Assembly (NCBI GenBank): GCA_003138515.1
Contig: PLGG01000033.1
Span: 1 to 64,000, forward strand
From: Acidobacteriaceae bacterium
GTDB taxonomy: Bacteria; Acidobacteriota; Terriglobia; Terriglobales; Acidobacteriaceae
Length of the DNA: 64,000 bases
Direction: 5' to 3'
Below the pieces are notes generated by a model. That model saw nothing but the letters and a program-made list of their open reading frames with translations. It had not been told where the DNA came from and did no database searches. Shown in pieces: positions 1 through 64,000 of this stretch. Positions within the stretch are counted from its first letter, which is position 1. The number at the start of each line of letters is the position of its first letter. The translations under genes and the position numbers were made by a program.

Positions 1-156
1 TTGAAAGGTCACACCTAGTCCCTTTTTCTTGCGAGCTAGAGTCTTGCCTGCCTTCCTCGCCATCCGTCTTGAAGGACGCTCACACACCTTATGCAGCATA
101 AAGCCCCCATGTACTGCTCTCAGTCTGAGCGAAGAAAAGGCAAACGTCAAGCGCGA

Positions 157-1203
157 TTATTCCTGGCTCTCTGAATCATCGCCTGCAAGCCCGCGGACTT
201 TTCGCGCCGCTGCCATCCACTTATACCAGTCTGGCTGCGCTTCGTATGCTCCGGTCAACCGCTTCAGCCTCAAGTCAAAATCTGCCCTCTCTTGTTGAAG
301 TTCGGCGACGTCGCGGAGAAGATCCAGAGACTTCTCTTTGTCACCGTAGATTCTCTTTAGCAGCCGTTGAGCAGAAGCTTGTACATCGGCCGCAAGCTTC
401 TGGATTTCAAAAGTCTCTGGAACCAAAGTAGGCGGAGTACAGGGCAGATGCACAACTGGCCTTGCTCCCGCGATCAGTGCCCATGACTCGGATGGAGTCG
501 CAGTCCTTTTTAGGTTGAAGAATTCCCATGCCAACAAATCTGCCATCTGAAGCGCAGCTAATTGCCTGTCGTCCCCCGGCTGACACTTGCCAGCATTTGC
601 CATGTTCTCTATGACTCCGCTTTGCCTCATCTCGTAATAAGTGTCGATGCAGGCGCGAAGCTCATTGCGCTTGTCGAAGACGAAATCAACCGTATACTCA
701 ACCTTCAGTTTCCTCATCCACTGCAAGACACCGGAGGTCGCGGTCAGAAATCCCCAATCATAGGGCCGAGCGCCCATCATTCCCTTGGTTGCTTTTGTGT
801 CTCTATTAAGAAACCAAGAATATGGCACGCTGACAGTGAATCCTTGCAATCGAAACTGCGCGATCACCTGAGCCAAACTCTTGATCTTTTCGTCCGCCGC
901 AATCCGCGAAAACTTCCAGAACTGTTCCTCCAGTGCATTCGCTTGCTTATGGCTGAAATAATCGATAGACGGGGATTCGTGGAGACACCCATCCCATGCG
1001 TCTGAAGCACGCCGCCATTCCTCAAGATGGCCGAGAAATCCGCCGAAAATCATCGCCTCGTCCTCATGGGGATTGAGCGCGGATTCATCGAAGAACGCAG
1101 AGAAGATCATCAACTGCCTTTTTGTCTCGAAGTCGCTTAGGCGTCCTGCAAAGATGCAGGATGACATAGGAGACTTTCGGTCGATGTTGGGAAGTATGGT
1201 CAA
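157..1203 (-). CDS. DUF3800-like protein
   Basis: N-terminal FFDESA motif and FGGF, plus C-terminal 'LAALQMADLLAWE' typical of DUF3800; the true start may be the internal Met near 1110. Confidence 0.65.
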   Translation of the reverse strand: MTILPNIDRKSPMSSCIFAGRLSDFETKRQLMIFSAFFDESALNPHEDEAMIFGGFLGHLEEWRRASDAWDGCLHESPSIDYFSHKQANALEEQFWKFSRIAADEKIKSLAQVIAQFRLQGFTVSVPYSWFLNRDTKATKGMMGARPYDWGFLTATSGVLQWMRKLKVEYTVDFVFDKRNELRACIDTYYEMRQSGVIENMANAGKCQPGDDRQLAALQMADLLAWEFFNLKRTATPSESWALIAGARPVVHLPCTPPTLVPETFEIQKLAADVQASAQRLLKRIYGDKEKSLDLLRDVAELQQERADFDLRLKRLTGAYEAQPDWYKWMAAARKVRGLAGDDSESQE

Positions 1204-1710
1204 CCTTAATCATAGCCCGTGAATTATCACATAGGTTTCAGGAATTGAGGCGGCAGGCACACCACTCCCCTTTGCGCGGTTCCCGGCAGAGTGACACTAA
1301 TTATCAGTCAAATATCGCTAAGTGGTGTGCCAAGATTGTTGCCAAATCATCGCGCTGCGGCCAAGTCTTTGGGTTTCGGAGCAGGTTTTTCCGGGCTTCT
1401 GACAGAGACGTTTGTCGAGTCAGTTGTGCTTTTTCAGAGGTCGTGTCAAGGAATAGCCAAATCTTAGGAGAATTTGTCGACGCGCTTGCGCGAATGGGCA
1501 AGCGGTGTTCGATTGAGGCTGCCGGTTTGACGCTCCGAATTGAGGGCACCTATAATCCCCTTTAGTTCCCGGCGATGACCCCGTGCGCAGGTGTTGTGAG
1601 CAGGAATTATGCCGGACGGGCCAGGATCGCATGGCACGAAATACTTTGGCCCGAAACCACCGCGCCGATGGGACCGGCACGAGGGAACTCTGAAGGAGTA
1701 CTTGAATCGC

Positions 1711-2382
1711 ATGAAGCATCTGCCCATATCCGTTCTTATGTTCGCTGTCGCGTCGATCATTCCAGCCGCCAGCCAAACGCCCGCCGCACCGGCTGCGCAA
1801 AAGCCCAGCGCAGGTCAATCCGCAGGCCCTGGGGCCGCCGGCCCAGCCAAGGTGGCGGTGATTGCCTTTCAGGCAGCGGTGATGAAGACCAACGAGTTCC
1901 AGCGCAACTTTGCCGATCTACAGAAGAAGTACGACCCGAGGCGCCAGCAACTGAAGACGCTGAGCGACGGGATCGACACGCTGACGAAGCAGTTGCAGGA
2001 TCAGAGTGCGCAGATGAGCGAAGACGTTCGCATCAGCAAGACCCGCGCGGTCGACGACAAGAAGAAGCAGTTGGACCGCGAGACCCAGGATGCGCAGACC
2101 GACTTTCAGAGCGACATGCAGCAGGTGCTTAGCGGAGTGGCGCAAAAGGTGGGCGCGTTGATGACGGACTACGCGGGGAAACACGGCTACACGCTGGTGC
2201 TGGACGCGGGCGACCAGCAGAACGCGACGGTGCTGTATGCAGTGCCATCCACCGACATCACGCAGGTGATCATCGACGCGTACAACGAGAAGTCGGGAGT
2301 TCCGGCGCCTCCGGCGCAGGGAAATGCAGGGGGCCAGCCTGCCGTGGATGCGCCCCAGCCACAGCCGGCGCCGGCGCATTGA
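1711..2382 (+). CDS. OmpH/Skp-family periplasmic protein (paralog 1)
   Basis: Signal peptide MKHLPISVLMFAVASIIPAASQ, then a Skp-like coiled coil (DLQKKYDPRRQQLKTLSDGIDTLTKQLQ) and IDAYNEKSG; start refined within ORF 1609..2382. Confidence 0.8.
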   Translation: MKHLPISVLMFAVASIIPAASQTPAAPAAQKPSAGQSAGPGAAGPAKVAVIAFQAAVMKTNEFQRNFADLQKKYDPRRQQLKTLSDGIDTLTKQLQDQSAQMSEDVRISKTRAVDDKKKQLDRETQDAQTDFQSDMQQVLSGVAQKVGALMTDYAGKHGYTLVLDAGDQQNATVLYAVPSTDITQVIIDAYNEKSGVPAPPAQGNAGGQPAVDAPQPQPAPAH

Positions 2383-2624
2383 TACTGAGTTGGATTCGAG
2401 GGCGGCGTTCCGCTGTCCTCGGCCAGCCGTTCAGTTCCAGCCTGCCTCTGTATGTACAATCCCCTTAGTTTCTGCTGACGGCTCCGTTCGCGTCCTTTTC
2501 AGCCCATGCGCCGGCCGGCGCAAGGCTCACGTGAAAAGGCTATGAGGTTGGTCAGGCGAGATCGGCGTTTCTTTGCGTTTCGCTGAGGGACCGGCCAGGA
2601 GATCCGAAGGAGATTTTGACTCAT

Positions 2625-3959
2625 ATGAAGCGTTCTCTAGCAGCTTTTCTCCTGCTGGCCTCGGGCTTGGTCCTGAGCGCCGTTGCTCAATCGCCGGCCG
2701 CACCGTCCTCGACGCCGTCCACAGGACAGTCCGGAAGAATTCACGGACATGTCGATGGTCCGGCCGGAGCGACAGGAACGGTCTTTCTGTCCGGCCCCGA
2801 GGAACACTCCTTCCCGATTTCCGCGTCAGGCGACTATTCGGGGGAGGCCGCCCCGGGCAGCTACTCGCTCGTCGTCCAGGAGTTAGATCGGTCGGCGGGG
2901 TACCCGCAACTCACCAAGTTCAATACGAGTGTGGACATTCTTCCTGGTAAAGATCTGCAACTGGACTTTGACCGCTCCGGAAACCCCCATGCGCAGATGG
3001 AGGAAATTACGACGCAGGATTCCGGGGGTGCAACGTCCCCAACCTCGGCATCAACTCGCGTTCAAGGGAGTGCGCCCGCAAGGTCCGAGACGGTTCCTGC
3101 CATTTCCTTCCAGCAGGCTGTCTTCCAGACCGATGAGGGCAAACGGCTTTTTTCTGATTTGCAAAAGAAGTACGAACCCAAGCGAGCGCAACTAAAGGCC
3201 CTGAACGATGAAGTCCAGGCCATGACCAAGCAGTTGCAGGCCGATAGCGCCAAGTTGAGCGACGCCGAACGCTCCGCCCGTGCCGGGTCGATCGACGAGA
3301 AAAAGAAGACACTGGACAGGGAACGCGCGGAAGCCCAGGACGAATTCCAAAAGGAGATGCAGGCCCTCTACGAGCCCCTGGCCTCCAGGTTCTACAAATT
3401 CGTGGTTTCCTATGCGAAGCAGCAAGGAATGCCGCTTGTCTTCGATGCCGAGCAGAACAATTTGGCTGTGATCTACAAGGCCGATTCGACCTCGCTGACC
3501 GACATCACCAAAACTGTCGTCGCGGGCTTCAATCTCAATCCGGGCGGCACATCCACTCCGCAGGCAGCGGCTAGTCCGGCGCCTTCCGGTCCCGATGCCT
3601 CAACGACGCCGTCGTCCCTGGTGACGAGCTATCTGGCCGCCGCAGCCACATTGAACCCTTCGGCGACGAGGCCATTCCTGTCGACGGATTGCCACATGGA
3701 CATCTTCACCGAATTCAAGGCATACGACGGCTCGGGCTGGAAGTACTCCGCTTCCGACTCCTCAGTATTAAGCGAGAAAGTCGACGCGCCGGCGGGCAAA
3801 GCCACTGTTTCGGCTGGCATTGTGTACAAAGGCGGGGACCCTCCGACATTTATGCGCAAGACAGAGACGTTTTACCTGGTGATGGAAAACGGGATTTGGA
3901 AGATAGCGAGAATGGACCCCGCGCCCGAAACGGCTAGTCCGGGAGTCATGCCTCTCTAG
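2625..3959 (+). CDS. OmpH/Skp-family protein with extra N- and C-terminal domains (paralog 2)
   Basis: Signal peptide MKRSLAAFLLLASGLVLSAVAQ; N-terminal carboxypeptidase-regulatory-like beta segment; central Skp-like DLQKKYEPKRAQLKALNDEVQAMTKQLQ; C-terminal ~110-aa extension. Confidence 0.75.
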   Translation: MKRSLAAFLLLASGLVLSAVAQSPAAPSSTPSTGQSGRIHGHVDGPAGATGTVFLSGPEEHSFPISASGDYSGEAAPGSYSLVVQELDRSAGYPQLTKFNTSVDILPGKDLQLDFDRSGNPHAQMEEITTQDSGGATSPTSASTRVQGSAPARSETVPAISFQQAVFQTDEGKRLFSDLQKKYEPKRAQLKALNDEVQAMTKQLQADSAKLSDAERSARAGSIDEKKKTLDRERAEAQDEFQKEMQALYEPLASRFYKFVVSYAKQQGMPLVFDAEQNNLAVIYKADSTSLTDITKTVVAGFNLNPGGTSTPQAAASPAPSGPDASTTPSSLVTSYLAAAATLNPSATRPFLSTDCHMDIFTEFKAYDGSGWKYSASDSSVLSEKVDAPAGKATVSAGIVYKGGDPPTFMRKTETFYLVMENGIWKIARMDPAPETASPGVMPL

Positions 3960-4239
3960 CGCCCATGCCGTTATAGACACTCGAGGCGTCGATCGGATGG
4001 GGAGGGGACACTCTGACCCGCTTCGGCCGGCCCCACGGCTGAGTGTTGACTAGCCACCCGTCCCTGTATAATCCGTTTAGTCCCTGCTGACGTCTCCATC
4101 CGCGTTTTTTTCAACCCTTGCGCCGGCCCGGCGCGGAGTTCCCGTGGAAAAGCCGTGAGGTTAGTCAGAAGAGTCAGGCACGGTTTTGCGTCTAAGTGAA
4201 GTGCCGGCCCCAGGAATTCCGAAGGAGTATTCGACCGAG

Positions 4240-4932
4240 ATGAAACGTTCGCTAGCACTTATTCTCTTGATGGCTTCAGGCCTGGTCCTGAGCGCCGCAG
4301 CACAAACGCCGGCCGTAACGGCTCCGCCAGCCGCCGCTCAAGTCGCTGTTCCGGCCGCTGCTCCAGCAGGCCCTGCCAGGATCGCGGTCATCGCATGGGA
4401 GCTTGCGGTGGCGCAAACCAACGAGGGGCAGCGCGACTTTGCCGATTTACAGAAGAAGTACGCGCCCAAAGAGGCTACCCTCAAGACCCTCAACGACGAG
4501 GTCGAAACCCTGACCAAGCAGTTGCAGGATCAGGGGGCCACGCTCAGCGAGGTGGAGCGCGCCAACCGCAGCAAGGCCATCGACGACAAGAAAAAGCAAC
4601 TGGACCGCGAGACTGAGGATCTGCGCAACGACGGCCAACAGGATATGCAGGACCTGTTCAGCGGCCTCCAGGCGAAGGTTTACGACGTGATGCAGTCCTA
4701 TGCCGAGCAGCAGGGGTTCACGCTGATTCTGGACATTTCGCAACAGCAATCGCCCGTGCTGTTTGCCAGCGCGACGACCAACATTACCAAGCAGGTGATC
4801 GACGCGTACAACGTGAAATCGGGCGTACCGGCTCCGCCGGCGCAGCCCGCGGCCGCTGCTCCGCAGGCACCGAAGCCGAGAGCGGTGACGCCGCCAACGC
4901 ATGCTCCGTCCTCAGCGCCATCCACCCACTGA
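4240..4932 (+). CDS. OmpH/Skp-family periplasmic protein (paralog 3)
   Basis: Signal peptide MKRSLALILLMASGLVLSAAAQ near-identical to paralog 2; DLQKKYAPKEATLKTLNDEVETLTKQLQ. Confidence 0.8.
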   Translation: MKRSLALILLMASGLVLSAAAQTPAVTAPPAAAQVAVPAAAPAGPARIAVIAWELAVAQTNEGQRDFADLQKKYAPKEATLKTLNDEVETLTKQLQDQGATLSEVERANRSKAIDDKKKQLDRETEDLRNDGQQDMQDLFSGLQAKVYDVMQSYAEQQGFTLILDISQQQSPVLFASATTNITKQVIDAYNVKSGVPAPPAQPAAAAPQAPKPRAVTPPTHAPSSAPSTH

Positions 4933-4956
4933 GGAGCAGCAGCAAATATCCTGAAA

Positions 4957-4990
4957 TCGAAGGCCCCGGCGATCGGGGCCTTTGCTTTGC
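4957..4990 (+). terminator. Rho-independent terminator after the OmpH array
   Basis: GC-rich inverted repeat aggccccg/cggggcct followed by a T-rich stretch. Confidence 0.6.
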
Positions 4991-5264
4991 CTGCGCGGGA
5001 CTGTTGCTGTGGAAAATTTTGTGGATATTTCCCCTAAACCCCCCAAAAATAGCCGTAATTTCCCTCTTGTCAGCCCGAATCGGAATCTGATACATGGTCT
5101 AACCCTTTGCTTTTGAATGGGAGTTTGCGGACAAGCTTTGCTCGGCGCAGTTAACCGCCGTAAACATCGGCGGATAGGCAGTTCGGTCCGCTTTCCACAG
5201 TTGGTCATAAATTTCCCGTGACAAAAATCACAGACGGCCGCGAGTTTGGCATCACTTTTGCACG

Positions 5265-7076
5265 TCAATTCTGGTTTTCTTCGCCGACACGTAAGACGGC
5301 CAGGAAAGCCTCCTGCGGAATGTCGACCTTGCCGATCCGCTTCATGCGCTTCTTGCCCTCTTTTTGCTTCTCCAGAAGTTTGCGTTTGCGGGTGATGTCG
5401 CCGCCGTAGCACTTGGCCAGGACGTTCTTGCGCAGGGGGCTCACGGTCTCCCGGGAGATGACTTTGGCCCCGATCGCCGCCTGGATGGCCACTTCAAATT
5501 GCTGCCGGGGGATCAGCTCTCGCATCTTGGAGACCAAGGCCCGCCCGCGCTCGTAAGCATGATCGTGGTGCACGATGATGGAGAGCGCATCGACCGGTTC
5601 ACCAGCGATGAGGATGTCGAGCTTGACCATGGGCGACTCCCACTCGCCGGCGAGTTGGTAGTCGAGCGAAGCGTACCCGCGCGAGATGGACTTGAGCCGG
5701 TCATAGAAATCGAGCACGATCTCGTTCAGGGGAAGTTCGTAGGTGAGCATGACGCGGGTGGGCGTGACGTACTCAAAGTTGAGTTGCTTGCCGCGCTTTT
5801 CCTCGACGAGCTTGAAGATTCCGCCGACGTATTCTTCGTTGGTGAGGATTTTGGCCGTGATGATCGGTTCGCGGATGCTGGCGATCGATTGCGGCTCGGG
5901 CCAGCGGGAGGGGTTGTCGACGTCGATCTCTTTTCCGTCGGTGAGGGTGATGTGGTAGCGGACGCCCGGCGCGGTGGTGATCAGGTCGAGCTCGTATTCG
6001 CGCTCGAGGCGCTCCTGGATAATCTCCATGTGAAGCAGGCCGAGGAAGCCGCAGCGAAAGCCGAAGCCGAGGGCGACGGAGCTTTCCGGCTCGAAGAAGA
6101 AGGACGAGTCGTTGAGGCGCAGCTTCTCCAGAGCGTCGCGGAGCAGCGTGTGCTCGTGCGCGTCCACCGTGTAAAGGCCGGAGAAGACCATGGGTTTGAT
6201 GTCTTCAAAGCCGGGCAGCGCATGCGCGGCCGGATGAGCGTCGTCGGTGACGGTGTCGCCGATCCTGGTGTCGCCGACGTTCTTGATGGTGGCCGCGAAG
6301 AAACCGACTTCTCCGGCAATCAGCTCGGCGATTTCGACGGGCTTGGGGCAAAGCACGCCCATGGATTCGATCTCGAAGGATTTCGAGTTATACATCATGC
6401 GGATGCGCTGGCCTTTGCGCAGGGTTCCCTGCATGACGCGCACCAGCACGATGACCCCGCGGTAGGCATCGAACCACGAGTCGAAGATGAGGGCCTGCAG
6501 CGGCGCATCGGGATCGCCCGTTGGGGGAGGAAGGCGGTGGACGATGGCTTCGAGAACCTCGTCGACTCCCTGACCGGTCTTGGCGCTGACGGGGATGGCG
6601 TCGGTCGCATCCAAACCGACTGCCTTTTCGATGGCCTCCTGCGTGGCCAGAACGTCGGCGGAGGGCAGATCGATCTTGTTGATGACGGGAATGATGTCGA
6701 GGCCGTGATGGATGGCGAGGTAGGCGTTGGCGAGCGTTTGAGCTTCAACGCCCTGGCTCGCGTCGACGACGAGGAGGGCGCCTTCGCACGAGGCCAGCGA
6801 GCGCGAGACCTCGTAGCTGAAGTCGACGTGGCCGGGCGTGTCGATGAGGTTGAGCTGGTAGGTTTGGCCGTCGCGCGCCTTGTACATCATGCGCACGGCG
6901 TGAGCTTTGATGGTGATGCCGCGCTCCCGCTCGAGGTCCATATCGTCGAGGATCTGGGCCTGCATCTCGCGCGCGGTCACTGAGCCGGTGAGCTCCAGCA
7001 GCCGGTCGCTGAGGGTCGACTTGCCGTGGTCGATGTGCGCGATGATGGCGAAATTACGAAGAAAACGGGCGTCCAT
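5265..7076 (-). CDS. lepA: Elongation factor 4 (LepA)
   Basis: [47 protein letters not shown], and the LepA-specific C-terminus ([25 protein letters not shown]). Confidence 0.98.
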
Positions 7077-7240
7077 GGGAGGGCTTTCGGAGGGTTGGCT
7101 TTAGGAATACGATGCGCAATTTGCGGCGATCGGGCGAGGACTCGTCCTCCATGGCATAGCTTATCATCGGCATAGTGCTCGCTGCGGTCTCACAGTCGCG
7201 CGGTTTAATGCGTCCTTTCGTGCATATGCATTGGAGTCGA

Positions 7241-9178
7241 ATGCCGGCGTCGCGGCTGATGGTGGGAGTTGCGGGACTGGCCCTGTTGCTGGCCGGGTGC
7301 ACACCGACGGACCCTGCAGGAGCCACCGCCGCGCAGTCAAAGCAAGCGACTGCGCCCGCATTGCCGGCAATTGCTCAGGCTCAGGCAGCAGGGCAGGTCC
7401 AACTGGCTCCGCCGCCCCCGCCGACAGCCCAGGAGCAGCGAGTTCGCGCGATCATCGCCCAGGTTGAAGCCGCCTATGCCCGCGGCACCGCGGACTACCA
7501 GAAGGGAATGCTCGCCGAAGCCAAGGTCGAATTCGATCGTGCTGTGGATCTGATGCTGGCGAGTGGAATCGACATCAGGGCCACCCCACAGTTGCAGGAC
7601 GAGTTCGACAAGATTGTGGATCAGGTGAACGCGCTGGAGATGGAGGCGCTGAAACAGGGCAACGGCTTTGTGCCTAAAGAAGAGATCACGCCTTCAGAGG
7701 CAGCAAGCGACATTACATTCGCTTCCGATCCCAACCTGGTTGCCAAGGCCACCGCCGACCTGGCGACCACCAAGTCAGACCTGCCGCTGATGGTGAACGA
7801 CTATGTGGCCACGTACATCAACTTCTTCGCCAACACGCAAAAGGGCCACAACACACTGCTGCATTCGTTCGAGCGCAGCGGCCACTACAAGACGATGATC
7901 CAGCGGATTCTGGCCGACGAGGGCGTGCCGCAGGATCTGATCTACCTTGCGGTTGCCGAGTCGGGCTTCCAGCCGCAGGCGGTCAATCGCCGCTCCCGCG
8001 CCGGCGGCATGTGGCAGTTCATGCCCGGCCCATATTACGGCTTGACCCGCAATGCCTATGTTGACGAGCGCTTCGATCCCGAGAAGTCCACGCGAGCCTA
8101 CGCACGCTATATGAAGTTTCTCTACGACCAGCTTGGCGACTGGTATCTTGCAATGGCCGCCTACGACCATGGCGCCGGCAATATCCAGCACGAAGTCGCC
8201 AAGACGGGGTACGCCGACTTCTGGGAACTTTACAAGCGCAACGAGTTGCCGCGCGAGACCGCCAATTATGTTCCCGAGATTCTGGCGGCTATTATCATCG
8301 CCAACCACCCCGTTCAGTACGGCTTCGACGACGTGACTGTCGATCCCCCGATTCTTACGGACACGGTTACCGTCAACTATTCGATCGATCTGCGCCTGGT
8401 TTCGGACCTGGTGGGCGCGCCGGTAGATGAGGTGGAGGCCCTGAATCCCAGCCTGCTGCGCATGGTGACCCCGCCCGATGCGCCCTTTGACCTGCACCTG
8501 CCCGCCGGCACGGCCACGCTTTTTGACCAGCGCGTGGCCCTGATTCCGGAAGCGCGGCGCAATTCGTGGCGATACCACCCGGTTGTCGCGGGTGACACGC
8601 TGGCCTCAGTGGCAGAGGAATACCGGGTGCCTGAGGCCGAAGTTGCGTCTGCCAATCAGCTCAGCAAAGGCGACAGCATTGCAGGCGTCGAGGCCCTCGT
8701 TGTGCCGGTGCCGCCGGCAGCGGAGCTCTCGGCGCGCACCCGGCTCTACACCGTGCGCCGGGGCGATACGCTGGTCACGATCGCGGACCGATTCGGGGTC
8801 TCATTGAGCCAATTGCGGAGCTGGAACGGGATTCCGTCCGGCGTTCGGGTGGCAGCGGGACGCCGCCTGCGCGTGGCTGAGCCGGCACCCGTAAGTACGC
8901 CTACCCGGCATCGGCGGAGGGCCTCAGACGGCGGGGCAAATACGGGGACGAGAATGGGGCAGGGGACGGGGCCGGGGACGAAATCAGAAATGGGGCCGGC
9001 GGCCCATCCGGGGGCTCCGACGGCCAAGCCGGGCGGTGCTGCTTCGTCGCATAAACCGGCCGGCAGGGCGCCCCAGAAGAGCGGTTCCGGCTCGGCGAAG
9101 ACCGGCTCCGGGGCGGGGAAGAGCACTGCACACAAGTCGACGCACGAGTCGGGCGGCCTGGCCAAGGCCTCGCAGTAG
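7241..9178 (+). CDS. Lytic transglycosylase lipoprotein with LysM domains (MltD-like)
   Basis: Lipobox LLLAGC; SLT motif AVAESGFQPQAVNRRSRAGGMWQFMP; LysM-like YTVRRGDTLVTIADRFGVSLSQLRSWN. Confidence 0.9.
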   Translation: MPASRLMVGVAGLALLLAGCTPTDPAGATAAQSKQATAPALPAIAQAQAAGQVQLAPPPPPTAQEQRVRAIIAQVEAAYARGTADYQKGMLAEAKVEFDRAVDLMLASGIDIRATPQLQDEFDKIVDQVNALEMEALKQGNGFVPKEEITPSEAASDITFASDPNLVAKATADLATTKSDLPLMVNDYVATYINFFANTQKGHNTLLHSFERSGHYKTMIQRILADEGVPQDLIYLAVAESGFQPQAVNRRSRAGGMWQFMPGPYYGLTRNAYVDERFDPEKSTRAYARYMKFLYDQLGDWYLAMAAYDHGAGNIQHEVAKTGYADFWELYKRNELPRETANYVPEILAAIIIANHPVQYGFDDVTVDPPILTDTVTVNYSIDLRLVSDLVGAPVDEVEALNPSLLRMVTPPDAPFDLHLPAGTATLFDQRVALIPEARRNSWRYHPVVAGDTLASVAEEYRVPEAEVASANQLSKGDSIAGVEALVVPVPPAAELSARTRLYTVRRGDTLVTIADRFGVSLSQLRSWNGIPSGVRVAAGRRLRVAEPAPVSTPTRHRRRASDGGANTGTRMGQGTGPGTKSEMGPAAHPGAPTAKPGGAASSHKPAGRAPQKSGSGSAKTGSGAGKSTAHKSTHESGGLAKASQ

Positions 9179-9333
9179 AAAAAATCCGCCGTAACCCCTG
9201 TTCCACCCTTGTGTTCTGCTTGTATTTGTGGGCAAGCTAAGGCTACAATCGCTTGCGCGAGCAAAACTGTTTTGCCTGCTCTGCGAATTGCGAAACACAA
9301 AATGATCAGCGGCAACCCGCTGGAGGCAATCGG

Positions 9334-9807
9334 ATGGATGAAGTGTTGAGGATGTACGCGATGAGTGACGGCGACCCCTTTGGGAAGCCGGGTGACCTGG
9401 ACCCCGGTCAGGTCGAAGCCTTTGCTGAAGAGGAAGATGAATTGGAAACCGCCGGCATCCTTACCTCCTCAGATGACGACGAAGTGATCGCCGAAGAGAC
9501 GGTGATCGCGATTGTTTCGAAGCCCGCAGCCCCGCCGAAACCCAAAAAGGCTGCGGCGAAGAAGGCCGCCAAGAAGGCTCCCGCCAAGAAGACGGCGCCG
9601 GCCAAGAAGGTAGCCAAGAAAGCCGCCAAGAAGGTAGCCAACAAAAAGGCCGCCAAGAAGGTGGCGAAGAAAAAGGCTCCGGCGAAGAAAGCCGCTAAGA
9701 AGGTAGCCAAGAAGGTGGCGAAGAAGAAGGCTCCGGCCAAGAAGGCGGCGAAGAAGGCCGCCAAGAAAGCCAAGAAGGCCGCAAAGAAGAAGAAGGGAAA
9801 GAAGTAA
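9334..9807 (+). CDS. Lys/Ala-rich histone H1-like protein with an AKKAAKK-repeat tail
   Basis: Acidic N-terminus followed by ~80 residues of PAKKAAKKV-type repeats; RBS ctggagg upstream of the refined ATG. Confidence 0.7.
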   Translation: MDEVLRMYAMSDGDPFGKPGDLDPGQVEAFAEEEDELETAGILTSSDDDEVIAEETVIAIVSKPAAPPKPKKAAAKKAAKKAPAKKTAPAKKVAKKAAKKVANKKAAKKVAKKKAPAKKAAKKVAKKVAKKKAPAKKAAKKAAKKAKKAAKKKKGKK

Positions 9808-9910
9808 CTTCGGTCGCCTGCTCCGGCGTTCGCGTTAGCGCCGGCCGCTTCGGCGGGCGGAAGTTTGTCCTACGAGAACGGCCACTTGCGACGGCTAGCG
9901 AGAGGAAAAT

Positions 9911-9950
9911 GCAAAGGCCCGGCAGCCTGTTATGGCCGGGCCTTTTTGCG
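9911..9950 (+). terminator. Rho-independent terminator
   Basis: aggcccggc...gccgggcct followed by tttttg. Confidence 0.65.
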
Positions 9951-9987
9951 TCTGCAGATTCCCGGCCGTTCGCGCGAATCAGGCTGC

Positions 9988-10425
9988 CTAAAGCTGCTTG
10001 AAGTGACCCTTTTGATGGCTTAGGTAATCCTCGATCAGGAAGCGGAGCGTGACGGGCGCGTCGTCGCCGACCACGCAACTTGACTCGAGTCGCTCTTCGG
10101 GAATCCGATCGACGGCGGCCATCAGGATCTCGTGTTCCGCCTGCCACCAGCGCAACAGCGTGTCCCACGGCTTGTCGCTGTATCCATGCGCGGCAACCCA
10201 CGCATCCTGCGCGTACCCAGGCCCGGCATACTGGCCGTCGATCGTAGCGCGGACAAGGCGCTGGCGGTTGTTGGCTGCTGAGTCCAGGAGATGGCCCACA
10301 ATCTGCTTGCGGGTCCATCCGCCTGCGCGCCAGGGAACCTCGGCAAGCGCGGGCGGAAGCGCAAGGAGCGCAGCGTGCAACTTCTCCAGCTCTGCCCGAA
10401 AATCTAGCGCTGTTTGCGTTGGCAT
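9988..10425 (-). CDS. DinB-family protein
   Basis: WRAGGWTRKQIVGHLLDSAANNRQRLVRA and C-terminal DYLSHQKGHFKQL. Confidence 0.75.
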   Translation of the reverse strand: MPTQTALDFRAELEKLHAALLALPPALAEVPWRAGGWTRKQIVGHLLDSAANNRQRLVRATIDGQYAGPGYAQDAWVAAHGYSDKPWDTLLRWWQAEHEILMAAVDRIPEERLESSCVVGDDAPVTLRFLIEDYLSHQKGHFKQL

Positions 10426-10624
10426 AGTGGTGTTCTTTCCCCGTTCCGGAACGTACCGGAGGCGGCGGATGGTGGAGGATCGAGAGCATTTTCGGAATAC
10501 ACGCAGACTTCTTGAGTACATTGATTGGTGGCTTTTTCTTTAGGAAAAAGCCACTTGGCTGTGTGCCTTCGGTCTACTGCAATTGCAGAAAATGCTAAAC
10601 GAGGCGATCGGGCGGAACCACTGC

Positions 10625-11152
10625 TTACGGAATCGCCGCAAGCACATCGGAGGCCGAGGTGTTCGGATTCACCTTGAGCCAAACCTGGGCGATCTTGCCG
10701 TGCGGATCGATAAGGAAGGTGTTCCGATTGGCCATCGTGATTCCGACAAATCCGCCCAATGACCCATATGCGCTCACGACCTTGTGGTCGGGGTCGGCAA
10801 GCAAGTGGAACGTGAGACCATCCTTGGTGCAGAACTGCTTGTGGCTGTCGACCGTGTCCACGCTCACTCCCAGGATGACGGCGTTCTTGGCCTCGAATTG
10901 CGGCAGCGCGTCCTGAAACTTGTGCGCCTCGATGGTGCAGCCCGAGGTCATGTCCTTGGGGTAGAAGTAGAGCACGACCCACTTGCCGCGAAAGCTATCG
11001 AGCGAGATCTGCTCGCCGGTTTGCGAGGGCAGCGTAAAGGTGGGCGCGGGCTGGCCTACGGCGGGCATGGTAGAGTCGTCGGCGCGGACGGCGACGAACG
11101 GGAGCGCAGCGGCGATGGCCACTGCGAAAACGATAAGAAGCAGCTTTTTCAC
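10625..11152 (-). CDS. Peroxiredoxin (AhpC/TSA, Bcp-like) with signal peptide
   Basis: GKWVVLYFYPKDMTSGCTIEAHKFQD; GTG start preceded by aggaggtttctc. Confidence 0.88.
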   Translation of the reverse strand: MKKLLLIVFAVAIAAALPFVAVRADDSTMPAVGQPAPTFTLPSQTGEQISLDSFRGKWVVLYFYPKDMTSGCTIEAHKFQDALPQFEAKNAVILGVSVDTVDSHKQFCTKDGLTFHLLADPDHKVVSAYGSLGGFVGITMANRNTFLIDPHGKIAQVWLKVNPNTSASDVLAAIP

Positions 11153-11231
11153 GAGAAACCTCCTGAAAATCGGGGATCGAAGAGCGGGGAATGACGGCCG
11201 GCGGCCCAAAGCTTTCGCCGCTCCATCATTA

Positions 11232-12182
11232 TCAGCGGCGCGCCGCCACAATGGCAATTCCCGCCTCGCTGGCGCGCTTGAGCAGGGCATCGCGATCGAA
11301 GAGGAGCGTTCGGGCGGCCTCGATTGAGAGGCAACTGGCCCCGGCGCGGATCATCGTTTCGACGGTCGAAATTCCAATCACCGGCACGTCGAAGCGCATG
11401 TCCTGATTTGGCTTGGCGACTTTGACGACGGTGAGACGGCGGGCCAGGAGCGATTTCTCGGGCGGCGGCTCGGATGCGAGTTTGGCGGCGGCGAGGGGCG
11501 CTGATTCGGCGATGGGCGCTGCTTCGTCGGCGACGTCCGCTGACTCTGCGACTTCCGCTAATTCATTGAGGGAGCCCATCAGGCGGCCGGCGCGTTCGAT
11601 GGTTGCATCCGTGCCTTCCATGGCCTCGACGGCTACGCAGGCCTGCGCTGCAACGACCACGGTTTGGCCGATGTCGAAGGCAGCGAGGGCCTGCGCCACG
11701 CCCAGACCGTACTCGATGTTGAGACATTCGTCCGCGTCTGGAGCGCGGCTGGTGAGCACGCCCTCCTCGGCCAGCAGAGGCTCCAGGAAGGTGGTGGAGC
11801 TGATCAGCTCAATGCCTTCGTCGGCCAACACCTTGGCCACCGCGCCCAGCAGCGCGTCTGTCGAGCGCGTGCGCAGGTTGAGCAGCAATTTTGCGAGACG
11901 CCAGTCGGGCCGGATGCTTGAGAAGATCTGTTTGTGTTTCACCTGGCCCGCCATCACGGCCTTTGCGACTCCTTCGTTTTGAAAGGTCTCGATCAGCCGG
12001 GAAAGCTCGCCCAGTGAGAGCCAGTGCACGGTGACGCCGGAATCAGCCTCGGCGCGCCGGTTCATCTCCGGATCGGTTTCCTCTTTGATGGCGGCAACGA
12101 CGACTTCGAGGCCCCCTGCCCGCGCCGCATCGAGGAGCAGAAAGGGAAAGCGGCCATTGCCGGCAATGAGGCCGAGCTTCAT
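11232..12182 (-). CDS. lpxI: UDP-2,3-diacylglucosamine diphosphatase LpxI-like
   Basis: MKLGLIAGNGRFPFLLLDAARAGG, 'AVMAGQVKHKQIFSSIRPDWRLAKLLLNLRTRSTDALL', 'FDVPVIGISTVETMIRAGASCLSIEAARTLLFDRDALLKRA'; located after lpxA. Confidence 0.88.
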   Translation of the reverse strand: MKLGLIAGNGRFPFLLLDAARAGGLEVVVAAIKEETDPEMNRRAEADSGVTVHWLSLGELSRLIETFQNEGVAKAVMAGQVKHKQIFSSIRPDWRLAKLLLNLRTRSTDALLGAVAKVLADEGIELISSTTFLEPLLAEEGVLTSRAPDADECLNIEYGLGVAQALAAFDIGQTVVVAAQACVAVEAMEGTDATIERAGRLMGSLNELAEVAESADVADEAAPIAESAPLAAAKLASEPPPEKSLLARRLTVVKVAKPNQDMRFDVPVIGISTVETMIRAGASCLSIEAARTLLFDRDALLKRASEAGIAIVAARR

Positions 12183-12184
12183 CG

Positions 12185-12970
12185 TTATTTGATCACCCCG
12201 CGCTTGCTGCGCTCGATGAAGTTGACCAGCAGGGCTACGTCGTCGCCGGCAGCATCCTCGCCGATCAGCGCGCGCATTTTTTCGACAGCCTGCGTGGTGT
12301 TGAGCTTGGCCGCGAGCAGCAGCCGGTAGGCCTTCTGGAGTTTCTGGAGACGTTCCGGCGTGAAGCCGCGTCGCTCCAGGCCGATTTTGTTGATGCCGAA
12401 GGCGCGATTCTCGCGCTTCGACGCGGTGAGCGAGAACGGCAGCACGTCCTGGGTGACGATGGTGCCGCCGCCGATGAACGAATACACGCCCAGAGTGCAG
12501 TGCTGGTGTACGGGACAAAATGCGCCCAGCGTTACGTGGTCCTCAATAGTAACGTGGCCGGCGAGCGTGGCGTTGTTGGCGAGGATGCAGTTGCTGCCCA
12601 CGTGGCTGTCGTGGCCGATGTGCACATAGGCCATGAGAAGATTGCCCGAGCCGAGGCGCGTAATGCCTCCGCCGCCGTTAGTGCCGCGGCTGATGGTTAC
12701 GCATTCGCGAATCGTATTGCCGTCGCCGATCTCGGTTTCGGTGGGCTCGCCGGTGTACTTCAGGTCCTGCGGCGCGAGGCCGATGGAGCCGAAGGGATAG
12801 AAGATGTTGCGCGCGCCGATGCGGGTTCGCCCGTCGATCACTACATGCGAAATGAGCGTGCACTCTTCGCCGAGCTCGACCTCCGCCCCGATGGTGCAAT
12901 AGGGCCCGATGGTGCACGACTTGGGAATGCGCGCACCTTCGGCGATGACCGCGCTGGAATGGATGCTCAC
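12185..12970 (-). CDS. lpxA: Acyl-ACP--UDP-N-acetylglucosamine O-acyltransferase
   Basis: Hexapeptide-repeat protein with LpxA signatures ([16 protein letters not shown]-like, [12 protein letters not shown]). Confidence 0.95.
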
Positions 12971-13506
12971 GCAGGCTCCGCTGAGGGCGCTGCAGCACTT
13001 TCGGCAGTGGGCGCGGCAACATTCTCAGTTTCAGGCGTGGCCGGAGCGTCGCCGTGCGCGCGCTGCTCGCGCTCTTTCGTCACCACCGCGCAGGTCAGGG
13101 TTGCCTCACATGCGAGCTTCCCTTCGACCGTGGCCCTGCCCTGGATGCGCCCTACGCGGGAACGGAATGCCAACACGTCGACTTCGATGCGGACCTGGTC
13201 GCCGGGCGTGATGGGCCGGCGGAATTTGGCCTTCTCAATGCCGGTGAAGACGGCAAGCTTGGTGTTGCGGTCGGCGATTTCCGACAGCATGATGAGCGCT
13301 CCGGCCTGGGCCATCGCCTCCACGATGAGGACGCCGGGCATGATGGGGTAGCCGGGGAAGTGGCCCTGGAAGAACGGCTCGTTCATGGTCACGTTCTTGA
13401 TGGCGACGATGCGCTTTTGCGGCTCGAACTCGAGCACGCGGTCGATCAGGAGAAAAGGGTAACGGTGGGGCAGGAAATCCATGATTTCCTGGATGGTGAA
13501 GGTCAT
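12967..13506 (-). CDS. fabZ: 3-hydroxyacyl-ACP dehydratase FabZ
   Basis: [43 protein letters not shown]; 4-bp overlap with lpxA; Ala/Pro/Glu-rich C-terminal extension. Confidence 0.95.
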
Positions 13507-13614
13507 TCTGCGGCTCCTCGGAGCGCTGGGGTTGAGTGATGAACGCTCGTTCGGATTATAAATATCCATCCAGCCTGCGAATGAATCGTTTATGGGCAAC
13601 CGCTCGCGCCGCAG

Positions 13615-14406
13615 CTACTTCTTGATCTTGCGGGCGACGGCGTCCGGATCCCAGAAATCGGCTTGCAGGTTCTGGTTGAAGCTGACGCGGTCAACGAAAT
13701 ACTGGCGAACAGGATCGCCGTTCTTGAGGCGTGTGATGGTGAAGGGAGTGGGGAAGCCGTCGATGGTGTGATAGTCGTCGTATTCTTCGGTGTCGGTGTT
13801 CTTGTCGTGGTATTCGGGGTCGCGCCACTGGAAGCTGCGCTGCAGCGGCAGATGTGTTTGCACGTCCATGAGGATGGTGATGGACTCGTTCTGGGGCGAG
13901 ATGAGCGTGACCTGCTCGCCCAGGTGCCGCTCGGACATGTGCTGGCCTTCGTAAAGCAGGATCGTGTTCGGATCCTTCATCCAGACCTTCACAGCCGTCT
14001 CAATCGAGTGGTCGCGGCGGCGCAGGTAGTCGTCCGCGATGTCCTTGTCCAACGGCTTTTTGCCGCGGTAGGTTACCTCCCAGCCCTGCCGGGCGACGTA
14101 GAACTGCACGACGTCGCGGTGCTTGGTGTATTCGATGCGGTCATGGTCGGGCCATTGGTGAAACTCGAAATACTCCGTAGTGCCGGGGTCGGGATTGCCT
14201 TGATAAAAGGCGGCGATGTGGCCATGCCGTTCCATATTGTTGATGTTGAGCCACAGCTGGCCGCCGAGCGCTTGTACCATGGCGTCGAGCGCGGCGCGCG
14301 CCTGGGCGGCATTTTTGGCGGCCTCGGGATCGGCCGATTGCGCCCGCATCGCCAGCGGCGCCAACAGCAAGAACATGGCCAAGGCAACCGGCAAGAACTT
14401 CCGCAT
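13615..14406 (-). CDS. Secreted protein, outer-membrane lipoprotein-sorting-like
   Basis: Signal peptide MRKFLPVALAMFLLLAPLAMRAQ and repeated beta-strand segments; family assignment tentative. Confidence 0.6.
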   Translation of the reverse strand: MRKFLPVALAMFLLLAPLAMRAQSADPEAAKNAAQARAALDAMVQALGGQLWLNINNMERHGHIAAFYQGNPDPGTTEYFEFHQWPDHDRIEYTKHRDVVQFYVARQGWEVTYRGKKPLDKDIADDYLRRRDHSIETAVKVWMKDPNTILLYEGQHMSERHLGEQVTLISPQNESITILMDVQTHLPLQRSFQWRDPEYHDKNTDTEEYDDYHTIDGFPTPFTITRLKNGDPVRQYFVDRVSFNQNLQADFWDPDAVARKIKK

Positions 14407-14537
14407 GAATCCTCCGAACGAGAGTGTCTGCATAGAATGACGCAGATGAGGCGCTGTCGGCGCTGGAAGGCCAAGAAAAAAGGCGTTGAACCCAAGCTAA
14501 TGCATGGCGGAAGGGGATGTCGAGGTGAGCCACCGCC

Positions 14538-14729
14538 TCAGACAGCGCGGAGGACCCGCGCGGGCAGGAAGATGATGGCGCTTACGAGGTCAAGCACTCC
14601 GCCAACGGCGATGCCTGCCAGGCGAAATGGCAGCAAGAGCAACCAGACGATGGGATAAAGCACCAGAGCGGCCAGCGCCAGGGGCCAGCACAGCACCAGA
14701 AGGATGCACCAAAGAAGAAACTTGACCAT
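14538..14729 (-). CDS. Small hydrophobic membrane protein
   Basis: MVKFLLWCILLVLCWPLALAALVLYPIVWLLLLPFRLAGIAVGG; two predicted TM stretches. Confidence 0.5.
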   Translation of the reverse strand: MVKFLLWCILLVLCWPLALAALVLYPIVWLLLLPFRLAGIAVGGVLDLVSAIIFLPARVLRAV

Positions 14730-14821
14730 AGAGCTAAGCGCCTCGTTCGCGCGTGAAACCTTCAACTATTGTTACGCAACTGGCGCGGCATGGGTTCCAG
14801 TGGCGTGGGTTTGAGTTTGGA

Positions 14822-15319
14822 TCAGCGCGGTTTCGTGTTATGTTTTCGGGCGTGGCGCGAGGCAGCCGGTGCTTTCGGAGGCTTGGATGGGGCCTTCGCC
14901 ATGGCAGCAAGAGCCTTCTTCCGCTCGCGGATCACCTTCGCGCGCTCTTTTTCGGGCAGAGCGAGGATAGATTTGGTCTTCGGCGGGAGTTTTTCGGAGA
15001 TCAGCGCATGTGCTCGTTTCAGCTCGTCTTCAATTTCCCGCGGGCGGAGAGTATCCCAGCGCTCGACGGCGACCCAGTGCGCCCGCGCCAGATGCGGCGC
15101 CGGAATGATCCCCTCACGCTCCAGCAGCTCATGAAAGCGCTCGGCCCCGGAGTGGAACCAAAGAACGCCGAACCCGGCGCCATCGAGATCTGTCATGGCG
15201 AACATTTTTCCGCCGATGTCGCGGTCGCCGGCCCAGTAGACAAGATGATGGCCCCAGTTCACTGTTTCCGTGACATGGGGCAGCGCAAGGCAGATTTCAC
15301 GAACGCGTTCGTTGTCCAT
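14822..15319 (-). CDS. MmcQ/YjbR-family protein
   Basis: MDNERVREICLALPHVTETVNWGHHLVYWAGDRDIGGKMFAM and C-terminal LIRERK segment. Confidence 0.8.
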   Translation of the reverse strand: MDNERVREICLALPHVTETVNWGHHLVYWAGDRDIGGKMFAMTDLDGAGFGVLWFHSGAERFHELLEREGIIPAPHLARAHWVAVERWDTLRPREIEDELKRAHALISEKLPPKTKSILALPEKERAKVIRERKKALAAMAKAPSKPPKAPAASRHARKHNTKPR

Positions 15320-15374
15320 GGCCTTAGTGTAGGGGCAATAGTGTAGGACGCCGCGGCGAGCTCGGCGCCGACGC

Positions 15375-17027
15375 TCAGTGCGTGTGCAACAGGCGGTCGA
15401 AGGCCGGTCCCTGGAATTTGGCTTCGAATTCCCTGAATCGACGCTCAAGCTCCCACTGCGCGGAAGCCTTCTGGCTGCCGTGCATGAAATCCTTGCAGTT
15501 GGCCGATGGACTGTCGCCGCCCGGGGTTTCTCCTTTGCACGCACCGACTGTCGCGCTAAAGTCATCCGGCTTGGCCCACAGGCTCGCTCCGGGGAGGAAA
15601 TCGTGCTCCATTCCTGTGCGGACCAGTTGCTTCAGGTCGCGATAGGTAAGCCCGTAATCGATGGCTGCCCGCACATACTCATGGGTCAGGTCGATCCGGC
15701 TCACGCCTTCGTCGTCAGTGGACAGCGCGACCGGCACATGCACCGCGCGATAGACCGGAAACGGATGCGCATCTCCATCGACGCCAAGGATTCCTTCGTT
15801 CGAGCTCAGATTAATCTCGACCATGATGTGGCGCGAGGCGAGCTCCGTGAGCAGATCGCGCGGGCGATCCTCATTCATGACGTCGACGCCGTGGCCGATG
15901 CGCTCAGCGTCGCCGAGCTCGATCGCCTGGCGGATGTGGAAGCGCAGGCCCTCCGGCGGCACGAGACCCGGCGCGAGCTCGCCCGCGTGCAGCGAGATAT
16001 GCACGCCGGGATAGACGGAGTGCAGGTAGCCGACCATTTTCATGTGCAGCGTGTAATCGCGCATGGAGACGAAATCATCTTCGGGCCGCACCAGGTTGAT
16101 GCCCACCCAGGTGTCGTCCTTCGCGTTCATGCTCGCCTGCACCGTCTCGAACGCGAGCAGCGTTTGCGCAAACACTTGCTCAGGGGTAAAGTCCCGCAAA
16201 ACCGTCCAGAGATACCGGATCTCGACCTGGCACGCGGGAGTGGCCTGTGCGGTTCCGCAATGTTCCAGTTGCCTGCGTCCGGTTTCGGCCTGGAGCGCCG
16301 CATTTCGGCCGGCAGCCACCTCGTCGCGCAGCCCGTTGTCCAGGAGCTGCTGACGGAATTGCACGAAGGCCTGCGGGTCAGCCTGCGCCAGCTTGGCATT
16401 CCAGCCGATCTGGTGCGCGATTTCGAGCGCGTGGCTGAAGGGCGGCGTCTGCATCAGTTCCAAATACTGGTTGTTCTCAGCAGTGGCCCGGCTGGCCACT
16501 TCGTCCACCCACTCGGCGGCGTGATTCCCGAGCCCACTCATGCGGTCAAAAACGGCAAAGAACTGGTCGTGCTCGCTCCAGCCTGCTGTGGGCACAAAAC
16601 TGCGCACAGATAACGAATCGATCAGCTTGTCGTAAAGCAGTTGGTGCTGCCGGTCGATGTTGCCGGATAGCTCGGTGGCCGGGATCAGGTTTCCGCGGCA
16701 GGGCGGCTTGGCAAAGGTCAGCGTGGTTTTGTCGACGCACAAGCCGTCCTCGCCGGCGTCGCGGATCAGCGTTTCGGCATAGACCGCGCCCGAGAGATGA
16801 ACGTGCAGGTCGGCGCCTTTGGGGAAATCGCTGAGAAACGCGCGCAGCGGTTCCGGGCCCTGATGCAGATTGGCTTCGTAGATGAGAGCGGTGCGCGCCT
16901 CGGCGCGCGTGGGAATGCCCTGGGGGATGGGGCGCGATCCGCCGGGCATGGGGCCACAGCCCGACAGAGCTGCGAGCGCTACGCTGACAGCGAGCTGGAC
17001 GAAACGAACAGATAGGCGGCTGCGCAT
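15375..17027 (-). CDS. Adenosine deaminase-family lipoprotein
   Basis: Lipobox LAALSGC; PKGADLHVHLSGAVYAE; ISLHAGE; RIGHGVD; STDDEGVSR. Confidence 0.88.
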   Translation of the reverse strand: MRSRLSVRFVQLAVSVALAALSGCGPMPGGSRPIPQGIPTRAEARTALIYEANLHQGPEPLRAFLSDFPKGADLHVHLSGAVYAETLIRDAGEDGLCVDKTTLTFAKPPCRGNLIPATELSGNIDRQHQLLYDKLIDSLSVRSFVPTAGWSEHDQFFAVFDRMSGLGNHAAEWVDEVASRATAENNQYLELMQTPPFSHALEIAHQIGWNAKLAQADPQAFVQFRQQLLDNGLRDEVAAGRNAALQAETGRRQLEHCGTAQATPACQVEIRYLWTVLRDFTPEQVFAQTLLAFETVQASMNAKDDTWVGINLVRPEDDFVSMRDYTLHMKMVGYLHSVYPGVHISLHAGELAPGLVPPEGLRFHIRQAIELGDAERIGHGVDVMNEDRPRDLLTELASRHIMVEINLSSNEGILGVDGDAHPFPVYRAVHVPVALSTDDEGVSRIDLTHEYVRAAIDYGLTYRDLKQLVRTGMEHDFLPGASLWAKPDDFSATVGACKGETPGGDSPSANCKDFMHGSQKASAQWELERRFREFEAKFQGPAFDRLLHTH

Positions 17028-17184
17028 GATTGCACTCCAGTTTAGTCCAGCTTCGCGGCTTGGCCCTGCACTCGCGCCTTGGTATACTGATGAGGTTGTT
17101 TTGAGCGCACGGCACGTGGATTTACCCACCTCGACCGGCATCGCCGGAACCCGCGCAGATTCATTCAACTCTTGTCTAAACTGA

Positions 17185-17259
17185 GGCCAGGTAGCTCAGT
17201 GGTAGAGCGCGGCCCTGAAAAGGCCGGCGTCGGCGGTTCAATCCCGTCCCTGGCCACCA
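17185..17259 (+). tRNA. tRNA-Phe (GAA), CCA encoded
   Basis: Acceptor GGCCAGG/CCTGGCC, D-arm GCTCAGTGGTAGAGC, anticodon stem CGGCC-CTGAAAA-GGCCG with GAA at 34-36, T-arm GGCGG-TTCAATC-CCGTC, terminal ACCA. Confidence 0.96.
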
Positions 17260-17310
17260 TTCCAATCTTCAACTGTTCAGCTTGCTGACTGGGCCGCGCT
17301 CGTGCCGTTG

Positions 17311-17396
17311 AGCGCAGCGAAGTGGTATCGCCCGCGGCCCTCCGAAAGGCCGGCGTCGGCGGGGCAATTCCGTGAGGGGCCCGTCCCTGGCCACCA
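17311..17396 (+). pseudogene. Degenerate tRNA-Phe duplicate
   Basis: Shares gcggccct..gaaaggccggcgtcggcgg...cccgtccctggccacca with the tRNA but has insertions in the anticodon and T arms; the flank tccaat.tt...cttg.tgac is also duplicated. Confidence 0.75.
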
Positions 17397-17429
17397 CTCC
17401 AATTTTGATCTGATCGACTTGTTGACGGA

Positions 17430-18293
17430 CTATTTAGTTGCGATCTCGACCAGCTCGACGCGTCGGTTTTTGGCTCTGCCGTCTTCGGTCTTATTCGACG
17501 CGACAGGAGCGTAAGGGCCATTGCCGAAGGCGAGCAGGCGGGCGGCGGCAATGCCATGCTTGGAGACCAGAGCTGCGATGACCGATTGCGCGCGAGCCTG
17601 CGAGAGCCTCACGTTGCTGGCCGCGTCTCCCACCATGTCTGTGTGGCCGACGATATAAACCTTCAGCGTGGGATTGCCGGTCAGCAGCTTGGCGATCTCG
17701 TCAATGGCCGGCTCGGATTCCGGCTTGATGACAGAACTGGCGGTGTCGAAGTTGATGCCGTAGATGGCCACACTGCCGGAGTCTGCGATGCTCGAGGCCA
17801 TGGCCGCTGCATCTACGGTCACCTCTTGCGCCATCACCTGCTCTACAACGATATTCAGCTCGTACTGATTTGTGTAGGCATTGATATAGACCCATATCTC
17901 GGACGAGCCTTTGTGCAGCCTAAATGTAGCTTCGCCCCCGTTCGTGCCGTTCATGAGGTCCCATACCACCTGGCCGCCTGCCGCTTTCGCGGCATTTTCG
18001 TAGTTGCGAACCTCCTGCAGAGGGCTTGTGGTTGCACCACCTTCCTTGACTTTGTAACGGATGAAGTATCTCTCGCCTTCCACGGACTGATACTGATACT
18101 GGTTGTGAACCGTCGCGATGGGGAACTTGAAGGCATCGTACTGCAGGTGGTTGTATGTCTGGAGAAAGGTGTTCGGCATGCGGCTGATTCCGGGATAGTC
18201 CTTCGATCCCTCGGCATCCGCTTGGCAGAAGGCGGTTGAAGCGACAGTGAGCGCGATAAGCGCCACGAGAAGAGCGCGGAAAATGAATTTCAT
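17430..18293 (-). CDS. OmpA-family C-terminal domain protein
   Basis: IYGINFDTASSVIKPESEPAIDEIAKLL...VYIVGHTDMVGDAASNVRLSQARAQSV...KNRRVELVEI. Confidence 0.9.
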   Translation of the reverse strand: MKFIFRALLVALIALTVASTAFCQADAEGSKDYPGISRMPNTFLQTYNHLQYDAFKFPIATVHNQYQYQSVEGERYFIRYKVKEGGATTSPLQEVRNYENAAKAAGGQVVWDLMNGTNGGEATFRLHKGSSEIWVYINAYTNQYELNIVVEQVMAQEVTVDAAAMASSIADSGSVAIYGINFDTASSVIKPESEPAIDEIAKLLTGNPTLKVYIVGHTDMVGDAASNVRLSQARAQSVIAALVSKHGIAAARLLAFGNGPYAPVASNKTEDGRAKNRRVELVEIATK

Positions 18294-18768
18294 GATAGCT
18301 CCTTGGTAAAACGTGGCTTGTCGATGGAAGACAGAAAGGAACGGGCAGAATCCAAGCTGCCTGAACTCATGCGCGAAAAATCAGTGCATCTACCTACTCG
18401 ATTTCAAGATGGCGTCGCCAGTGGTCATGCCGGTTTTCAGGTCCGCGAGGACGGAGCCTTCCGCCTCAATGGTTGTCTCGCTTTGGGCGCACTCTGCATG
18501 TGCGCTGCAAAAATCGGGCCGTCGGCGTCGAGAAGACAACGATGGTCGGGTAACTGCCGCATGTCCCTCCCGATTGCATCAGGACGCCTCCGCATGCTAA
18601 CGCATCATTCATCGGTGGCCCGCACGCGGTAAGTGACTGGCATCACGATCCTTGTGCCTGACAGCGGAGGCCAGTGAACGCCCATCCTCGACGCGCCGAG
18701 CGATCTACCATTGGAGCTTTTCAGGCTCGCGTACAATAAGGCAATCCAGCCCGGGAGGCTGAAGCCCT

Positions 18769-20448
18769 GTGGCCGCGATTCTAACCCCTTTGCTTGCTTT
18801 CATCAGCCTGACTGGGGGGATGCTGCGTTCGGCCGGGGCTTATCTTGCTTTTGCTCCGGAAAGCGCCTTTCACCACTACCTGAGAATGCAGTACGCCGAC
18901 CAGACATTCAAAGGGCTTTACCACTGGAATCTCTTTGACGCGGCGGTGCTTTTGCCGTACTTCGCGGTGATGATAGTTCTTTCGATCTATGGCCTTCACC
19001 GCTACGCGATGGCGTACCACTACTTCAAGTTCCGCAAGAATTACAATCCAGATCCTCCGCGACACTTCGACGAGCTGCCGCTGGTCACGGTCCAACTGCC
19101 GATCTTCAACGAGCAGTTCGTCATTGACCGCCTGATCGAGGCCATCTGCGCCATGGAGTATCCGCGCGAGAAGCTCGAAATCCAGGTTCTTGACGACTCG
19201 ACCGACGAAACCTGCGAGGTGGCCTCAGCCATTGTGGAGCGTTATGCCGCGCTGGGCCACAATATCGTCTACATCCATCGCACCAACCGGCACGGATTCA
19301 AGGCCGGAGCTCTCGGCGCCGGACTCAAAGTGGGGAAGGGCGAGTTCATCGCCATCTTCGACGCCGACTTCGTGCCACCGCCCGACTGGCTGATGAAGGT
19401 GATCCACCACTTTGCCGAACCGGAGATCGGAATGGTGCAGACACGCTGGACGCACCTGAACCGCGACTACAGCATCCTGACGCAGATCGAGGCGATTCTG
19501 CTGGACGGCCACTTCGTTCTCGAACACGGCGCCCGCGCCCGCGCCGGAGAGTTCTTCAACTTCAACGGCACGGCAGGCATGTGGCGGCGGCAGGCTATCT
19601 TCGATGGCGGCGGCTGGCAGCACGACACGCTGACCGAGGACACCGACCTGAGCTACCGGTCGCAGATGGCCGGCTGGAAGTTCAAATATTTGCCCGATGT
19701 GGAGTGTCCCTCGGAGCTGCCCATTGAAATGACGGCCTTCAAGACCCAGCAGGCGCGCTGGGCGAAGGGGCTCATCCAGACAAGCATCAAGATTCTGCCC
19801 CAGGTCTTCCGCTCCAACGCGCCGATGCGCAATAAAATCGAGGCCGTTTACCACCTGACAGCGAACCTGAGCTACCCACTGATGGTGATCATGTCGGCGC
19901 TGCTCATCCCCGCCATGATCTGCCGTTTCTACCAGGGCTGGTTTCAGATGCTGATCATCGACGTGCCGCTGTTCTGCGCGTCGAGCTTTTCCATCGCTGT
20001 GTTCTATGTGATGAGCGAGCGCGAGATCTACCCGAAGTCGTGGAAGAAGACGATTTACTATCTTCCATTCTTGATGGCGCTGGGCATCGGGCTGACGGTG
20101 ACCAACACCAAGGCCGTGTTAGAGGCGCTGCTGGGAATCAAGAGCGCGTTCGTGCGCACGCCGAAGTATCGCGTGGCGCAGAAGGGCGAAAAGTCTCAGG
20201 CGGCCAAGTATCGCAAGCGCCTGAAGCTGACGCCATGGATCGAGCTGCTGCTGGGCTGCTACTTCGCCGCGGCCATCTACTACACCTTTACCAACGACAA
20301 CTTCTTTACTGCGCCGTTCTTGATCCTCTTTGTCGTCGGCTACTGGTACACCGGCCTGATGAGCCTGCTGCAGGGCCGGTTCGAGCGCTGGCGTACGGGC
20401 GTCAATACAGACGAATCCAGCCCCAAGCCGTTTCCGGTGGGAGTGTGA
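18769..20448 (+). CDS. Membrane GT2 glycosyltransferase (cellulose-synthase-like)
   Basis: PLVTVQLPIFNEQFVIDRLIEAIC, LDDSTDET, FDADFVPPPDWL, EDTDLSYR, QQARWAKG; multiple TMs. Confidence 0.9.
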   Translation: MAAILTPLLAFISLTGGMLRSAGAYLAFAPESAFHHYLRMQYADQTFKGLYHWNLFDAAVLLPYFAVMIVLSIYGLHRYAMAYHYFKFRKNYNPDPPRHFDELPLVTVQLPIFNEQFVIDRLIEAICAMEYPREKLEIQVLDDSTDETCEVASAIVERYAALGHNIVYIHRTNRHGFKAGALGAGLKVGKGEFIAIFDADFVPPPDWLMKVIHHFAEPEIGMVQTRWTHLNRDYSILTQIEAILLDGHFVLEHGARARAGEFFNFNGTAGMWRRQAIFDGGGWQHDTLTEDTDLSYRSQMAGWKFKYLPDVECPSELPIEMTAFKTQQARWAKGLIQTSIKILPQVFRSNAPMRNKIEAVYHLTANLSYPLMVIMSALLIPAMICRFYQGWFQMLIIDVPLFCASSFSIAVFYVMSEREIYPKSWKKTIYYLPFLMALGIGLTVTNTKAVLEALLGIKSAFVRTPKYRVAQKGEKSQAAKYRKRLKLTPWIELLLGCYFAAAIYYTFTNDNFFTAPFLILFVVGYWYTGLMSLLQGRFERWRTGVNTDESSPKPFPVGV

Positions 20449-20551
20449 TGTTCCCTTCACACGGGCGCAAGCAGTATGGACCGTTCGAGATAAGGTTACC
20501 TGCGTGTGGAGCGCCGACACGGCGGCATAAGCCCTGTGCTACATTTGCGCC

Positions 20552-21475
20552 ATGGTGTTGAAAAACTTGGCGCTTACCGTGGCGCTGCTTTTTTTGGCGT
20601 TCGTGCCCGCAACTGCGACTGCGCAGGCAGGCAGCCCCGCCGCACCGACGCATCCAATTGCGGCGCCTCCGTCAAATGCAGGCGCGACCACTCCCGCCAC
20701 ATCGCCTGCGAGCGGGCCGGGTGCTGCCAATCCGGCGCCGCAAACCAATTGCCAGGGCGGCCCGTGCGATGCTCCACCGCCGCACATCACGATTGCCACT
20801 CCGGCGCCCGCGCCCGCACCGTGGCCGTTGCAGGAGCGGATCAGCTGGGCGGCCAACCTGATTCTTGTTTTGATTGCCTACATGGGAGTGATGCTTGGCC
20901 TCTCTGCGCTGCGCAAGATTGAGCGGCAAACGCGCTTTGGCGAAACCGCAGCTCAGGCAGCGGTCGAAAGCGCCAAGGCGGCGCTGCTGCTGGCCCAGGC
21001 ACAGGAGCGGGCCGAACGCCCCTGGATCGTCATTTCCCCCGAGCCTGTGCCCGGCACCCAGGACAGCTTTACTGTTGTGGCCACGAATCGGGGACGCAGC
21101 CCAGCGCGGGTCGTCTCCCTCGTGGACGAAATCGCCACGGCGCGCGACGAGTCGCACCTGCCCCCGGCTCCCGCATTCAAGACCGAGCCCCGCGCCCCGC
21201 ACACGCCCAGCATTCTGCTGCCAGGGGAATCCGCCGAAATTAAGTCCTTCAGCCGCGGCGATGTGAAAGCGGTCTGCGAAACCGCGGAAGAACTGCGCCG
21301 CCTGGAAGAGTGGGAAGTGAAGATCTTTCTCTATGGGCGGCTGAATTACGTCGACCTTCGTTCCGCGGATGAAACCGAGACGCATGAAACATCGTGGTGC
21401 TGCTGGTACATCCACGGCCGGCAGAAGAGCGGCCTGGTCATGGCCGGCACGCCGGAGTACAACCGGCACACGTAG
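20552..21475 (+). CDS. Hypothetical secreted/membrane protein
   Basis: Signal peptide, Pro/Ala-rich linker, one TM (AANLILVLIAYMGVMLGLSAL). Confidence 0.55.
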   Translation: MVLKNLALTVALLFLAFVPATATAQAGSPAAPTHPIAAPPSNAGATTPATSPASGPGAANPAPQTNCQGGPCDAPPPHITIATPAPAPAPWPLQERISWAANLILVLIAYMGVMLGLSALRKIERQTRFGETAAQAAVESAKAALLLAQAQERAERPWIVISPEPVPGTQDSFTVVATNRGRSPARVVSLVDEIATARDESHLPPAPAFKTEPRAPHTPSILLPGESAEIKSFSRGDVKAVCETAEELRRLEEWEVKIFLYGRLNYVDLRSADETETHETSWCCWYIHGRQKSGLVMAGTPEYNRHT

Positions 21476-21993
21476 GCGAGGCGCTGCGCCAATCCCGCTT
21501 TGTTAAAGCACAGGCGCCGATCGAGCCGCTACTTGCGCAGCAATTTGCGATAGTACCTCTGACTCGATTCGTCATGCGAAAAGCGCAGATGGCTGTGATC
21601 GCTCTGAGCGCCGTCGCGGCCCAGCAATAGTTGTTGTTCCATGCACACTCAAGCTCATGAGGAATGAGCAGACTTTCGTAATCGGCGCAGGTTGCTAAGG
21701 CAAGGTCTTGCCTGCGGCGGACACCGCGGTGGGCCATGCGCTTGTCTTCTTTCGCGCTGGCGGTGCCCGTTATCGCCGCGAAGGGGCGGCGAGTTGAACG
21801 GCTCATGACAAACTCCAGGACGCATTTGCGTACCTATGTCATGGCGTTCCTCCTTCTTTCTTGAGTTCACACTGAAGTGACGGATGCGGATGAAACTCCG
21901 CGCATTCATTTGACGCGAAATCGAACCGAAATGTTGCGGTTGTCAGGCCAAATTTGGCGTTGAGATGCGGAGCAGGGAATCGAGCTAACCGTC

Positions 21994-23448
21994 TTACCGG
22001 CCCGTGCCGCCGACGGTCATCTTGTCCAGTTTGATTGTTGGCATTCCGACGCCTACGGGAACGCTCTGGCCATCTTTGCCGCAGGTCCCGATGCCTTCAT
22101 CGAGCTTCAAATCGTTGCCAACCATCGAGACGTACTTCAGCGCTTCTGGCCCGTTGCCGATGAGTGTGGCGTCGCGCACCGGCGCGGTCACCTTGCCGTC
22201 TTCAATCAGGTAGGCTTCCGACGCCGAGAAGACAAACTTTCCGTTCGTGATGTCCACCTGTCCACCACCGAAATTCACCGCGTAGAGGCCGCGCTTGACG
22301 CTGCGGAGAATGTCTTCGGGCGCGTCATCGCCGGCCAGCATGTAGGTGTTGGTCATGCGCGGCATGGGAATCGACTGGTAGCTTTCGCGCCGCCCGGAGC
22401 CAGTGTTGGCCATGCCCATGAGCCGAGCCGAGAGCTTGTCAGAGAGATAGCCTTTCAGGACGCCGCCTTCGATCAGCACGGTTTCCTGTGTCGCCGATCC
22501 TTCATCGTCGACATTCAGCGAGCCGCGGCGGCCGGCCATCTTGCCATTGTCCACGACGGTCACCTTCGGGCTCGCCACGAGCTGACCGATCAACCCTGCG
22601 AACGCCGACGTCTTCTTGCGGTTGAAGTCAGCCTCGAGTCCGTGGCCCACTGCTTCGTGGAGGAGAATTCCCGGCCAGCCCGGACCGAGCACGACTTCCA
22701 TCTCGCCCGCAGGGGCGGGCACCGCGCCCAGTTGCAGAATCGCGCCTCGCGCGGCCTCGCGCGCCAAAGTCTCCGGGCTTTTGCTCCCGTCAAATTGGTC
22801 AAGCCCGGCGCGACCTCCGCCGCCCGCCGCGCCCTTGGTGGTGACCGCGCCATCTTTCGCGATGACCCAGACATTAAGCCGGCAAAGCGGCTGCGTGTCA
22901 CTGGCGAAGGCGCCATCCGACGCAGCGATCAGGATGCGGCGCAGTTCTTCGTTGTAACCGGCGCGCACCTGCACGATGCGCGGATCGTAGGCGCGGGCGG
23001 CGCGGTCGGCGCGCAGAATCAGCTCCAGCCGGGCCGCCAGATCGACATCGTAGCCGCCAAGCGGAACAGGATAAAGATCTGCGCCGCGCGTCTCAGTAAA
23101 TCCCTGGATCGGCTGTTTCGCTGGACCCGAGGCAATGAGCGCCGCTGTGCGCGCCGCATGCAGCAGCCGCTCCGCGCTCAGGTTGTCGGTATACGCATAG
23201 CCGGTGCGCTCGCCGCTCAGGACGCGGATGCCACATCCGGCGCTCGTTCCCTGGCTGGCCGACTTCACAATCTGCTCGTCGACGCCCAGCGCAGTTGCCG
23301 TAACCGACTCGAAATAGAGGTCGGCGTAGTCGCCGCCGGCGCTCAGTGCTTCGCCCAGGCAGCGCTCCAGCAGCCGCTCGGTCAGGCCGAATTTCTCAAA
23401 AAAGTAGCGCCGATGGCTCGAAATTGGGGAAGTTTCCGGATGCGTCAT
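21994..23448 (-). CDS. tldD: TldD/PmbA-family metalloprotease, TldD-like
   Basis: LLHEAVGHGLEADFNRKKTSAF (HExxxH), VDDEGSATQETVLIE, SGRRESYQSIPMPRMTNTYM. Confidence 0.93.
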   Translation of the reverse strand: MTHPETSPISSHRRYFFEKFGLTERLLERCLGEALSAGGDYADLYFESVTATALGVDEQIVKSASQGTSAGCGIRVLSGERTGYAYTDNLSAERLLHAARTAALIASGPAKQPIQGFTETRGADLYPVPLGGYDVDLAARLELILRADRAARAYDPRIVQVRAGYNEELRRILIAASDGAFASDTQPLCRLNVWVIAKDGAVTTKGAAGGGGRAGLDQFDGSKSPETLAREAARGAILQLGAVPAPAGEMEVVLGPGWPGILLHEAVGHGLEADFNRKKTSAFAGLIGQLVASPKVTVVDNGKMAGRRGSLNVDDEGSATQETVLIEGGVLKGYLSDKLSARLMGMANTGSGRRESYQSIPMPRMTNTYMLAGDDAPEDILRSVKRGLYAVNFGGGQVDITNGKFVFSASEAYLIEDGKVTAPVRDATLIGNGPEALKYVSMVGNDLKLDEGIGTCGKDGQSVPVGVGMPTIKLDKMTVGGTGR

Positions 23449-23593
23449 CGTAATCCAAGTGTACTCTGCCCGCGTCTTACTTTCAGGTGCGGAAGCACGC
23501 ACGTGCTCGACGCAATTCGCATAGTTGTTCATTGGATACGTGGACCGCCGGCGCGCCTCCGCAGGCACGAGAAATCATGCTAGGATTCGAGCC

Positions 23594-23779
23594 ATGAAGA
23601 GATTCCTTGCGGCAGCACTGTTGTTGATGACGTTCGCAACCCCGGCGTTCGCTGCAAAGCAGCCTCGCCAACATCATCACCATTACGACTACCGCTATCA
23701 TGCTCCCAAATACAAAGCACCTAAGTCCCACGCCCACCACTCCCACCCGCAGCACGTCAGCCAACATCAAGCCAAGTAA
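23594..23779 (+). CDS. Small His-rich secreted peptide
   Basis: MKRFLAAALLLMTFATPAFA signal peptide, then KQPRQHHHHYDYRYHAPKYKAPKSHAHHSHPQHVSQHQAK. Confidence 0.6.
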   Translation: MKRFLAAALLLMTFATPAFAAKQPRQHHHHYDYRYHAPKYKAPKSHAHHSHPQHVSQHQAK

Positions 23780-23885
23780 CCAGCTTCCCACGCGTTTGCG
23801 GTGACCCTCGCGGATCCGAATCCTTATCTGATGTTCTCCTCCATCCGGTTCCAGCGCGCAGCCCCGTCCATTTAAGATTCTTGCC

Positions 23886-24416
23886 ATGGCAGATGAGGAA
23901 GACTTGCGATACCCCGTTGGGCGATTTCGTCCGCCGGCTGAGAACACCCGAACAGTGCGCGCCGCGCAGATCGAAACGCTGCGTTTGCTCCCCGAGCGCC
24001 TGCGGTTGGCGGTGGCCGGCCTCAACGACGCCCAGCTCGACACACCGTACCGCGACGGCGGATGGACTGTGCGCCAGGTAGTTCATCACTTCGCCGACAG
24101 CCACGCGAACAGCTACGTGCGCTTCAAACTCGCCCTTACCGAGGATTGGCCGACGATCAAGCCGTACGACGAAGCCGCGTGGGCGCGGCTGCCCGACTCG
24201 AGCCAGGCCATCGAGCCATCACTTGTTTTCATTACCGGGTTGCATCAGCGCATGGTTGCGCTTCTCGAGTCGATGCCGGAAGAGAATTTCGAGCGCGGCT
24301 TCAATCATCCGGAACGAGGGCGCGTGACTCTGGCAGCGAACCTCGCGCTTTACGAATGGCACTCACGCCACCACACGGCCCACATCACCAACCTGCGCGC
24401 CCGACAGGGCTGGTAA
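23886..24416 (+). CDS. YfiT/BstA-like DinB-superfamily putative metal-dependent hydrolase
   Basis: DLRYPVGRF...LDTPYRDGGWTVRQVVHHFADSHANSYVRFK...YEWHSRHHTAHI. Confidence 0.9.
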   Translation: MADEEDLRYPVGRFRPPAENTRTVRAAQIETLRLLPERLRLAVAGLNDAQLDTPYRDGGWTVRQVVHHFADSHANSYVRFKLALTEDWPTIKPYDEAAWARLPDSSQAIEPSLVFITGLHQRMVALLESMPEENFERGFNHPERGRVTLAANLALYEWHSRHHTAHITNLRARQGW

Positions 24417-24420
24417 GACC

Positions 24421-26064
24421 ATGGACGCCGGCGAAGCACCCCATCGACAGAAGCGTGCCGCTGGGGGCGCAGGTGACGAACCTGCTTCGCCGGCGCTGCT
24501 GGCGGAGACGATCGAAACCTATCTCGCCGATCATCCTGGGGCCGCGCTGCTCGAAGATGGCCGCGTCGTCTTCGACATGCGCACTGCGCATTACTCAGTC
24601 GGCGAGTCGCACGGCCGCTGCCTGCTTCAGCTATGGAGCGACGAGCGCAACATTGTGCGCACCGTGGTGGACGTGAAAGAGCGCGCCCAGTGCCTGCGGC
24701 TTGTGACGCGGCGCATGGGCGTGGCCAAGCCGCAATCGCTCGAGCTCGCGCCCACCAGCGACCGTCGCACGCCCACCGCCCGTGACACAGCGCGCCGCAA
24801 TTATCTGCGCCTGCTGGAGCGGGTGCTCACCCGCCATTTTATCGGCGCCAGGGTCGACGGCTTGCGCACTGCCATGGATCTCGAGCATAGCTTCGGTCCC
24901 GCCTATGTGCGCGGCCGACTGCTCAAGGGCTCCGCGGCCGACGCGGTCATCGGCGTTGGCGAAGCGGAGTCCGCGTCGACGATCGACGGCGTTCTCACGC
25001 TGGGAATTCTGTGGCTCGACTACTGCCGGCAGCACACCGACGCGCGGCGCCATTTCGGGGGCCTTAAAGTCATCGTTCCCGCGGGAGCCTGGCGCACCAC
25101 GGCCGAGCGCATGGCGTGGCTGAACCACGCAGCAGCCGACTTTGAATTATTCACGCTCGACGAGCGCAGTGAAGAGCTCGCGCAGGTCGACTTCCGCGAC
25201 ACGGGCAATCTGGAGTCGCGCCTTGTTCATGCATTCTCGGCGACAGCTGCGCTCGAGCGCTGCAGATCCGGAATCGACCGGCTTCTTGCGCTAGTTCCCG
25301 ATGCGGCGCGCGAGCGCGTCGAGATCCGTCCCCACTCCCCGACTGAGGTTGGCCTTCGGCTGCACGGACTTGAATTCGCCCGCGTGCGCCACGGCGCCTC
25401 GGCACATTCCTTTGCGCGAGAAGATGAAGTGACTTTCGGTGCGGGCGCAAACGAGACCCAGCTCAGCCAAGAGAACGAATCCCTCTGCCGCGATCTTCTC
25501 GAGCGCCTCTTCCTCAGCCGCCACGCCGACGGCGCGCACACCGATCCGCTTTTTCGCATGGCGCCCGAGCGCTGGCTTGAATCGCGCCTGCGCGCGAGCC
25601 TGCCCGAACTGGCGCCAGAACTGCGCGGCGACCTGCTCTACACCCAGGTGCCCGCGCTTTCTAGCGGCGATCGCGGCATGCTCGACCTGCTCACGCTCGA
25701 CCGCAATAGCCGCCTGGTTGTTCTGGAATTGAAGGCCGGCGAGGACCTGCACCTGCCGCTGCAGACGCTCGATTACTGGATTCGCGTGCGCGCCCTCAAC
25801 GCCGATCGCCAGCTCGCGCCGCCGGCTGCAGCGCCGCACTCGGCATTCGAGCGCAACGGGTACTTCGCAGGCGCAGAGGTGTCGCCGCTGGCCCCGCGCC
25901 TCATCCTCGCCGCGCCGGCGCTGCGCATTCATCCCGCCAACGAGCCGGTGCTGCGCTATTTTTCGCCGGAAATCGAGTGGGAACTGATCGCCCTCACGGA
26001 ACACTGGCGCCGCGAGTTGAAGATCGTGTTCCGAAAACGGAGCCGGGGACGAGCGGATCGTTGA
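24421..26064 (+). CDS. Uncharacterised protein with possible PD-(D/E)XK nuclease-like C-terminus
   Basis: C-terminal GMLDLLTLDRNSRLVVLELKAGEDLHLPLQTLDYW fits D-x(n)-ExK architecture. Confidence 0.55.
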   Translation: MDAGEAPHRQKRAAGGAGDEPASPALLAETIETYLADHPGAALLEDGRVVFDMRTAHYSVGESHGRCLLQLWSDERNIVRTVVDVKERAQCLRLVTRRMGVAKPQSLELAPTSDRRTPTARDTARRNYLRLLERVLTRHFIGARVDGLRTAMDLEHSFGPAYVRGRLLKGSAADAVIGVGEAESASTIDGVLTLGILWLDYCRQHTDARRHFGGLKVIVPAGAWRTTAERMAWLNHAAADFELFTLDERSEELAQVDFRDTGNLESRLVHAFSATAALERCRSGIDRLLALVPDAARERVEIRPHSPTEVGLRLHGLEFARVRHGASAHSFAREDEVTFGAGANETQLSQENESLCRDLLERLFLSRHADGAHTDPLFRMAPERWLESRLRASLPELAPELRGDLLYTQVPALSSGDRGMLDLLTLDRNSRLVVLELKAGEDLHLPLQTLDYWIRVRALNADRQLAPPAAAPHSAFERNGYFAGAEVSPLAPRLILAAPALRIHPANEPVLRYFSPEIEWELIALTEHWRRELKIVFRKRSRGRADR

Positions 26065-26097
26065 GCCGAAAAGGATCGGACCGATTCATCGTTGTTC

Positions 26098-27636
26098 TCA
26101 GAGTATCGAATCGAATGCGGGTGCGCTGGTGCGATGGCTGGCCGACGCCGGCGCTCCGTTCGAATTCAACTCATGGGTTGCGGACGGAAATATTGGAAAC
26201 AGGCCGGCTTCGGCCGGGGCGAGCGTTAAAGCCCTGCGGCGACTGACGCGCGAAAGCACCGCTTCAAGCAGCGGCGTGACGCGCGTTAGTTGGCGTGCGC
26301 GAATCAGCAGATCCCATAGCGGCTCAAACTTCTTCCAGCCGGCGGCGTAAAAGAAATGCTTGGCTTGGTGCTTCAGTGTGCCGTGGTGGACTGATGCGCG
26401 GGCGATCGCGCTCCATCGATAGAACTCCCGGTACGACCAGTCGTAGCCTTCCTTCAGCTTTGATGGATGCAGTTTGGCGGGCCGGTAAACCACATGGCGC
26501 GTGTCATAGAGGTTCCAGTCACGGGTAACAATGCGTCCTTCGCGAACCATGCGTGCGTGCAACTCAGTGCCTGGATACGGCGTTTGAATGTGGAAGGTGG
26601 CGGTCGTGATGCCGTGGTCGATAGCCCAGTCCACGGTGCGGCGAAAGACGCTCTCATCGTCGTCATCCATGCCGAAAACAAAGCTGCCGTTGATCATGAT
26701 GCCGAGCGAATGAAGGCGGTCAGCAACGGCTTTGTAGTCGCGCCCCAGATTCTGCCTCTTGTTGCTTCGTCTCAGGTTTTCCGCCGCCAGCGTCTCGAAG
26801 CCGACAAAAATGCTCCTCATTCCGGCATCGGCCGCGCGCTCAACCAGATCGCCGCGAAGGATCGAGTCCACCGTCGCGGCGCCCTGAAAGACTCTCCGCA
26901 TGCCGCGCATGCCTTCGAAGAGCGACTCGGCGAATCGGCGGTCGCCCAGCAGATGATCGTCGAGAAAATAGAGGTGACGCCCCGGGAGACGGTCGATCTC
27001 GGCAAGAGCATCGTCGACACGTTGCGTATAGAATCCACGCCCGCCTTGAAAGAAAGCGTCCTTGTAGCAGAAATTGCAGTGCTGCGGACATCCACGCGTC
27101 ACGACGATTGAATTCGGCACCAGGTAGTGGCTGCGCCGGATGAGGTCGCGCCGAATCGGCGGCACGCGCTCCAGCGTCCGCCCGGAGGTGGACGCATACA
27201 CGCGCTTCGCAACGCCTGCGCGAAGATCGGCAAGAAACTCCGGGAAGGTCTGCTCGCCGGGTCCGAGAAAAATAGCGTCGGCGTGGGGCGCGGCCTCGTC
27301 GGGCATCGACGTCACGTGCAGGCCGCCCAGGCAGACGAACGCTCCGCCACTGCGGTAATGATCGGCAATCGCATAGGCGCGATAGGCGTTGGTGATGTAG
27401 ACCTGGATCACCACGAGATGCGGCGTGTCGTCCAGAGTCAGAGGCTCGACGTGCTCATCAACGATTCCCGCCTCATCGTCAGGCCCGAGATATGCGGCCA
27501 GCGTTGCCAGCCCCAGCGGAGGAAACAGCGAATACTTTACCGGCCGCCAATAGGGGTCGGTGGCCTCAGTGAGGGCCGGCAGGATGAACTTGACGCGCAT
27601 GGGCCGCGGCGAGCTGATCACGTTGCGCGCCGTCAT
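26098..27636 (-). CDS. B12-binding domain radical SAM protein
   Basis: N-terminal B12-binding-like segment; VTRGCPQHCNFCYK (CxxxCxxC); 4-bp overlap with upstream uppS. Confidence 0.88.
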   Translation of the reverse strand: MTARNVISSPRPMRVKFILPALTEATDPYWRPVKYSLFPPLGLATLAAYLGPDDEAGIVDEHVEPLTLDDTPHLVVIQVYITNAYRAYAIADHYRSGGAFVCLGGLHVTSMPDEAAPHADAIFLGPGEQTFPEFLADLRAGVAKRVYASTSGRTLERVPPIRRDLIRRSHYLVPNSIVVTRGCPQHCNFCYKDAFFQGGRGFYTQRVDDALAEIDRLPGRHLYFLDDHLLGDRRFAESLFEGMRGMRRVFQGAATVDSILRGDLVERAADAGMRSIFVGFETLAAENLRRSNKRQNLGRDYKAVADRLHSLGIMINGSFVFGMDDDDESVFRRTVDWAIDHGITTATFHIQTPYPGTELHARMVREGRIVTRDWNLYDTRHVVYRPAKLHPSKLKEGYDWSYREFYRWSAIARASVHHGTLKHQAKHFFYAAGWKKFEPLWDLLIRARQLTRVTPLLEAVLSRVSRRRALTLAPAEAGLFPIFPSATHELNSNGAPASASHRTSAPAFDSIL

Positions 27637-28385
27637 CTTGCACCACCCACGGCCGCGGATGCCGGCACGGTCCCGAAACGCCGCTCACGGCTGCCGAATT
27701 CTTCCACCGCTCGATCGAGATCTTTAGCGCCGAAATCGGGCCACATTCGATCGGTGAAGACGAGTTCGGCGTATGCGCACTCCCACAGCAGAAAATCCGA
27801 CAAACGATGCTCGCCCCCAGCGCGAATCAGCAAATCAACCTCACCGCTGTCTCCGGCGAGCGCGCGCATCAGCGATGGGCGCAACTGCTCGGGGCGTGGA
27901 AAAGTCTCGCCACACCGGGAGACTGCTTCACAGGCCGCCCGCGTAATCGCGTCGCGCGACGAGTAGTCAATGGCCACGCGCAGGTGAAGGCCGCGGCCGG
28001 CAGTGGTCGCCGCTTCCGCCAGGTCAATGGCAATTCGCGCAGCTTCCGGGATCCGGTCGCGCCGCCCAATTGCCTCGAGGCGCGTCCCGCGGTCCCGCAG
28101 CCGCGCCGTTTCCAGACGAAGGAATGCGCGCAGCAACCAGAAGATTCTTTCCACCTCGGAGGGCGGCCGTTGCCAATTATCCGAAGAGAACGCGTAGAGC
28201 GTGAGGCAGCGGATTCCGATTTCATCCGCGCGCTCAACGATGCGGCGGGCCGCCATGATTCCCGCGCGATGACCGGCCGCGCGCGGCAGCCCGCGCCGCG
28301 CCGCCCACCGGCCATTGCCGTCCATGATGATGGCCACATGAAGGCCAGGGCGGCCTTCACTTTGTACTGCAAAGTTAATACCCAT
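27633..28385 (-). CDS. uppS: Isoprenyl (undecaprenyl) diphosphate synthase
   Basis: VAIIMDGNGRWAARRGLPRAAGHRAG, LTLYAFSSDNWQRP, LLIRAGGEHRLSDFLLWECAYAEL. Confidence 0.93.
   Translation of the reverse strand: MGINFAVQSEGRPGLHVAIIMDGNGRWAARRGLPRAAGHRAGIMAARRIVERADEIGIRCLTLYAFSSDNWQRPPSEVERIFWLLRAFLRLETARLRDRGTRLEAIGRRDRIPEAARIAIDLAEAATTAGRGLHLRVAIDYSSRDAITRAACEAVSRCGETFPRPEQLRPSLMRALAGDSGEVDLLIRAGGEHRLSDFLLWECAYAELVFTDRMWPDFGAKDLDRAVEEFGSRERRFGTVPASAAVGGAR
28359..28375. promoter_or_regulatory. 17-bp palindrome, putative operator site 1
   Basis: ACTTTGTA-C-TGCAAAGT, 7/8 arm match; lies in the first codons of uppS. Confidence 0.5.
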
Positions 28386-28395
28386 CTTTATCTCC

Positions 28396-28412
28396 GCTTT
28401 GCATCGCAAAGT
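28396..28412. promoter_or_regulatory. 17-bp palindrome, putative operator site 2
   Basis: GCTTTGCA-T-CGCAAAGT, immediately upstream of the uppS start. Confidence 0.5.
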
Positions 28413-28428
28413 TGAATTGCAAAAAAAA

Positions 28429-28818
28429 TCAGACCCGCGAGGGCGCCAATCCGCGGACCAGGTCAGGGGCCGACGTGGACCGCGTACCGCTGGCCGCGTC
28501 CTTGATCACCTGCTCCAGCGTGGTCAGGTACTCCAGGTAGTTCTTGCGCCCCGCCGCGGTGATGCGGCAGACGGTCTGCGGCCGGTTGCGCTCCTGCCCC
28601 TTCAGAATCTCCACCATCTTCGCCCGCTCCAGCACTCGCAGGTGGCGGCTCAGGTTGCCGTCGGTCAGCGCGCACATTTCTTTCAGACGGTTGAACGTGA
28701 GCCCCTTTGGATTGGTGATGAGCGAGGTGAGCACGCTGAGCCGCGCGCGCTCATGAATCACGCGGTCGAGCCCTTCATAGGCAAAACGGCCCTCGCTGCC
28801 ATGCGATTTAGCCTTCAT
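28429..28818 (-). CDS. Winged-helix transcriptional regulator
   Basis: ARLSVLTSLITNPKGLTFNRLKEMCALTDGNLSRHLRVLERAKMVEILKGQERNRPQTVCRITAAGRKNYLEYL. Confidence 0.85.
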   Translation of the reverse strand: MKAKSHGSEGRFAYEGLDRVIHERARLSVLTSLITNPKGLTFNRLKEMCALTDGNLSRHLRVLERAKMVEILKGQERNRPQTVCRITAAGRKNYLEYLTTLEQVIKDAASGTRSTSAPDLVRGLAPSRV

Positions 28819-29422
28819 CCTTCGCCTCCCGCGCGTTATAGAGAAGAATTCCAGCAACGAGCATCTGTCCGACTCCGTAGGGAATTCCCATCGCCCATGG
28901 GGAGAGGGCGCGCGCATCCTTGAGCGTGAGGCAGAGCAACCCGGTCATCAGGTACCAGACGCCCGCCACGATCATGGGCCTGGGCAAGAAGCGGCACGAC
29001 GAAAACACGCCGAGGCTGAAGATCACCTGCCACAGTCCAGGCAACATCCACGCCGCCTCGGGCGCCGAACGCACCAGGACAAAGGTCACCAGAGCGCCCG
29101 CCGCCACTGACGGCAGAAACTGCTCGACGGCCATCCGTATCATTTCGTCAGCCATGCCGCGGTGCATTCGCCGGGTGCGCGCAAACATCTCCGCGCCGAT
29201 CGCCGCCGCGCTCACTATGGCTGTTGCAATCCACGTTGCCAGGTAGGCCGGCAGGTGTTGCGAAGGATCCGGCAGCCACCACCACTGGAACGCCATCGCG
29301 GCCAACGCAAGCACTCCCGTTGCCGCCAGCGTCACCGGACCATAGCCGCGAAAATCCGTACTGCGCGCCATCTGCATCCGAATATTGCTGATGTCGCCCA
29401 GCGCTTTGTTCAGGTCGTGCAT
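28808..29422 (-). CDS. Polytopic membrane protein, co-transcribed with the wHTH regulator
   Basis: Several hydrophobic helices; overlaps the regulator start. Confidence 0.75.
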   Translation of the reverse strand: MHDLNKALGDISNIRMQMARSTDFRGYGPVTLAATGVLALAAMAFQWWWLPDPSQHLPAYLATWIATAIVSAAAIGAEMFARTRRMHRGMADEMIRMAVEQFLPSVAAGALVTFVLVRSAPEAAWMLPGLWQVIFSLGVFSSCRFLPRPMIVAGVWYLMTGLLCLTLKDARALSPWAMGIPYGVGQMLVAGILLYNAREAKDEG

Positions 29423-29431
29423 CCGGTTCTC

Positions 29432-29448
29432 GCTTTACACTGCAAAGT
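29432..29448. promoter_or_regulatory. 17-bp palindrome, putative operator site 3
   Basis: GCTTTACA-C-TGCAAAGT, just upstream of the first gene of the regulator operon. Confidence 0.5.
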
Positions 29449-29502
29449 AAACCAGGCGCGGACTTCTGTCAAGCGTGTTGTCGGCCGGAAGAAGGGGAAG
29501 AT

Positions 29503-29550
29503 AAAAGCCCAGCCCCTGTCCCTGTGAAAGCGGGCAAAGGGCTGGGCCTT
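29503..29550 (-). terminator. Terminator of the 29684..31729 gene
   Basis: On the minus strand, aggcccagccc...ggggctgggct followed by tttt. Confidence 0.5.
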
Positions 29551-29683
29551 CCGAACAGTAAGTTATTGATAATATATCTCGTTAAAACTGAATGCGTTCA
29601 CTGGCCTCGTCCCCCAAAGTTTTTTCTGGCTCCCCGAAAAACTTCACTGGCCCCCTCAAAATTTGTCCTGGTATTCGCGGTCA

Positions 29684-31729
29684 TCAAGTCTTCTTTTTGT
29701 ATTGGCCGCGCCGCGAAGGCAAGATTTGCAACTGGTCGAAGAAGCTGCCGGGCTTTTTTCCGACGCCATTTTGTCCGGGCCGCGGCCGCTTGTTCTCTTC
29801 TCCGTGGTTGCCTCGACTCTTCGCGGGCAAGTCCTGCTCAGAGGGGTGAAAATTCGGCTGCGGCGGATGAGTCTTCGCTCCAACTGCTCCGCTCTCCGCT
29901 GCGGGCGCAACTCCATGCTCGGGAGCGGAAAACGAAGCCGGCATCGCAGCGAGCAGATCCAATTCCGCATGCGCCGCTGCTGACGGAACGCCGTGCTGTG
30001 CGGAGTCAAACTGCGCAAACCGCGTTTCGAAAGGCGCAATCGCACTCATCAGCAGATCGACACCGGCGCTCGGTGGCGCCGGATGCCGGGCCGAATCCAA
30101 ATCTCTAATTGCCTGGGTAAAGTTCATGCCTCTGAGTTCGCTCAAGCGAGGCAGAGTGAGATGCGCAGTCTCCGCAGGCGCCAATTGCGCCGCATCTTGC
30201 TCGGGTCCAGTTTCGCTTTCATTGTCGCGAGACGTTCGCGGGGCCGGATCATGTGCGGTTCCCGGTTCGAACATCGCGGCCAGGCGCGATGCTGTCTCGT
30301 CCCACGGCGACAAAGACCCCTGAGGCGTTTGGTCCTGATGCGTTTGTTCCCGATGCGTTTGTTCCGGGGGCTCCGTTACTGAATCGAGCGAGCGTTCAGG
30401 ATTCCGGGGCGGGGCGGGCAGAGCGGGCGTAGCCCGATGCGTGGTCACCGGGAGGTCAGGCGGGGCGACAAATTCGAGCGGCGCAACGTCAGTCGCGACC
30501 GTTGCAGGCGGATTTGCTGCTGGGCGATTGAGCGTGGGAGCGTCAAGGTCAAGGCTGGCGCTGCCCTCTTCGATTGCGTACTGGAGCGTCTGAAGCATTT
30601 GCCAATCGGTGGACTGGCCCTGGGTGCGGAGATGGCGATTCATCTCCTTGATGGAGCGGCGGAATGCAGCGTCGGCAGTGGCCAATCGAATGCGGTTGAG
30701 CACGAATCCCACGGCCGGCGCTTTGATGCGCTGCAGGGTGCTGGCCACGGACCTCAACTGTGCGCGCGTGGTGACCCCGGCTTCGATGACGACGATCGCG
30801 CAATCGGCGGAGCGAACAAGATGCTCCGTTTCCTCAGAGGCAGCGAGAGGCGCGGAATCGGCGAGAATAATCTCGTGCCGAGCGCCTTCCGCCTCGCCTC
30901 CCACCGCACCGATCAACTGGCGGAGCATCAGCAGGTCATCGCCGTGGAGAGCCGTTCCCTGATGCCCGCCACCGGGCGCCGGGGGCGACACGTCCGGGGC
31001 GTCGGCAATCGCCGCCGATTTTCCAAGGGTTTCAAGCATCTCCCTGACCCGGTCTGCGACGGTTGTGACGCCTACACCTGGGCCAGTTCCTGTGATGACA
31101 CAGCGGCTGAGGCTGCGATCCTTGAAGGCGCGATCGATGCCGGAGGCGAGCCGCAAAAGATGCTCCTCGGCAATTTCATTGGAGACTTCGGTAAAGTCCG
31201 GCAACTGCGCCATTGGCGCGAAGCCCAGCAAGTGCTCGACATCGGAAGCGACATAGATGCGAGGGTCGACTTTGTGGGCGATGACGGCGACCGCGGCTCC
31301 CAGAAAAATGAAACTGAGAAGGAGCACGATGGCATTGCGAACCACAACGGAATCGGCGGAAAACCAGGGAACAACGGCCGCGGCAGCGAACTTGGCAAAG
31401 CCTGGAATGACGCCGATCGCCGGCTGGAGCTCGTGGAATGGGCCGTTGACGTGGCCGCTCACCGCAGGCTGCGGATCGTTGACGCTCTGAGCCGAGCGAA
31501 TGGACCAGGCATTGAGCAGATAAATGACGGCGAGAGCAAGCCCGACGAATGCGAGTGAGATAGCGAGACGGCGGTGCACTTGAAGGCTACGGCGAACGTC
31601 GAGGTGGAGGGTCAGACGCGCAGCATGATCGGGTCGACTGAACTGGGGCGCTGAAGCGAAACTAACGGAATGAACAGCAGGCGGCCGGAGCGGGCTCGTA
31701 GAAGCGATTTGGCCGAAAGTCTGGCTCAT
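29684..31729 (-). CDS. Wzz/BY-kinase-like exopolysaccharide protein with degenerate ATPase domain
   Basis: N-terminal TM segments, then VITGTGPGVGVTTVADRVREMLETLGK and IVVIEAGVTTRAQLRSVASTLQRIKAPAVGFVLNRI, as in BY-kinase C-termini. Confidence 0.7.
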   Translation of the reverse strand: MSQTFGQIASTSPLRPPAVHSVSFASAPQFSRPDHAARLTLHLDVRRSLQVHRRLAISLAFVGLALAVIYLLNAWSIRSAQSVNDPQPAVSGHVNGPFHELQPAIGVIPGFAKFAAAAVVPWFSADSVVVRNAIVLLLSFIFLGAAVAVIAHKVDPRIYVASDVEHLLGFAPMAQLPDFTEVSNEIAEEHLLRLASGIDRAFKDRSLSRCVITGTGPGVGVTTVADRVREMLETLGKSAAIADAPDVSPPAPGGGHQGTALHGDDLLMLRQLIGAVGGEAEGARHEIILADSAPLAASEETEHLVRSADCAIVVIEAGVTTRAQLRSVASTLQRIKAPAVGFVLNRIRLATADAAFRRSIKEMNRHLRTQGQSTDWQMLQTLQYAIEEGSASLDLDAPTLNRPAANPPATVATDVAPLEFVAPPDLPVTTHRATPALPAPPRNPERSLDSVTEPPEQTHREQTHQDQTPQGSLSPWDETASRLAAMFEPGTAHDPAPRTSRDNESETGPEQDAAQLAPAETAHLTLPRLSELRGMNFTQAIRDLDSARHPAPPSAGVDLLMSAIAPFETRFAQFDSAQHGVPSAAAHAELDLLAAMPASFSAPEHGVAPAAESGAVGAKTHPPQPNFHPSEQDLPAKSRGNHGEENKRPRPGQNGVGKKPGSFFDQLQILPSRRGQYKKKT

Positions 31730-32245
31730 AGAGCCGCTCCAAGATGGGTTAACGCGGAATCCGGCAGACCGTTCTCAATTTCGACTCGCATCTCCCGCCT
31801 TCTGGCCCGAACCATCGATCAGCAGTGGCGATGAGTGACGCATTCTTCAAAGTGGACGCAATCGGCCGGACGTTTTACGCGCGCTGCATTCGCTTTCCTG
31901 TCTGGCGAAGAACCATGCCCCGGCCACTCAATGGTTTGCTCGCAACCGTTCAGCCTTTTTTTTCTTCGCAGCCGGGTGAGAGGTCCATTCGTGCAGATGT
32001 CCGATTGAATCGAAGCTATCCGGTTGAAACCTTTAGAACAATGCCGCAAAGGTGGGATTTGCGGGGGCTGGCGCTGCATCCTTAGACACAGCTCTACAGA
32101 GCAAGTTGGTAACTGGGGGCGATTACCTTGGCCCTCAAGAACAGAGAGGATTTCGAGGATGCCGCAGGGAAGATACCGGCCGGAACTGCCAGAATCCGAG
32201 TGGATTACGAAGGACGAACATCGCGCGAGCGGTTCGCGGCTGGAT

Positions 32246-33538
32246 TTACGCGTCACTCATTTCGCGGCCCCTGGCCTCGTGACCCATTGCCGCTAAGGCC
32301 GCGAGCGTCAGCGCAACTACGATCACGGTAATGGCGAGCACCGCCCGGTAACTGCCCCAGCGCTCGGCTGCGAGAGCCTGGCCCTTGCCGTTCCAGGAAG
32401 TGATGAGCCCGCCGAGCTGATATGCCAAGCCGGGCGCCGTGGCGCGCACCGGCGCCGGCGACAGTTCGGTGAGATAAGCGGGAACGACACCCCAGGCGCC
32501 CTGAACCATGAACTGCATCAGCACCGCGCCGGCGCCAAGAGTGATCGCGGAATGACCGTAGGCATAAAGAGGAATCACGGGAATCGCGAGAAGCGCCGCA
32601 GTCACAATTGCCCTTTTGCGACCCCATGTTTCAGAGAGCGTACCGAAGAAGATTCCACCTGCGATGGAGCCAAGACCGTACAGAACGCCAATGAGACCGA
32701 TGGTCTGGGGAGAAAGCTTCATCTGCACGGCCAGAAAGGTCGGATACACATCCTGGGTTCCATGCGAGAAGCTCATGAAAGCTGTCATCAGAACGACGAG
32801 GAACAGAAATGAGGGGAGGAAATGAAACAACTCCCGTGGCCATGTGGGTGCGGCATGAAGCGCGGACCGTGCCAAACGCTTTTTGGCTGCTGCGAGCCAG
32901 ACCGGTGATTCCTCCACGCGAGCCTGGACATAAAACACGAGCAGCGCGGGCGTTGACCCGAGGATGAATAGACCCCGCCAGCCTATCGCCGGCAGAGAGA
33001 CACCATGCCAATGGAAGCCGGCGAACAGCAGCCCGAAGGCAGCCGACGCCAGAATCGATCCTAATGCGTAGCCTTCCTGAAGGATTCCGGAGAATGTGCC
33101 GCGGCCTTCCCTAGGAAGGGTTTCAAAAGCCAACGCGGCGCCGACACCCCATTCGCCGCCCATAGCAATTCCGAACAGAGTGCGGAGGACGAGCAGCACG
33201 TTGAGCGAGGGGGCAAATGCGCAAGCTAATTCAATGACAGAGAAGCCGAGGATATTCGCCATGAGGATCGGGCGGCGGCCATAGCGGTCGGCCAACATGC
33301 CGAAGAGCAGAGCGCCGACAGGACGGAATGCCTGGGTGAGGAAGACCGCTCCCAGAATTGCCGAGGGCCGGGTGTGGAACTCGCCGGCAATCGCGTTGAC
33401 GCAGAAGACGAGGAGAAAGAAGTCGAGGCTATCGAGCGTCCAACCAAGAAATGCGGCCAGAAAGACGTGGCGCTGTGAGCGTGTGAGCGCGCGAAACGGG
33501 GCAATAACGGAAACTGGAACGGACACAGGCGGGAGCAT
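32246..33538 (-). CDS. MFS transporter (carboxylate/sugar-acid type)
   Basis: ADRYGRRPILMANILGFS, GIAMGGEWGVGAALAFE, about 12 hydrophobic segments. Confidence 0.88.
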   Translation of the reverse strand: MLPPVSVPVSVIAPFRALTRSQRHVFLAAFLGWTLDSLDFFLLVFCVNAIAGEFHTRPSAILGAVFLTQAFRPVGALLFGMLADRYGRRPILMANILGFSVIELACAFAPSLNVLLVLRTLFGIAMGGEWGVGAALAFETLPREGRGTFSGILQEGYALGSILASAAFGLLFAGFHWHGVSLPAIGWRGLFILGSTPALLVFYVQARVEESPVWLAAAKKRLARSALHAAPTWPRELFHFLPSFLFLVVLMTAFMSFSHGTQDVYPTFLAVQMKLSPQTIGLIGVLYGLGSIAGGIFFGTLSETWGRKRAIVTAALLAIPVIPLYAYGHSAITLGAGAVLMQFMVQGAWGVVPAYLTELSPAPVRATAPGLAYQLGGLITSWNGKGQALAAERWGSYRAVLAITVIVVALTLAALAAMGHEARGREMSDA

Positions 33539-33769
33539 AACAGACCGGCGGGTCGCGGCAAACCGGAATCCCGGCTGCGGAGCGGAAGGTCGCGGCATTC
33601 GTATCGCATTTGTATCGCATTCGAATCCTCGACCAGCCGAAACGCCGGGGCTACGGCAATATATGTTGCAACGACTATATTGGCTCGAGCATCTTACTGG
33701 ATGGATGCGTATGCTTCGTTGATCCGCAGCGGGCTCGAGGAGCCCCTGAATCGAAAGGAGCTTCAACCT

Positions 33770-34345
33770 GTGAAACGATTGGCCATTGTTGCTGGTGTTT
33801 TGGCGCTCGCTGCGCCCCTTGCCCTTGCGCAAAACACGACATGGGTCTCAGACCCGAACCACAGCGAGGTTGATTTCGCGATCAACCACATGAGCATTTC
33901 CAAAGTTCACGGCCGCTTTGGCAACGTGAACGCCACCATTCAATTGAATGCGGCTGACATTACGAAGTCGAGCGTGCAGGTCACCATCGGCGTGGACACC
34001 ATCGATACCGGCGTTCAAGCCAGAGACAAGGACCTCAAGGGAGCGGGTTTCTTTGACGTGGCCAGTTTTCCGACGGCGACGTTCACGAGCTCCGGCGTGA
34101 CAAAGAGCGGCAACGACCTTTCCGTGACCGGAAACCTGACATTGCACGGCATCACCAAACCTGTGGTCCTGACGGTGGAGGGGCCGACTGCGCAGGTGAC
34201 GGACCAGCGAGGCAAGGTACATTGCGGTTTCTCGGCAACGGCAACGATCAGCAGAACGGATTTTGGAATTGCTCCCAAAGCTCCTCCAGCGATGGTGGGT
34301 GACGAAGTCAAGCTCACGATCGAGGTTGACGCCGTCAAGCAGTAA
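33770..34345 (+). CDS. YceI-family periplasmic protein
   Basis: WVSDPNHSEVDFAINHMSISKVHGRFGNVNATI, FTSSGVTKSGNDLSVTGNLTLHGITKPVVL; GTG start with aaaggag RBS. Confidence 0.92.
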   Translation: MKRLAIVAGVLALAAPLALAQNTTWVSDPNHSEVDFAINHMSISKVHGRFGNVNATIQLNAADITKSSVQVTIGVDTIDTGVQARDKDLKGAGFFDVASFPTATFTSSGVTKSGNDLSVTGNLTLHGITKPVVLTVEGPTAQVTDQRGKVHCGFSATATISRTDFGIAPKAPPAMVGDEVKLTIEVDAVKQ

Positions 34346-34425
34346 AGCAAGATATTGATCGAGTTGGCGTCCGGTGTCTCTGCCGATCACTGGATGGGCG
34401 TCGCGGCGAGAGTGGGGGATTTCCG

Positions 34426-34911
34426 ATGGCAAGCCTGAAGTCCGAGATCGCACAAGCGACGCCGTTTTCGAGCGTGGAAGAAGAGGCGCTCCTGAACCTG
34501 ATGCGCACCTCGGATTGCCTGCAGCGCGCCTTCCAGCAAAGGATCCGCGGCTTTGGGCTGACATCGACACAATACAACGTGCTGCGCATCCTGCGCGGAG
34601 CGCAACCGGACGGTCTGGCCTGCGCGGCTATCGGCGCTCGCATGATCGCGATAGAGCCCGACATCACACGGCTTCTGGCACGGCTGAAGCGTCTGAAGTT
34701 GATTCGCCAACACCGCGACCGGCACGATCGCCGCGTGGTTTGGACGCAAATTTCGGATGCGGGCCTGGATTTGCTGCACGCGATGGATCCAGTGATTCAG
34801 CGCATTCCAGGGAAACTGCTGGGGCATGTGAACGGCGCGGTGCTGGCGGAGCTGATTCGGCTGCTGGAACTGGCGCGCCGGTCATGCAGCGGTACGCGGG
34901 AGACGCAATAG
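34426..34911 (+). CDS. MarR-family transcriptional regulator
   Basis: LTSTQYNVLRILRGAQPDGLACAAIGARMIAIEPDITRLLARLKRLKLIRQHRDRHDRRVVWTQISDAGLDLL. Confidence 0.9.
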   Translation: MASLKSEIAQATPFSSVEEEALLNLMRTSDCLQRAFQQRIRGFGLTSTQYNVLRILRGAQPDGLACAAIGARMIAIEPDITRLLARLKRLKLIRQHRDRHDRRVVWTQISDAGLDLLHAMDPVIQRIPGKLLGHVNGAVLAELIRLLELARRSCSGTRETQ

Positions 34912-34967
34912 TGTTGCGACTGAGGGGATCTGGCGAGAATTTGCGGAAGGAACGGGTTAAGGCGACG

Positions 34968-35714
34968 CTACGAGGTGACAATCTTTTGAGCCACCGTCTC
35001 CTCGTCCAGTTCCGATTGAATGATTTTGTTGTGCAGGCAATAAAGAGCCAGTTCCAGCCGGTCTGAAACTCCGAGCTTGTCATAAATCTTGCGCAGGTAG
35101 TTCTTGATCACCTGCTCGGTGGTGCCCAACTGGAAGGCGATTTCCTTGTTCCGCTTGCCCTGGGTGATGCAGGTGATGATCGACATCTCCTTGGGCGAAA
35201 GGCGGGGCTGATTCCGCGGGCTGACGAGCGCGGCCGCCTGAGCGCGATAAGCATCGATCACCCAGTTGACTGACTGGTTATCGATCCATGTTTCGCCGGC
35301 GGCGATGCGGCGCACGCACCTGACGAGCAAGTCGGGCGAAATGGAACGGGACACGATGCCACGAACGCCACGCCGGTAGAGTTCCACAGTATGGCTTTCG
35401 TCGGATGAGACGGCTTGCACGATGAGTTTCACGTCCGGGGCCATGCGCAGAAGCTCGGGGATCGCATTGGCCGTCCCGGCCAGCATGCCTCCCTCCAAAA
35501 GCACAATGTCGGTTGGATAACGCTCGATGGCGGCGCGCAGATTCTCCAGCGAATCGGCCTGGGCAACTACGCGGATGTCGTCTTCAAGAGCGAAGACCTT
35601 GCGAATTCCGACGCGATAAATCGCCTGCGAATCCGCGAGTATAACGCGAACGGTCCCCGGCTTGACCGGAGTGTCAACACTCTCGCCTTCGGGGTTGTCG
35701 TCGAGGACTTCCAT
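34968..35714 (-). CDS. NarL/LuxR-type response regulator with atypical receiver
   Basis: Receiver-like N-terminus, LuxR HTH LSPKEMSIITCITQGKRNKEIAFQLGTTEQVIKNYLRKIYDKLGVSDRLELALY. Confidence 0.9.
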   Translation of the reverse strand: MEVLDDNPEGESVDTPVKPGTVRVILADSQAIYRVGIRKVFALEDDIRVVAQADSLENLRAAIERYPTDIVLLEGGMLAGTANAIPELLRMAPDVKLIVQAVSSDESHTVELYRRGVRGIVSRSISPDLLVRCVRRIAAGETWIDNQSVNWVIDAYRAQAAALVSPRNQPRLSPKEMSIITCITQGKRNKEIAFQLGTTEQVIKNYLRKIYDKLGVSDRLELALYCLHNKIIQSELDEETVAQKIVTS

Positions 35715-35743
35715 AGTCGGCTGCCGTTAAGCCAACTGAGAAC

Positions 35744-36112
35744 TCATTGCTCCGCAAACCGATAATCGTCAATTGTGGCCGCGGCGAGGTGCTCATTGTG
35801 GCTTGAGGAGCAGCGTACCACACGTCCCGTGCACTGGACCAGAACATCCTGAGGCGAACCCAGGACCGCGCGGGGCATTCGCATAGAAAATCGGACGTCG
35901 AGTCCGACTTGCAAAGCCTCGTCAAGAGCGAAGAGAACCCCGCTCGCGGAGACGTTTCGAGTCAACCCAACGATCTCATCTTCGCCAGATGAGAGCACCA
36001 CTGGCAAGGAAAGAGGAAATCGTACCGCGCAGCGAACTTCTTGCCGCCCTTGCGAGGGGTCTTGGACATCGGACGGCAGCGGTGTTTCTGGATTGAGAGA
36101 ATTCATAGACAA
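35744..36112 (-). CDS. PilZ-domain protein
   Basis: RQEVRCAVRFPLSLPVVL...GLTRNVSASGVLFALDEAL...VQCTGRVVR. Confidence 0.75.
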   Translation of the reverse strand: MSMNSLNPETPLPSDVQDPSQGRQEVRCAVRFPLSLPVVLSSGEDEIVGLTRNVSASGVLFALDEALQVGLDVRFSMRMPRAVLGSPQDVLVQCTGRVVRCSSSHNEHLAAATIDDYRFAEQ

Positions 36113-36433
36113 TGGCCAGATGAGAACGGCTTAATGGCAAATGTACCGAGTTTTGTCGATTTAGCCTACGGCACCAAAGTTTTCAGTCTGGTAACAGCAA
36201 ATGGCAATTGCCGTCGAAGGGCGGTAACTCGCCGGTCTCTGCAACTTCTCGGCGAATCTCTTCAAGCTCGAGCCGACAGGAAATATGGACCCCTGTCGAA
36301 GCGTGGCAGCGCCGCATAGTTTCGGATTCTCCTGCCGTCCCTTTAGCCCATTTTGCCGCGAAAGCGCCGGTTGAGATCGCGGCAAGTGGGGGAATCTCGG
36401 GCTGCAAGGCGAAGATACATCGAAATTCGTCTG

Positions 36434-36479
36434 AAGTACCTATGTTTTTGTTACCGTCGCACAGGGAAAATAGGTACTT
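36434..36479. promoter_or_regulatory. Perfect 10-bp inverted repeat upstream of the repeat peptide
   Basis: AAGTACCTAT (36434-36443) and ATAGGTACTT (36470-36479), 26-nt spacer. Confidence 0.6.
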
Positions 36480-36592
36480 ACGGAAGAATTTTTTTCTAAT
36501 ACCACTTTTGTTGTAGCGCCGGTGCACCTTTTGGGTTACTCTAACAAAGCAAAGTTCTAAGGCGGAGTTGTCTACCGCAGGGAGAAAGTCTC

Positions 36593-36907
36593 ATGAGTTC
36601 GCGTACGTTAGTTGCCTTGAAATTCGGCGTTATTGTTCTGCTTCTCGTGTCTGTGTGCAGTGCGAGCGCAGTCCCATATGGCCCCTTGAGGCTGCCACCT
36701 CCGAGCGCGGCAGCAGCGGTGCCCTATGGCCCCTTGAGGCTGCCACCTCCGAGCATGGCAGCAGCGGTGCCCTATGGCCCCTTGAGGCTGCCACCTCCGA
36801 GCATGGCAGCAGCGGTGCCCTACGGCCCCTTGAGGCTGCCACCTCCCAGCATGGCAGCGGCGGTTCCTTACGGCCCCTTGAGGCTTCCACCTCCAAGCGC
36901 AGCGTAA
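36593..36907 (+). CDS. Secreted peptide with five tandem VPYGPLRLPPPS repeats
   Basis: Signal peptide MSSRTLVALKFGVIVLLLVSVCSASA followed by five units of a 16-aa (48-nt) repeat, then stop and terminator. Confidence 0.75.
   Translation: MSSRTLVALKFGVIVLLLVSVCSASAVPYGPLRLPPPSAAAAVPYGPLRLPPPSMAAAVPYGPLRLPPPSMAAAVPYGPLRLPPPSMAAAVPYGPLRLPPPSAA
36668..36907 (+). repeat. 48-nt tandem repeat, about 5 units
   Basis: gcggtgccctatggccccttgaggctgccacctccgagcatggca repeated with few substitutions. Confidence 0.95.
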
Positions 36908-36927
36908 AAGAATTCTGTTAACCAGGC

Positions 36928-36958
36928 AGGGCCCGCCTCTAAGAGGCGGGCCTTTTTG
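36928..36958 (+). terminator. Rho-independent terminator
   Basis: ggcccgcctctaagaggcgggccttttt. Confidence 0.85.
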
Positions 36959-36990
36959 CGTTTTCTGGGGGTAAGAGAAGCGCATAGACT

Positions 36991-37851
36991 GTGATCAAAG
37001 GGCGGCCCGCGCTGGGCATGCTGCTATCTTCAGATCGATTCGGCGATTGGTTGGACCCGACGTTTATGAGTATCGATGATCTGATTTGGCTCGTAGCATC
37101 ACTCGTGGAACTCGCCGTCATTGGGATGCTCGTCTACAGGCGCGTCTGGCGCACGTTACCGGTATTTTTTTCCTATTGCGTTTGGGATCTGACGAGTAAT
37201 CTCGCCATTTATGTAGTCAGCCTCTACGATCCGGGCGCTGTTTATCACGCCTATTTCGCGCAGACGGCCATTGATTCCGCACTGCTCTTTTGCGTTTTAG
37301 TTGAAATGGCCTGGTCAGTGCTGCGGCCGCTTCGAGCATCTTTGCCGCGAAGCGCACTGGTGGTCGTGGGAATTCTGATTCTGGTGGCTGGTGTAGCAAT
37401 CTGGCCATTCGCAGGCCTTCCTGGACTTGCTCACAGTACGTCGAAGGAAGGACTCCTCATCGCTCAGTTGCAACAGACGTCAACGATTCTCCGGATCTTA
37501 TTCTTCGTTCTGCTCGCCGGCGGCAGCCAGCTATTATCGATCGGCTGGCGCGATCGCGAGCTTCAGGTGGCAACAGGGCTGGGTCTCTATTCCATGGTCA
37601 GCCTTACGGTAGCTGTGCTCGATCTACACCAGACAACCGCGTCCCAGGTCGAGCACCTCAATCAAATTGCGACTGCCGGCTACATCTGTTGCCTGGTTTA
37701 TTGGGTCTTTAGCTTCGCGCAGAAGGAAGCAGACCGGAGAGAATTCACGCCGCAGATGCGGAGCTTCCTCCTGGCCGCCGCCGGAGCTGCGCGCACCACA
37801 CGTGTTGCGATGACCGATTCGCGTAGCGACAAACCGCCAAAGCAGGACTAA
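36991..37851 (+). CDS. Polytopic membrane protein, uncharacterised
   Basis: About seven hydrophobic segments. Confidence 0.7.
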   Translation: MIKGRPALGMLLSSDRFGDWLDPTFMSIDDLIWLVASLVELAVIGMLVYRRVWRTLPVFFSYCVWDLTSNLAIYVVSLYDPGAVYHAYFAQTAIDSALLFCVLVEMAWSVLRPLRASLPRSALVVVGILILVAGVAIWPFAGLPGLAHSTSKEGLLIAQLQQTSTILRILFFVLLAGGSQLLSIGWRDRELQVATGLGLYSMVSLTVAVLDLHQTTASQVEHLNQIATAGYICCLVYWVFSFAQKEADRREFTPQMRSFLLAAAGAARTTRVAMTDSRSDKPPKQD

Positions 37852-37964
37852 TGCTGACAAAGTTTCTTCCATCGCGCCCGGTGGTGCGAGCAGTGCCGCT
37901 TTGGTGGTGCGCGCTGCAACGCCGCGCGAATTGACATGAAGGTTCGCGGCGGGTTTTAATTGAA

Positions 37965-38034
37965 GCAGTGGTGAAGGAGTTCACCCTCAACCGCTGTCCT
38001 CTCTGCTAAGCCGGACAGATGATGACTCCTGACA
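37965..38034 (+). ncRNA. Fluoride riboswitch (crcB motif)
   Basis: GGTGAAGGAGTTCACC, AACCGC, and ATGATGACTCCTGAC in consensus order; about 70 nt upstream of the operon's first ATG. Confidence 0.9.
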
Positions 38035-38101
38035 GGGAATCCTGTTGCGGAGTCGTATCGCGGCGCGATCCCCGAGTACACACAATAAGGAGCGTTCGTT
38101 T

Positions 38102-39313
38102 ATGGCGAATGCATGGGCACTGTCAGCTCTCTGGGTGGGTCTCGCGCTCGTGGCAACCTTGCTGGCGATCTGGTTTAAAGTCGCAACCGCTCTTTCCGAG
38201 ATCATCGTCGGCACCGTGGCACAGCTCATTATTGGAGCGTTCATGGGCTCTGGTGGGTTGCTCGCCAGCACCCAATGGATCACTTTTCTTGCCGGAACCG
38301 GCGCCATTGTTCTCACCTTCCTGGCCGGCGCCGAACTTGAGCCAACGATCTTTAAAACCAAATGGAAAGAGGCCGTGCTGGTAGGGATGGCCGGTTTTGT
38401 TGGACCGTTTCTTGGCTGCACTCTGGTCGGGCATTACATCCTTGGCTGGAGCATGCGCTCAAGCTGGCTGTGTGGAGTGGCGCTTTCGACGACGTCGGTC
38501 GCCGTTGTCTATGCGGTCATGCTGGAACTCGGCCTGAACGTAACCGAATTCGGCAAGGCCATCCTCGCAGCGTGCTTTGTGAATGACTTGGGAACCGTAC
38601 TGGCTCTGGGCCTCATTTTCTCGCCTTTCAGCATTAAGACGGTCATCTTTGTTTGTGTCTGCACGGGCCTGTTTGCGGTTCTTCCCTTTTTCACGAAATG
38701 GTTCTTTGCGAAATACGGCGGGCGCGTCTCCGAACTCGAAACCAAGTACATCCTGTTTCTTCTTTTTGGGCTCGGAGGGCTGGCGGTTTGGGCGGGAAGC
38801 GAGGCCGTTTTGCCCGCGTACATGATTGGGTCGGTTCTGGCCGGAACCGTTGGCAAGGACCACATGCTCGTCCGCCGCCTGCGGACCCTCACCTTCGGCC
38901 TGCTGACGCCCTTTTATTTCATTCGTGCGGGCTCATTCGTTTCGGTACCGGCGCTGATTGCGGCGCCTGCGACGCTGATCATCCTGTTCCTAGCCAAAAT
39001 GGCGACGAAGACCGCGTTCGTTTTTCCAACCGTAAGGGCCCATCGGCACCAAGGATCAGCCGGAGCCTATTACACCCTGATGATGTCGACCGGCCTCACT
39101 TTTGGGACCATCTCAGCGCTGTTCGGCCTCAATCATCAAATCATCACGCAGGCGCAGTATTCATTCCTCGTGGGAGCGATCATTGCCAGCGCAGTGATTC
39201 CCACGTTAGTGGCAAATACGTTCTTTCTGCCGAAACATCTGCTTCCCCGCAAGGTGGCCCATGGCAAGCATCATGCTGTGCCTGTGCATCCGGCGGTGGA
39301 AGAAGAAGGATAA
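38102..39313 (+). CDS. Cation:proton antiporter (CPA2/NhaP-like)
   Basis: About 12 TMs; AELEPTIFKTKWKEAVLVGMAGFVGPF; AILAACFVNDLGTVLALGL; RBS aaggag. Confidence 0.88.
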   Translation: MANAWALSALWVGLALVATLLAIWFKVATALSEIIVGTVAQLIIGAFMGSGGLLASTQWITFLAGTGAIVLTFLAGAELEPTIFKTKWKEAVLVGMAGFVGPFLGCTLVGHYILGWSMRSSWLCGVALSTTSVAVVYAVMLELGLNVTEFGKAILAACFVNDLGTVLALGLIFSPFSIKTVIFVCVCTGLFAVLPFFTKWFFAKYGGRVSELETKYILFLLFGLGGLAVWAGSEAVLPAYMIGSVLAGTVGKDHMLVRRLRTLTFGLLTPFYFIRAGSFVSVPALIAAPATLIILFLAKMATKTAFVFPTVRAHRHQGSAGAYYTLMMSTGLTFGTISALFGLNHQIITQAQYSFLVGAIIASAVIPTLVANTFFLPKHLLPRKVAHGKHHAVPVHPAVEEEG

Positions 39314-39376
39314 TCGGCGAGGTCGAGTATAGAGGTGATTGGCGGAGAGCGATAAGCTAGAGAAGGGGGCCAGGCA

Positions 39377-39751
39377 TTGCCGAAATATCTGATGATTGCT
39401 GTGGGCGGCGCGCTGGGTTCCATGGCCCGGTACTGGGTCGGCTCCACGATCTCGGGCCGCATGGGAGCCAGGTTCCCTTACGGCACGATGGTCATCAACA
39501 TGACGGCGTGCGTGATCATCGGCTTTACGCTGACCTACTTTGGCAAGCGCGCCGACCTGAATCCTGCATGGCGATTCCTTGTGCCCATTGGCTTCATCGG
39601 CGCCTACAGCACCTTCTCGACATACGAGTGGGAGACGCTGTCGACGATGCGATCGGGCGCATTTCTCTTGGCGGCGCTCTACGCGGTGGGCAGCCTTGTG
39701 CTGGGCCTTGCGGCAACCTGGTGCGGCACGGCACTTGCCGACCTGCTCTAA
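39377..39751 (+). CDS. crcB: Fluoride channel CrcB/Fluc
   Basis: GGALGSMARYWVGSTI, FPYGTMVINMTACVIIGF, PIGFIGAYSTFSTYEWET; TTG start. Confidence 0.95.
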   Translation: MPKYLMIAVGGALGSMARYWVGSTISGRMGARFPYGTMVINMTACVIIGFTLTYFGKRADLNPAWRFLVPIGFIGAYSTFSTYEWETLSTMRSGAFLLAALYAVGSLVLGLAATWCGTALADLL

Positions 39752-39901
39752 AGAACCTGTGGCACGCGGCTGGAGTTGCAAGTTCCCCACAAAGGTGCTT
39801 CAATCGTTCGTTGTTCACACGGAAGAGGAAGTTCGGCGCGCGTCTGGCGAGTGAAGCAAGACACTGAATCAAGGCACTGAAGCCGAGCGGAGAGAGAACG
39901 C

Positions 39902-40234
39902 ATGTTGACCACGGGCAAGGCGGTAAAAGTCACGCTCTACCTGAGCGATGGGGCCAAGCACCACCACGTTCCGGTCTACACCAGCATTCTGGACTTTCTC
40001 TTTCACAGCGGAATCGCCGGAGCCACGGTGGTGAAGGGCGTTGCGGGGTTTGGAGCCAAGCATCGCATCCATTCCGTGCACATCCTGGAAATCTCGGATC
40101 ATCTTCCGATCAAAATCGAGTTCATTGAGACGCGCGAAAAGGTGGATGCGGTTTTGCCCGAACTGGAAAAGATGATCGGCTCCGGCCTGATTGAAGTGCA
40201 GGAGACCTCGATCATCGTTCCGCCTCACCAGTAG
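39902..40234 (+). CDS. DUF190 protein
   Basis: Length and motif VYTSILDFLFHSGIAGATVVKGVAGFGAKHRIHSVHILEISDHLPIKIEFIETREKVD. Confidence 0.92.
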   Translation: MLTTGKAVKVTLYLSDGAKHHHVPVYTSILDFLFHSGIAGATVVKGVAGFGAKHRIHSVHILEISDHLPIKIEFIETREKVDAVLPELEKMIGSGLIEVQETSIIVPPHQ

Positions 40235-40501
40235 TTCCATCACCGGCTAGCAAGCGCCAATCCCTCGCCAGCCGGCCTTCAAAAAAAGCCAAACCGCAAC
40301 ATTCAGCCGGAGAATGCATCTAAATCACCAGGGGCGGTGTGTTGCGCAGGAGTGGTCGCGACCTGCACCGCAATGCAGCGCAAGAATCCTGAATCGTCAA
40401 TGACATGACGGATCTGGAAGATTCGATTGATCCATCAATCAGATGAGATGGTGCATACTGAATAGTAGAGAGTCGGGCATTCTTACCCCAAAGAGGAACC
40501 T

Positions 40502-41563
40502 ATGCTCTCAAGTTTTCGCAACCGCATTATTCTATTTGTCCTTGTCCTGGTGGCGGGATCTTTCTGCGCTCAGGGGCACGCACAGGCGGCTCTTCTGATG
40601 GAAGAGCCGTACGGCTTTTTTGGAGCCCTGAATCCGACGGGGCATAATGCGATTTATTTCGAGCGAATCTGCGCTGAGACGCCGGTGAAGCTGCGCCGCT
40701 GCCAGGCGGGCGAGCTGGGCGCCGTGATTGCCCGCTATCAGGGCATCGACGGATACGACTGGGTGGCCATGCCGCTCGTTCCTTACCTTTATTCGGTGGA
40801 GAACGCAGCGGATGTTCCGGCGCACGTGGACCGCAACACGGTGGTGAAACTGCGTAACCGGTATCGCGAGGAGCATTTGACGAGCCTGCGCGTGGATTTG
40901 CCTGCGGGCAACTTTATACACGGCGGATGGAAGCAACTGCTGGGCGCGGCGTATGAGCGGCGGATTTTCGCCTTTCGCTTCGAGACAACAGCAGAGCAGG
41001 ATGACGCCCTGATCGAGAAGCTGAATGCGGCACCGAACCGGACCCGGTTCAACTTGCTCTTCAATAACTGCGCGGATTTCGCGCGGGTAATGCTGAACGA
41101 GTACTTTCCCCGCACGTTCAGGCGCAGCATCTTTCCGGATGCCGGCATGACGACGCCCAAGCAAATCACCTATAAGCTGGTGCGGTTCGGGCGCAAGAAG
41201 CCAGGGACAGAGTTAGCGGTTTTTATGATTCCGCAGATTCCGGGCTACCGGTGGCGGAGCCACTCCACGAAGACCGTTGACGAGTCCGTCATAACGACGA
41301 TTTACGCAATCCCGATCGCGTTGATGAATCCTTATATCGCGGGTGGGCTGTTCGTGGACTATCTGGTGCGCGGCCGCTATCACCTGATGCCTAAGAACCC
41401 GACAGTTCTGGGACCGGAAGACTTAACAGCGTTGACAGCTCCAAGTTCGAACCAAGAGAATTCGGCCAGTGCAGGTAAACAGGCTCCCGATGCTGTAGCC
41501 GCAACGCCAGCAGCCACGATGGCCAATCAGGACCTGCAAGGAACGAGTACAGTGAATGAGTGA
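40502..41563 (+). CDS. Secreted protein with NlpC/P60-like 'NNCADFAR' motif
   Basis: Signal peptide; NPTGHNAIYFERIC and FNLLFNNCADFARVMLNEYFP. Confidence 0.65.
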   Translation: MLSSFRNRIILFVLVLVAGSFCAQGHAQAALLMEEPYGFFGALNPTGHNAIYFERICAETPVKLRRCQAGELGAVIARYQGIDGYDWVAMPLVPYLYSVENAADVPAHVDRNTVVKLRNRYREEHLTSLRVDLPAGNFIHGGWKQLLGAAYERRIFAFRFETTAEQDDALIEKLNAAPNRTRFNLLFNNCADFARVMLNEYFPRTFRRSIFPDAGMTTPKQITYKLVRFGRKKPGTELAVFMIPQIPGYRWRSHSTKTVDESVITTIYAIPIALMNPYIAGGLFVDYLVRGRYHLMPKNPTVLGPEDLTALTAPSSNQENSASAGKQAPDAVAATPAATMANQDLQGTSTVNE

Positions 41564-41987
41564 GCCGCAAAGTTTCAAGAACCACGCAAAATTCGATCCT
41601 CCGTATCATTTCTTCCTGACGATCGTTTCGATCGCCAGCGTCATTATCGCGATCATCTATTGCGTACACCACTTCTGCTTCAACTCAGTGTGGCTGGTAG
41701 TGGTGGCCCTGGCAGCGGTCGTTGCGCTGTTCCGCATGCGACAGTACCCGCTGAAGGTGCAGGACCGCGTGATCCGGCTTGAAGAGCGACTGCGACTGCA
41801 GGCGCTGGCTCCGGCGGAATGGCATACGCAGATCTATCGGCTGACGGAAGATCAACTGATCGCGCTGCGCTTTGCCGCGGACGATGAAGTGGTGGAACTG
41901 GCGAAGCAGGCCCTCGAACATAACCTGAACCGCAAGCAGATCAAAGAGAGGATCAAGAGCTGGCGGCCGGACAACTGGCGGTTGTGA
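41556..41987 (+). CDS. DUF6526-like membrane protein
   Basis: Two TMs then RLEERLRLQALAPAEWHTQIYRLTEDQLIALRFAADDEVVELAKQAL...IKERIKSWRPDNWRL; overlaps the preceding gene. Confidence 0.75.
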   Translation: MSEPQSFKNHAKFDPPYHFFLTIVSIASVIIAIIYCVHHFCFNSVWLVVVALAAVVALFRMRQYPLKVQDRVIRLEERLRLQALAPAEWHTQIYRLTEDQLIALRFAADDEVVELAKQALEHNLNRKQIKERIKSWRPDNWRL

Positions 41988-42731
41988 GAGAGACAGGGAA
42001 CAGGGACCAGGGATTAGGGACTGGGGTCGCCGGACCGCCGTGGATCGTGAACGGAGGACGGTGGACGGTGGACGGTGGGCAGTGGGTCTGGAATAAAAGA
42101 GAGAGTAAGTGAAATAAGGCTCGTGAAACGAGGCAGTTAGCCCGCGAATGCGCGCCGGTTGCAAATGCGCAGATCGCCCGCTGATTCTAAAGGAGTTGTT
42201 TAGCATAAAATCCACGCAATTTGGCACATTTTCGCGATGTTCCCAAGAGCGATTTGTTGATTCTAAACGACTTAATTGGCGAAAAATTGGCGAAACATCA
42301 CTATTTTTTTCTTTCATTATTTTCCAGTCAGAAAACGCCGGTAAGCTGGGCTAACAGAGTGAACGGCGCTAGCGCGGTTAGCGTCGATGGCTGAGCCTGT
42401 ACTGACCACGGTGAGGCGGCCGATTCGAACTGTTCTGGATGAATCCCCATACAAGTTCAAGTGTAGAGATTTTGCGGAAATAATCGGCAAACTTGCGCGG
42501 GGAAATATTCGGAATGGAATCAGCGGGATGGGCGGCGTCGGACGGGTAGGCGCTCTTGACAGGTTGGCGGGGGCGTCGGGCTGGCGGCGATGGTGGATGG
42601 TGAGAAGCCGACTTGCCAGGAGAGATCCAAATCTGGGGTTACTTCCGGTTTGGCGACCAACCGCCCGGAACTCGGAACTTACAGGTCGTTGAGCTGATGT
42701 CGTGGCCTGATCTCAAGAGAAGGGGCATAAT

Positions 42732-43238
42732 GTGTCAGGGACGAAAATGAGCTTGCGCCTTCCAATAAGACAGCCACGACTCGCTCTGACGTCCGCTATG
42801 GTCGGAGCCTTCAGCTTCTGGTTGCCAGATGTGGCGACCCATTTGTTCTTCAGGTTTACCTTTGACCGTCCGCAGTTGTGGGCGATCACGCTTCTCATGC
42901 CCGCTACGCTCCTGTGCGCCTATCTGGTGGTGAGTAGATTACTGGCAAAACACGATTTCAATTGGGTTGGCATCGCGATGATGATTGGCGTCTGGCTGAC
43001 GGGCGGGCTGTTCATGATGCTCGGGGCAACGGCGTCGGGGAGCGGGTTCGCGTCTGGCGGCCTGATCTCGCTCATCCTGATTGCGTCGTCGATAATCCCG
43101 GTTGTTACGTGCATGTTGGCTACCTATGACGGCAGCCTCTTCGCCTTGCTTATCGTGACATTTGGCGCAATCCTGATCTGGGGCATAAAGGAGAGTGGGA
43201 TGCCGCTCCCCTTCCAAGATCGAGTTCGGACGCACTAA
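42732..43238 (+). CDS. Hypothetical membrane protein
   Basis: Multiple hydrophobic segments; GTG start. Confidence 0.5.
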   Translation: MSGTKMSLRLPIRQPRLALTSAMVGAFSFWLPDVATHLFFRFTFDRPQLWAITLLMPATLLCAYLVVSRLLAKHDFNWVGIAMMIGVWLTGGLFMMLGATASGSGFASGGLISLILIASSIIPVVTCMLATYDGSLFALLIVTFGAILIWGIKESGMPLPFQDRVRTH

Positions 43239-43399
43239 AAGTAGGGAATTATTTAGCTCGATGAGTGGCCTTCGCCGCGGGCCATGCCCCAACGAGGACC
43301 CGCTTTCCCATTAGACCTGTATCACCGGCTAACCGGAAGTTACCCGTTTCTCGTATTAGTCCCCCATAAACGCCGTAGTATCCATCGCTGCCGTTTGAA

Positions 43400-43570
43400 A
43401 GCAAGGTCGGAGCCGGGTGGCGAGGCAGCCCGGGCCTGAAGGCCGGGGTGTTTGATGAGCGGGAATTCAGGAGCCTGAAGGCTCCTGCTCCCTCCGCCGG
43501 CACGAGTGCTCGCGGCCCGATACGAGGCAAAGGCAACCACAGATCCTTCGCTGCGCTCAGGATGACAACT
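43400..43570. repeat. Cluster of REP-like palindromes
   Basis: CAGGAGCC-TGAA-GGCTCCTG, GGGCCTGAAGGCC, and GATCCTTCGCTGCGCTCAGGATGAC between convergent genes. Confidence 0.6.
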
Positions 43571-43589
43571 TCGGAAGAGGCGGTTCAGC

Positions 43590-44486
43590 TCAACGTTTGG
43601 GGTCCTCGAGTTTGTCTTTGACCATCGTCATGAAGGCGGACATGGCTGGGGAGATCCATTTGTCTTTATGCCAGATGATTCGGGTGGCAATGTCGAGGGG
43701 CGAGCCGGCCCAGTTTAGCGCTTTGAGATGATGCTGGCGGAGTTCGCGGGCAATGACGATGGCCGGCAAGAGTCCGACGCCCATACCGAGAGAGATGCAC
43801 TCCTTGATTGCCTCAACGCTCGAAAACTCGGTTATGTTGCCTGGACGAATGTTGGCCATGGCGAGAATGCGGTCGAGTTTCTCCCGGTAAGCGCATCCCG
43901 ATTCAGTGAGCAGCAGATTCTGTCCCGCCAGATCGGAAGGCCTTACCGATGGTTTGGATGCAAGCGGGTGGCTTCGATCGGCCAGTAGGAAAACCTGCTC
44001 GGTGCGCAGGTGGACGAACTTGATGTTGGCTGAAGGCGTCGATTCCGACATGGTGATGGCCATGTCGAGCTTACCGGCCTCGAGCTCGAGCGCAAACGGC
44101 GTGCTCATGTAGGGGACGAAGATGAGTTCGACATGGGGAAAGTGACGGCGGAAGGCGTGCAATACCTGGGGCAGACGATAGGTGAGGACGCTTTCCGGAG
44201 CGCCTATGCGCAGTGGACCGCTGGGCTCTGCGCCAGTCTCGATGGCGCGCTGACCCTGGTCCATGGCGGCGAGGGCCTGTGACGCGAAGGGCAGAAAATT
44301 GCGGCCTGCGTCAGTCAGGGTGACGCGGCGGCCGAGACGATCGAAAAGCGGCATGCCGAGCTCTTCTTCGAGCGCCTTGATCTGCGCAGTCACGTTGGAC
44401 TGCACGGTGTGCACTTTTTCAGCGGTGCGCGTGAAGTTCAACTCTTCAGCGAGGGTACGAAAGATCTGCAGCTGCCGGACTTCCAT
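43590..44486 (-). CDS. LysR-family transcriptional regulator
   Basis: MEVRQLQIFRTLAEELNFTRTAEKVHTVQSNVTAQIKALEEELGMPLFDRLGRRVTLTDAG. Confidence 0.95.
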   Translation of the reverse strand: MEVRQLQIFRTLAEELNFTRTAEKVHTVQSNVTAQIKALEEELGMPLFDRLGRRVTLTDAGRNFLPFASQALAAMDQGQRAIETGAEPSGPLRIGAPESVLTYRLPQVLHAFRRHFPHVELIFVPYMSTPFALELEAGKLDMAITMSESTPSANIKFVHLRTEQVFLLADRSHPLASKPSVRPSDLAGQNLLLTESGCAYREKLDRILAMANIRPGNITEFSSVEAIKECISLGMGVGLLPAIVIARELRQHHLKALNWAGSPLDIATRIIWHKDKWISPAMSAFMTMVKDKLEDPKR

Positions 44487-44648
44487 ACATCAATCTCCAA
44501 TTGAGATTCAATGTATCACACCAATCTATTGGACAGATACACGGCCCTGCGCCAGAGTGAATACATGACGCGGCCGGGTGGGAATCCCCGATGTGCCCGG
44601 AGTGGATAGACGCTCTGCCGCGGAACAGCACTGGAGGGAATCACGCCT

Positions 44649-45059
44649 ATGAAACGCATCGCAGCAATCGCGCTACTCGCAACAGCAACCCTGATGACGG
44701 CCGGAAACGCCAGCGCACAGAGCGCTGTGCTGAAGGTCGACGTTCCATTCGACTTCACGGTGAACAATACCTTTCTGCCGGCCGGGAACTACACGTTCGG
44801 TTTCGATTCCATGCTCCCCAACGCGCTGATCGTCGAGGACCGGACAAAGACGGTAAGGGCGAGGGCTTATATCCTGCGAGGTTCAATCGGCGCAGGGAGG
44901 GAGGACCGGCTCGTTTTCCACCGGTTTGGCGGGGAATATTTTCTGAGCGGAGTTGGGTTTGATTCCGCCTTGGATGGGGTTTCGCTGCCGGTAACAAAGC
45001 TCGAGAGACAAGCGAGAGCGAGCCGGAGAGAGGAGTTGGCTTCGATAGCGGGTCACTGA
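44649..45059 (+). CDS. Small secreted protein
   Basis: Signal peptide; VDVPFDFTVNNTFLPAGNYTF. Confidence 0.7.
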   Translation: MKRIAAIALLATATLMTAGNASAQSAVLKVDVPFDFTVNNTFLPAGNYTFGFDSMLPNALIVEDRTKTVRARAYILRGSIGAGREDRLVFHRFGGEYFLSGVGFDSALDGVSLPVTKLERQARASRREELASIAGH

Positions 45060-45216
45060 GATCGCGGAGGATCGCACCGGGCCGGTTGCTCGGCGGAAGA
45101 GCTGCGCGGGGGACGGGGTTCGGTGCGCATCCAACGGAGAATCAGAATTTCGGCAAGAGCCGGCGTTGGCCGGGGACTGAGGCTCTTGATGTGACGAAGA
45201 AGAGACAAGTAAGGCG

Positions 45217-47166
45217 CTATTTTTCCGACGCAGTTCCGGCGCCTGAATCCGCCGCATCGGTGTCTGGCTCGGCGTCAAGCTCATGGTCGAGCTCGTGTTC
45301 GTGGCGATAGTGGTCGACGGGCATTTTGCCGTCCCACCAGGCCCAGTTCATGGGGTAGACGTCGGGATCGAAGAAGACCTGGTAAAAGTGCCAGACGAGG
45401 ATAGCGAGAGTGGCGAGAATGGCCTCGTAAAAGTGCACGGCGGTGGCCACGTCGACCCACCAGCGGGCGAAAAGGTCGCCGACCCAGACCTTGGCCCAAA
45501 TCATGATGCCGGTGAGGCCCATGAGGGCGGTTCCCCAGACCAGCGCCCAATATTCAGCCTTCTCTGCGTAGCTGAAGCGGCCGTATTTCGGCTTCACGGC
45601 GCTGAGGCCGAGGTAGTAGCGCATGGTGGCCCGCGCATCGAATGCATCTTTGGGGCGGGGCGCGATGTCGCAGAGCAGGCGGCGGCCTTCGCGCGCTGCG
45701 GCGAGATAGAAGACGTGATAGATGCCGGCGGCGATGAGGATGACGCCGGCGACGCGATGGATGACGCCGCGCAGGTTCTCGCCCATGCCCAGCGTGTGGG
45801 CGAACCATGTGTCGGGGAATTTGAGCGCGAAGCCGGTGATGACGAGAACGATGAAGCTGGAGAGCAGGACGAGGTGCTGCCAGCGCTGATTGACCGTCAT
45901 GCGCGTCATGAACGGGTTCATCATGCGGCGGCGGGCGACGGCTTTCGAGCGCCAGATGATGGCGTTATGCAGAAACATGACGCCGATGACGAGAAGGATG
46001 AGGGGAATGTAAATCCAGCGGACCCAGCGCACGGCGACGGAGTCGATGTCAGTGGAACGCGAGCCGGACTGGAGATGGACGGGCGTCCGGGTGAACTTTT
46101 GCGTGACGCCTTTGTGACACTGGCCGCAGGTCGCGTCGAGGTTGGCGCGGTTGATGGTGGAGCGCGGATCGCTGGAGGGGAGAATGTTGTGCACGCCGTG
46201 GCAACTGGAGCAATTGGCGGCGACGACGGAACCGCCTTCGGCGGCCAGGCCGTGATAGCTGTCGAAGTAGCTGGTGACGCGATTCGAGGGGACGCCGAAC
46301 TCCTGCGAGAGGCGCACACCCTCATGACAGCGGGCGCAGATGTCGCGGGAGACGTTTTGCTCGGCGACCGGCGAATTGGGATCGGTGCGCGACTTGATGG
46401 AGTGGATGCCGTGGCAATCGGTGCAGGTTGGGGCGAGCATGTTGCCGCGCGCAATTGCCTGGCCGTGAATGCTGGCGGTGAAGGTGCTGGCTACGCCGGT
46501 GTGGCACTTGCCGCAGGTGGACGCGACGGCGACTTTTGAGATGGGCGACTTGGGGTCGCTGGCGGGGAGAATCTGGTGGACGCCGTGGCAATCGGTGCAA
46601 ACGGCGGCCTTTTGCGAGCCGTTGGCGACGGCGCGGCCATGGACGCTGGACTGATAGGAGAGGAAGGGCTGCGCGGTTTCGCCGTTCGACTCCATGAGGA
46701 ACTTTTGGCCGTGGCAGCGACCGCAGGTAGCGGGAATGTTGGCGTGGCTCACGGGCGATTTGGGATCGTCGCCGGAGACGATCGCGTGGACATCGCCGTG
46801 GCAATCCTGGCAACTTGCGGGGATTTTGCCGGCGATGGTGACCTGGGCGTGAATGCTATGCGCGTAGGCTTCGTGCGCGTCGGCGTGGCACTGGTCGCAG
46901 GTGATTTTTTTCGGGGTCGTATCGTGCGGGATGCTTTTGACGTCGGAGTGGCAATCGACGCAGGTGAACATGGAGCCGTGAACGGAGTGCTTGGATTTGT
47001 TTTGGTCGACGGCGATGCTGTGGCCGTCGCTCGAGGTCATGGTGGCGTCGGCGTGGCAGGTGAGGCAGTCGGAGTCCTTGAGCTTTTGCGCGGGAGCCGC
47101 GGCCGAGGCCCAAAAAAGAAGAGAGAAGACGAACAATGGAACAGAGAACCTACGAGCAATGTCCAC
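45217..47166 (-). CDS. Multihaem cytochrome c fused to cytochrome b561-type membrane domain
   Basis: 11 CxxCH motifs then a four-helix b-type cytochrome domain (HNAIIW, HRVAGVIL, HFYEAI, HFYQVFF). Confidence 0.88.
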   Translation of the reverse strand: MDIARRFSVPLFVFSLLFWASAAAPAQKLKDSDCLTCHADATMTSSDGHSIAVDQNKSKHSVHGSMFTCVDCHSDVKSIPHDTTPKKITCDQCHADAHEAYAHSIHAQVTIAGKIPASCQDCHGDVHAIVSGDDPKSPVSHANIPATCGRCHGQKFLMESNGETAQPFLSYQSSVHGRAVANGSQKAAVCTDCHGVHQILPASDPKSPISKVAVASTCGKCHTGVASTFTASIHGQAIARGNMLAPTCTDCHGIHSIKSRTDPNSPVAEQNVSRDICARCHEGVRLSQEFGVPSNRVTSYFDSYHGLAAEGGSVVAANCSSCHGVHNILPSSDPRSTINRANLDATCGQCHKGVTQKFTRTPVHLQSGSRSTDIDSVAVRWVRWIYIPLILLVIGVMFLHNAIIWRSKAVARRRMMNPFMTRMTVNQRWQHLVLLSSFIVLVITGFALKFPDTWFAHTLGMGENLRGVIHRVAGVILIAAGIYHVFYLAAAREGRRLLCDIAPRPKDAFDARATMRYYLGLSAVKPKYGRFSYAEKAEYWALVWGTALMGLTGIMIWAKVWVGDLFARWWVDVATAVHFYEAILATLAILVWHFYQVFFDPDVYPMNWAWWDGKMPVDHYRHEHELDHELDAEPDTDAADSGAGTASEK

Positions 47167-47200
47167 AAATTGAGGAGATGCCTAGGCGAGGTTTTCCGCC

Positions 47201-47215
47201 GTGACAGGAGTCACA
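47201..47215. promoter_or_regulatory. CRP/FNR-like site
   Basis: GTGACAGGAGTCACA, fits GTGA-N6-TCACA, upstream of 45217..47166. Confidence 0.5.
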
Positions 47216-47225
47216 AGGGCAGCTT

Positions 47226-48104
47226 CTAGTGGAAGTACGCCGTCAGCGTGAGCACCAGTAGTGTGAGGCCGATGAAGATGGCGATCGATCCCACGACTTT
47301 GGAGAAGTTGAGCAGCCAGAGCGGGGGCGCGATGCCGAGGCGGGATTCGGCTTTGCCTTCGGAGAGCATCCGCTGATATTCGAGCGGGCGCTTGTGCTTG
47401 AACTCGTCTTCGCTTTCGCCGCCGGTGAAGATGACCATATCCATGGGGAAACTGTCGGGCCTGAGGTGCGTGTTCACGAAGTGAATCGCAAAGATAAACA
47501 GAATCGCCAGCAGTCCCTCTTCGCTGTGGATGATCAATACGGCGTTCAGCGCCCATCCGGGGAGGAAGTGCGCGAAGAACGGCGCGAACCACATGGCGTA
47601 ACCGGAGAAGCCGATAATGATCATTCCCCAGAACACCGCCCAGTAGTCGAACTTCTCCCAGTAGGCGTAACGCTCGAACTGCGGCTTGGGGCCGAGGCCC
47701 AAGAACCAGCGCATGTGGTTGAAGAGGTCCTTGACGTCCTTCCAATTGGCGACCATGGAGGTTGAGCCCCAGAAGATTCCTTTTTCGCGGCGAAAGAGGC
47801 CCCGCTGGAAGACTTCTTTGACATGAATGAGGAAGGCGATGGTGAGAACGATGGCGCAGAGCTTGTGGAAGAAGAGGATGGCGCCGAATCCGCCGACGCC
47901 GGCGGCGAACTTGCGCGCCCAGAAGCTCTCGCTGAAGCGCATGACGAGGCCCGTGGCCGCGAGCCCGAGAAATGTGGTGAACAAAACCGCGTGCATGTAG
48001 CGCTGCTCGCGCGTAAAGCGCACGAAATAGCGGCCCTTGGCGGCGGATTCCGTTGTCGTATTTGCCGTTTCCAACTCAGGCATTCTTTCCTCCATTGGCA
48101 GCAC
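47226..48104 (-). CDS. Cytochrome b subunit (FdhI/HydC-like)
   Basis: RYFVRFTREQRYMHAVLFTTFLGLAATGLVM; HKLCAIVL; HSEEGLLAILFIFAIHFVNTHLRPD. Confidence 0.82.
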   Translation of the reverse strand: MLPMEERMPELETANTTTESAAKGRYFVRFTREQRYMHAVLFTTFLGLAATGLVMRFSESFWARKFAAGVGGFGAILFFHKLCAIVLTIAFLIHVKEVFQRGLFRREKGIFWGSTSMVANWKDVKDLFNHMRWFLGLGPKPQFERYAYWEKFDYWAVFWGMIIIGFSGYAMWFAPFFAHFLPGWALNAVLIIHSEEGLLAILFIFAIHFVNTHLRPDSFPMDMVIFTGGESEDEFKHKRPLEYQRMLSEGKAESRLGIAPPLWLLNFSKVVGSIAIFIGLTLLVLTLTAYFH

Positions 48105-49296
48105 GGCTCTTCACCTGGGAATACCGTGAGCGGATCACCCACAAGATGGTGTGGATCATGAAAAAAATGAGCACCCCGGCCAGCAGCAGGTTCATGAACA
48201 GCCGAATGTAGTAAAGCGCCGGGCTCAGCTTGCGGTCGCGCGCGTTGGCGTGCGGCTGATACTTCACGAAGCTCGCGTTGGCGCCGGCGTGGCAGCGGCC
48301 GCAGGTGGTGACGAGGTTGGCCTTGTTGATGGGCGAAGCGGGATCGGAGGCGGGCCGCACGTCGTGGGCTCCATGACAATCCCAGCAGCGAGCGGTTTCA
48401 ACATAGCCGCCGAGCGAGCCCAACTGCGAGTGGAAGGTGTCGCGGTAAGTGGAGAACTTGTCCTTGTGGCAGTTGCCGCAGATGGGTGTGGACTGCATGC
48501 GGAAGGCCGATTCCGTGGGCTGGAGGATGGCGTGGGCAGTGTGGCAATCGCTGCAGACCGGAGCGTTGAGGTTGCCGCCGGCAACGGCTTTGCCGTGCAC
48601 TCCCTGCTCGTAGTCAGCTTCGATTTTGGCGTGGCACGTTCCGCAGGTTTTGGGAATGTTGGATTTGTAGGTCGGGCTCTGCGGGCTGGTGTGGCTAAGG
48701 ATGCCGTGCGAGCCGTGGCAGCTTTGGCAGTTGGCCGCGACGAGCAAGCCCTCCTTGCTAAGGGCGAAGCCGTGGATGGAGTCCATGTAAAGCGGGTAGA
48801 CGTTGGGCAGGCCGTGCTTCTTTGCGAGATCGGGGCTTCCGTGGCAGGTGCCGCAGGTTTTGGGAACGTTGAGCGGGTAGACGTTCGAGCGCGGGTCGTC
48901 TTTGGGAAAGATGTAGTGGGCGACGCCGTGGCAACTGGTGCAGGGCTGGTCGGAGGCCGAGGCGTGGACGCTCCCTGAGACGCTGGTGGCCTGATCGGCG
49001 TGGCAGGTTTTGCAGTCGACGGGCGCGATTTTGTCGGGGTGCGGATAGGCCTTGATGTCGGCGTGGCAACTGGTGCACTGCAGGCTGCCGTGAACGCTTG
49101 AGCCGAATTTCTGGCCGTCGACAGCGATGCTGTGGCCGGCGCTGTCGGTCATGGTGGCGTCGCCGTGGCAGGCAAGGCAGTCGGCCTGCGCGCGAAGAGC
49201 GATGGGCGCGAATGCGATAGCGAGAACGGCAACGCCGGCTGCAATGATTCTGTCGCGAAGGCTCAATCGTGCTCGTTTCCGTGCGGCGTGATTCAT
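48076..49296 (-). CDS. Multihaem c-type cytochrome (11 CxxCH) with C-terminal TM
   Basis: 11 CxxCH motifs counted; signal peptide; one C-terminal TM helix. Confidence 0.88.
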   Translation of the reverse strand: MNHAARKRARLSLRDRIIAAGVAVLAIAFAPIALRAQADCLACHGDATMTDSAGHSIAVDGQKFGSSVHGSLQCTSCHADIKAYPHPDKIAPVDCKTCHADQATSVSGSVHASASDQPCTSCHGVAHYIFPKDDPRSNVYPLNVPKTCGTCHGSPDLAKKHGLPNVYPLYMDSIHGFALSKEGLLVAANCQSCHGSHGILSHTSPQSPTYKSNIPKTCGTCHAKIEADYEQGVHGKAVAGGNLNAPVCSDCHTAHAILQPTESAFRMQSTPICGNCHKDKFSTYRDTFHSQLGSLGGYVETARCWDCHGAHDVRPASDPASPINKANLVTTCGRCHAGANASFVKYQPHANARDRKLSPALYYIRLFMNLLLAGVLIFFMIHTILWVIRSRYSQVKSRAANGGKNA

Positions 49297-49440
49297 CCTG
49301 CCGTCTTCTTTCCCCGGGCGAAAGAGGATTGACCGCAACTTTCCCTGGTCTTGTTCACAGACAAGTCCGCTGCGGTTGGGGAAAGGAGCAGGCCGCAGAG
49401 GCCACTCTTCAGAGATGCGCTTTTGAGGGCGATGCTGGCA

Positions 49441-49542
49441 GTGACAGGTATCACAAGCGGGGCGATATAGATCACAAATCCAGCCTGCAGCGATCAGCTT
49501 TCGGCGCTCAAACGAGAGGTCGCCGGGGTGATGTGGGTCACA
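49441..49542. promoter_or_regulatory. Clustered CRP/FNR-like sites in divergent promoter region
   Basis: GTGACAGGTATCACA (49441-49455), GCGATATAGATCACA (49462-49476), GTGATGTGGGTCACA (49528-49542). Confidence 0.5.
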
Positions 49543-49702
49543 TGCCGTCGAGAGTTGAGTTAACGACAATAGAAGCGCTAAGCAGTTCCGCGATTGCTGA
49601 ACGCCGAAAGTGCGCAGTTGAGCGACATTTTCATCGAGAAACGGTCGGCGTATTTGAGAAGGCCACGCAAATCGTGAACAGCTTTGCTTGAGGAGGCCCT
49701 TG

Positions 49703-51940
49703 ATGGCCACAGTTGCGGGCACAGTTGCGATTCCTGAATCGAAGACGATGCTGACGCTTCCCGGGGATGCGGTGCGGCAGATTCAATGGCGGTTTAGCGA
49801 TCGGTTCGATTTGCAGATGCTGGTTGCATCGGCGCGCGGCGTGGCGCGGGGAACGGTGGCGCGGCTTGTAGCCGCGGGCGAGCGCAACACGCACGAATGG
49901 ACCAAGGCGAAGGACGAGATGATGGACGCCTTTGATCGCGCGGGAATCACGGCGGCGTTTATGGAGCCGGAGGAGGGCGGATTCATCGTTGGGCCGAAGA
50001 ACCTGGCGCTGGGACTGGCGGCATTCGAGCTGGCGTGGGTCGACGGCGGCGCGGCGACGGCGAGCCTGGCAGGATTTCTGGCGCTATCGCCGATCCACGA
50101 ACGCGGCACAGCGGAACAAGTGGCGCGCTACAAGAAGCTGGCAGCTCCGGCGCAGGCCGGTGAGAATCGCAAGCCGTGGCGTGGAGCGTTCGCGCTGACC
50201 GAGCCGATTCCGTATGTGGGCGTGGACACGGGAATGCTGAGCGGCAAGGTGCGCGTGGCGGAATGGAAAGACGGCGAGGAGCCGTGGCTGCAGGTGGACA
50301 AGCGCGGCCGCTTCATCACGGGAATTGCGTTTGCGAATTTTGTCACGGCGGCGGTGAACTCCGACGACGAGCGCATTAAGGGCAGTTGCGTGGTGATCCT
50401 GGAAGAGACCGACGAAGGCACATTCGACCGCGGCACGGCGACCAAGAAACTGGTGCACCAGCTTTCGTCGACGGGCGACCCGGTGTTCAATTTGAAAGTG
50501 CCGGCGAGCCGGATTGTGGGCGGATACACGGTGAAGGACGGCGTGATTGTGCCGAATTTCAATCACAGCGAAATTATTGACGCGGTGTTCCGGCGGACGC
50601 GCGTGCCGGTGGGGCTGATGACGGCGGCCAAGTTGCTGTCGGCGGCGGAGCCGGTAATTCGCTATCAGCGGCAGCGATTCCGCGGAGCCGAGGGCGCGAA
50701 GCCGGGCTCCGTGCGCTACGAGCAGGGCATCCAGCAGCGGGAAGACGCGCTGCACCGTCTCGTCGATATCTGGGCGACTGGTGAAGCGGCGGCATCGATG
50801 GGCTTTGCGGCGGCGCGGCTGTTTGATGAACTCGATCCGCTGGAGAAGCAGAAGACAGCGATGCTGAAAGAGCGCGGCATCGGCGGCGGGCGCGCGGAGA
50901 TGAAGGCGCTGAGAGAGAGCGAGGAGCGCGCAATCGAGCTGACAAAGCTGCGGGTCAACAGCGCGCGGAGGGCGGAGCTCGAAGCTGATCCGCTGGTCGA
51001 GTACGTGCTGAAGGACGCCGAGGCCAACGTTTTGTGCCCTGCGACGAAGCTGTGGAACACCGGCCACGGCGCAAACATGATGCGCGAGGCCGTAAGCCTG
51101 ATGGGCGGCTACGGCATCACTGAAGATTGTCCGGGGTTCCTCGCCAACAAGTGGATGGATGCGCAACTGGAGGCGACGTACGAAGGCCCGGAAGCAGTGC
51201 AACGGCGCCAGTTGACGGTGACGATGACCAGCGAGGTCTTTCTTGCGCAGTTTGCCGCGTGGACTGCGGAGATGCGGCGGATTGCGTCGACGCATCCCGG
51301 AACCGGCGCATGCACGCTGGCGTCGGCGATGAAGCTGTGGGCGTGGACGCTGAATTATCTGCAAAAAACCACCGATCCCGCGGGCGGCAAGCTGTATCAC
51401 GGGCAGCGCCAGGGCGTGACCTTTGCGCTGGCCGATGCGTTGAGCTGGTTGATGGCTTCCCGCTGCCAGATTCTCGATGTGCTCGAACTGGAGACACGCG
51501 GAGCCGTGGACGCAGTGGCGGCGGAGGGTTTGGGCGGGACGGTGCAATTCCTGAGCGACCTGTGCCACACGCAGGCGGCGCAGGCGGCAGGAGAAGTTTC
51601 GCGCATCTGCGCGGAGCTGGTGTTTGGTTACAACCGCCATCCGGCGTGGGACGAGCAAGACCATCGCAGTTGCTTCCTCGCGGCGGAGCTCGAAGAGCTG
51701 GAAGAGACAATGCCCGGCATCATGGCGATGGCCGTCGATGTGCTGGCGGCCGACGGAAGTCACCCGGCGAAGGCCGGTCCATGCGCGGGCTGCGCGGGAT
51801 CGAGCGAGTTTCTGCGGCTGCAAAGCAAACTGACCACGTGCCTGACCGGCTCACGGCTGGCGAAGGACCGCGCCGCTGAAACCGTGAGCAAGGTGATGAT
51901 TCCCGAGGCGCTCGATTATCCGGCAGCAGGAGCGGCATGA
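49703..51940 (+). CDS. Acyl-CoA dehydrogenase-like flavoprotein, extended C-terminus
   Basis: ACAD-like MEPEEGGFIVGPKNLALGLAAFELAWVDGGAATASL...LMGGYGITED; C-terminal CAGCAG motif. Confidence 0.78.
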   Translation: MATVAGTVAIPESKTMLTLPGDAVRQIQWRFSDRFDLQMLVASARGVARGTVARLVAAGERNTHEWTKAKDEMMDAFDRAGITAAFMEPEEGGFIVGPKNLALGLAAFELAWVDGGAATASLAGFLALSPIHERGTAEQVARYKKLAAPAQAGENRKPWRGAFALTEPIPYVGVDTGMLSGKVRVAEWKDGEEPWLQVDKRGRFITGIAFANFVTAAVNSDDERIKGSCVVILEETDEGTFDRGTATKKLVHQLSSTGDPVFNLKVPASRIVGGYTVKDGVIVPNFNHSEIIDAVFRRTRVPVGLMTAAKLLSAAEPVIRYQRQRFRGAEGAKPGSVRYEQGIQQREDALHRLVDIWATGEAAASMGFAAARLFDELDPLEKQKTAMLKERGIGGGRAEMKALRESEERAIELTKLRVNSARRAELEADPLVEYVLKDAEANVLCPATKLWNTGHGANMMREAVSLMGGYGITEDCPGFLANKWMDAQLEATYEGPEAVQRRQLTVTMTSEVFLAQFAAWTAEMRRIASTHPGTGACTLASAMKLWAWTLNYLQKTTDPAGGKLYHGQRQGVTFALADALSWLMASRCQILDVLELETRGAVDAVAAEGLGGTVQFLSDLCHTQAAQAAGEVSRICAELVFGYNRHPAWDEQDHRSCFLAAELEELEETMPGIMAMAVDVLAADGSHPAKAGPCAGCAGSSEFLRLQSKLTTCLTGSRLAKDRAAETVSKVMIPEALDYPAAGAA

Positions 51941-53832
51941 GCTCGGCGCCACAACCCATTGATCCACAACCCATCGATCCACAGACGGTCGATGTTGATC
52001 GGCCGATGATGGAGGTTGACATTGTCTGCGCCGGATTCGGCCCGGCGACAGGCGGATTCCTGACCACGCTGACGCGCGCGTGGAGCGAAAACCCTGCCGA
52101 TCCCGCGTTTGAAAGCAAAGTTGCGCCGGGCATGCCGCTGCAGGTGATGTGCTACGAGCGCGCCGACGATCTCGCGGCAGGCGTGAGCGGCGTGGTGACG
52201 CGCGGCGAGGGAATTCGCACAAGTTTTCCTGCGCTCAATCCTGCTGAAATTCCCATGGCCGCGGCGGTGAAAGAGGAGCGGGTCTTCTATTTGCTCGATC
52301 CGATTGGTGCGAGGCGCTCCGCTCTTTTGCGTTTTGGAGACATTTTTCTTGGTCTTGGCCGAAAGTCGTGGGCGAAGGACCATGCGTTCGAGCTGCCCTG
52401 GACGCCCGCCTTTCTGCACAAGCGCGGCGGAATGGTCTTCTCCATCGGCCAGTTCAACCAGTGGGTTGGATCGCGACTGATGGCTGGCGGCCTTGCGCAG
52501 ATTTGGCCGGGGACGCCGGTGAGCGGCCCGATCTTCGACGGGAACAACGGAAAGGGAAAGAGAACCGTTCTTGGGCTCCGGCTAGCCGACCAGGGAGTGG
52601 ACAGACACGGGATTCCGGCTGAGGGATACATGCCCGGTATGGATGTGCGCGCGCGGCTCACCGTTGTTGGCGACGGGCCTGTGGGCGCGGTGGGACAAAA
52701 GCTGGATGAGCAATTTGGCTTGCCGGCCGGTCACGCGCGGCGCGAGTGGGCGCTCGGGATGAAGATGGTGATCGAGCTGCCGGAAGACTCTGCGCTCGAG
52801 GCCGGGACCGTCTGGCACACATTCGGATTTCCCGAGCCGGAGATCTTCGGGTTCCTCTACGTACATCCTGAGCGGCTGGTTTCCGTGGGGATTTTCGTTC
52901 CGTCTTGGCTGGGCAATCCGCAACGCACGGCTTACCGATACTTGCAGCACTATGTTCAGCATCCGCTGCTCTGGCGTCATCTGCAGCACGGAACGATGCG
53001 CTCGTGGGGAGCGAAGTCGCTCGAGGAATCGGGCAAGCGCGGCGAGCCGTTTCTGACCGGAGACGGATTCGCGCGCATCGGCGAGGGCTCCGGCTCGACG
53101 AACATGCTCACCGGATCCGGCGTGGATGAGGCTTGGACGACGGGCGTGCAACTCGGCGAAGCCGTGCTGGAGCTCCTGCGCGCCGACAATCCGTTCACGC
53201 AGGAGAATCTGGCGGCGACGTATGAAGCTCGCCGTCGAGCAAGCCGGGTGGAACGCGGCGCACGCGAAGCCGAGAATGCGCGCAATGGATTTCAAGGCGG
53301 ATTCGTTCGCGGGCTTGTGGGGATGGCGCTGGCGGGGCTCACTGGCGGGCGCCTCGCGCTGCCGGCGAAGATTCCACCGGCGCCAAAACAGATTCGCCGG
53401 TTCGCGACCTACATTGCGGGCGGCCTGACAGTGCAACAAGCCGCAAAAGTGGCGCTCGACTGCGCGCGGCCCCTGCACGATGCCTTGATGAGCGCGCGCG
53501 GATGGCCAGAGATTGCATTCGATGAACGGCTGCTGGTGACGCAGCAGGATGCGCTGCTGATGGGCGGCAAAGTGCAGGCGATTCCTGGATTCGCGGACCA
53601 TGTGGTGTTTCTCGACCGCCAGCGCTGCATCGCGTGCCAGGAGAAGACTTGCATTGCCATGTGCTCGGGGCAGGCTCTCACGCTGGGCGCCGACGGCGCG
53701 CCCGATTTCGAGCGCGAGAAGTGCGTGCATTGCGGCGCGTGCCTGTGGAACTGCGCGCAGTCGCCCGACGGCGAGCGCGGCAACATTGAGTTTGTTGCGG
53801 GGAGCGGTGGACTGCATTCAGCAGAGAATTAG
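51937..53832 (+). CDS. ETF:quinone oxidoreductase-like flavoprotein with ferredoxin domain
   Basis: VDIVCAGFGPATGG dinucleotide motif; C-terminal CxxCx4Cx3C...CxxCxxCx3C; ATGA overlap with previous gene. Confidence 0.8.
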   Translation: MSSAPQPIDPQPIDPQTVDVDRPMMEVDIVCAGFGPATGGFLTTLTRAWSENPADPAFESKVAPGMPLQVMCYERADDLAAGVSGVVTRGEGIRTSFPALNPAEIPMAAAVKEERVFYLLDPIGARRSALLRFGDIFLGLGRKSWAKDHAFELPWTPAFLHKRGGMVFSIGQFNQWVGSRLMAGGLAQIWPGTPVSGPIFDGNNGKGKRTVLGLRLADQGVDRHGIPAEGYMPGMDVRARLTVVGDGPVGAVGQKLDEQFGLPAGHARREWALGMKMVIELPEDSALEAGTVWHTFGFPEPEIFGFLYVHPERLVSVGIFVPSWLGNPQRTAYRYLQHYVQHPLLWRHLQHGTMRSWGAKSLEESGKRGEPFLTGDGFARIGEGSGSTNMLTGSGVDEAWTTGVQLGEAVLELLRADNPFTQENLAATYEARRRASRVERGAREAENARNGFQGGFVRGLVGMALAGLTGGRLALPAKIPPAPKQIRRFATYIAGGLTVQQAAKVALDCARPLHDALMSARGWPEIAFDERLLVTQQDALLMGGKVQAIPGFADHVVFLDRQRCIACQEKTCIAMCSGQALTLGADGAPDFEREKCVHCGACLWNCAQSPDGERGNIEFVAGSGGLHSAEN

Positions 53833-53859
53833 CTGGTAGCCGACTGACGAGGAAGAATT

Positions 53860-54687
53860 ATGTCCAACGCGTTCCATATCGTCGTCTGTGCGGGGATTGT
53901 GCCTGATCCGCTGCAGACGCTGGAACCGACCACAGGGCCGAGCGGTCCGGGGATCAAGAACGAGATGGTGCTGCCGGCAGTGCTCGATCCTTGGGCGGCG
54001 AGCGCGCTGTTTGAGGCGGCGAGCCTGGCCGCGAAGAATCCCGGCAGCCCACAAAGCCCGAGCAAGGTCTGGCTGGTCTCGCTCGGTCCGAAGGCCAAAT
54101 TGCAGCAGGTGATGATGAGCGTGGCGCAGAAGGTGAGCTTCGAGCTGGTTCCTGTCGATGGGCCAATCGGCGGATTCCCCGATGCGCAGGCGACGGCGGC
54201 GGTGCTGGCCGACGCGATTGCCGCGATTCCGGGACTGGACCGCGAGCGGATGTTGCTCTTCGGCGGATGGGAGTCGGCGACGCGGGGCGCGGGCGTGACT
54301 CTCCAGCTTGTCGGCGAGCGGCTGGGGATCGCGGACCAGTTTCAGGGTGTGGACCAGATCGAGTTGCACGAGGACGGGTCATTTGAAGTGCTGGAGCGCG
54401 TGGAAGGCGGAAAGCACCAGGTGAGCGTGTGCGCGGGTGTGCCTGCGGTGCTGGGATGGGCGACGGGCAATCTGGCCGAGCCGCGCAATAATCCGCAGGT
54501 GGGCATGGCAAATATGCGCACGATTATGCCGGCGCTGCAGAAAGCAAAGACGGCGACGCTCGACGGGAATGGATTGCACTACGTTTCGGTGAGCCTGCCC
54601 AAGCAGCAGCGGACAACGCGCGTCGAGAAAAATATGAATGCTGACGAAATTGCAGCCGAGCTCGTCGCCTGGATCGGAGCGGAGTAA
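53860..54687 (+). CDS. etfB: Electron transfer flavoprotein beta subunit
   Basis: FHIVVCAGIVPDP...NEMVLPAVLDPWAASALFEAA...GWATGNLAEPRNNPQVGMANMRTIMPALQKA. Confidence 0.82.
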   Translation: MSNAFHIVVCAGIVPDPLQTLEPTTGPSGPGIKNEMVLPAVLDPWAASALFEAASLAAKNPGSPQSPSKVWLVSLGPKAKLQQVMMSVAQKVSFELVPVDGPIGGFPDAQATAAVLADAIAAIPGLDRERMLLFGGWESATRGAGVTLQLVGERLGIADQFQGVDQIELHEDGSFEVLERVEGGKHQVSVCAGVPAVLGWATGNLAEPRNNPQVGMANMRTIMPALQKAKTATLDGNGLHYVSVSLPKQQRTTRVEKNMNADEIAAELVAWIGAE

Positions 54688-55727
54688 TGGAATCCATCCT
54701 TGTACTGACACATGCGGATGAAAGCGGCGCGGTGCTGAGCAAGGGATCGCTTGAATCGGTGACTGCGGGCAGGGAACTGGCGGCGCGGCTAGGCGCGGAG
54801 CTGACGATTGGCATCGTCGCGAAGGACGCGAGCAGCGCGGCGGCGCAAGTGGCAGGCGCGGCAAAGAGATTGCTGGGTGTGCAAGGCGAGGCGTTTGCGC
54901 AGGCGCGATTTGCGAGCGATGCGGCGGCGTGCGAGGCGTTGTGCCGCGCGGCCCAGGCGACGATCGTGCTTGCTCCGCACAGCTCGCGGTTTGCGCGGGT
55001 AATGGCCGCGGTAGCGCATCGCGTCGGCGGCCTGATCGACACGCACATCACGGCCATCGGTGGCGCGGCGAATCTCGAAGCGACGCGGTGGTTCTACCGG
55101 CAGAGGATCGAAGCGGTCGTGAGCCGTGAGAAACGGCCGTGGTTTTTGCTGCTGGATGCCGGGACGCATCCGGCTTTCGCGGGCGAAGCGGCTCCGGCGC
55201 AAGCTGAGGAGATTGCGATTGCTGTCGAGTTGCCTGCGCTGCGAACCGAGGTGAAGGGAACGCGCGCACCGAAGCAAGGCGCGCAGACGATTCGTCCTGA
55301 CGCGAAATTGCTTTTTGTGGCGGGAGCGGGATGGACGAAGAAGCAGCCGGACGGGCAGATTCATGTTGAGGACGCGGGCGAGCTGATTCTCAAGTTCCTG
55401 GGCGCCTCGGGCGCGTCGCTGGGCAGCTCGAAGTCGCTGGTCGACCAGGGCGGCGAAGGGAACTCGGTGCTTCCATTTCTGACGCATTTGAATCAAGTGG
55501 GACAGACGGGGTCGACGCCGCGCCACGCGAAGGGTCTTTCGACCTGCTGCCACGGCGAAGAGCCGCATGTGGTGGGCTGGCGATTCGTCGGCGAGCGGAG
55601 AGCTGTGTCGCTCGATCCGAATTGCGGATGGACGCGCGGCAAGGCGGACGTGGTCTACGTGGCGGATGCGTTCGAAGTGATGAAGCGCGTAAACGCGCTG
55701 CTGGAAGATGCAGCTTCCGGCTCCTAG
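54687..55727 (+). CDS. etfA: Electron transfer flavoprotein alpha subunit (divergent)
   Basis: ESILVLTHADESGAVLSKGSLESVTAGRELA; GASLGSSKSLVDQGG; NQVGQTGSTPR; position after etfB. Confidence 0.75.
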   Translation: MESILVLTHADESGAVLSKGSLESVTAGRELAARLGAELTIGIVAKDASSAAAQVAGAAKRLLGVQGEAFAQARFASDAAACEALCRAAQATIVLAPHSSRFARVMAAVAHRVGGLIDTHITAIGGAANLEATRWFYRQRIEAVVSREKRPWFLLLDAGTHPAFAGEAAPAQAEEIAIAVELPALRTEVKGTRAPKQGAQTIRPDAKLLFVAGAGWTKKQPDGQIHVEDAGELILKFLGASGASLGSSKSLVDQGGEGNSVLPFLTHLNQVGQTGSTPRHAKGLSTCCHGEEPHVVGWRFVGERRAVSLDPNCGWTRGKADVVYVADAFEVMKRVNALLEDAASGS

Positions 55728-55890
55728 CAAAATCTCAATGGGGTGCGGTCGGGCGTTCTCCGGCCTTGATGCGACCGGCGCGTCGAGGACGAAGTGACCC
55801 GTGCGTGGGCCGTTCGGTTGCCTGAGCGGGCGATTCACAGCGGGCTGAATTCGCTGTGATAGGTTGGAGAGTTGGAGCGGAAGAAGTGCC

Positions 55891-56862
55891 ATGAAACCGA
55901 TTACTGAATTTATCAAGCATCACTATCGTCATTTCAACTCCGCCGCGCTGGTGGATGCGGCCGAGGCGTACAACAAGCTGCTGGCCGAGGGCGGCAAGAT
56001 GTTTGTGACGATTGCCGGCGCGATGAGCACGGCGGAGCTGGGGTTGAGCCTGGCGGAGATGATCCGGCAGGACAAGATTCACGGAATCTGCTGCACGGGG
56101 GCGAACCTGGAAGAGGATGTTTTCAACCTGGTGGCGCACAACTTTTACGAGCGCGTGCCCGGCTATCGCGACTTGACGCCCGCCGACGAGGCGGCGCTGC
56201 TGGCGCGGCACATGAACCGCGTGACGGACACATGCATTCCCGAGATGGAGGCGATGCGGCGGATCGAGAACGAGGTGCTGGCGGAATGGGTGAAGGCGGA
56301 CAAGGCCGGAGAGCGCTGGTTCCCGCACCAGTTCATGTACAAGATTCTGCTGTCCGGCGTGCTCAAAAAGAGCTACCAGATCGACGCCAAGGATAGCTGG
56401 CTGCTGGCGGCGGCGGAGAAGAATCTGCCGATGTTCGTGCCGGGCTGGGAGGACGCGACGCTGGGGAACATGTATGCGGGCCACTGCATCACGGGCGATG
56501 TGAAGAAGGTGCACACAGTGCGGACGGGCATTGAATACATGATGGAGCTGGCGGAGTGGTACACGGAGACGACGAAGAAATCGCCGCTTGGATTCTTCCA
56601 GATCGGCGGCGGGATTGCGGGGGACTTTCCCATTTGCGTGGTGCCGATGCTGCACCAGGACTTGCAGCGCGAGCATGTGCCGCTGTGGGCGTACTTCTGC
56701 CAGATTTCGGATTCGACGACGAGCTATGGTTCGTACTCGGGCGCGGTGCCGAACGAGAAGATTACGTGGGGCAAGTTGGGAGAGAAGACGCCGAAGTTCA
56801 TAATCGAGAGCGACGCGAGCATTGTGGCGCCTCTGGTGTTTGCGTATGTCTTGGGCTGGTAG
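55891..56862 (+). CDS. Deoxyhypusine synthase-family protein
   Basis: TIAGAMSTAELGLSLAEMIRQDKIHGICCTGANLEEDVFNLVAH...GGIAGDFPICVVPML...SDSTTSYGSYSGAVPNEKITWGKLG. Confidence 0.9.
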   Translation: MKPITEFIKHHYRHFNSAALVDAAEAYNKLLAEGGKMFVTIAGAMSTAELGLSLAEMIRQDKIHGICCTGANLEEDVFNLVAHNFYERVPGYRDLTPADEAALLARHMNRVTDTCIPEMEAMRRIENEVLAEWVKADKAGERWFPHQFMYKILLSGVLKKSYQIDAKDSWLLAAAEKNLPMFVPGWEDATLGNMYAGHCITGDVKKVHTVRTGIEYMMELAEWYTETTKKSPLGFFQIGGGIAGDFPICVVPMLHQDLQREHVPLWAYFCQISDSTTSYGSYSGAVPNEKITWGKLGEKTPKFIIESDASIVAPLVFAYVLGW

Positions 56863-56942
56863 AGAAGCTACCTGTTAGCTATTAGCTCGTCGTGGTGAGT
56901 TGGCGGGTGCGGGATGATTGCGTGGATCATGTGCTTAAGAAA

Positions 56943-57404
56943 ATGAAGAAGCGAATGGTAGCCGGGGTGGTGGCGAGCCTGCTGATCGCGGGAGCGGTTG
57001 CGGGCGCGGCGCAGGACCGCGGAGGGTGGTACGCGGAGAGCACGACGGCGACGTCGATCACGGGCGACATCACAATCTTCAAAGACAAAGTTGCGCTCGA
57101 CTACACCGTGTATCTGCTAGCGCCGATCCGGACGTTGAAACCGGTGGAAGTGAGCGCGGTGTTCGACGCGGACGTGAACGCCGGGATTAACGGGATGCTT
57201 TACCGGTTGAAGGTGCCGGCAGGGCAGCGCTTTCTGCACAAGAACACACTTTGCGGGGACGAGGACACGCAGTGGATGGCGACGTACGTGACGGGACACA
57301 AGCTCGAGGTGGCGTTCTTCTCGGGAGACGACATGCCGGTGTTCACGTTCGATGCGATCTCGAAATCGCCGGCGCTGTGCGGGACGTTTGCGTATTCCAG
57401 ATAG
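56943..57404 (+). CDS. Small secreted hypothetical protein
   Basis: MKKRMVAGVVASLLIAGAVAGAAQ signal peptide. Confidence 0.6.
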   Translation: MKKRMVAGVVASLLIAGAVAGAAQDRGGWYAESTTATSITGDITIFKDKVALDYTVYLLAPIRTLKPVEVSAVFDADVNAGINGMLYRLKVPAGQRFLHKNTLCGDEDTQWMATYVTGHKLEVAFFSGDDMPVFTFDAISKSPALCGTFAYSR

Positions 57405-57494
57405 CCTGTAGCTATTAGCTTTTAGCCATTAGCTCGTCCTGCCGGATTGGCAGTGGTGGGTTTACCAGTTAATAGCGCGGCGATAGAATTTCCC

Positions 57495-58232
57495 ATGTTT
57501 TCCCATCGAGGCAGAAGCGTTTACGGCTGCGTGGTGCTGATCTTTGTTGGAGCAGCCCTTTGGCCAGCCCGTGCGAATACACCTGCCCCGGCAAGCTTAC
57601 CCTTGGCGCAGATTTTGGCGTTGATGGAACATCACGATCGAATTCAGCGCGAAGGATTGAAGCATTACACTGCGATTCGGCAATACCATGTCGAGTACCG
57701 AGGACTTGCAAACCTCGAAGCAGGGATGGAGGTGGAAGTCGACTTTGATGCCAGTTCAGGAAAGAGTTTTCGCATTGTGTCCCGGAGCGGTTCGAAGATT
57801 CTTGGGGAGAAAGTTCTGATGAGAGCGATGGACAGCGAAAAAGAGGCCTCAGAGGACGGAGGGGCGACCGCATTGACGCCGGCAAATTACCGGTTCCTTT
57901 TGCAGGGGAGTGAAAGCGTGGATGGGCGCCCGGCCTACATTCTGAGCGTTGAGCCGCTGAAGGAAAGCAAGTTTCTGTATCGAGGCAAGATCTGGGTGGA
58001 TGCGACGGACTTCGCGGTAGCAAAGATCGAAGCGGGGCCGGCGAAGAATCCCTCGTTCTGGATTTCGCGGACGGTGATTCGATATACGAACGCGAAGACG
58101 GGAAACTTCTGGCTGCCGCAACGGAGCCGCAGCGAAACCAAAGTCCGAATCGGAGGCACTGCCGTGCTGACGATCGATTACGGGACCTACCAGATCAATT
58201 GGGATAAGCCGCACTCCGGTGGCGCAGACTGA
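57495..58232 (+). CDS. Secreted protein, outer-membrane lipoprotein-sorting-like
   Basis: Signal peptide; ADFAVAKIEAGPAKNPSFWISRTVIRYTNAKTGNFWLPQRSRSETKVRIGGTAVLTIDY. Confidence 0.65.
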   Translation: MFSHRGRSVYGCVVLIFVGAALWPARANTPAPASLPLAQILALMEHHDRIQREGLKHYTAIRQYHVEYRGLANLEAGMEVEVDFDASSGKSFRIVSRSGSKILGEKVLMRAMDSEKEASEDGGATALTPANYRFLLQGSESVDGRPAYILSVEPLKESKFLYRGKIWVDATDFAVAKIEAGPAKNPSFWISRTVIRYTNAKTGNFWLPQRSRSETKVRIGGTAVLTIDYGTYQINWDKPHSGGAD

Positions 58233-58386
58233 CGCGCGGCAGAGTTCAAGAGCGAAACCAGAGTTGGTGTGCTCTGGGAAGTCCAGTGCAAGGTCGCCGC
58301 GCGTTGGGGTCGCCGCTCCCTGGGGTCGCGTCGATTTGAGCGAGGCAGATTAGGGGTACAGCTACTCTGGTTTTTGCTATAGCCGG

Positions 58387-59982
58387 TCAGCGCTTTGAGA
58401 CAACGACGAACGGGCCATTCAACTCCGGTCCGCCGCCTTCAAATGCAGCCTGACCCAATCTAGGCAAACCGATCTCCCACTTTGGCCCTTCGAGTTCCGG
58501 CATGGGCCGCGCCTGGAAGAGCTTCTTGCACATGTGAGCGGTCCAGCGGGCCCAACGTTTTGACTTTTTCCGGCGAGCGCTATCAGTGGAGATGCCGGTG
58601 CCCGCATACATCTGCCGGTAGAGCTTGGAGAGGAAGATGAAGCCGAGGCGGGCGCGCAGCGTCGGCGTGCACGCGGACCGTTCCCAGATGGCTCCCCAGG
58701 TGTAGAAGCGATCCCACACTTTTTGCGTGCGCTCGCGAATTTCGTCCGAACTCATCGTCGGGTGAGGCGTAAACATTTTGGGGCGCACTTCAGTGGGAAT
58801 CAACCAGTAGCGAGTGATGGGCACGCCGGCCACCATCATGGGATCGAGGGCCTGTTCTTTTTCCCAGCGCCCGAAATCCACGGTGCCGGGAAACGGCGTC
58901 ATCATGACAAATTGAGCGAAGGTGACGCCGGCCTTGATTGCCATTTCGACCGTAGCGGTGAAGGTGGCGGGCCGATCGGTGGGCAGACCGAAGATGAACG
59001 AGCCGAGGACGTGAACGCCGTGCTGCTTGAAGGTCTGGAGTTGCTTGGCAAGGGCCTCGCCTGAGTAGTTCCAGTCCTTATAGACGGCTTTGAGCCCCTC
59101 GGGAGTGACCGCTTCGACGCCAACGAGCGCACCTTTGATATTGGCCTTGCGCATGGCGTCGAGAAAGCTCCCGTCTTCGCCAGCTTCCATGGTCATTTGC
59201 GTAAAGAACACCATGTCCTTGGGCAGCTTGGCCAGCTCTTCCATCAACTGCAGGCGCTCATTGCGAATGGCCGTCAGCTCCTCGACCTTGGCAGTGTTCC
59301 CCTGCTCCCGCGCCAGACGCAGATCGGTAAACGTGACGGGGTAGAAGTTGTCGTCGGCCAGGGCGATGAAGCGGAAGCCAAGACGGCGCAGCGCGATGAT
59401 TTCGTCGACGACGTTTTGGAACTTCCGCTGGCGGGGCTTCTGGCCGTCTGTGCGCCAGACGCTGCAGAAGGAACAATGCTTGGGGCAGCCGCGAATGGTT
59501 TGCACCGAGGCCCACATGTATTTTTCAGGATTCATCAGATCCCAGCGCGCGGGCAGGAATTCGCTGCCTTCGATGCGGCCGCCTTCGTAGATTTTTTCGG
59601 GCTTGCCGGCGAGGCAATCGGTGACCACCTTGCCCCAGGCAAGATCGCCGTCGCCTTTGACTACGGAGTGGGCTTCGCCGCGCTCGAGCGCCTCTTCAGG
59701 GAAGAGGGTGGCGTGAATGCCGCCATAGACTACCCATGCGCCGCGGCCGCGAGCCATGCGGCCGACCGCATATCCGCGCAGGGCGTTGCCGGTGTGCACG
59801 CTGATGCCGACGATGTCGCCGGGCTGAATGGACTCGGGCACAATTTGCTCGAGCGACTCATCGACGAGAACGGGATCTCCAACAACTTGCGGTGTGGCGG
59901 CTGCAAGCACGAATAGCCAACGCGGCGTGATGACCGCGGTACCAAATGAATTGTCGCTGGGATTAACAAGATGAACGCGCAC
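58387..59982 (-). CDS. B12-binding domain radical SAM protein
   Basis: GTG start VRVHLVNPSDNSFG; TIRGCPKHCSFCSVWRTDG; GGIHATLFPEEA B12-domain-like segment. Confidence 0.88.
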   Translation of the reverse strand: MRVHLVNPSDNSFGTAVITPRWLFVLAAATPQVVGDPVLVDESLEQIVPESIQPGDIVGISVHTGNALRGYAVGRMARGRGAWVVYGGIHATLFPEEALERGEAHSVVKGDGDLAWGKVVTDCLAGKPEKIYEGGRIEGSEFLPARWDLMNPEKYMWASVQTIRGCPKHCSFCSVWRTDGQKPRQRKFQNVVDEIIALRRLGFRFIALADDNFYPVTFTDLRLAREQGNTAKVEELTAIRNERLQLMEELAKLPKDMVFFTQMTMEAGEDGSFLDAMRKANIKGALVGVEAVTPEGLKAVYKDWNYSGEALAKQLQTFKQHGVHVLGSFIFGLPTDRPATFTATVEMAIKAGVTFAQFVMMTPFPGTVDFGRWEKEQALDPMMVAGVPITRYWLIPTEVRPKMFTPHPTMSSDEIRERTQKVWDRFYTWGAIWERSACTPTLRARLGFIFLSKLYRQMYAGTGISTDSARRKKSKRWARWTAHMCKKLFQARPMPELEGPKWEIGLPRLGQAAFEGGGPELNGPFVVVSKR

Positions 59983-60342
59983 TCGGTGAAAACCTTTCGT
60001 AGTGCTGGTGCGGTTGGCCTCACAGCAATTGCGGGGTTGCCGTAATGCGGGGGCGATAATCGGAAGCGGCATCTCCACGTAGAAGATGCCACACTGCAGT
60101 TGCTCCACGGCAATTTGGCCCTGAAATCGACCGTGCGAGCGTGAGCGTCATCGGGCAAATTGACCGTGAAGATCCGTCCCGCCATCACCGGCGGCACAGG
60201 ATTCCCCGCGAGAATTGCTTCCCGGGGACAGCCCAACCAATCGTACAGGTTTTGAGCGGGAATGTGCGGTCAATCTTGGCCAAATCGATCAGAATGAACG
60301 AAACTTCATGGAAAAGCGAAGGAATTGATTCCGGTAGGCGGG

Positions 60343-61728
<1,386 letters not shown>

Positions 61729-61811
61729 GTGCTGCTTTATTTTCGCTGATCCGAGGAGGGAATGCCAGAAAGGGAGACCTGATGACGCGGGGGATAGTTT
61801 ACGGTCGGGGG

Positions 61812-62390
61812 TCAACCACATGGACGTGCCGGCACCAGCATCTTCGGCTTGGAGACCGCGTCTAGACGGAACCCTATCTTGCGGGCGGGCCTCTCAGGCG
61901 GCGTCACGAGCGCGCGGATTGCGTCGATGATGTCTCCGATCGCCTTGTCGTGTGTTTCCAGCCGCCGTTCGAGCTCGGCAAACCTGGCGGCGAGCGCCTT
62001 GTGCGACGCAAGCGTGTCGCGCAAACGCACGAAGGCGCGGACTACGAAGACGCTCATCTCGATTGCGCGCGGGGAGTTGAGTACGCTGGCGGCCATGATG
62101 GCTCCGTGCTCGGTGAAGGCATACGGCACGGTGCGGCGGCCGCCGTGGCTGCTGCTTGTGGTCACAATTTGTGACTTCAAGTTGCGGTTCTCTTTCGCCG
62201 TGAGCCGAAAGACGAAGTCCGGCGGGAAGCGCTTTTTGTTCCGTTTGACCGCCTGATTGAGCGCCTTGACCTGGACGGCATACAACACCGCCAAGTCATA
62301 GTCGATCAGGACCTTCTGGCCGCGAACGAGGAAGATTCGGGTTTCGATTCTCGGCACAGTACTCGGCGCCAGGGCGCTCTTGCGGGTCAT
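61812..62390 (-). CDS. ORF6N-domain protein
   Basis: [47 protein letters not shown]...LPYAFTEHG-like. Confidence 0.92.
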
Positions 62391-62544
62391 CTTCGCTCCG
62401 GACTTGAGATCACAAATTGTGATTTCAAGTTGAACATAGTCAGCGTGGCTCCGTAGAGAGCGATCAGGCCGACGCGGATCCTAAAGTTGGGTTTGCTGAT
62501 ACCACTTTCGCTCAAATTGGAGCGATTAGCAATGGCGGAATGCT

Positions 62545-62619
62545 GCGCCGGGAACGCGAGTGAAGGGCGGCTCGGGGGTGCGGGAGGGCTGGGGCATGTG
62601 CTGCCGCGATTTTCGCATG
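62545..62619. repeat. Direct repeat copy B
   Basis: Orphan copy of the ribBA 5' end, upstream of the ORF6N gene. Confidence 0.9.
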
Positions 62620-62734
62620 ATGTGACATGGGGGCCCTCTTGCCCTAAATTAAGGTGGGCGCTTTCCCAGGTCCCCGAGTGCGAGGGACCTGGGGCACCCA
62701 TGTTCGCGCGTGGGGAGCGGGATTGACGGGCAGC

Positions 62735-62763
62735 AAAAACGCCGCCCGAAGGCGGCGTCTTTG
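62735..62763 (-). terminator. Rho-independent terminator of the 62782 gene
   Basis: Minus strand: gacgccgccttcgggcggcgtttttg. Confidence 0.8.
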
Positions 62764-62781
62764 ATGGACCTGGCTGAAATG

Positions 62782-63009
62782 CTACAACGTCGATTCGATC
62801 TCAAATCCCCAGGCCTCGAGAAGGGCCTCAGGGATGTATTTGGAATTCTTGTTGCGGCGCGCCCACTCGCGAAGGCGGGTAGACCGGATGTACTGGTCCG
62901 GGGGCAGCTTGAACTCCTTGGTGATCTGCTCAAAGGAGGTAACCGTAGGCACAACCGGGCCAATGGGCTCAGGCTTGCCCCAGTTCGGATTTCCACGACG
63001 CTTTGCCAT
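62782..63009 (-). CDS. Small conserved basic protein
   Basis: MAKRRGNPNWGKPEPIGPVVPTVTSFEQITKEFKLPPDQYIRSTRLREWARRNKNSKYIPEALLEAWGFE; terminator downstream. Confidence 0.7.
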   Translation of the reverse strand: MAKRRGNPNWGKPEPIGPVVPTVTSFEQITKEFKLPPDQYIRSTRLREWARRNKNSKYIPEALLEAWGFEIESTL

Positions 63010-63300
63010 TGATTTGTTTGTCCTTATCCTTAGATAGGAGTGTTTTTCGTGCTTCAACCTCGGACGTGGCTGGGGATGCGGAAGGACCCGAGGAACGTAC
63101 ATTCTCATTCTAGCGATATTTTGTTCAAAAATCAATAGGAAAGGGCTTTACGGCAGGGGCTGGGTGAAAGCTGATAATGCTCGTATCTGATTGTTATTGG
63201 ACGCTTTATTTGGATTGCCCCAGATTCCCACAGGAAGAACGTAGTTTGTTGTGACGGGCGACGCTGGCGACAATGGGGATGGGAATGGCACGATAGTCTT

Positions 63301-63891
63301 ATGAGGACATTCTGGCGGGCGACTGCAGCGATTTTGGTGCTTTTTGGAGGGGTGTCGATGAGCCGCGGAGTGGAGTTGACGGTGAGCCGCGATGCCCTGG
63401 AGCGGACGCTGAAGCAGCAGCTCTTCAGCGGGCCGGACGGCCGGTACTACCTGAAGGGGAATGCGCACTCGGCGTGCTTTATTTCGACCGAGAACCCGCA
63501 GTTGCGATTCGAGCAGGACCGGATCGTGGTGCATGTGAAGACGAGGGCGCGGCTGGGAGTGGGCGGCGCGTGCTTGGGAGTGACGGTGACGCTGCCGGCG
63601 GAAGTGTCGATGGAGCCGGATGCCGAGGGTGAGACGATCGGGTTCCGCGACGCGCAACTGGACAAAGTGTCGGACCGGAAGGAGATCAATTTTGTGCTGG
63701 CGCCGTTTTTGCGGGGGCAGGTGCCGAAGAGCATGAAGGTGAATGCAGCGGATTTGTTGCGCGCGGCGCTCGTGGGGTCGACGGCGACGTCGGGATACAA
63801 GGTGAGCCTGGGGAGGCTGAAGATTCTTTCGATCGAGATTGTGGGCGACAAGCTGGTGGTGGAGGCTGACGGCGACATCAGCGTGGAGTGA
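63301..63891 (+). CDS. Secreted hypothetical protein
   Basis: N-terminal signal-like sequence; soluble beta-rich remainder. Confidence 0.6.
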   Translation: MRTFWRATAAILVLFGGVSMSRGVELTVSRDALERTLKQQLFSGPDGRYYLKGNAHSACFISTENPQLRFEQDRIVVHVKTRARLGVGGACLGVTVTLPAEVSMEPDAEGETIGFRDAQLDKVSDRKEINFVLAPFLRGQVPKSMKVNAADLLRAALVGSTATSGYKVSLGRLKILSIEIVGDKLVVEADGDISVE

Positions 63892-64000
63892 GAAAAGCAG
63901 GGAACAGGGATCAGAGGTCAGGGACCAGTCAGAGGAGTGCGGAGTCGGACCTTTGAAATCTACTGCTCAAGAGGTTGATTGCAAGAGGATCTGCCTCCCC

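Follow-up and report, generated by a model that had tools for sequence, protein, structure and literature searches.

A secreted tandem-repeat peptide precursor and its adjacent seven-helix membrane protein form a conserved module of Acidobacteria with a possible role in peptide signalling

The closest described counterparts of the locus reported here are fungal pheromone-receptor pairs, the peptide quorum sensing of Gram-positive bacteria and multi-core RiPP precursors. The fungal receptor Ste2 is a seven-helix membrane protein, and Gram-positive peptide quorum sensing is exemplified by the AgrD/AgrC and ComC/ComD pairs. The yeast alpha-factor precursor differs in repeat number from one close relative to another, with an effect on pheromone output (PMC5850478), and RiPP precursors with several cores, such as those of the microviridins, have been described (PMC5934393).

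The module in our window (the whole 64-kb stretch of DNA that was analysed) resembles MFalpha1/Ste2 in that a signal peptide is followed by tandem copies of a short peptide and the partner is a membrane protein with seven predicted transmembrane helices (7TM) and a predicted extracellular N-terminus. It differs from the fungal pair in being bacterial, in the adjacency of the precursor and 7TM genes, and in an extra third protein without known relatives. The precursor lacks the Kex2 dibasic and dipeptidyl (EA) spacer sites of MFalpha1, its linkers being mostly Ala-rich, and the 7TM protein shows no significant sequence or fold similarity to the GPCR superfamily. The module is thus not a member of the alpha-factor/Ste2 family, as Kex2-type sites are absent and homology is undetectable. 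To our knowledge, a heterotrimeric G protein is not to be expected in bacteria. With AgrD/AgrC and ComC/ComD the module shares a ribosomal peptide, a putative specificity that differs between lineages, and an adjacent polytopic membrane partner. Its leader is, however, a Sec signal peptide instead of a double-glycine or amphipathic one, the 261-aa partner has no histidine kinase domain (no Pfam domain), and many identical copies are encoded per precursor, in diderm hosts. Multi-core RiPP precursors such as those of the microviridins likewise hold several cores, but the module has a Sec signal peptide for a leader, a 7TM protein for a partner and no adjoining modification enzyme. Among the window neighbours of the precursor (YceI, MarR, LuxR-RR, PilZ, a Na/H exchanger, DUF190, DUF6526 and others) no RiPP modification enzyme was recognised. 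A preliminary description of this DNA had proposed a multi-core RiPP or pheromone logic; the several cores and the likeness to pheromones stand, while a RiPP enzyme is lacking next to the gene.

The N-terminal part of the precursor reads MSSRTLVALKFGVIVLLLVSVCSASA, followed after the predicted signal peptide end by VPYGPLRLPPPS, and continues into five units of 48 nt that make up the top-scoring tandem array of the window (Table 1). Each 16-aa unit consists of the VPYGPLRLPPPS core and a small-residue linker; the residue following PPPS is A, M, M, M and A in units 1-5, and the last unit is shortened, ending in PPPSAA before the stop. The Sec signal peptide and the five 16-aa units around VPYGPLRLPPPS are thus present as first described, apart from the short last unit. 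The terminator attributed to the gene is represented by a hairpin with a T-run, but as many hairpins turn up by chance in shuffled sequence (2.2 on average), and the count by itself carries no significance. Elsewhere in the window, a degenerate Lys/Ala-rich tandem repeat (AAGAAGGCCGCC) at 9542-9789 is perhaps a histone-H1-like tail.

Table 1. Coordinates of the features discussed, in window positions.
Feature	Coordinates	Strand	Basis
LuxR-type response regulator (neighbour outside the module, synteny marker)	34968..35714	-	
PilZ-domain gene (neighbour outside the module, synteny marker)	35744..36112	-	
Two-box promoter-like element, CTTTTGTTGTA-N16-TGGGTTACTCT	36505..36542	+	conserved upstream of precursor genes
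Secreted tandem-repeat peptide precursor, 104 aa	36593..36907	+	ORF, signal peptide, repeats; orthologues; unit-to-unit pN/pS
Signal peptide, 26 residues, predicted end ...CSASA	36593..36670	+	sequence; alignment with orthologues
Unit 1, VPYGPLRLPPPSAAAA	36671..36718	+	
Unit 2, VPYGPLRLPPPSMAAA	36719..36766	+	
Unit 3, VPYGPLRLPPPSMAAA	36767..36814	+	
Unit 4, VPYGPLRLPPPSMAAA	36815..36862	+	
Unit 5 (short), VPYGPLRLPPPSAA	36863..36904	+	
Hairpin, intrinsic-terminator-like, with T-run, between precursor and 7TM gene	36928..36954	+	12 pairs, 9 GC
7TM partner protein, 261 aa	37066..37851	+	alignments; AlphaFold2 model

Two further frames are likewise open over the repeat array, and translation therefore needed to be demonstrated. 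A protein search with the repeat found relatives in only three sister species because the units diverge, so that synteny markers were required. All three orthologues lie between a PilZ gene and a gene for a membrane protein of ~260 aa, and their units are VPYGGLKLPPPSVAAA (five copies), VPAGPVHLPPP (five copies, with variable linkers) and MPMGPMPMPP (five copies). With the LuxR-type response regulator, a conserved gene lying beyond PilZ, as synteny marker, the locus was located in 73 of the 81 genomes of the genus. A small ORF with a signal peptide and tandem repeats usually precedes the membrane-protein gene, and its repeat differs from species to species (IPAGPLHLPPPSLAAA, FPAGPMPLPPATA, IPMSPFPTKTAA, SPVIVPPMPTGGGKLAA, QPLIPLPPAVAAA, SPMVVPPNPFPQPQPKGNSSKVAF, GPMTPAPTPPGPTFA and others). 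Many species of the genus, for example at L081 and L096, carry an extra 1.2-1.7 kb between PilZ and the precursor that the window does not have.

Apart from a signal peptide and the repetitive layout, the precursor orthologues have little in common. Identity among the units of one gene is ~96%, and no pair among the 40 loci compared has an identical unit; homogeneity within the gene and the lack of sharing between loci would be expected of a ligand that carries specificity. In a unit-to-unit comparison of 52 precursor genes, pS was 0.291 and pN 0.034 (ratio 0.12), with pS exceeding pN in 50 of the 52 and differences at codon positions 1, 2 and 3 numbering 40, 27 and 218. The ratio was reversed in the other two forward frames (2.6 and 3.3). 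At L135, from a complete genome, 19 units of 15 aa encode identical protein with a pS of 0.37 and a pN of 0. Because the units differ almost only synonymously, these comparisons show that the repeats are translated and that the exact residues of every copy are under selection, beyond recent copying. A DNA-level element was rejected as an explanation for the repeat given that substitution is frame-specific, as was gene conversion alone, since synonymous sites differ and residues do not. Together with the syntenic orthologues in the three sister species, the frame-specific synonymous differences also indicate that the ORF in the window is no chance ORF. The preliminary description had named findings that would speak against it, among them a lack of orthologues with variable unit numbers or a conserved core and an untranslated ORF; we found orthologues with other unit numbers and species-specific cores, and differences that are synonymous in the precursor frame only.

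Some genes carry a single unit (L039, L047, L070, L113 and in other genera) and leave ~10-30 residues after the signal peptide, which shows that one core suffices. At L179 and L183, the 7TM gene is preceded by a tandem of three single-unit precursor genes that are nearly identical, copy number here arising via gene and not unit duplication. The MAG contigs of L107-L111, L114, L124, L131, L134 and L136 break off within the repeat array, and precursor genes are therefore often broken or missing in assemblies.

The adjacent 7TM gene had gone unmentioned in the preliminary description. We read 74 loci of this gene in the genus, 69 of them with at least 250 bp upstream, and a precursor lies directly upstream in 62 of these 69. 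The tally, made by reading the outputs, comprises 43 ORFs in which a script detected repeats, 10 arrays truncated where the contig stops, five gapped or two-unit forms and four single-unit forms; at the other seven loci no precursor was visible. At the 11 LuxR/PilZ loci that have no 7TM gene inside about 3 kb, precursors are absent throughout (62/69 vs 0/11, Fisher p 3e-9). The pair is intact at L135, where it lies 26 kb away from the usual place, and at L143 and L144, where the 7TM protein has diverged (25-26% identity). At ~16 loci (L066, L087, L093, L097, L104 and others), a second 7TM protein, ~30% identical, is encoded directly downstream of the first. The pairing of precursor and 7TM gene is thus observed, and a ligand-receptor function is what we infer.

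The longest ORF of the 7TM gene begins with GTG at 36991, the alignment favouring the ATG listed in Table 1. Relatives were found in 73 of the 81 genus genomes at E <= 1e-8, a figure that takes in some distant members. An AlphaFold2 model based on 25 homologues (pLDDT 81, pTM 0.75) has seven membrane-length helices and a C-terminal helix, and the distribution of K/R, which falls on the cytoplasmic side, predicts that the N-terminus is outside and the C-terminus inside. Mean entropy is 1.06 in the cytoplasmic loops and 1.19 in the cytoplasmic half-helices, compared with 2.37 and 1.91 on the extracellular side (p 3e-11). The invariant residues, the polar ones being E80, R164, E165 and R224, cluster in the C-terminal tail and on the cytoplasmic face. 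Co-variation with the core beyond phylogeny gave a partial r of 0.11 (p 0.056) for the outer face and 0.26 (p 0.006) for the cytoplasmic face.

Sequence searches of Pfam, NCBIfam and PDB gave no convincing match for the 7TM protein, the latter two having been run with this protein only, and a PDB profile search returned one chance match that was not a GPCR. Foldseek searches of PDB with the models of this and the third protein likewise gave nothing significant, E being 0.03 at best and TM no higher than 0.49. For the 7TM protein, GPCRs were listed at the top, and because their E was 0.03 and their TM about 0.4, these matches reflect the seven-helix shape only and not homology. None of the three module proteins matched Pfam, PHROGs or PADLOC, the models of anti-phage defence in PADLOC included; the preliminary description, too, had recognised no known family. 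Rfam gave no convincing match for the components tested.

The third protein, of ~172 aa, is encoded after the 7TM gene in 58 of the 74 loci of named genomes, at several of them with a spacing of 5 nt. Divergent modules keep the identical gene order, this protein included. In the genome of the window, its gene lies on another contig (C85, L298:3648-4166). Its model has one N-terminal transmembrane helix and is helical in the remainder, with a highly conserved helical domain; neither Pfam nor a Foldseek search with the model gave a significant match, and no recognisable output domain was found in this or the 7TM protein. Upstream of the precursor, the element CTTTTGTTGTA-N16-TNGGKTASTCT is present in 50 of 50 testable genus loci vs 0 of 50 shuffled controls. 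The genome of the window holds a single two-box site at up to three mismatches. Six of eight other genomes searched also have one, upstream of the precursor by coordinates, and two have none within three mismatches. No wider regulon was found, with one site per genome where present; the element is promoter-like and dedicated to the precursor.

Across the class, a profile built from the 7TM protein recovered members from 149 of the 400 genomes examined, covering 50 of 135 genera. In a phylum-wide sample, all matches fell in the window's own family and none outside the class. Upstream of the 7TM gene in other genera, small secreted Pro-containing precursors were counted by eye in 17 of 17 better and about 27 of 39 weaker matches. 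They include the multi-copy peptides FGPGGGMPSPIGQTGLIA, VTGSDPMPKSKGGLTTIA (10 copies) and ADGSGPVPPFPPKPPVML (four copies) and the single-copy peptide MNKSIRNLALTAAVLFSTAAPMFANMTGGNPHPQVASVALSLGDYASIVISVFGL, and their cores repeatedly show a loose G-x-[DNG]-P-x-P motif. Named carriers include Terracidiphilus MAGs, Occallatibacter savannae AB23 (L274), with the predicted unit IPGIPSPKPIPANPxxSF, and Acidobacteria bacterium AB60 (L251), with the predicted unit GPIVPTPPPPGPTVALA. In Acidicapsa dinghuensis, the 7TM gene is present and a precursor was not seen in the stretch read. Judged from sequence, the module is class-wide and occurs in many soil Acidobacteria.

We posit that the precursor gives rise to a short proline-rich peptide ligand and that the adjacent 7TM protein is its receptor, in the manner of alpha-factor and Ste2 and without evidence of homology, a reading to which we assign a probability of about one half. 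It is suggested by the identical, selected copies, the change of the unit between species, the single-copy versions and a fixed 7TM partner with a variable outer and a conserved inner face. The earlier notion of a multi-copy, secreted, pheromone-like precursor gains strong support from orthologues that differ in unit number and core, from the purifying selection that acts on every copy, from the existence of single-copy genes and from the fixed 7TM partner. The precursor would be exported via Sec and its signal peptide then removed; the repeats would be cut at their small-residue linkers into peptides of ~12-16 aa. Such peptides may dock on the outer face of the 7TM protein, either in the producing cell or in cells nearby, and the signal would then be relayed by the conserved cytoplasmic face, probably via the membrane-anchored ~172-aa protein. 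A broader version is possible and put forward tentatively: a class-wide system whose Sec-exported, multi-copy propeptide is the source of pheromones particular to each species. These would act through a dedicated 7TM receptor on a membrane-anchored helical protein, making the system a separately evolved bacterial analogue of fungal pheromone-GPCR pairs.

The ligand-receptor reading is weakest where it supposes processing, passage of the peptide across the outer membrane and a receptor role for the 7TM protein. Unit boundaries are mostly Ala/Ser-rich, and no dibasic sites occur at those listed. Cleavage of a signal-peptidase kind at every boundary, as first suggested, is uncertain: of 251 internal boundaries, only 159 have an A-x-A-like site before the core, and in many species such a site is missing. 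Genes for a protease or an exporter were not seen to accompany the module. In a diderm cell, an outer membrane lies beyond the periplasm, and a Sec-exported 12-mer could for this reason stay periplasmic.

Other roles of the pair were weighed. The units may be antimicrobial peptides against close relatives, with the 7TM protein protecting the producer; close linkage of a single membrane protein with species-specific, diverging peptides would suit toxin-immunity pairs as well. Antimicrobial peptides rich in proline have been described, and a second 7TM copy sometimes adjoins the first. The 7TM protein is, however, best conserved at its cytoplasmic face and C-terminal tail, beyond the need of an immunity protein, and a third conserved protein travels with it. 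Its gene is near-universal in the genus and not patchy, no exporter or modification enzyme is linked, and the libraries searched, PADLOC included, gave no match; we consider this role unlikely. The 7TM protein could also anchor or assemble a structural Pro-rich polymer of the surface or periplasm, Pro-rich repeats being common in structural proteins. The linkers of many species, which are not clear protease sites, and a precursor that conserves little but signal peptide and repeat pattern would both suit such a polymer. The few residues that single-unit genes leave for it do not, and residue-identical units that persist despite high synonymous divergence and change wholesale between species exceed what a spacer polymer needs, making this explanation improbable.

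It is less probable still that the 7TM protein is a processing enzyme or exporter of the peptide, with the receptor located elsewhere. Fixed gene order and co-occurrence suit a maturation partner, and the invariant polar residues might be taken as a sign of such an activity, but these residues lie at the cytoplasmic face and C-terminal tail, opposite a Sec-exported substrate, and no protease or transporter family was matched.

In the open-access literature searched, we found no description of the module and no peptide signalling system in Acidobacteria. The module is new as a kind, a statement that rests on the observed genes and their arrangement and not on the proposed function. Acidobacteria are widespread and abundant in soils. 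If the ligand-receptor reading is true, this would be the first peptide signalling system for Acidobacteria, with predicted ligands for dozens of species, and a case of a 7TM receptor working without a kinase domain. Even with another function, the three-protein module would represent a family that is new and widespread and whose selection pattern is extreme and informative.
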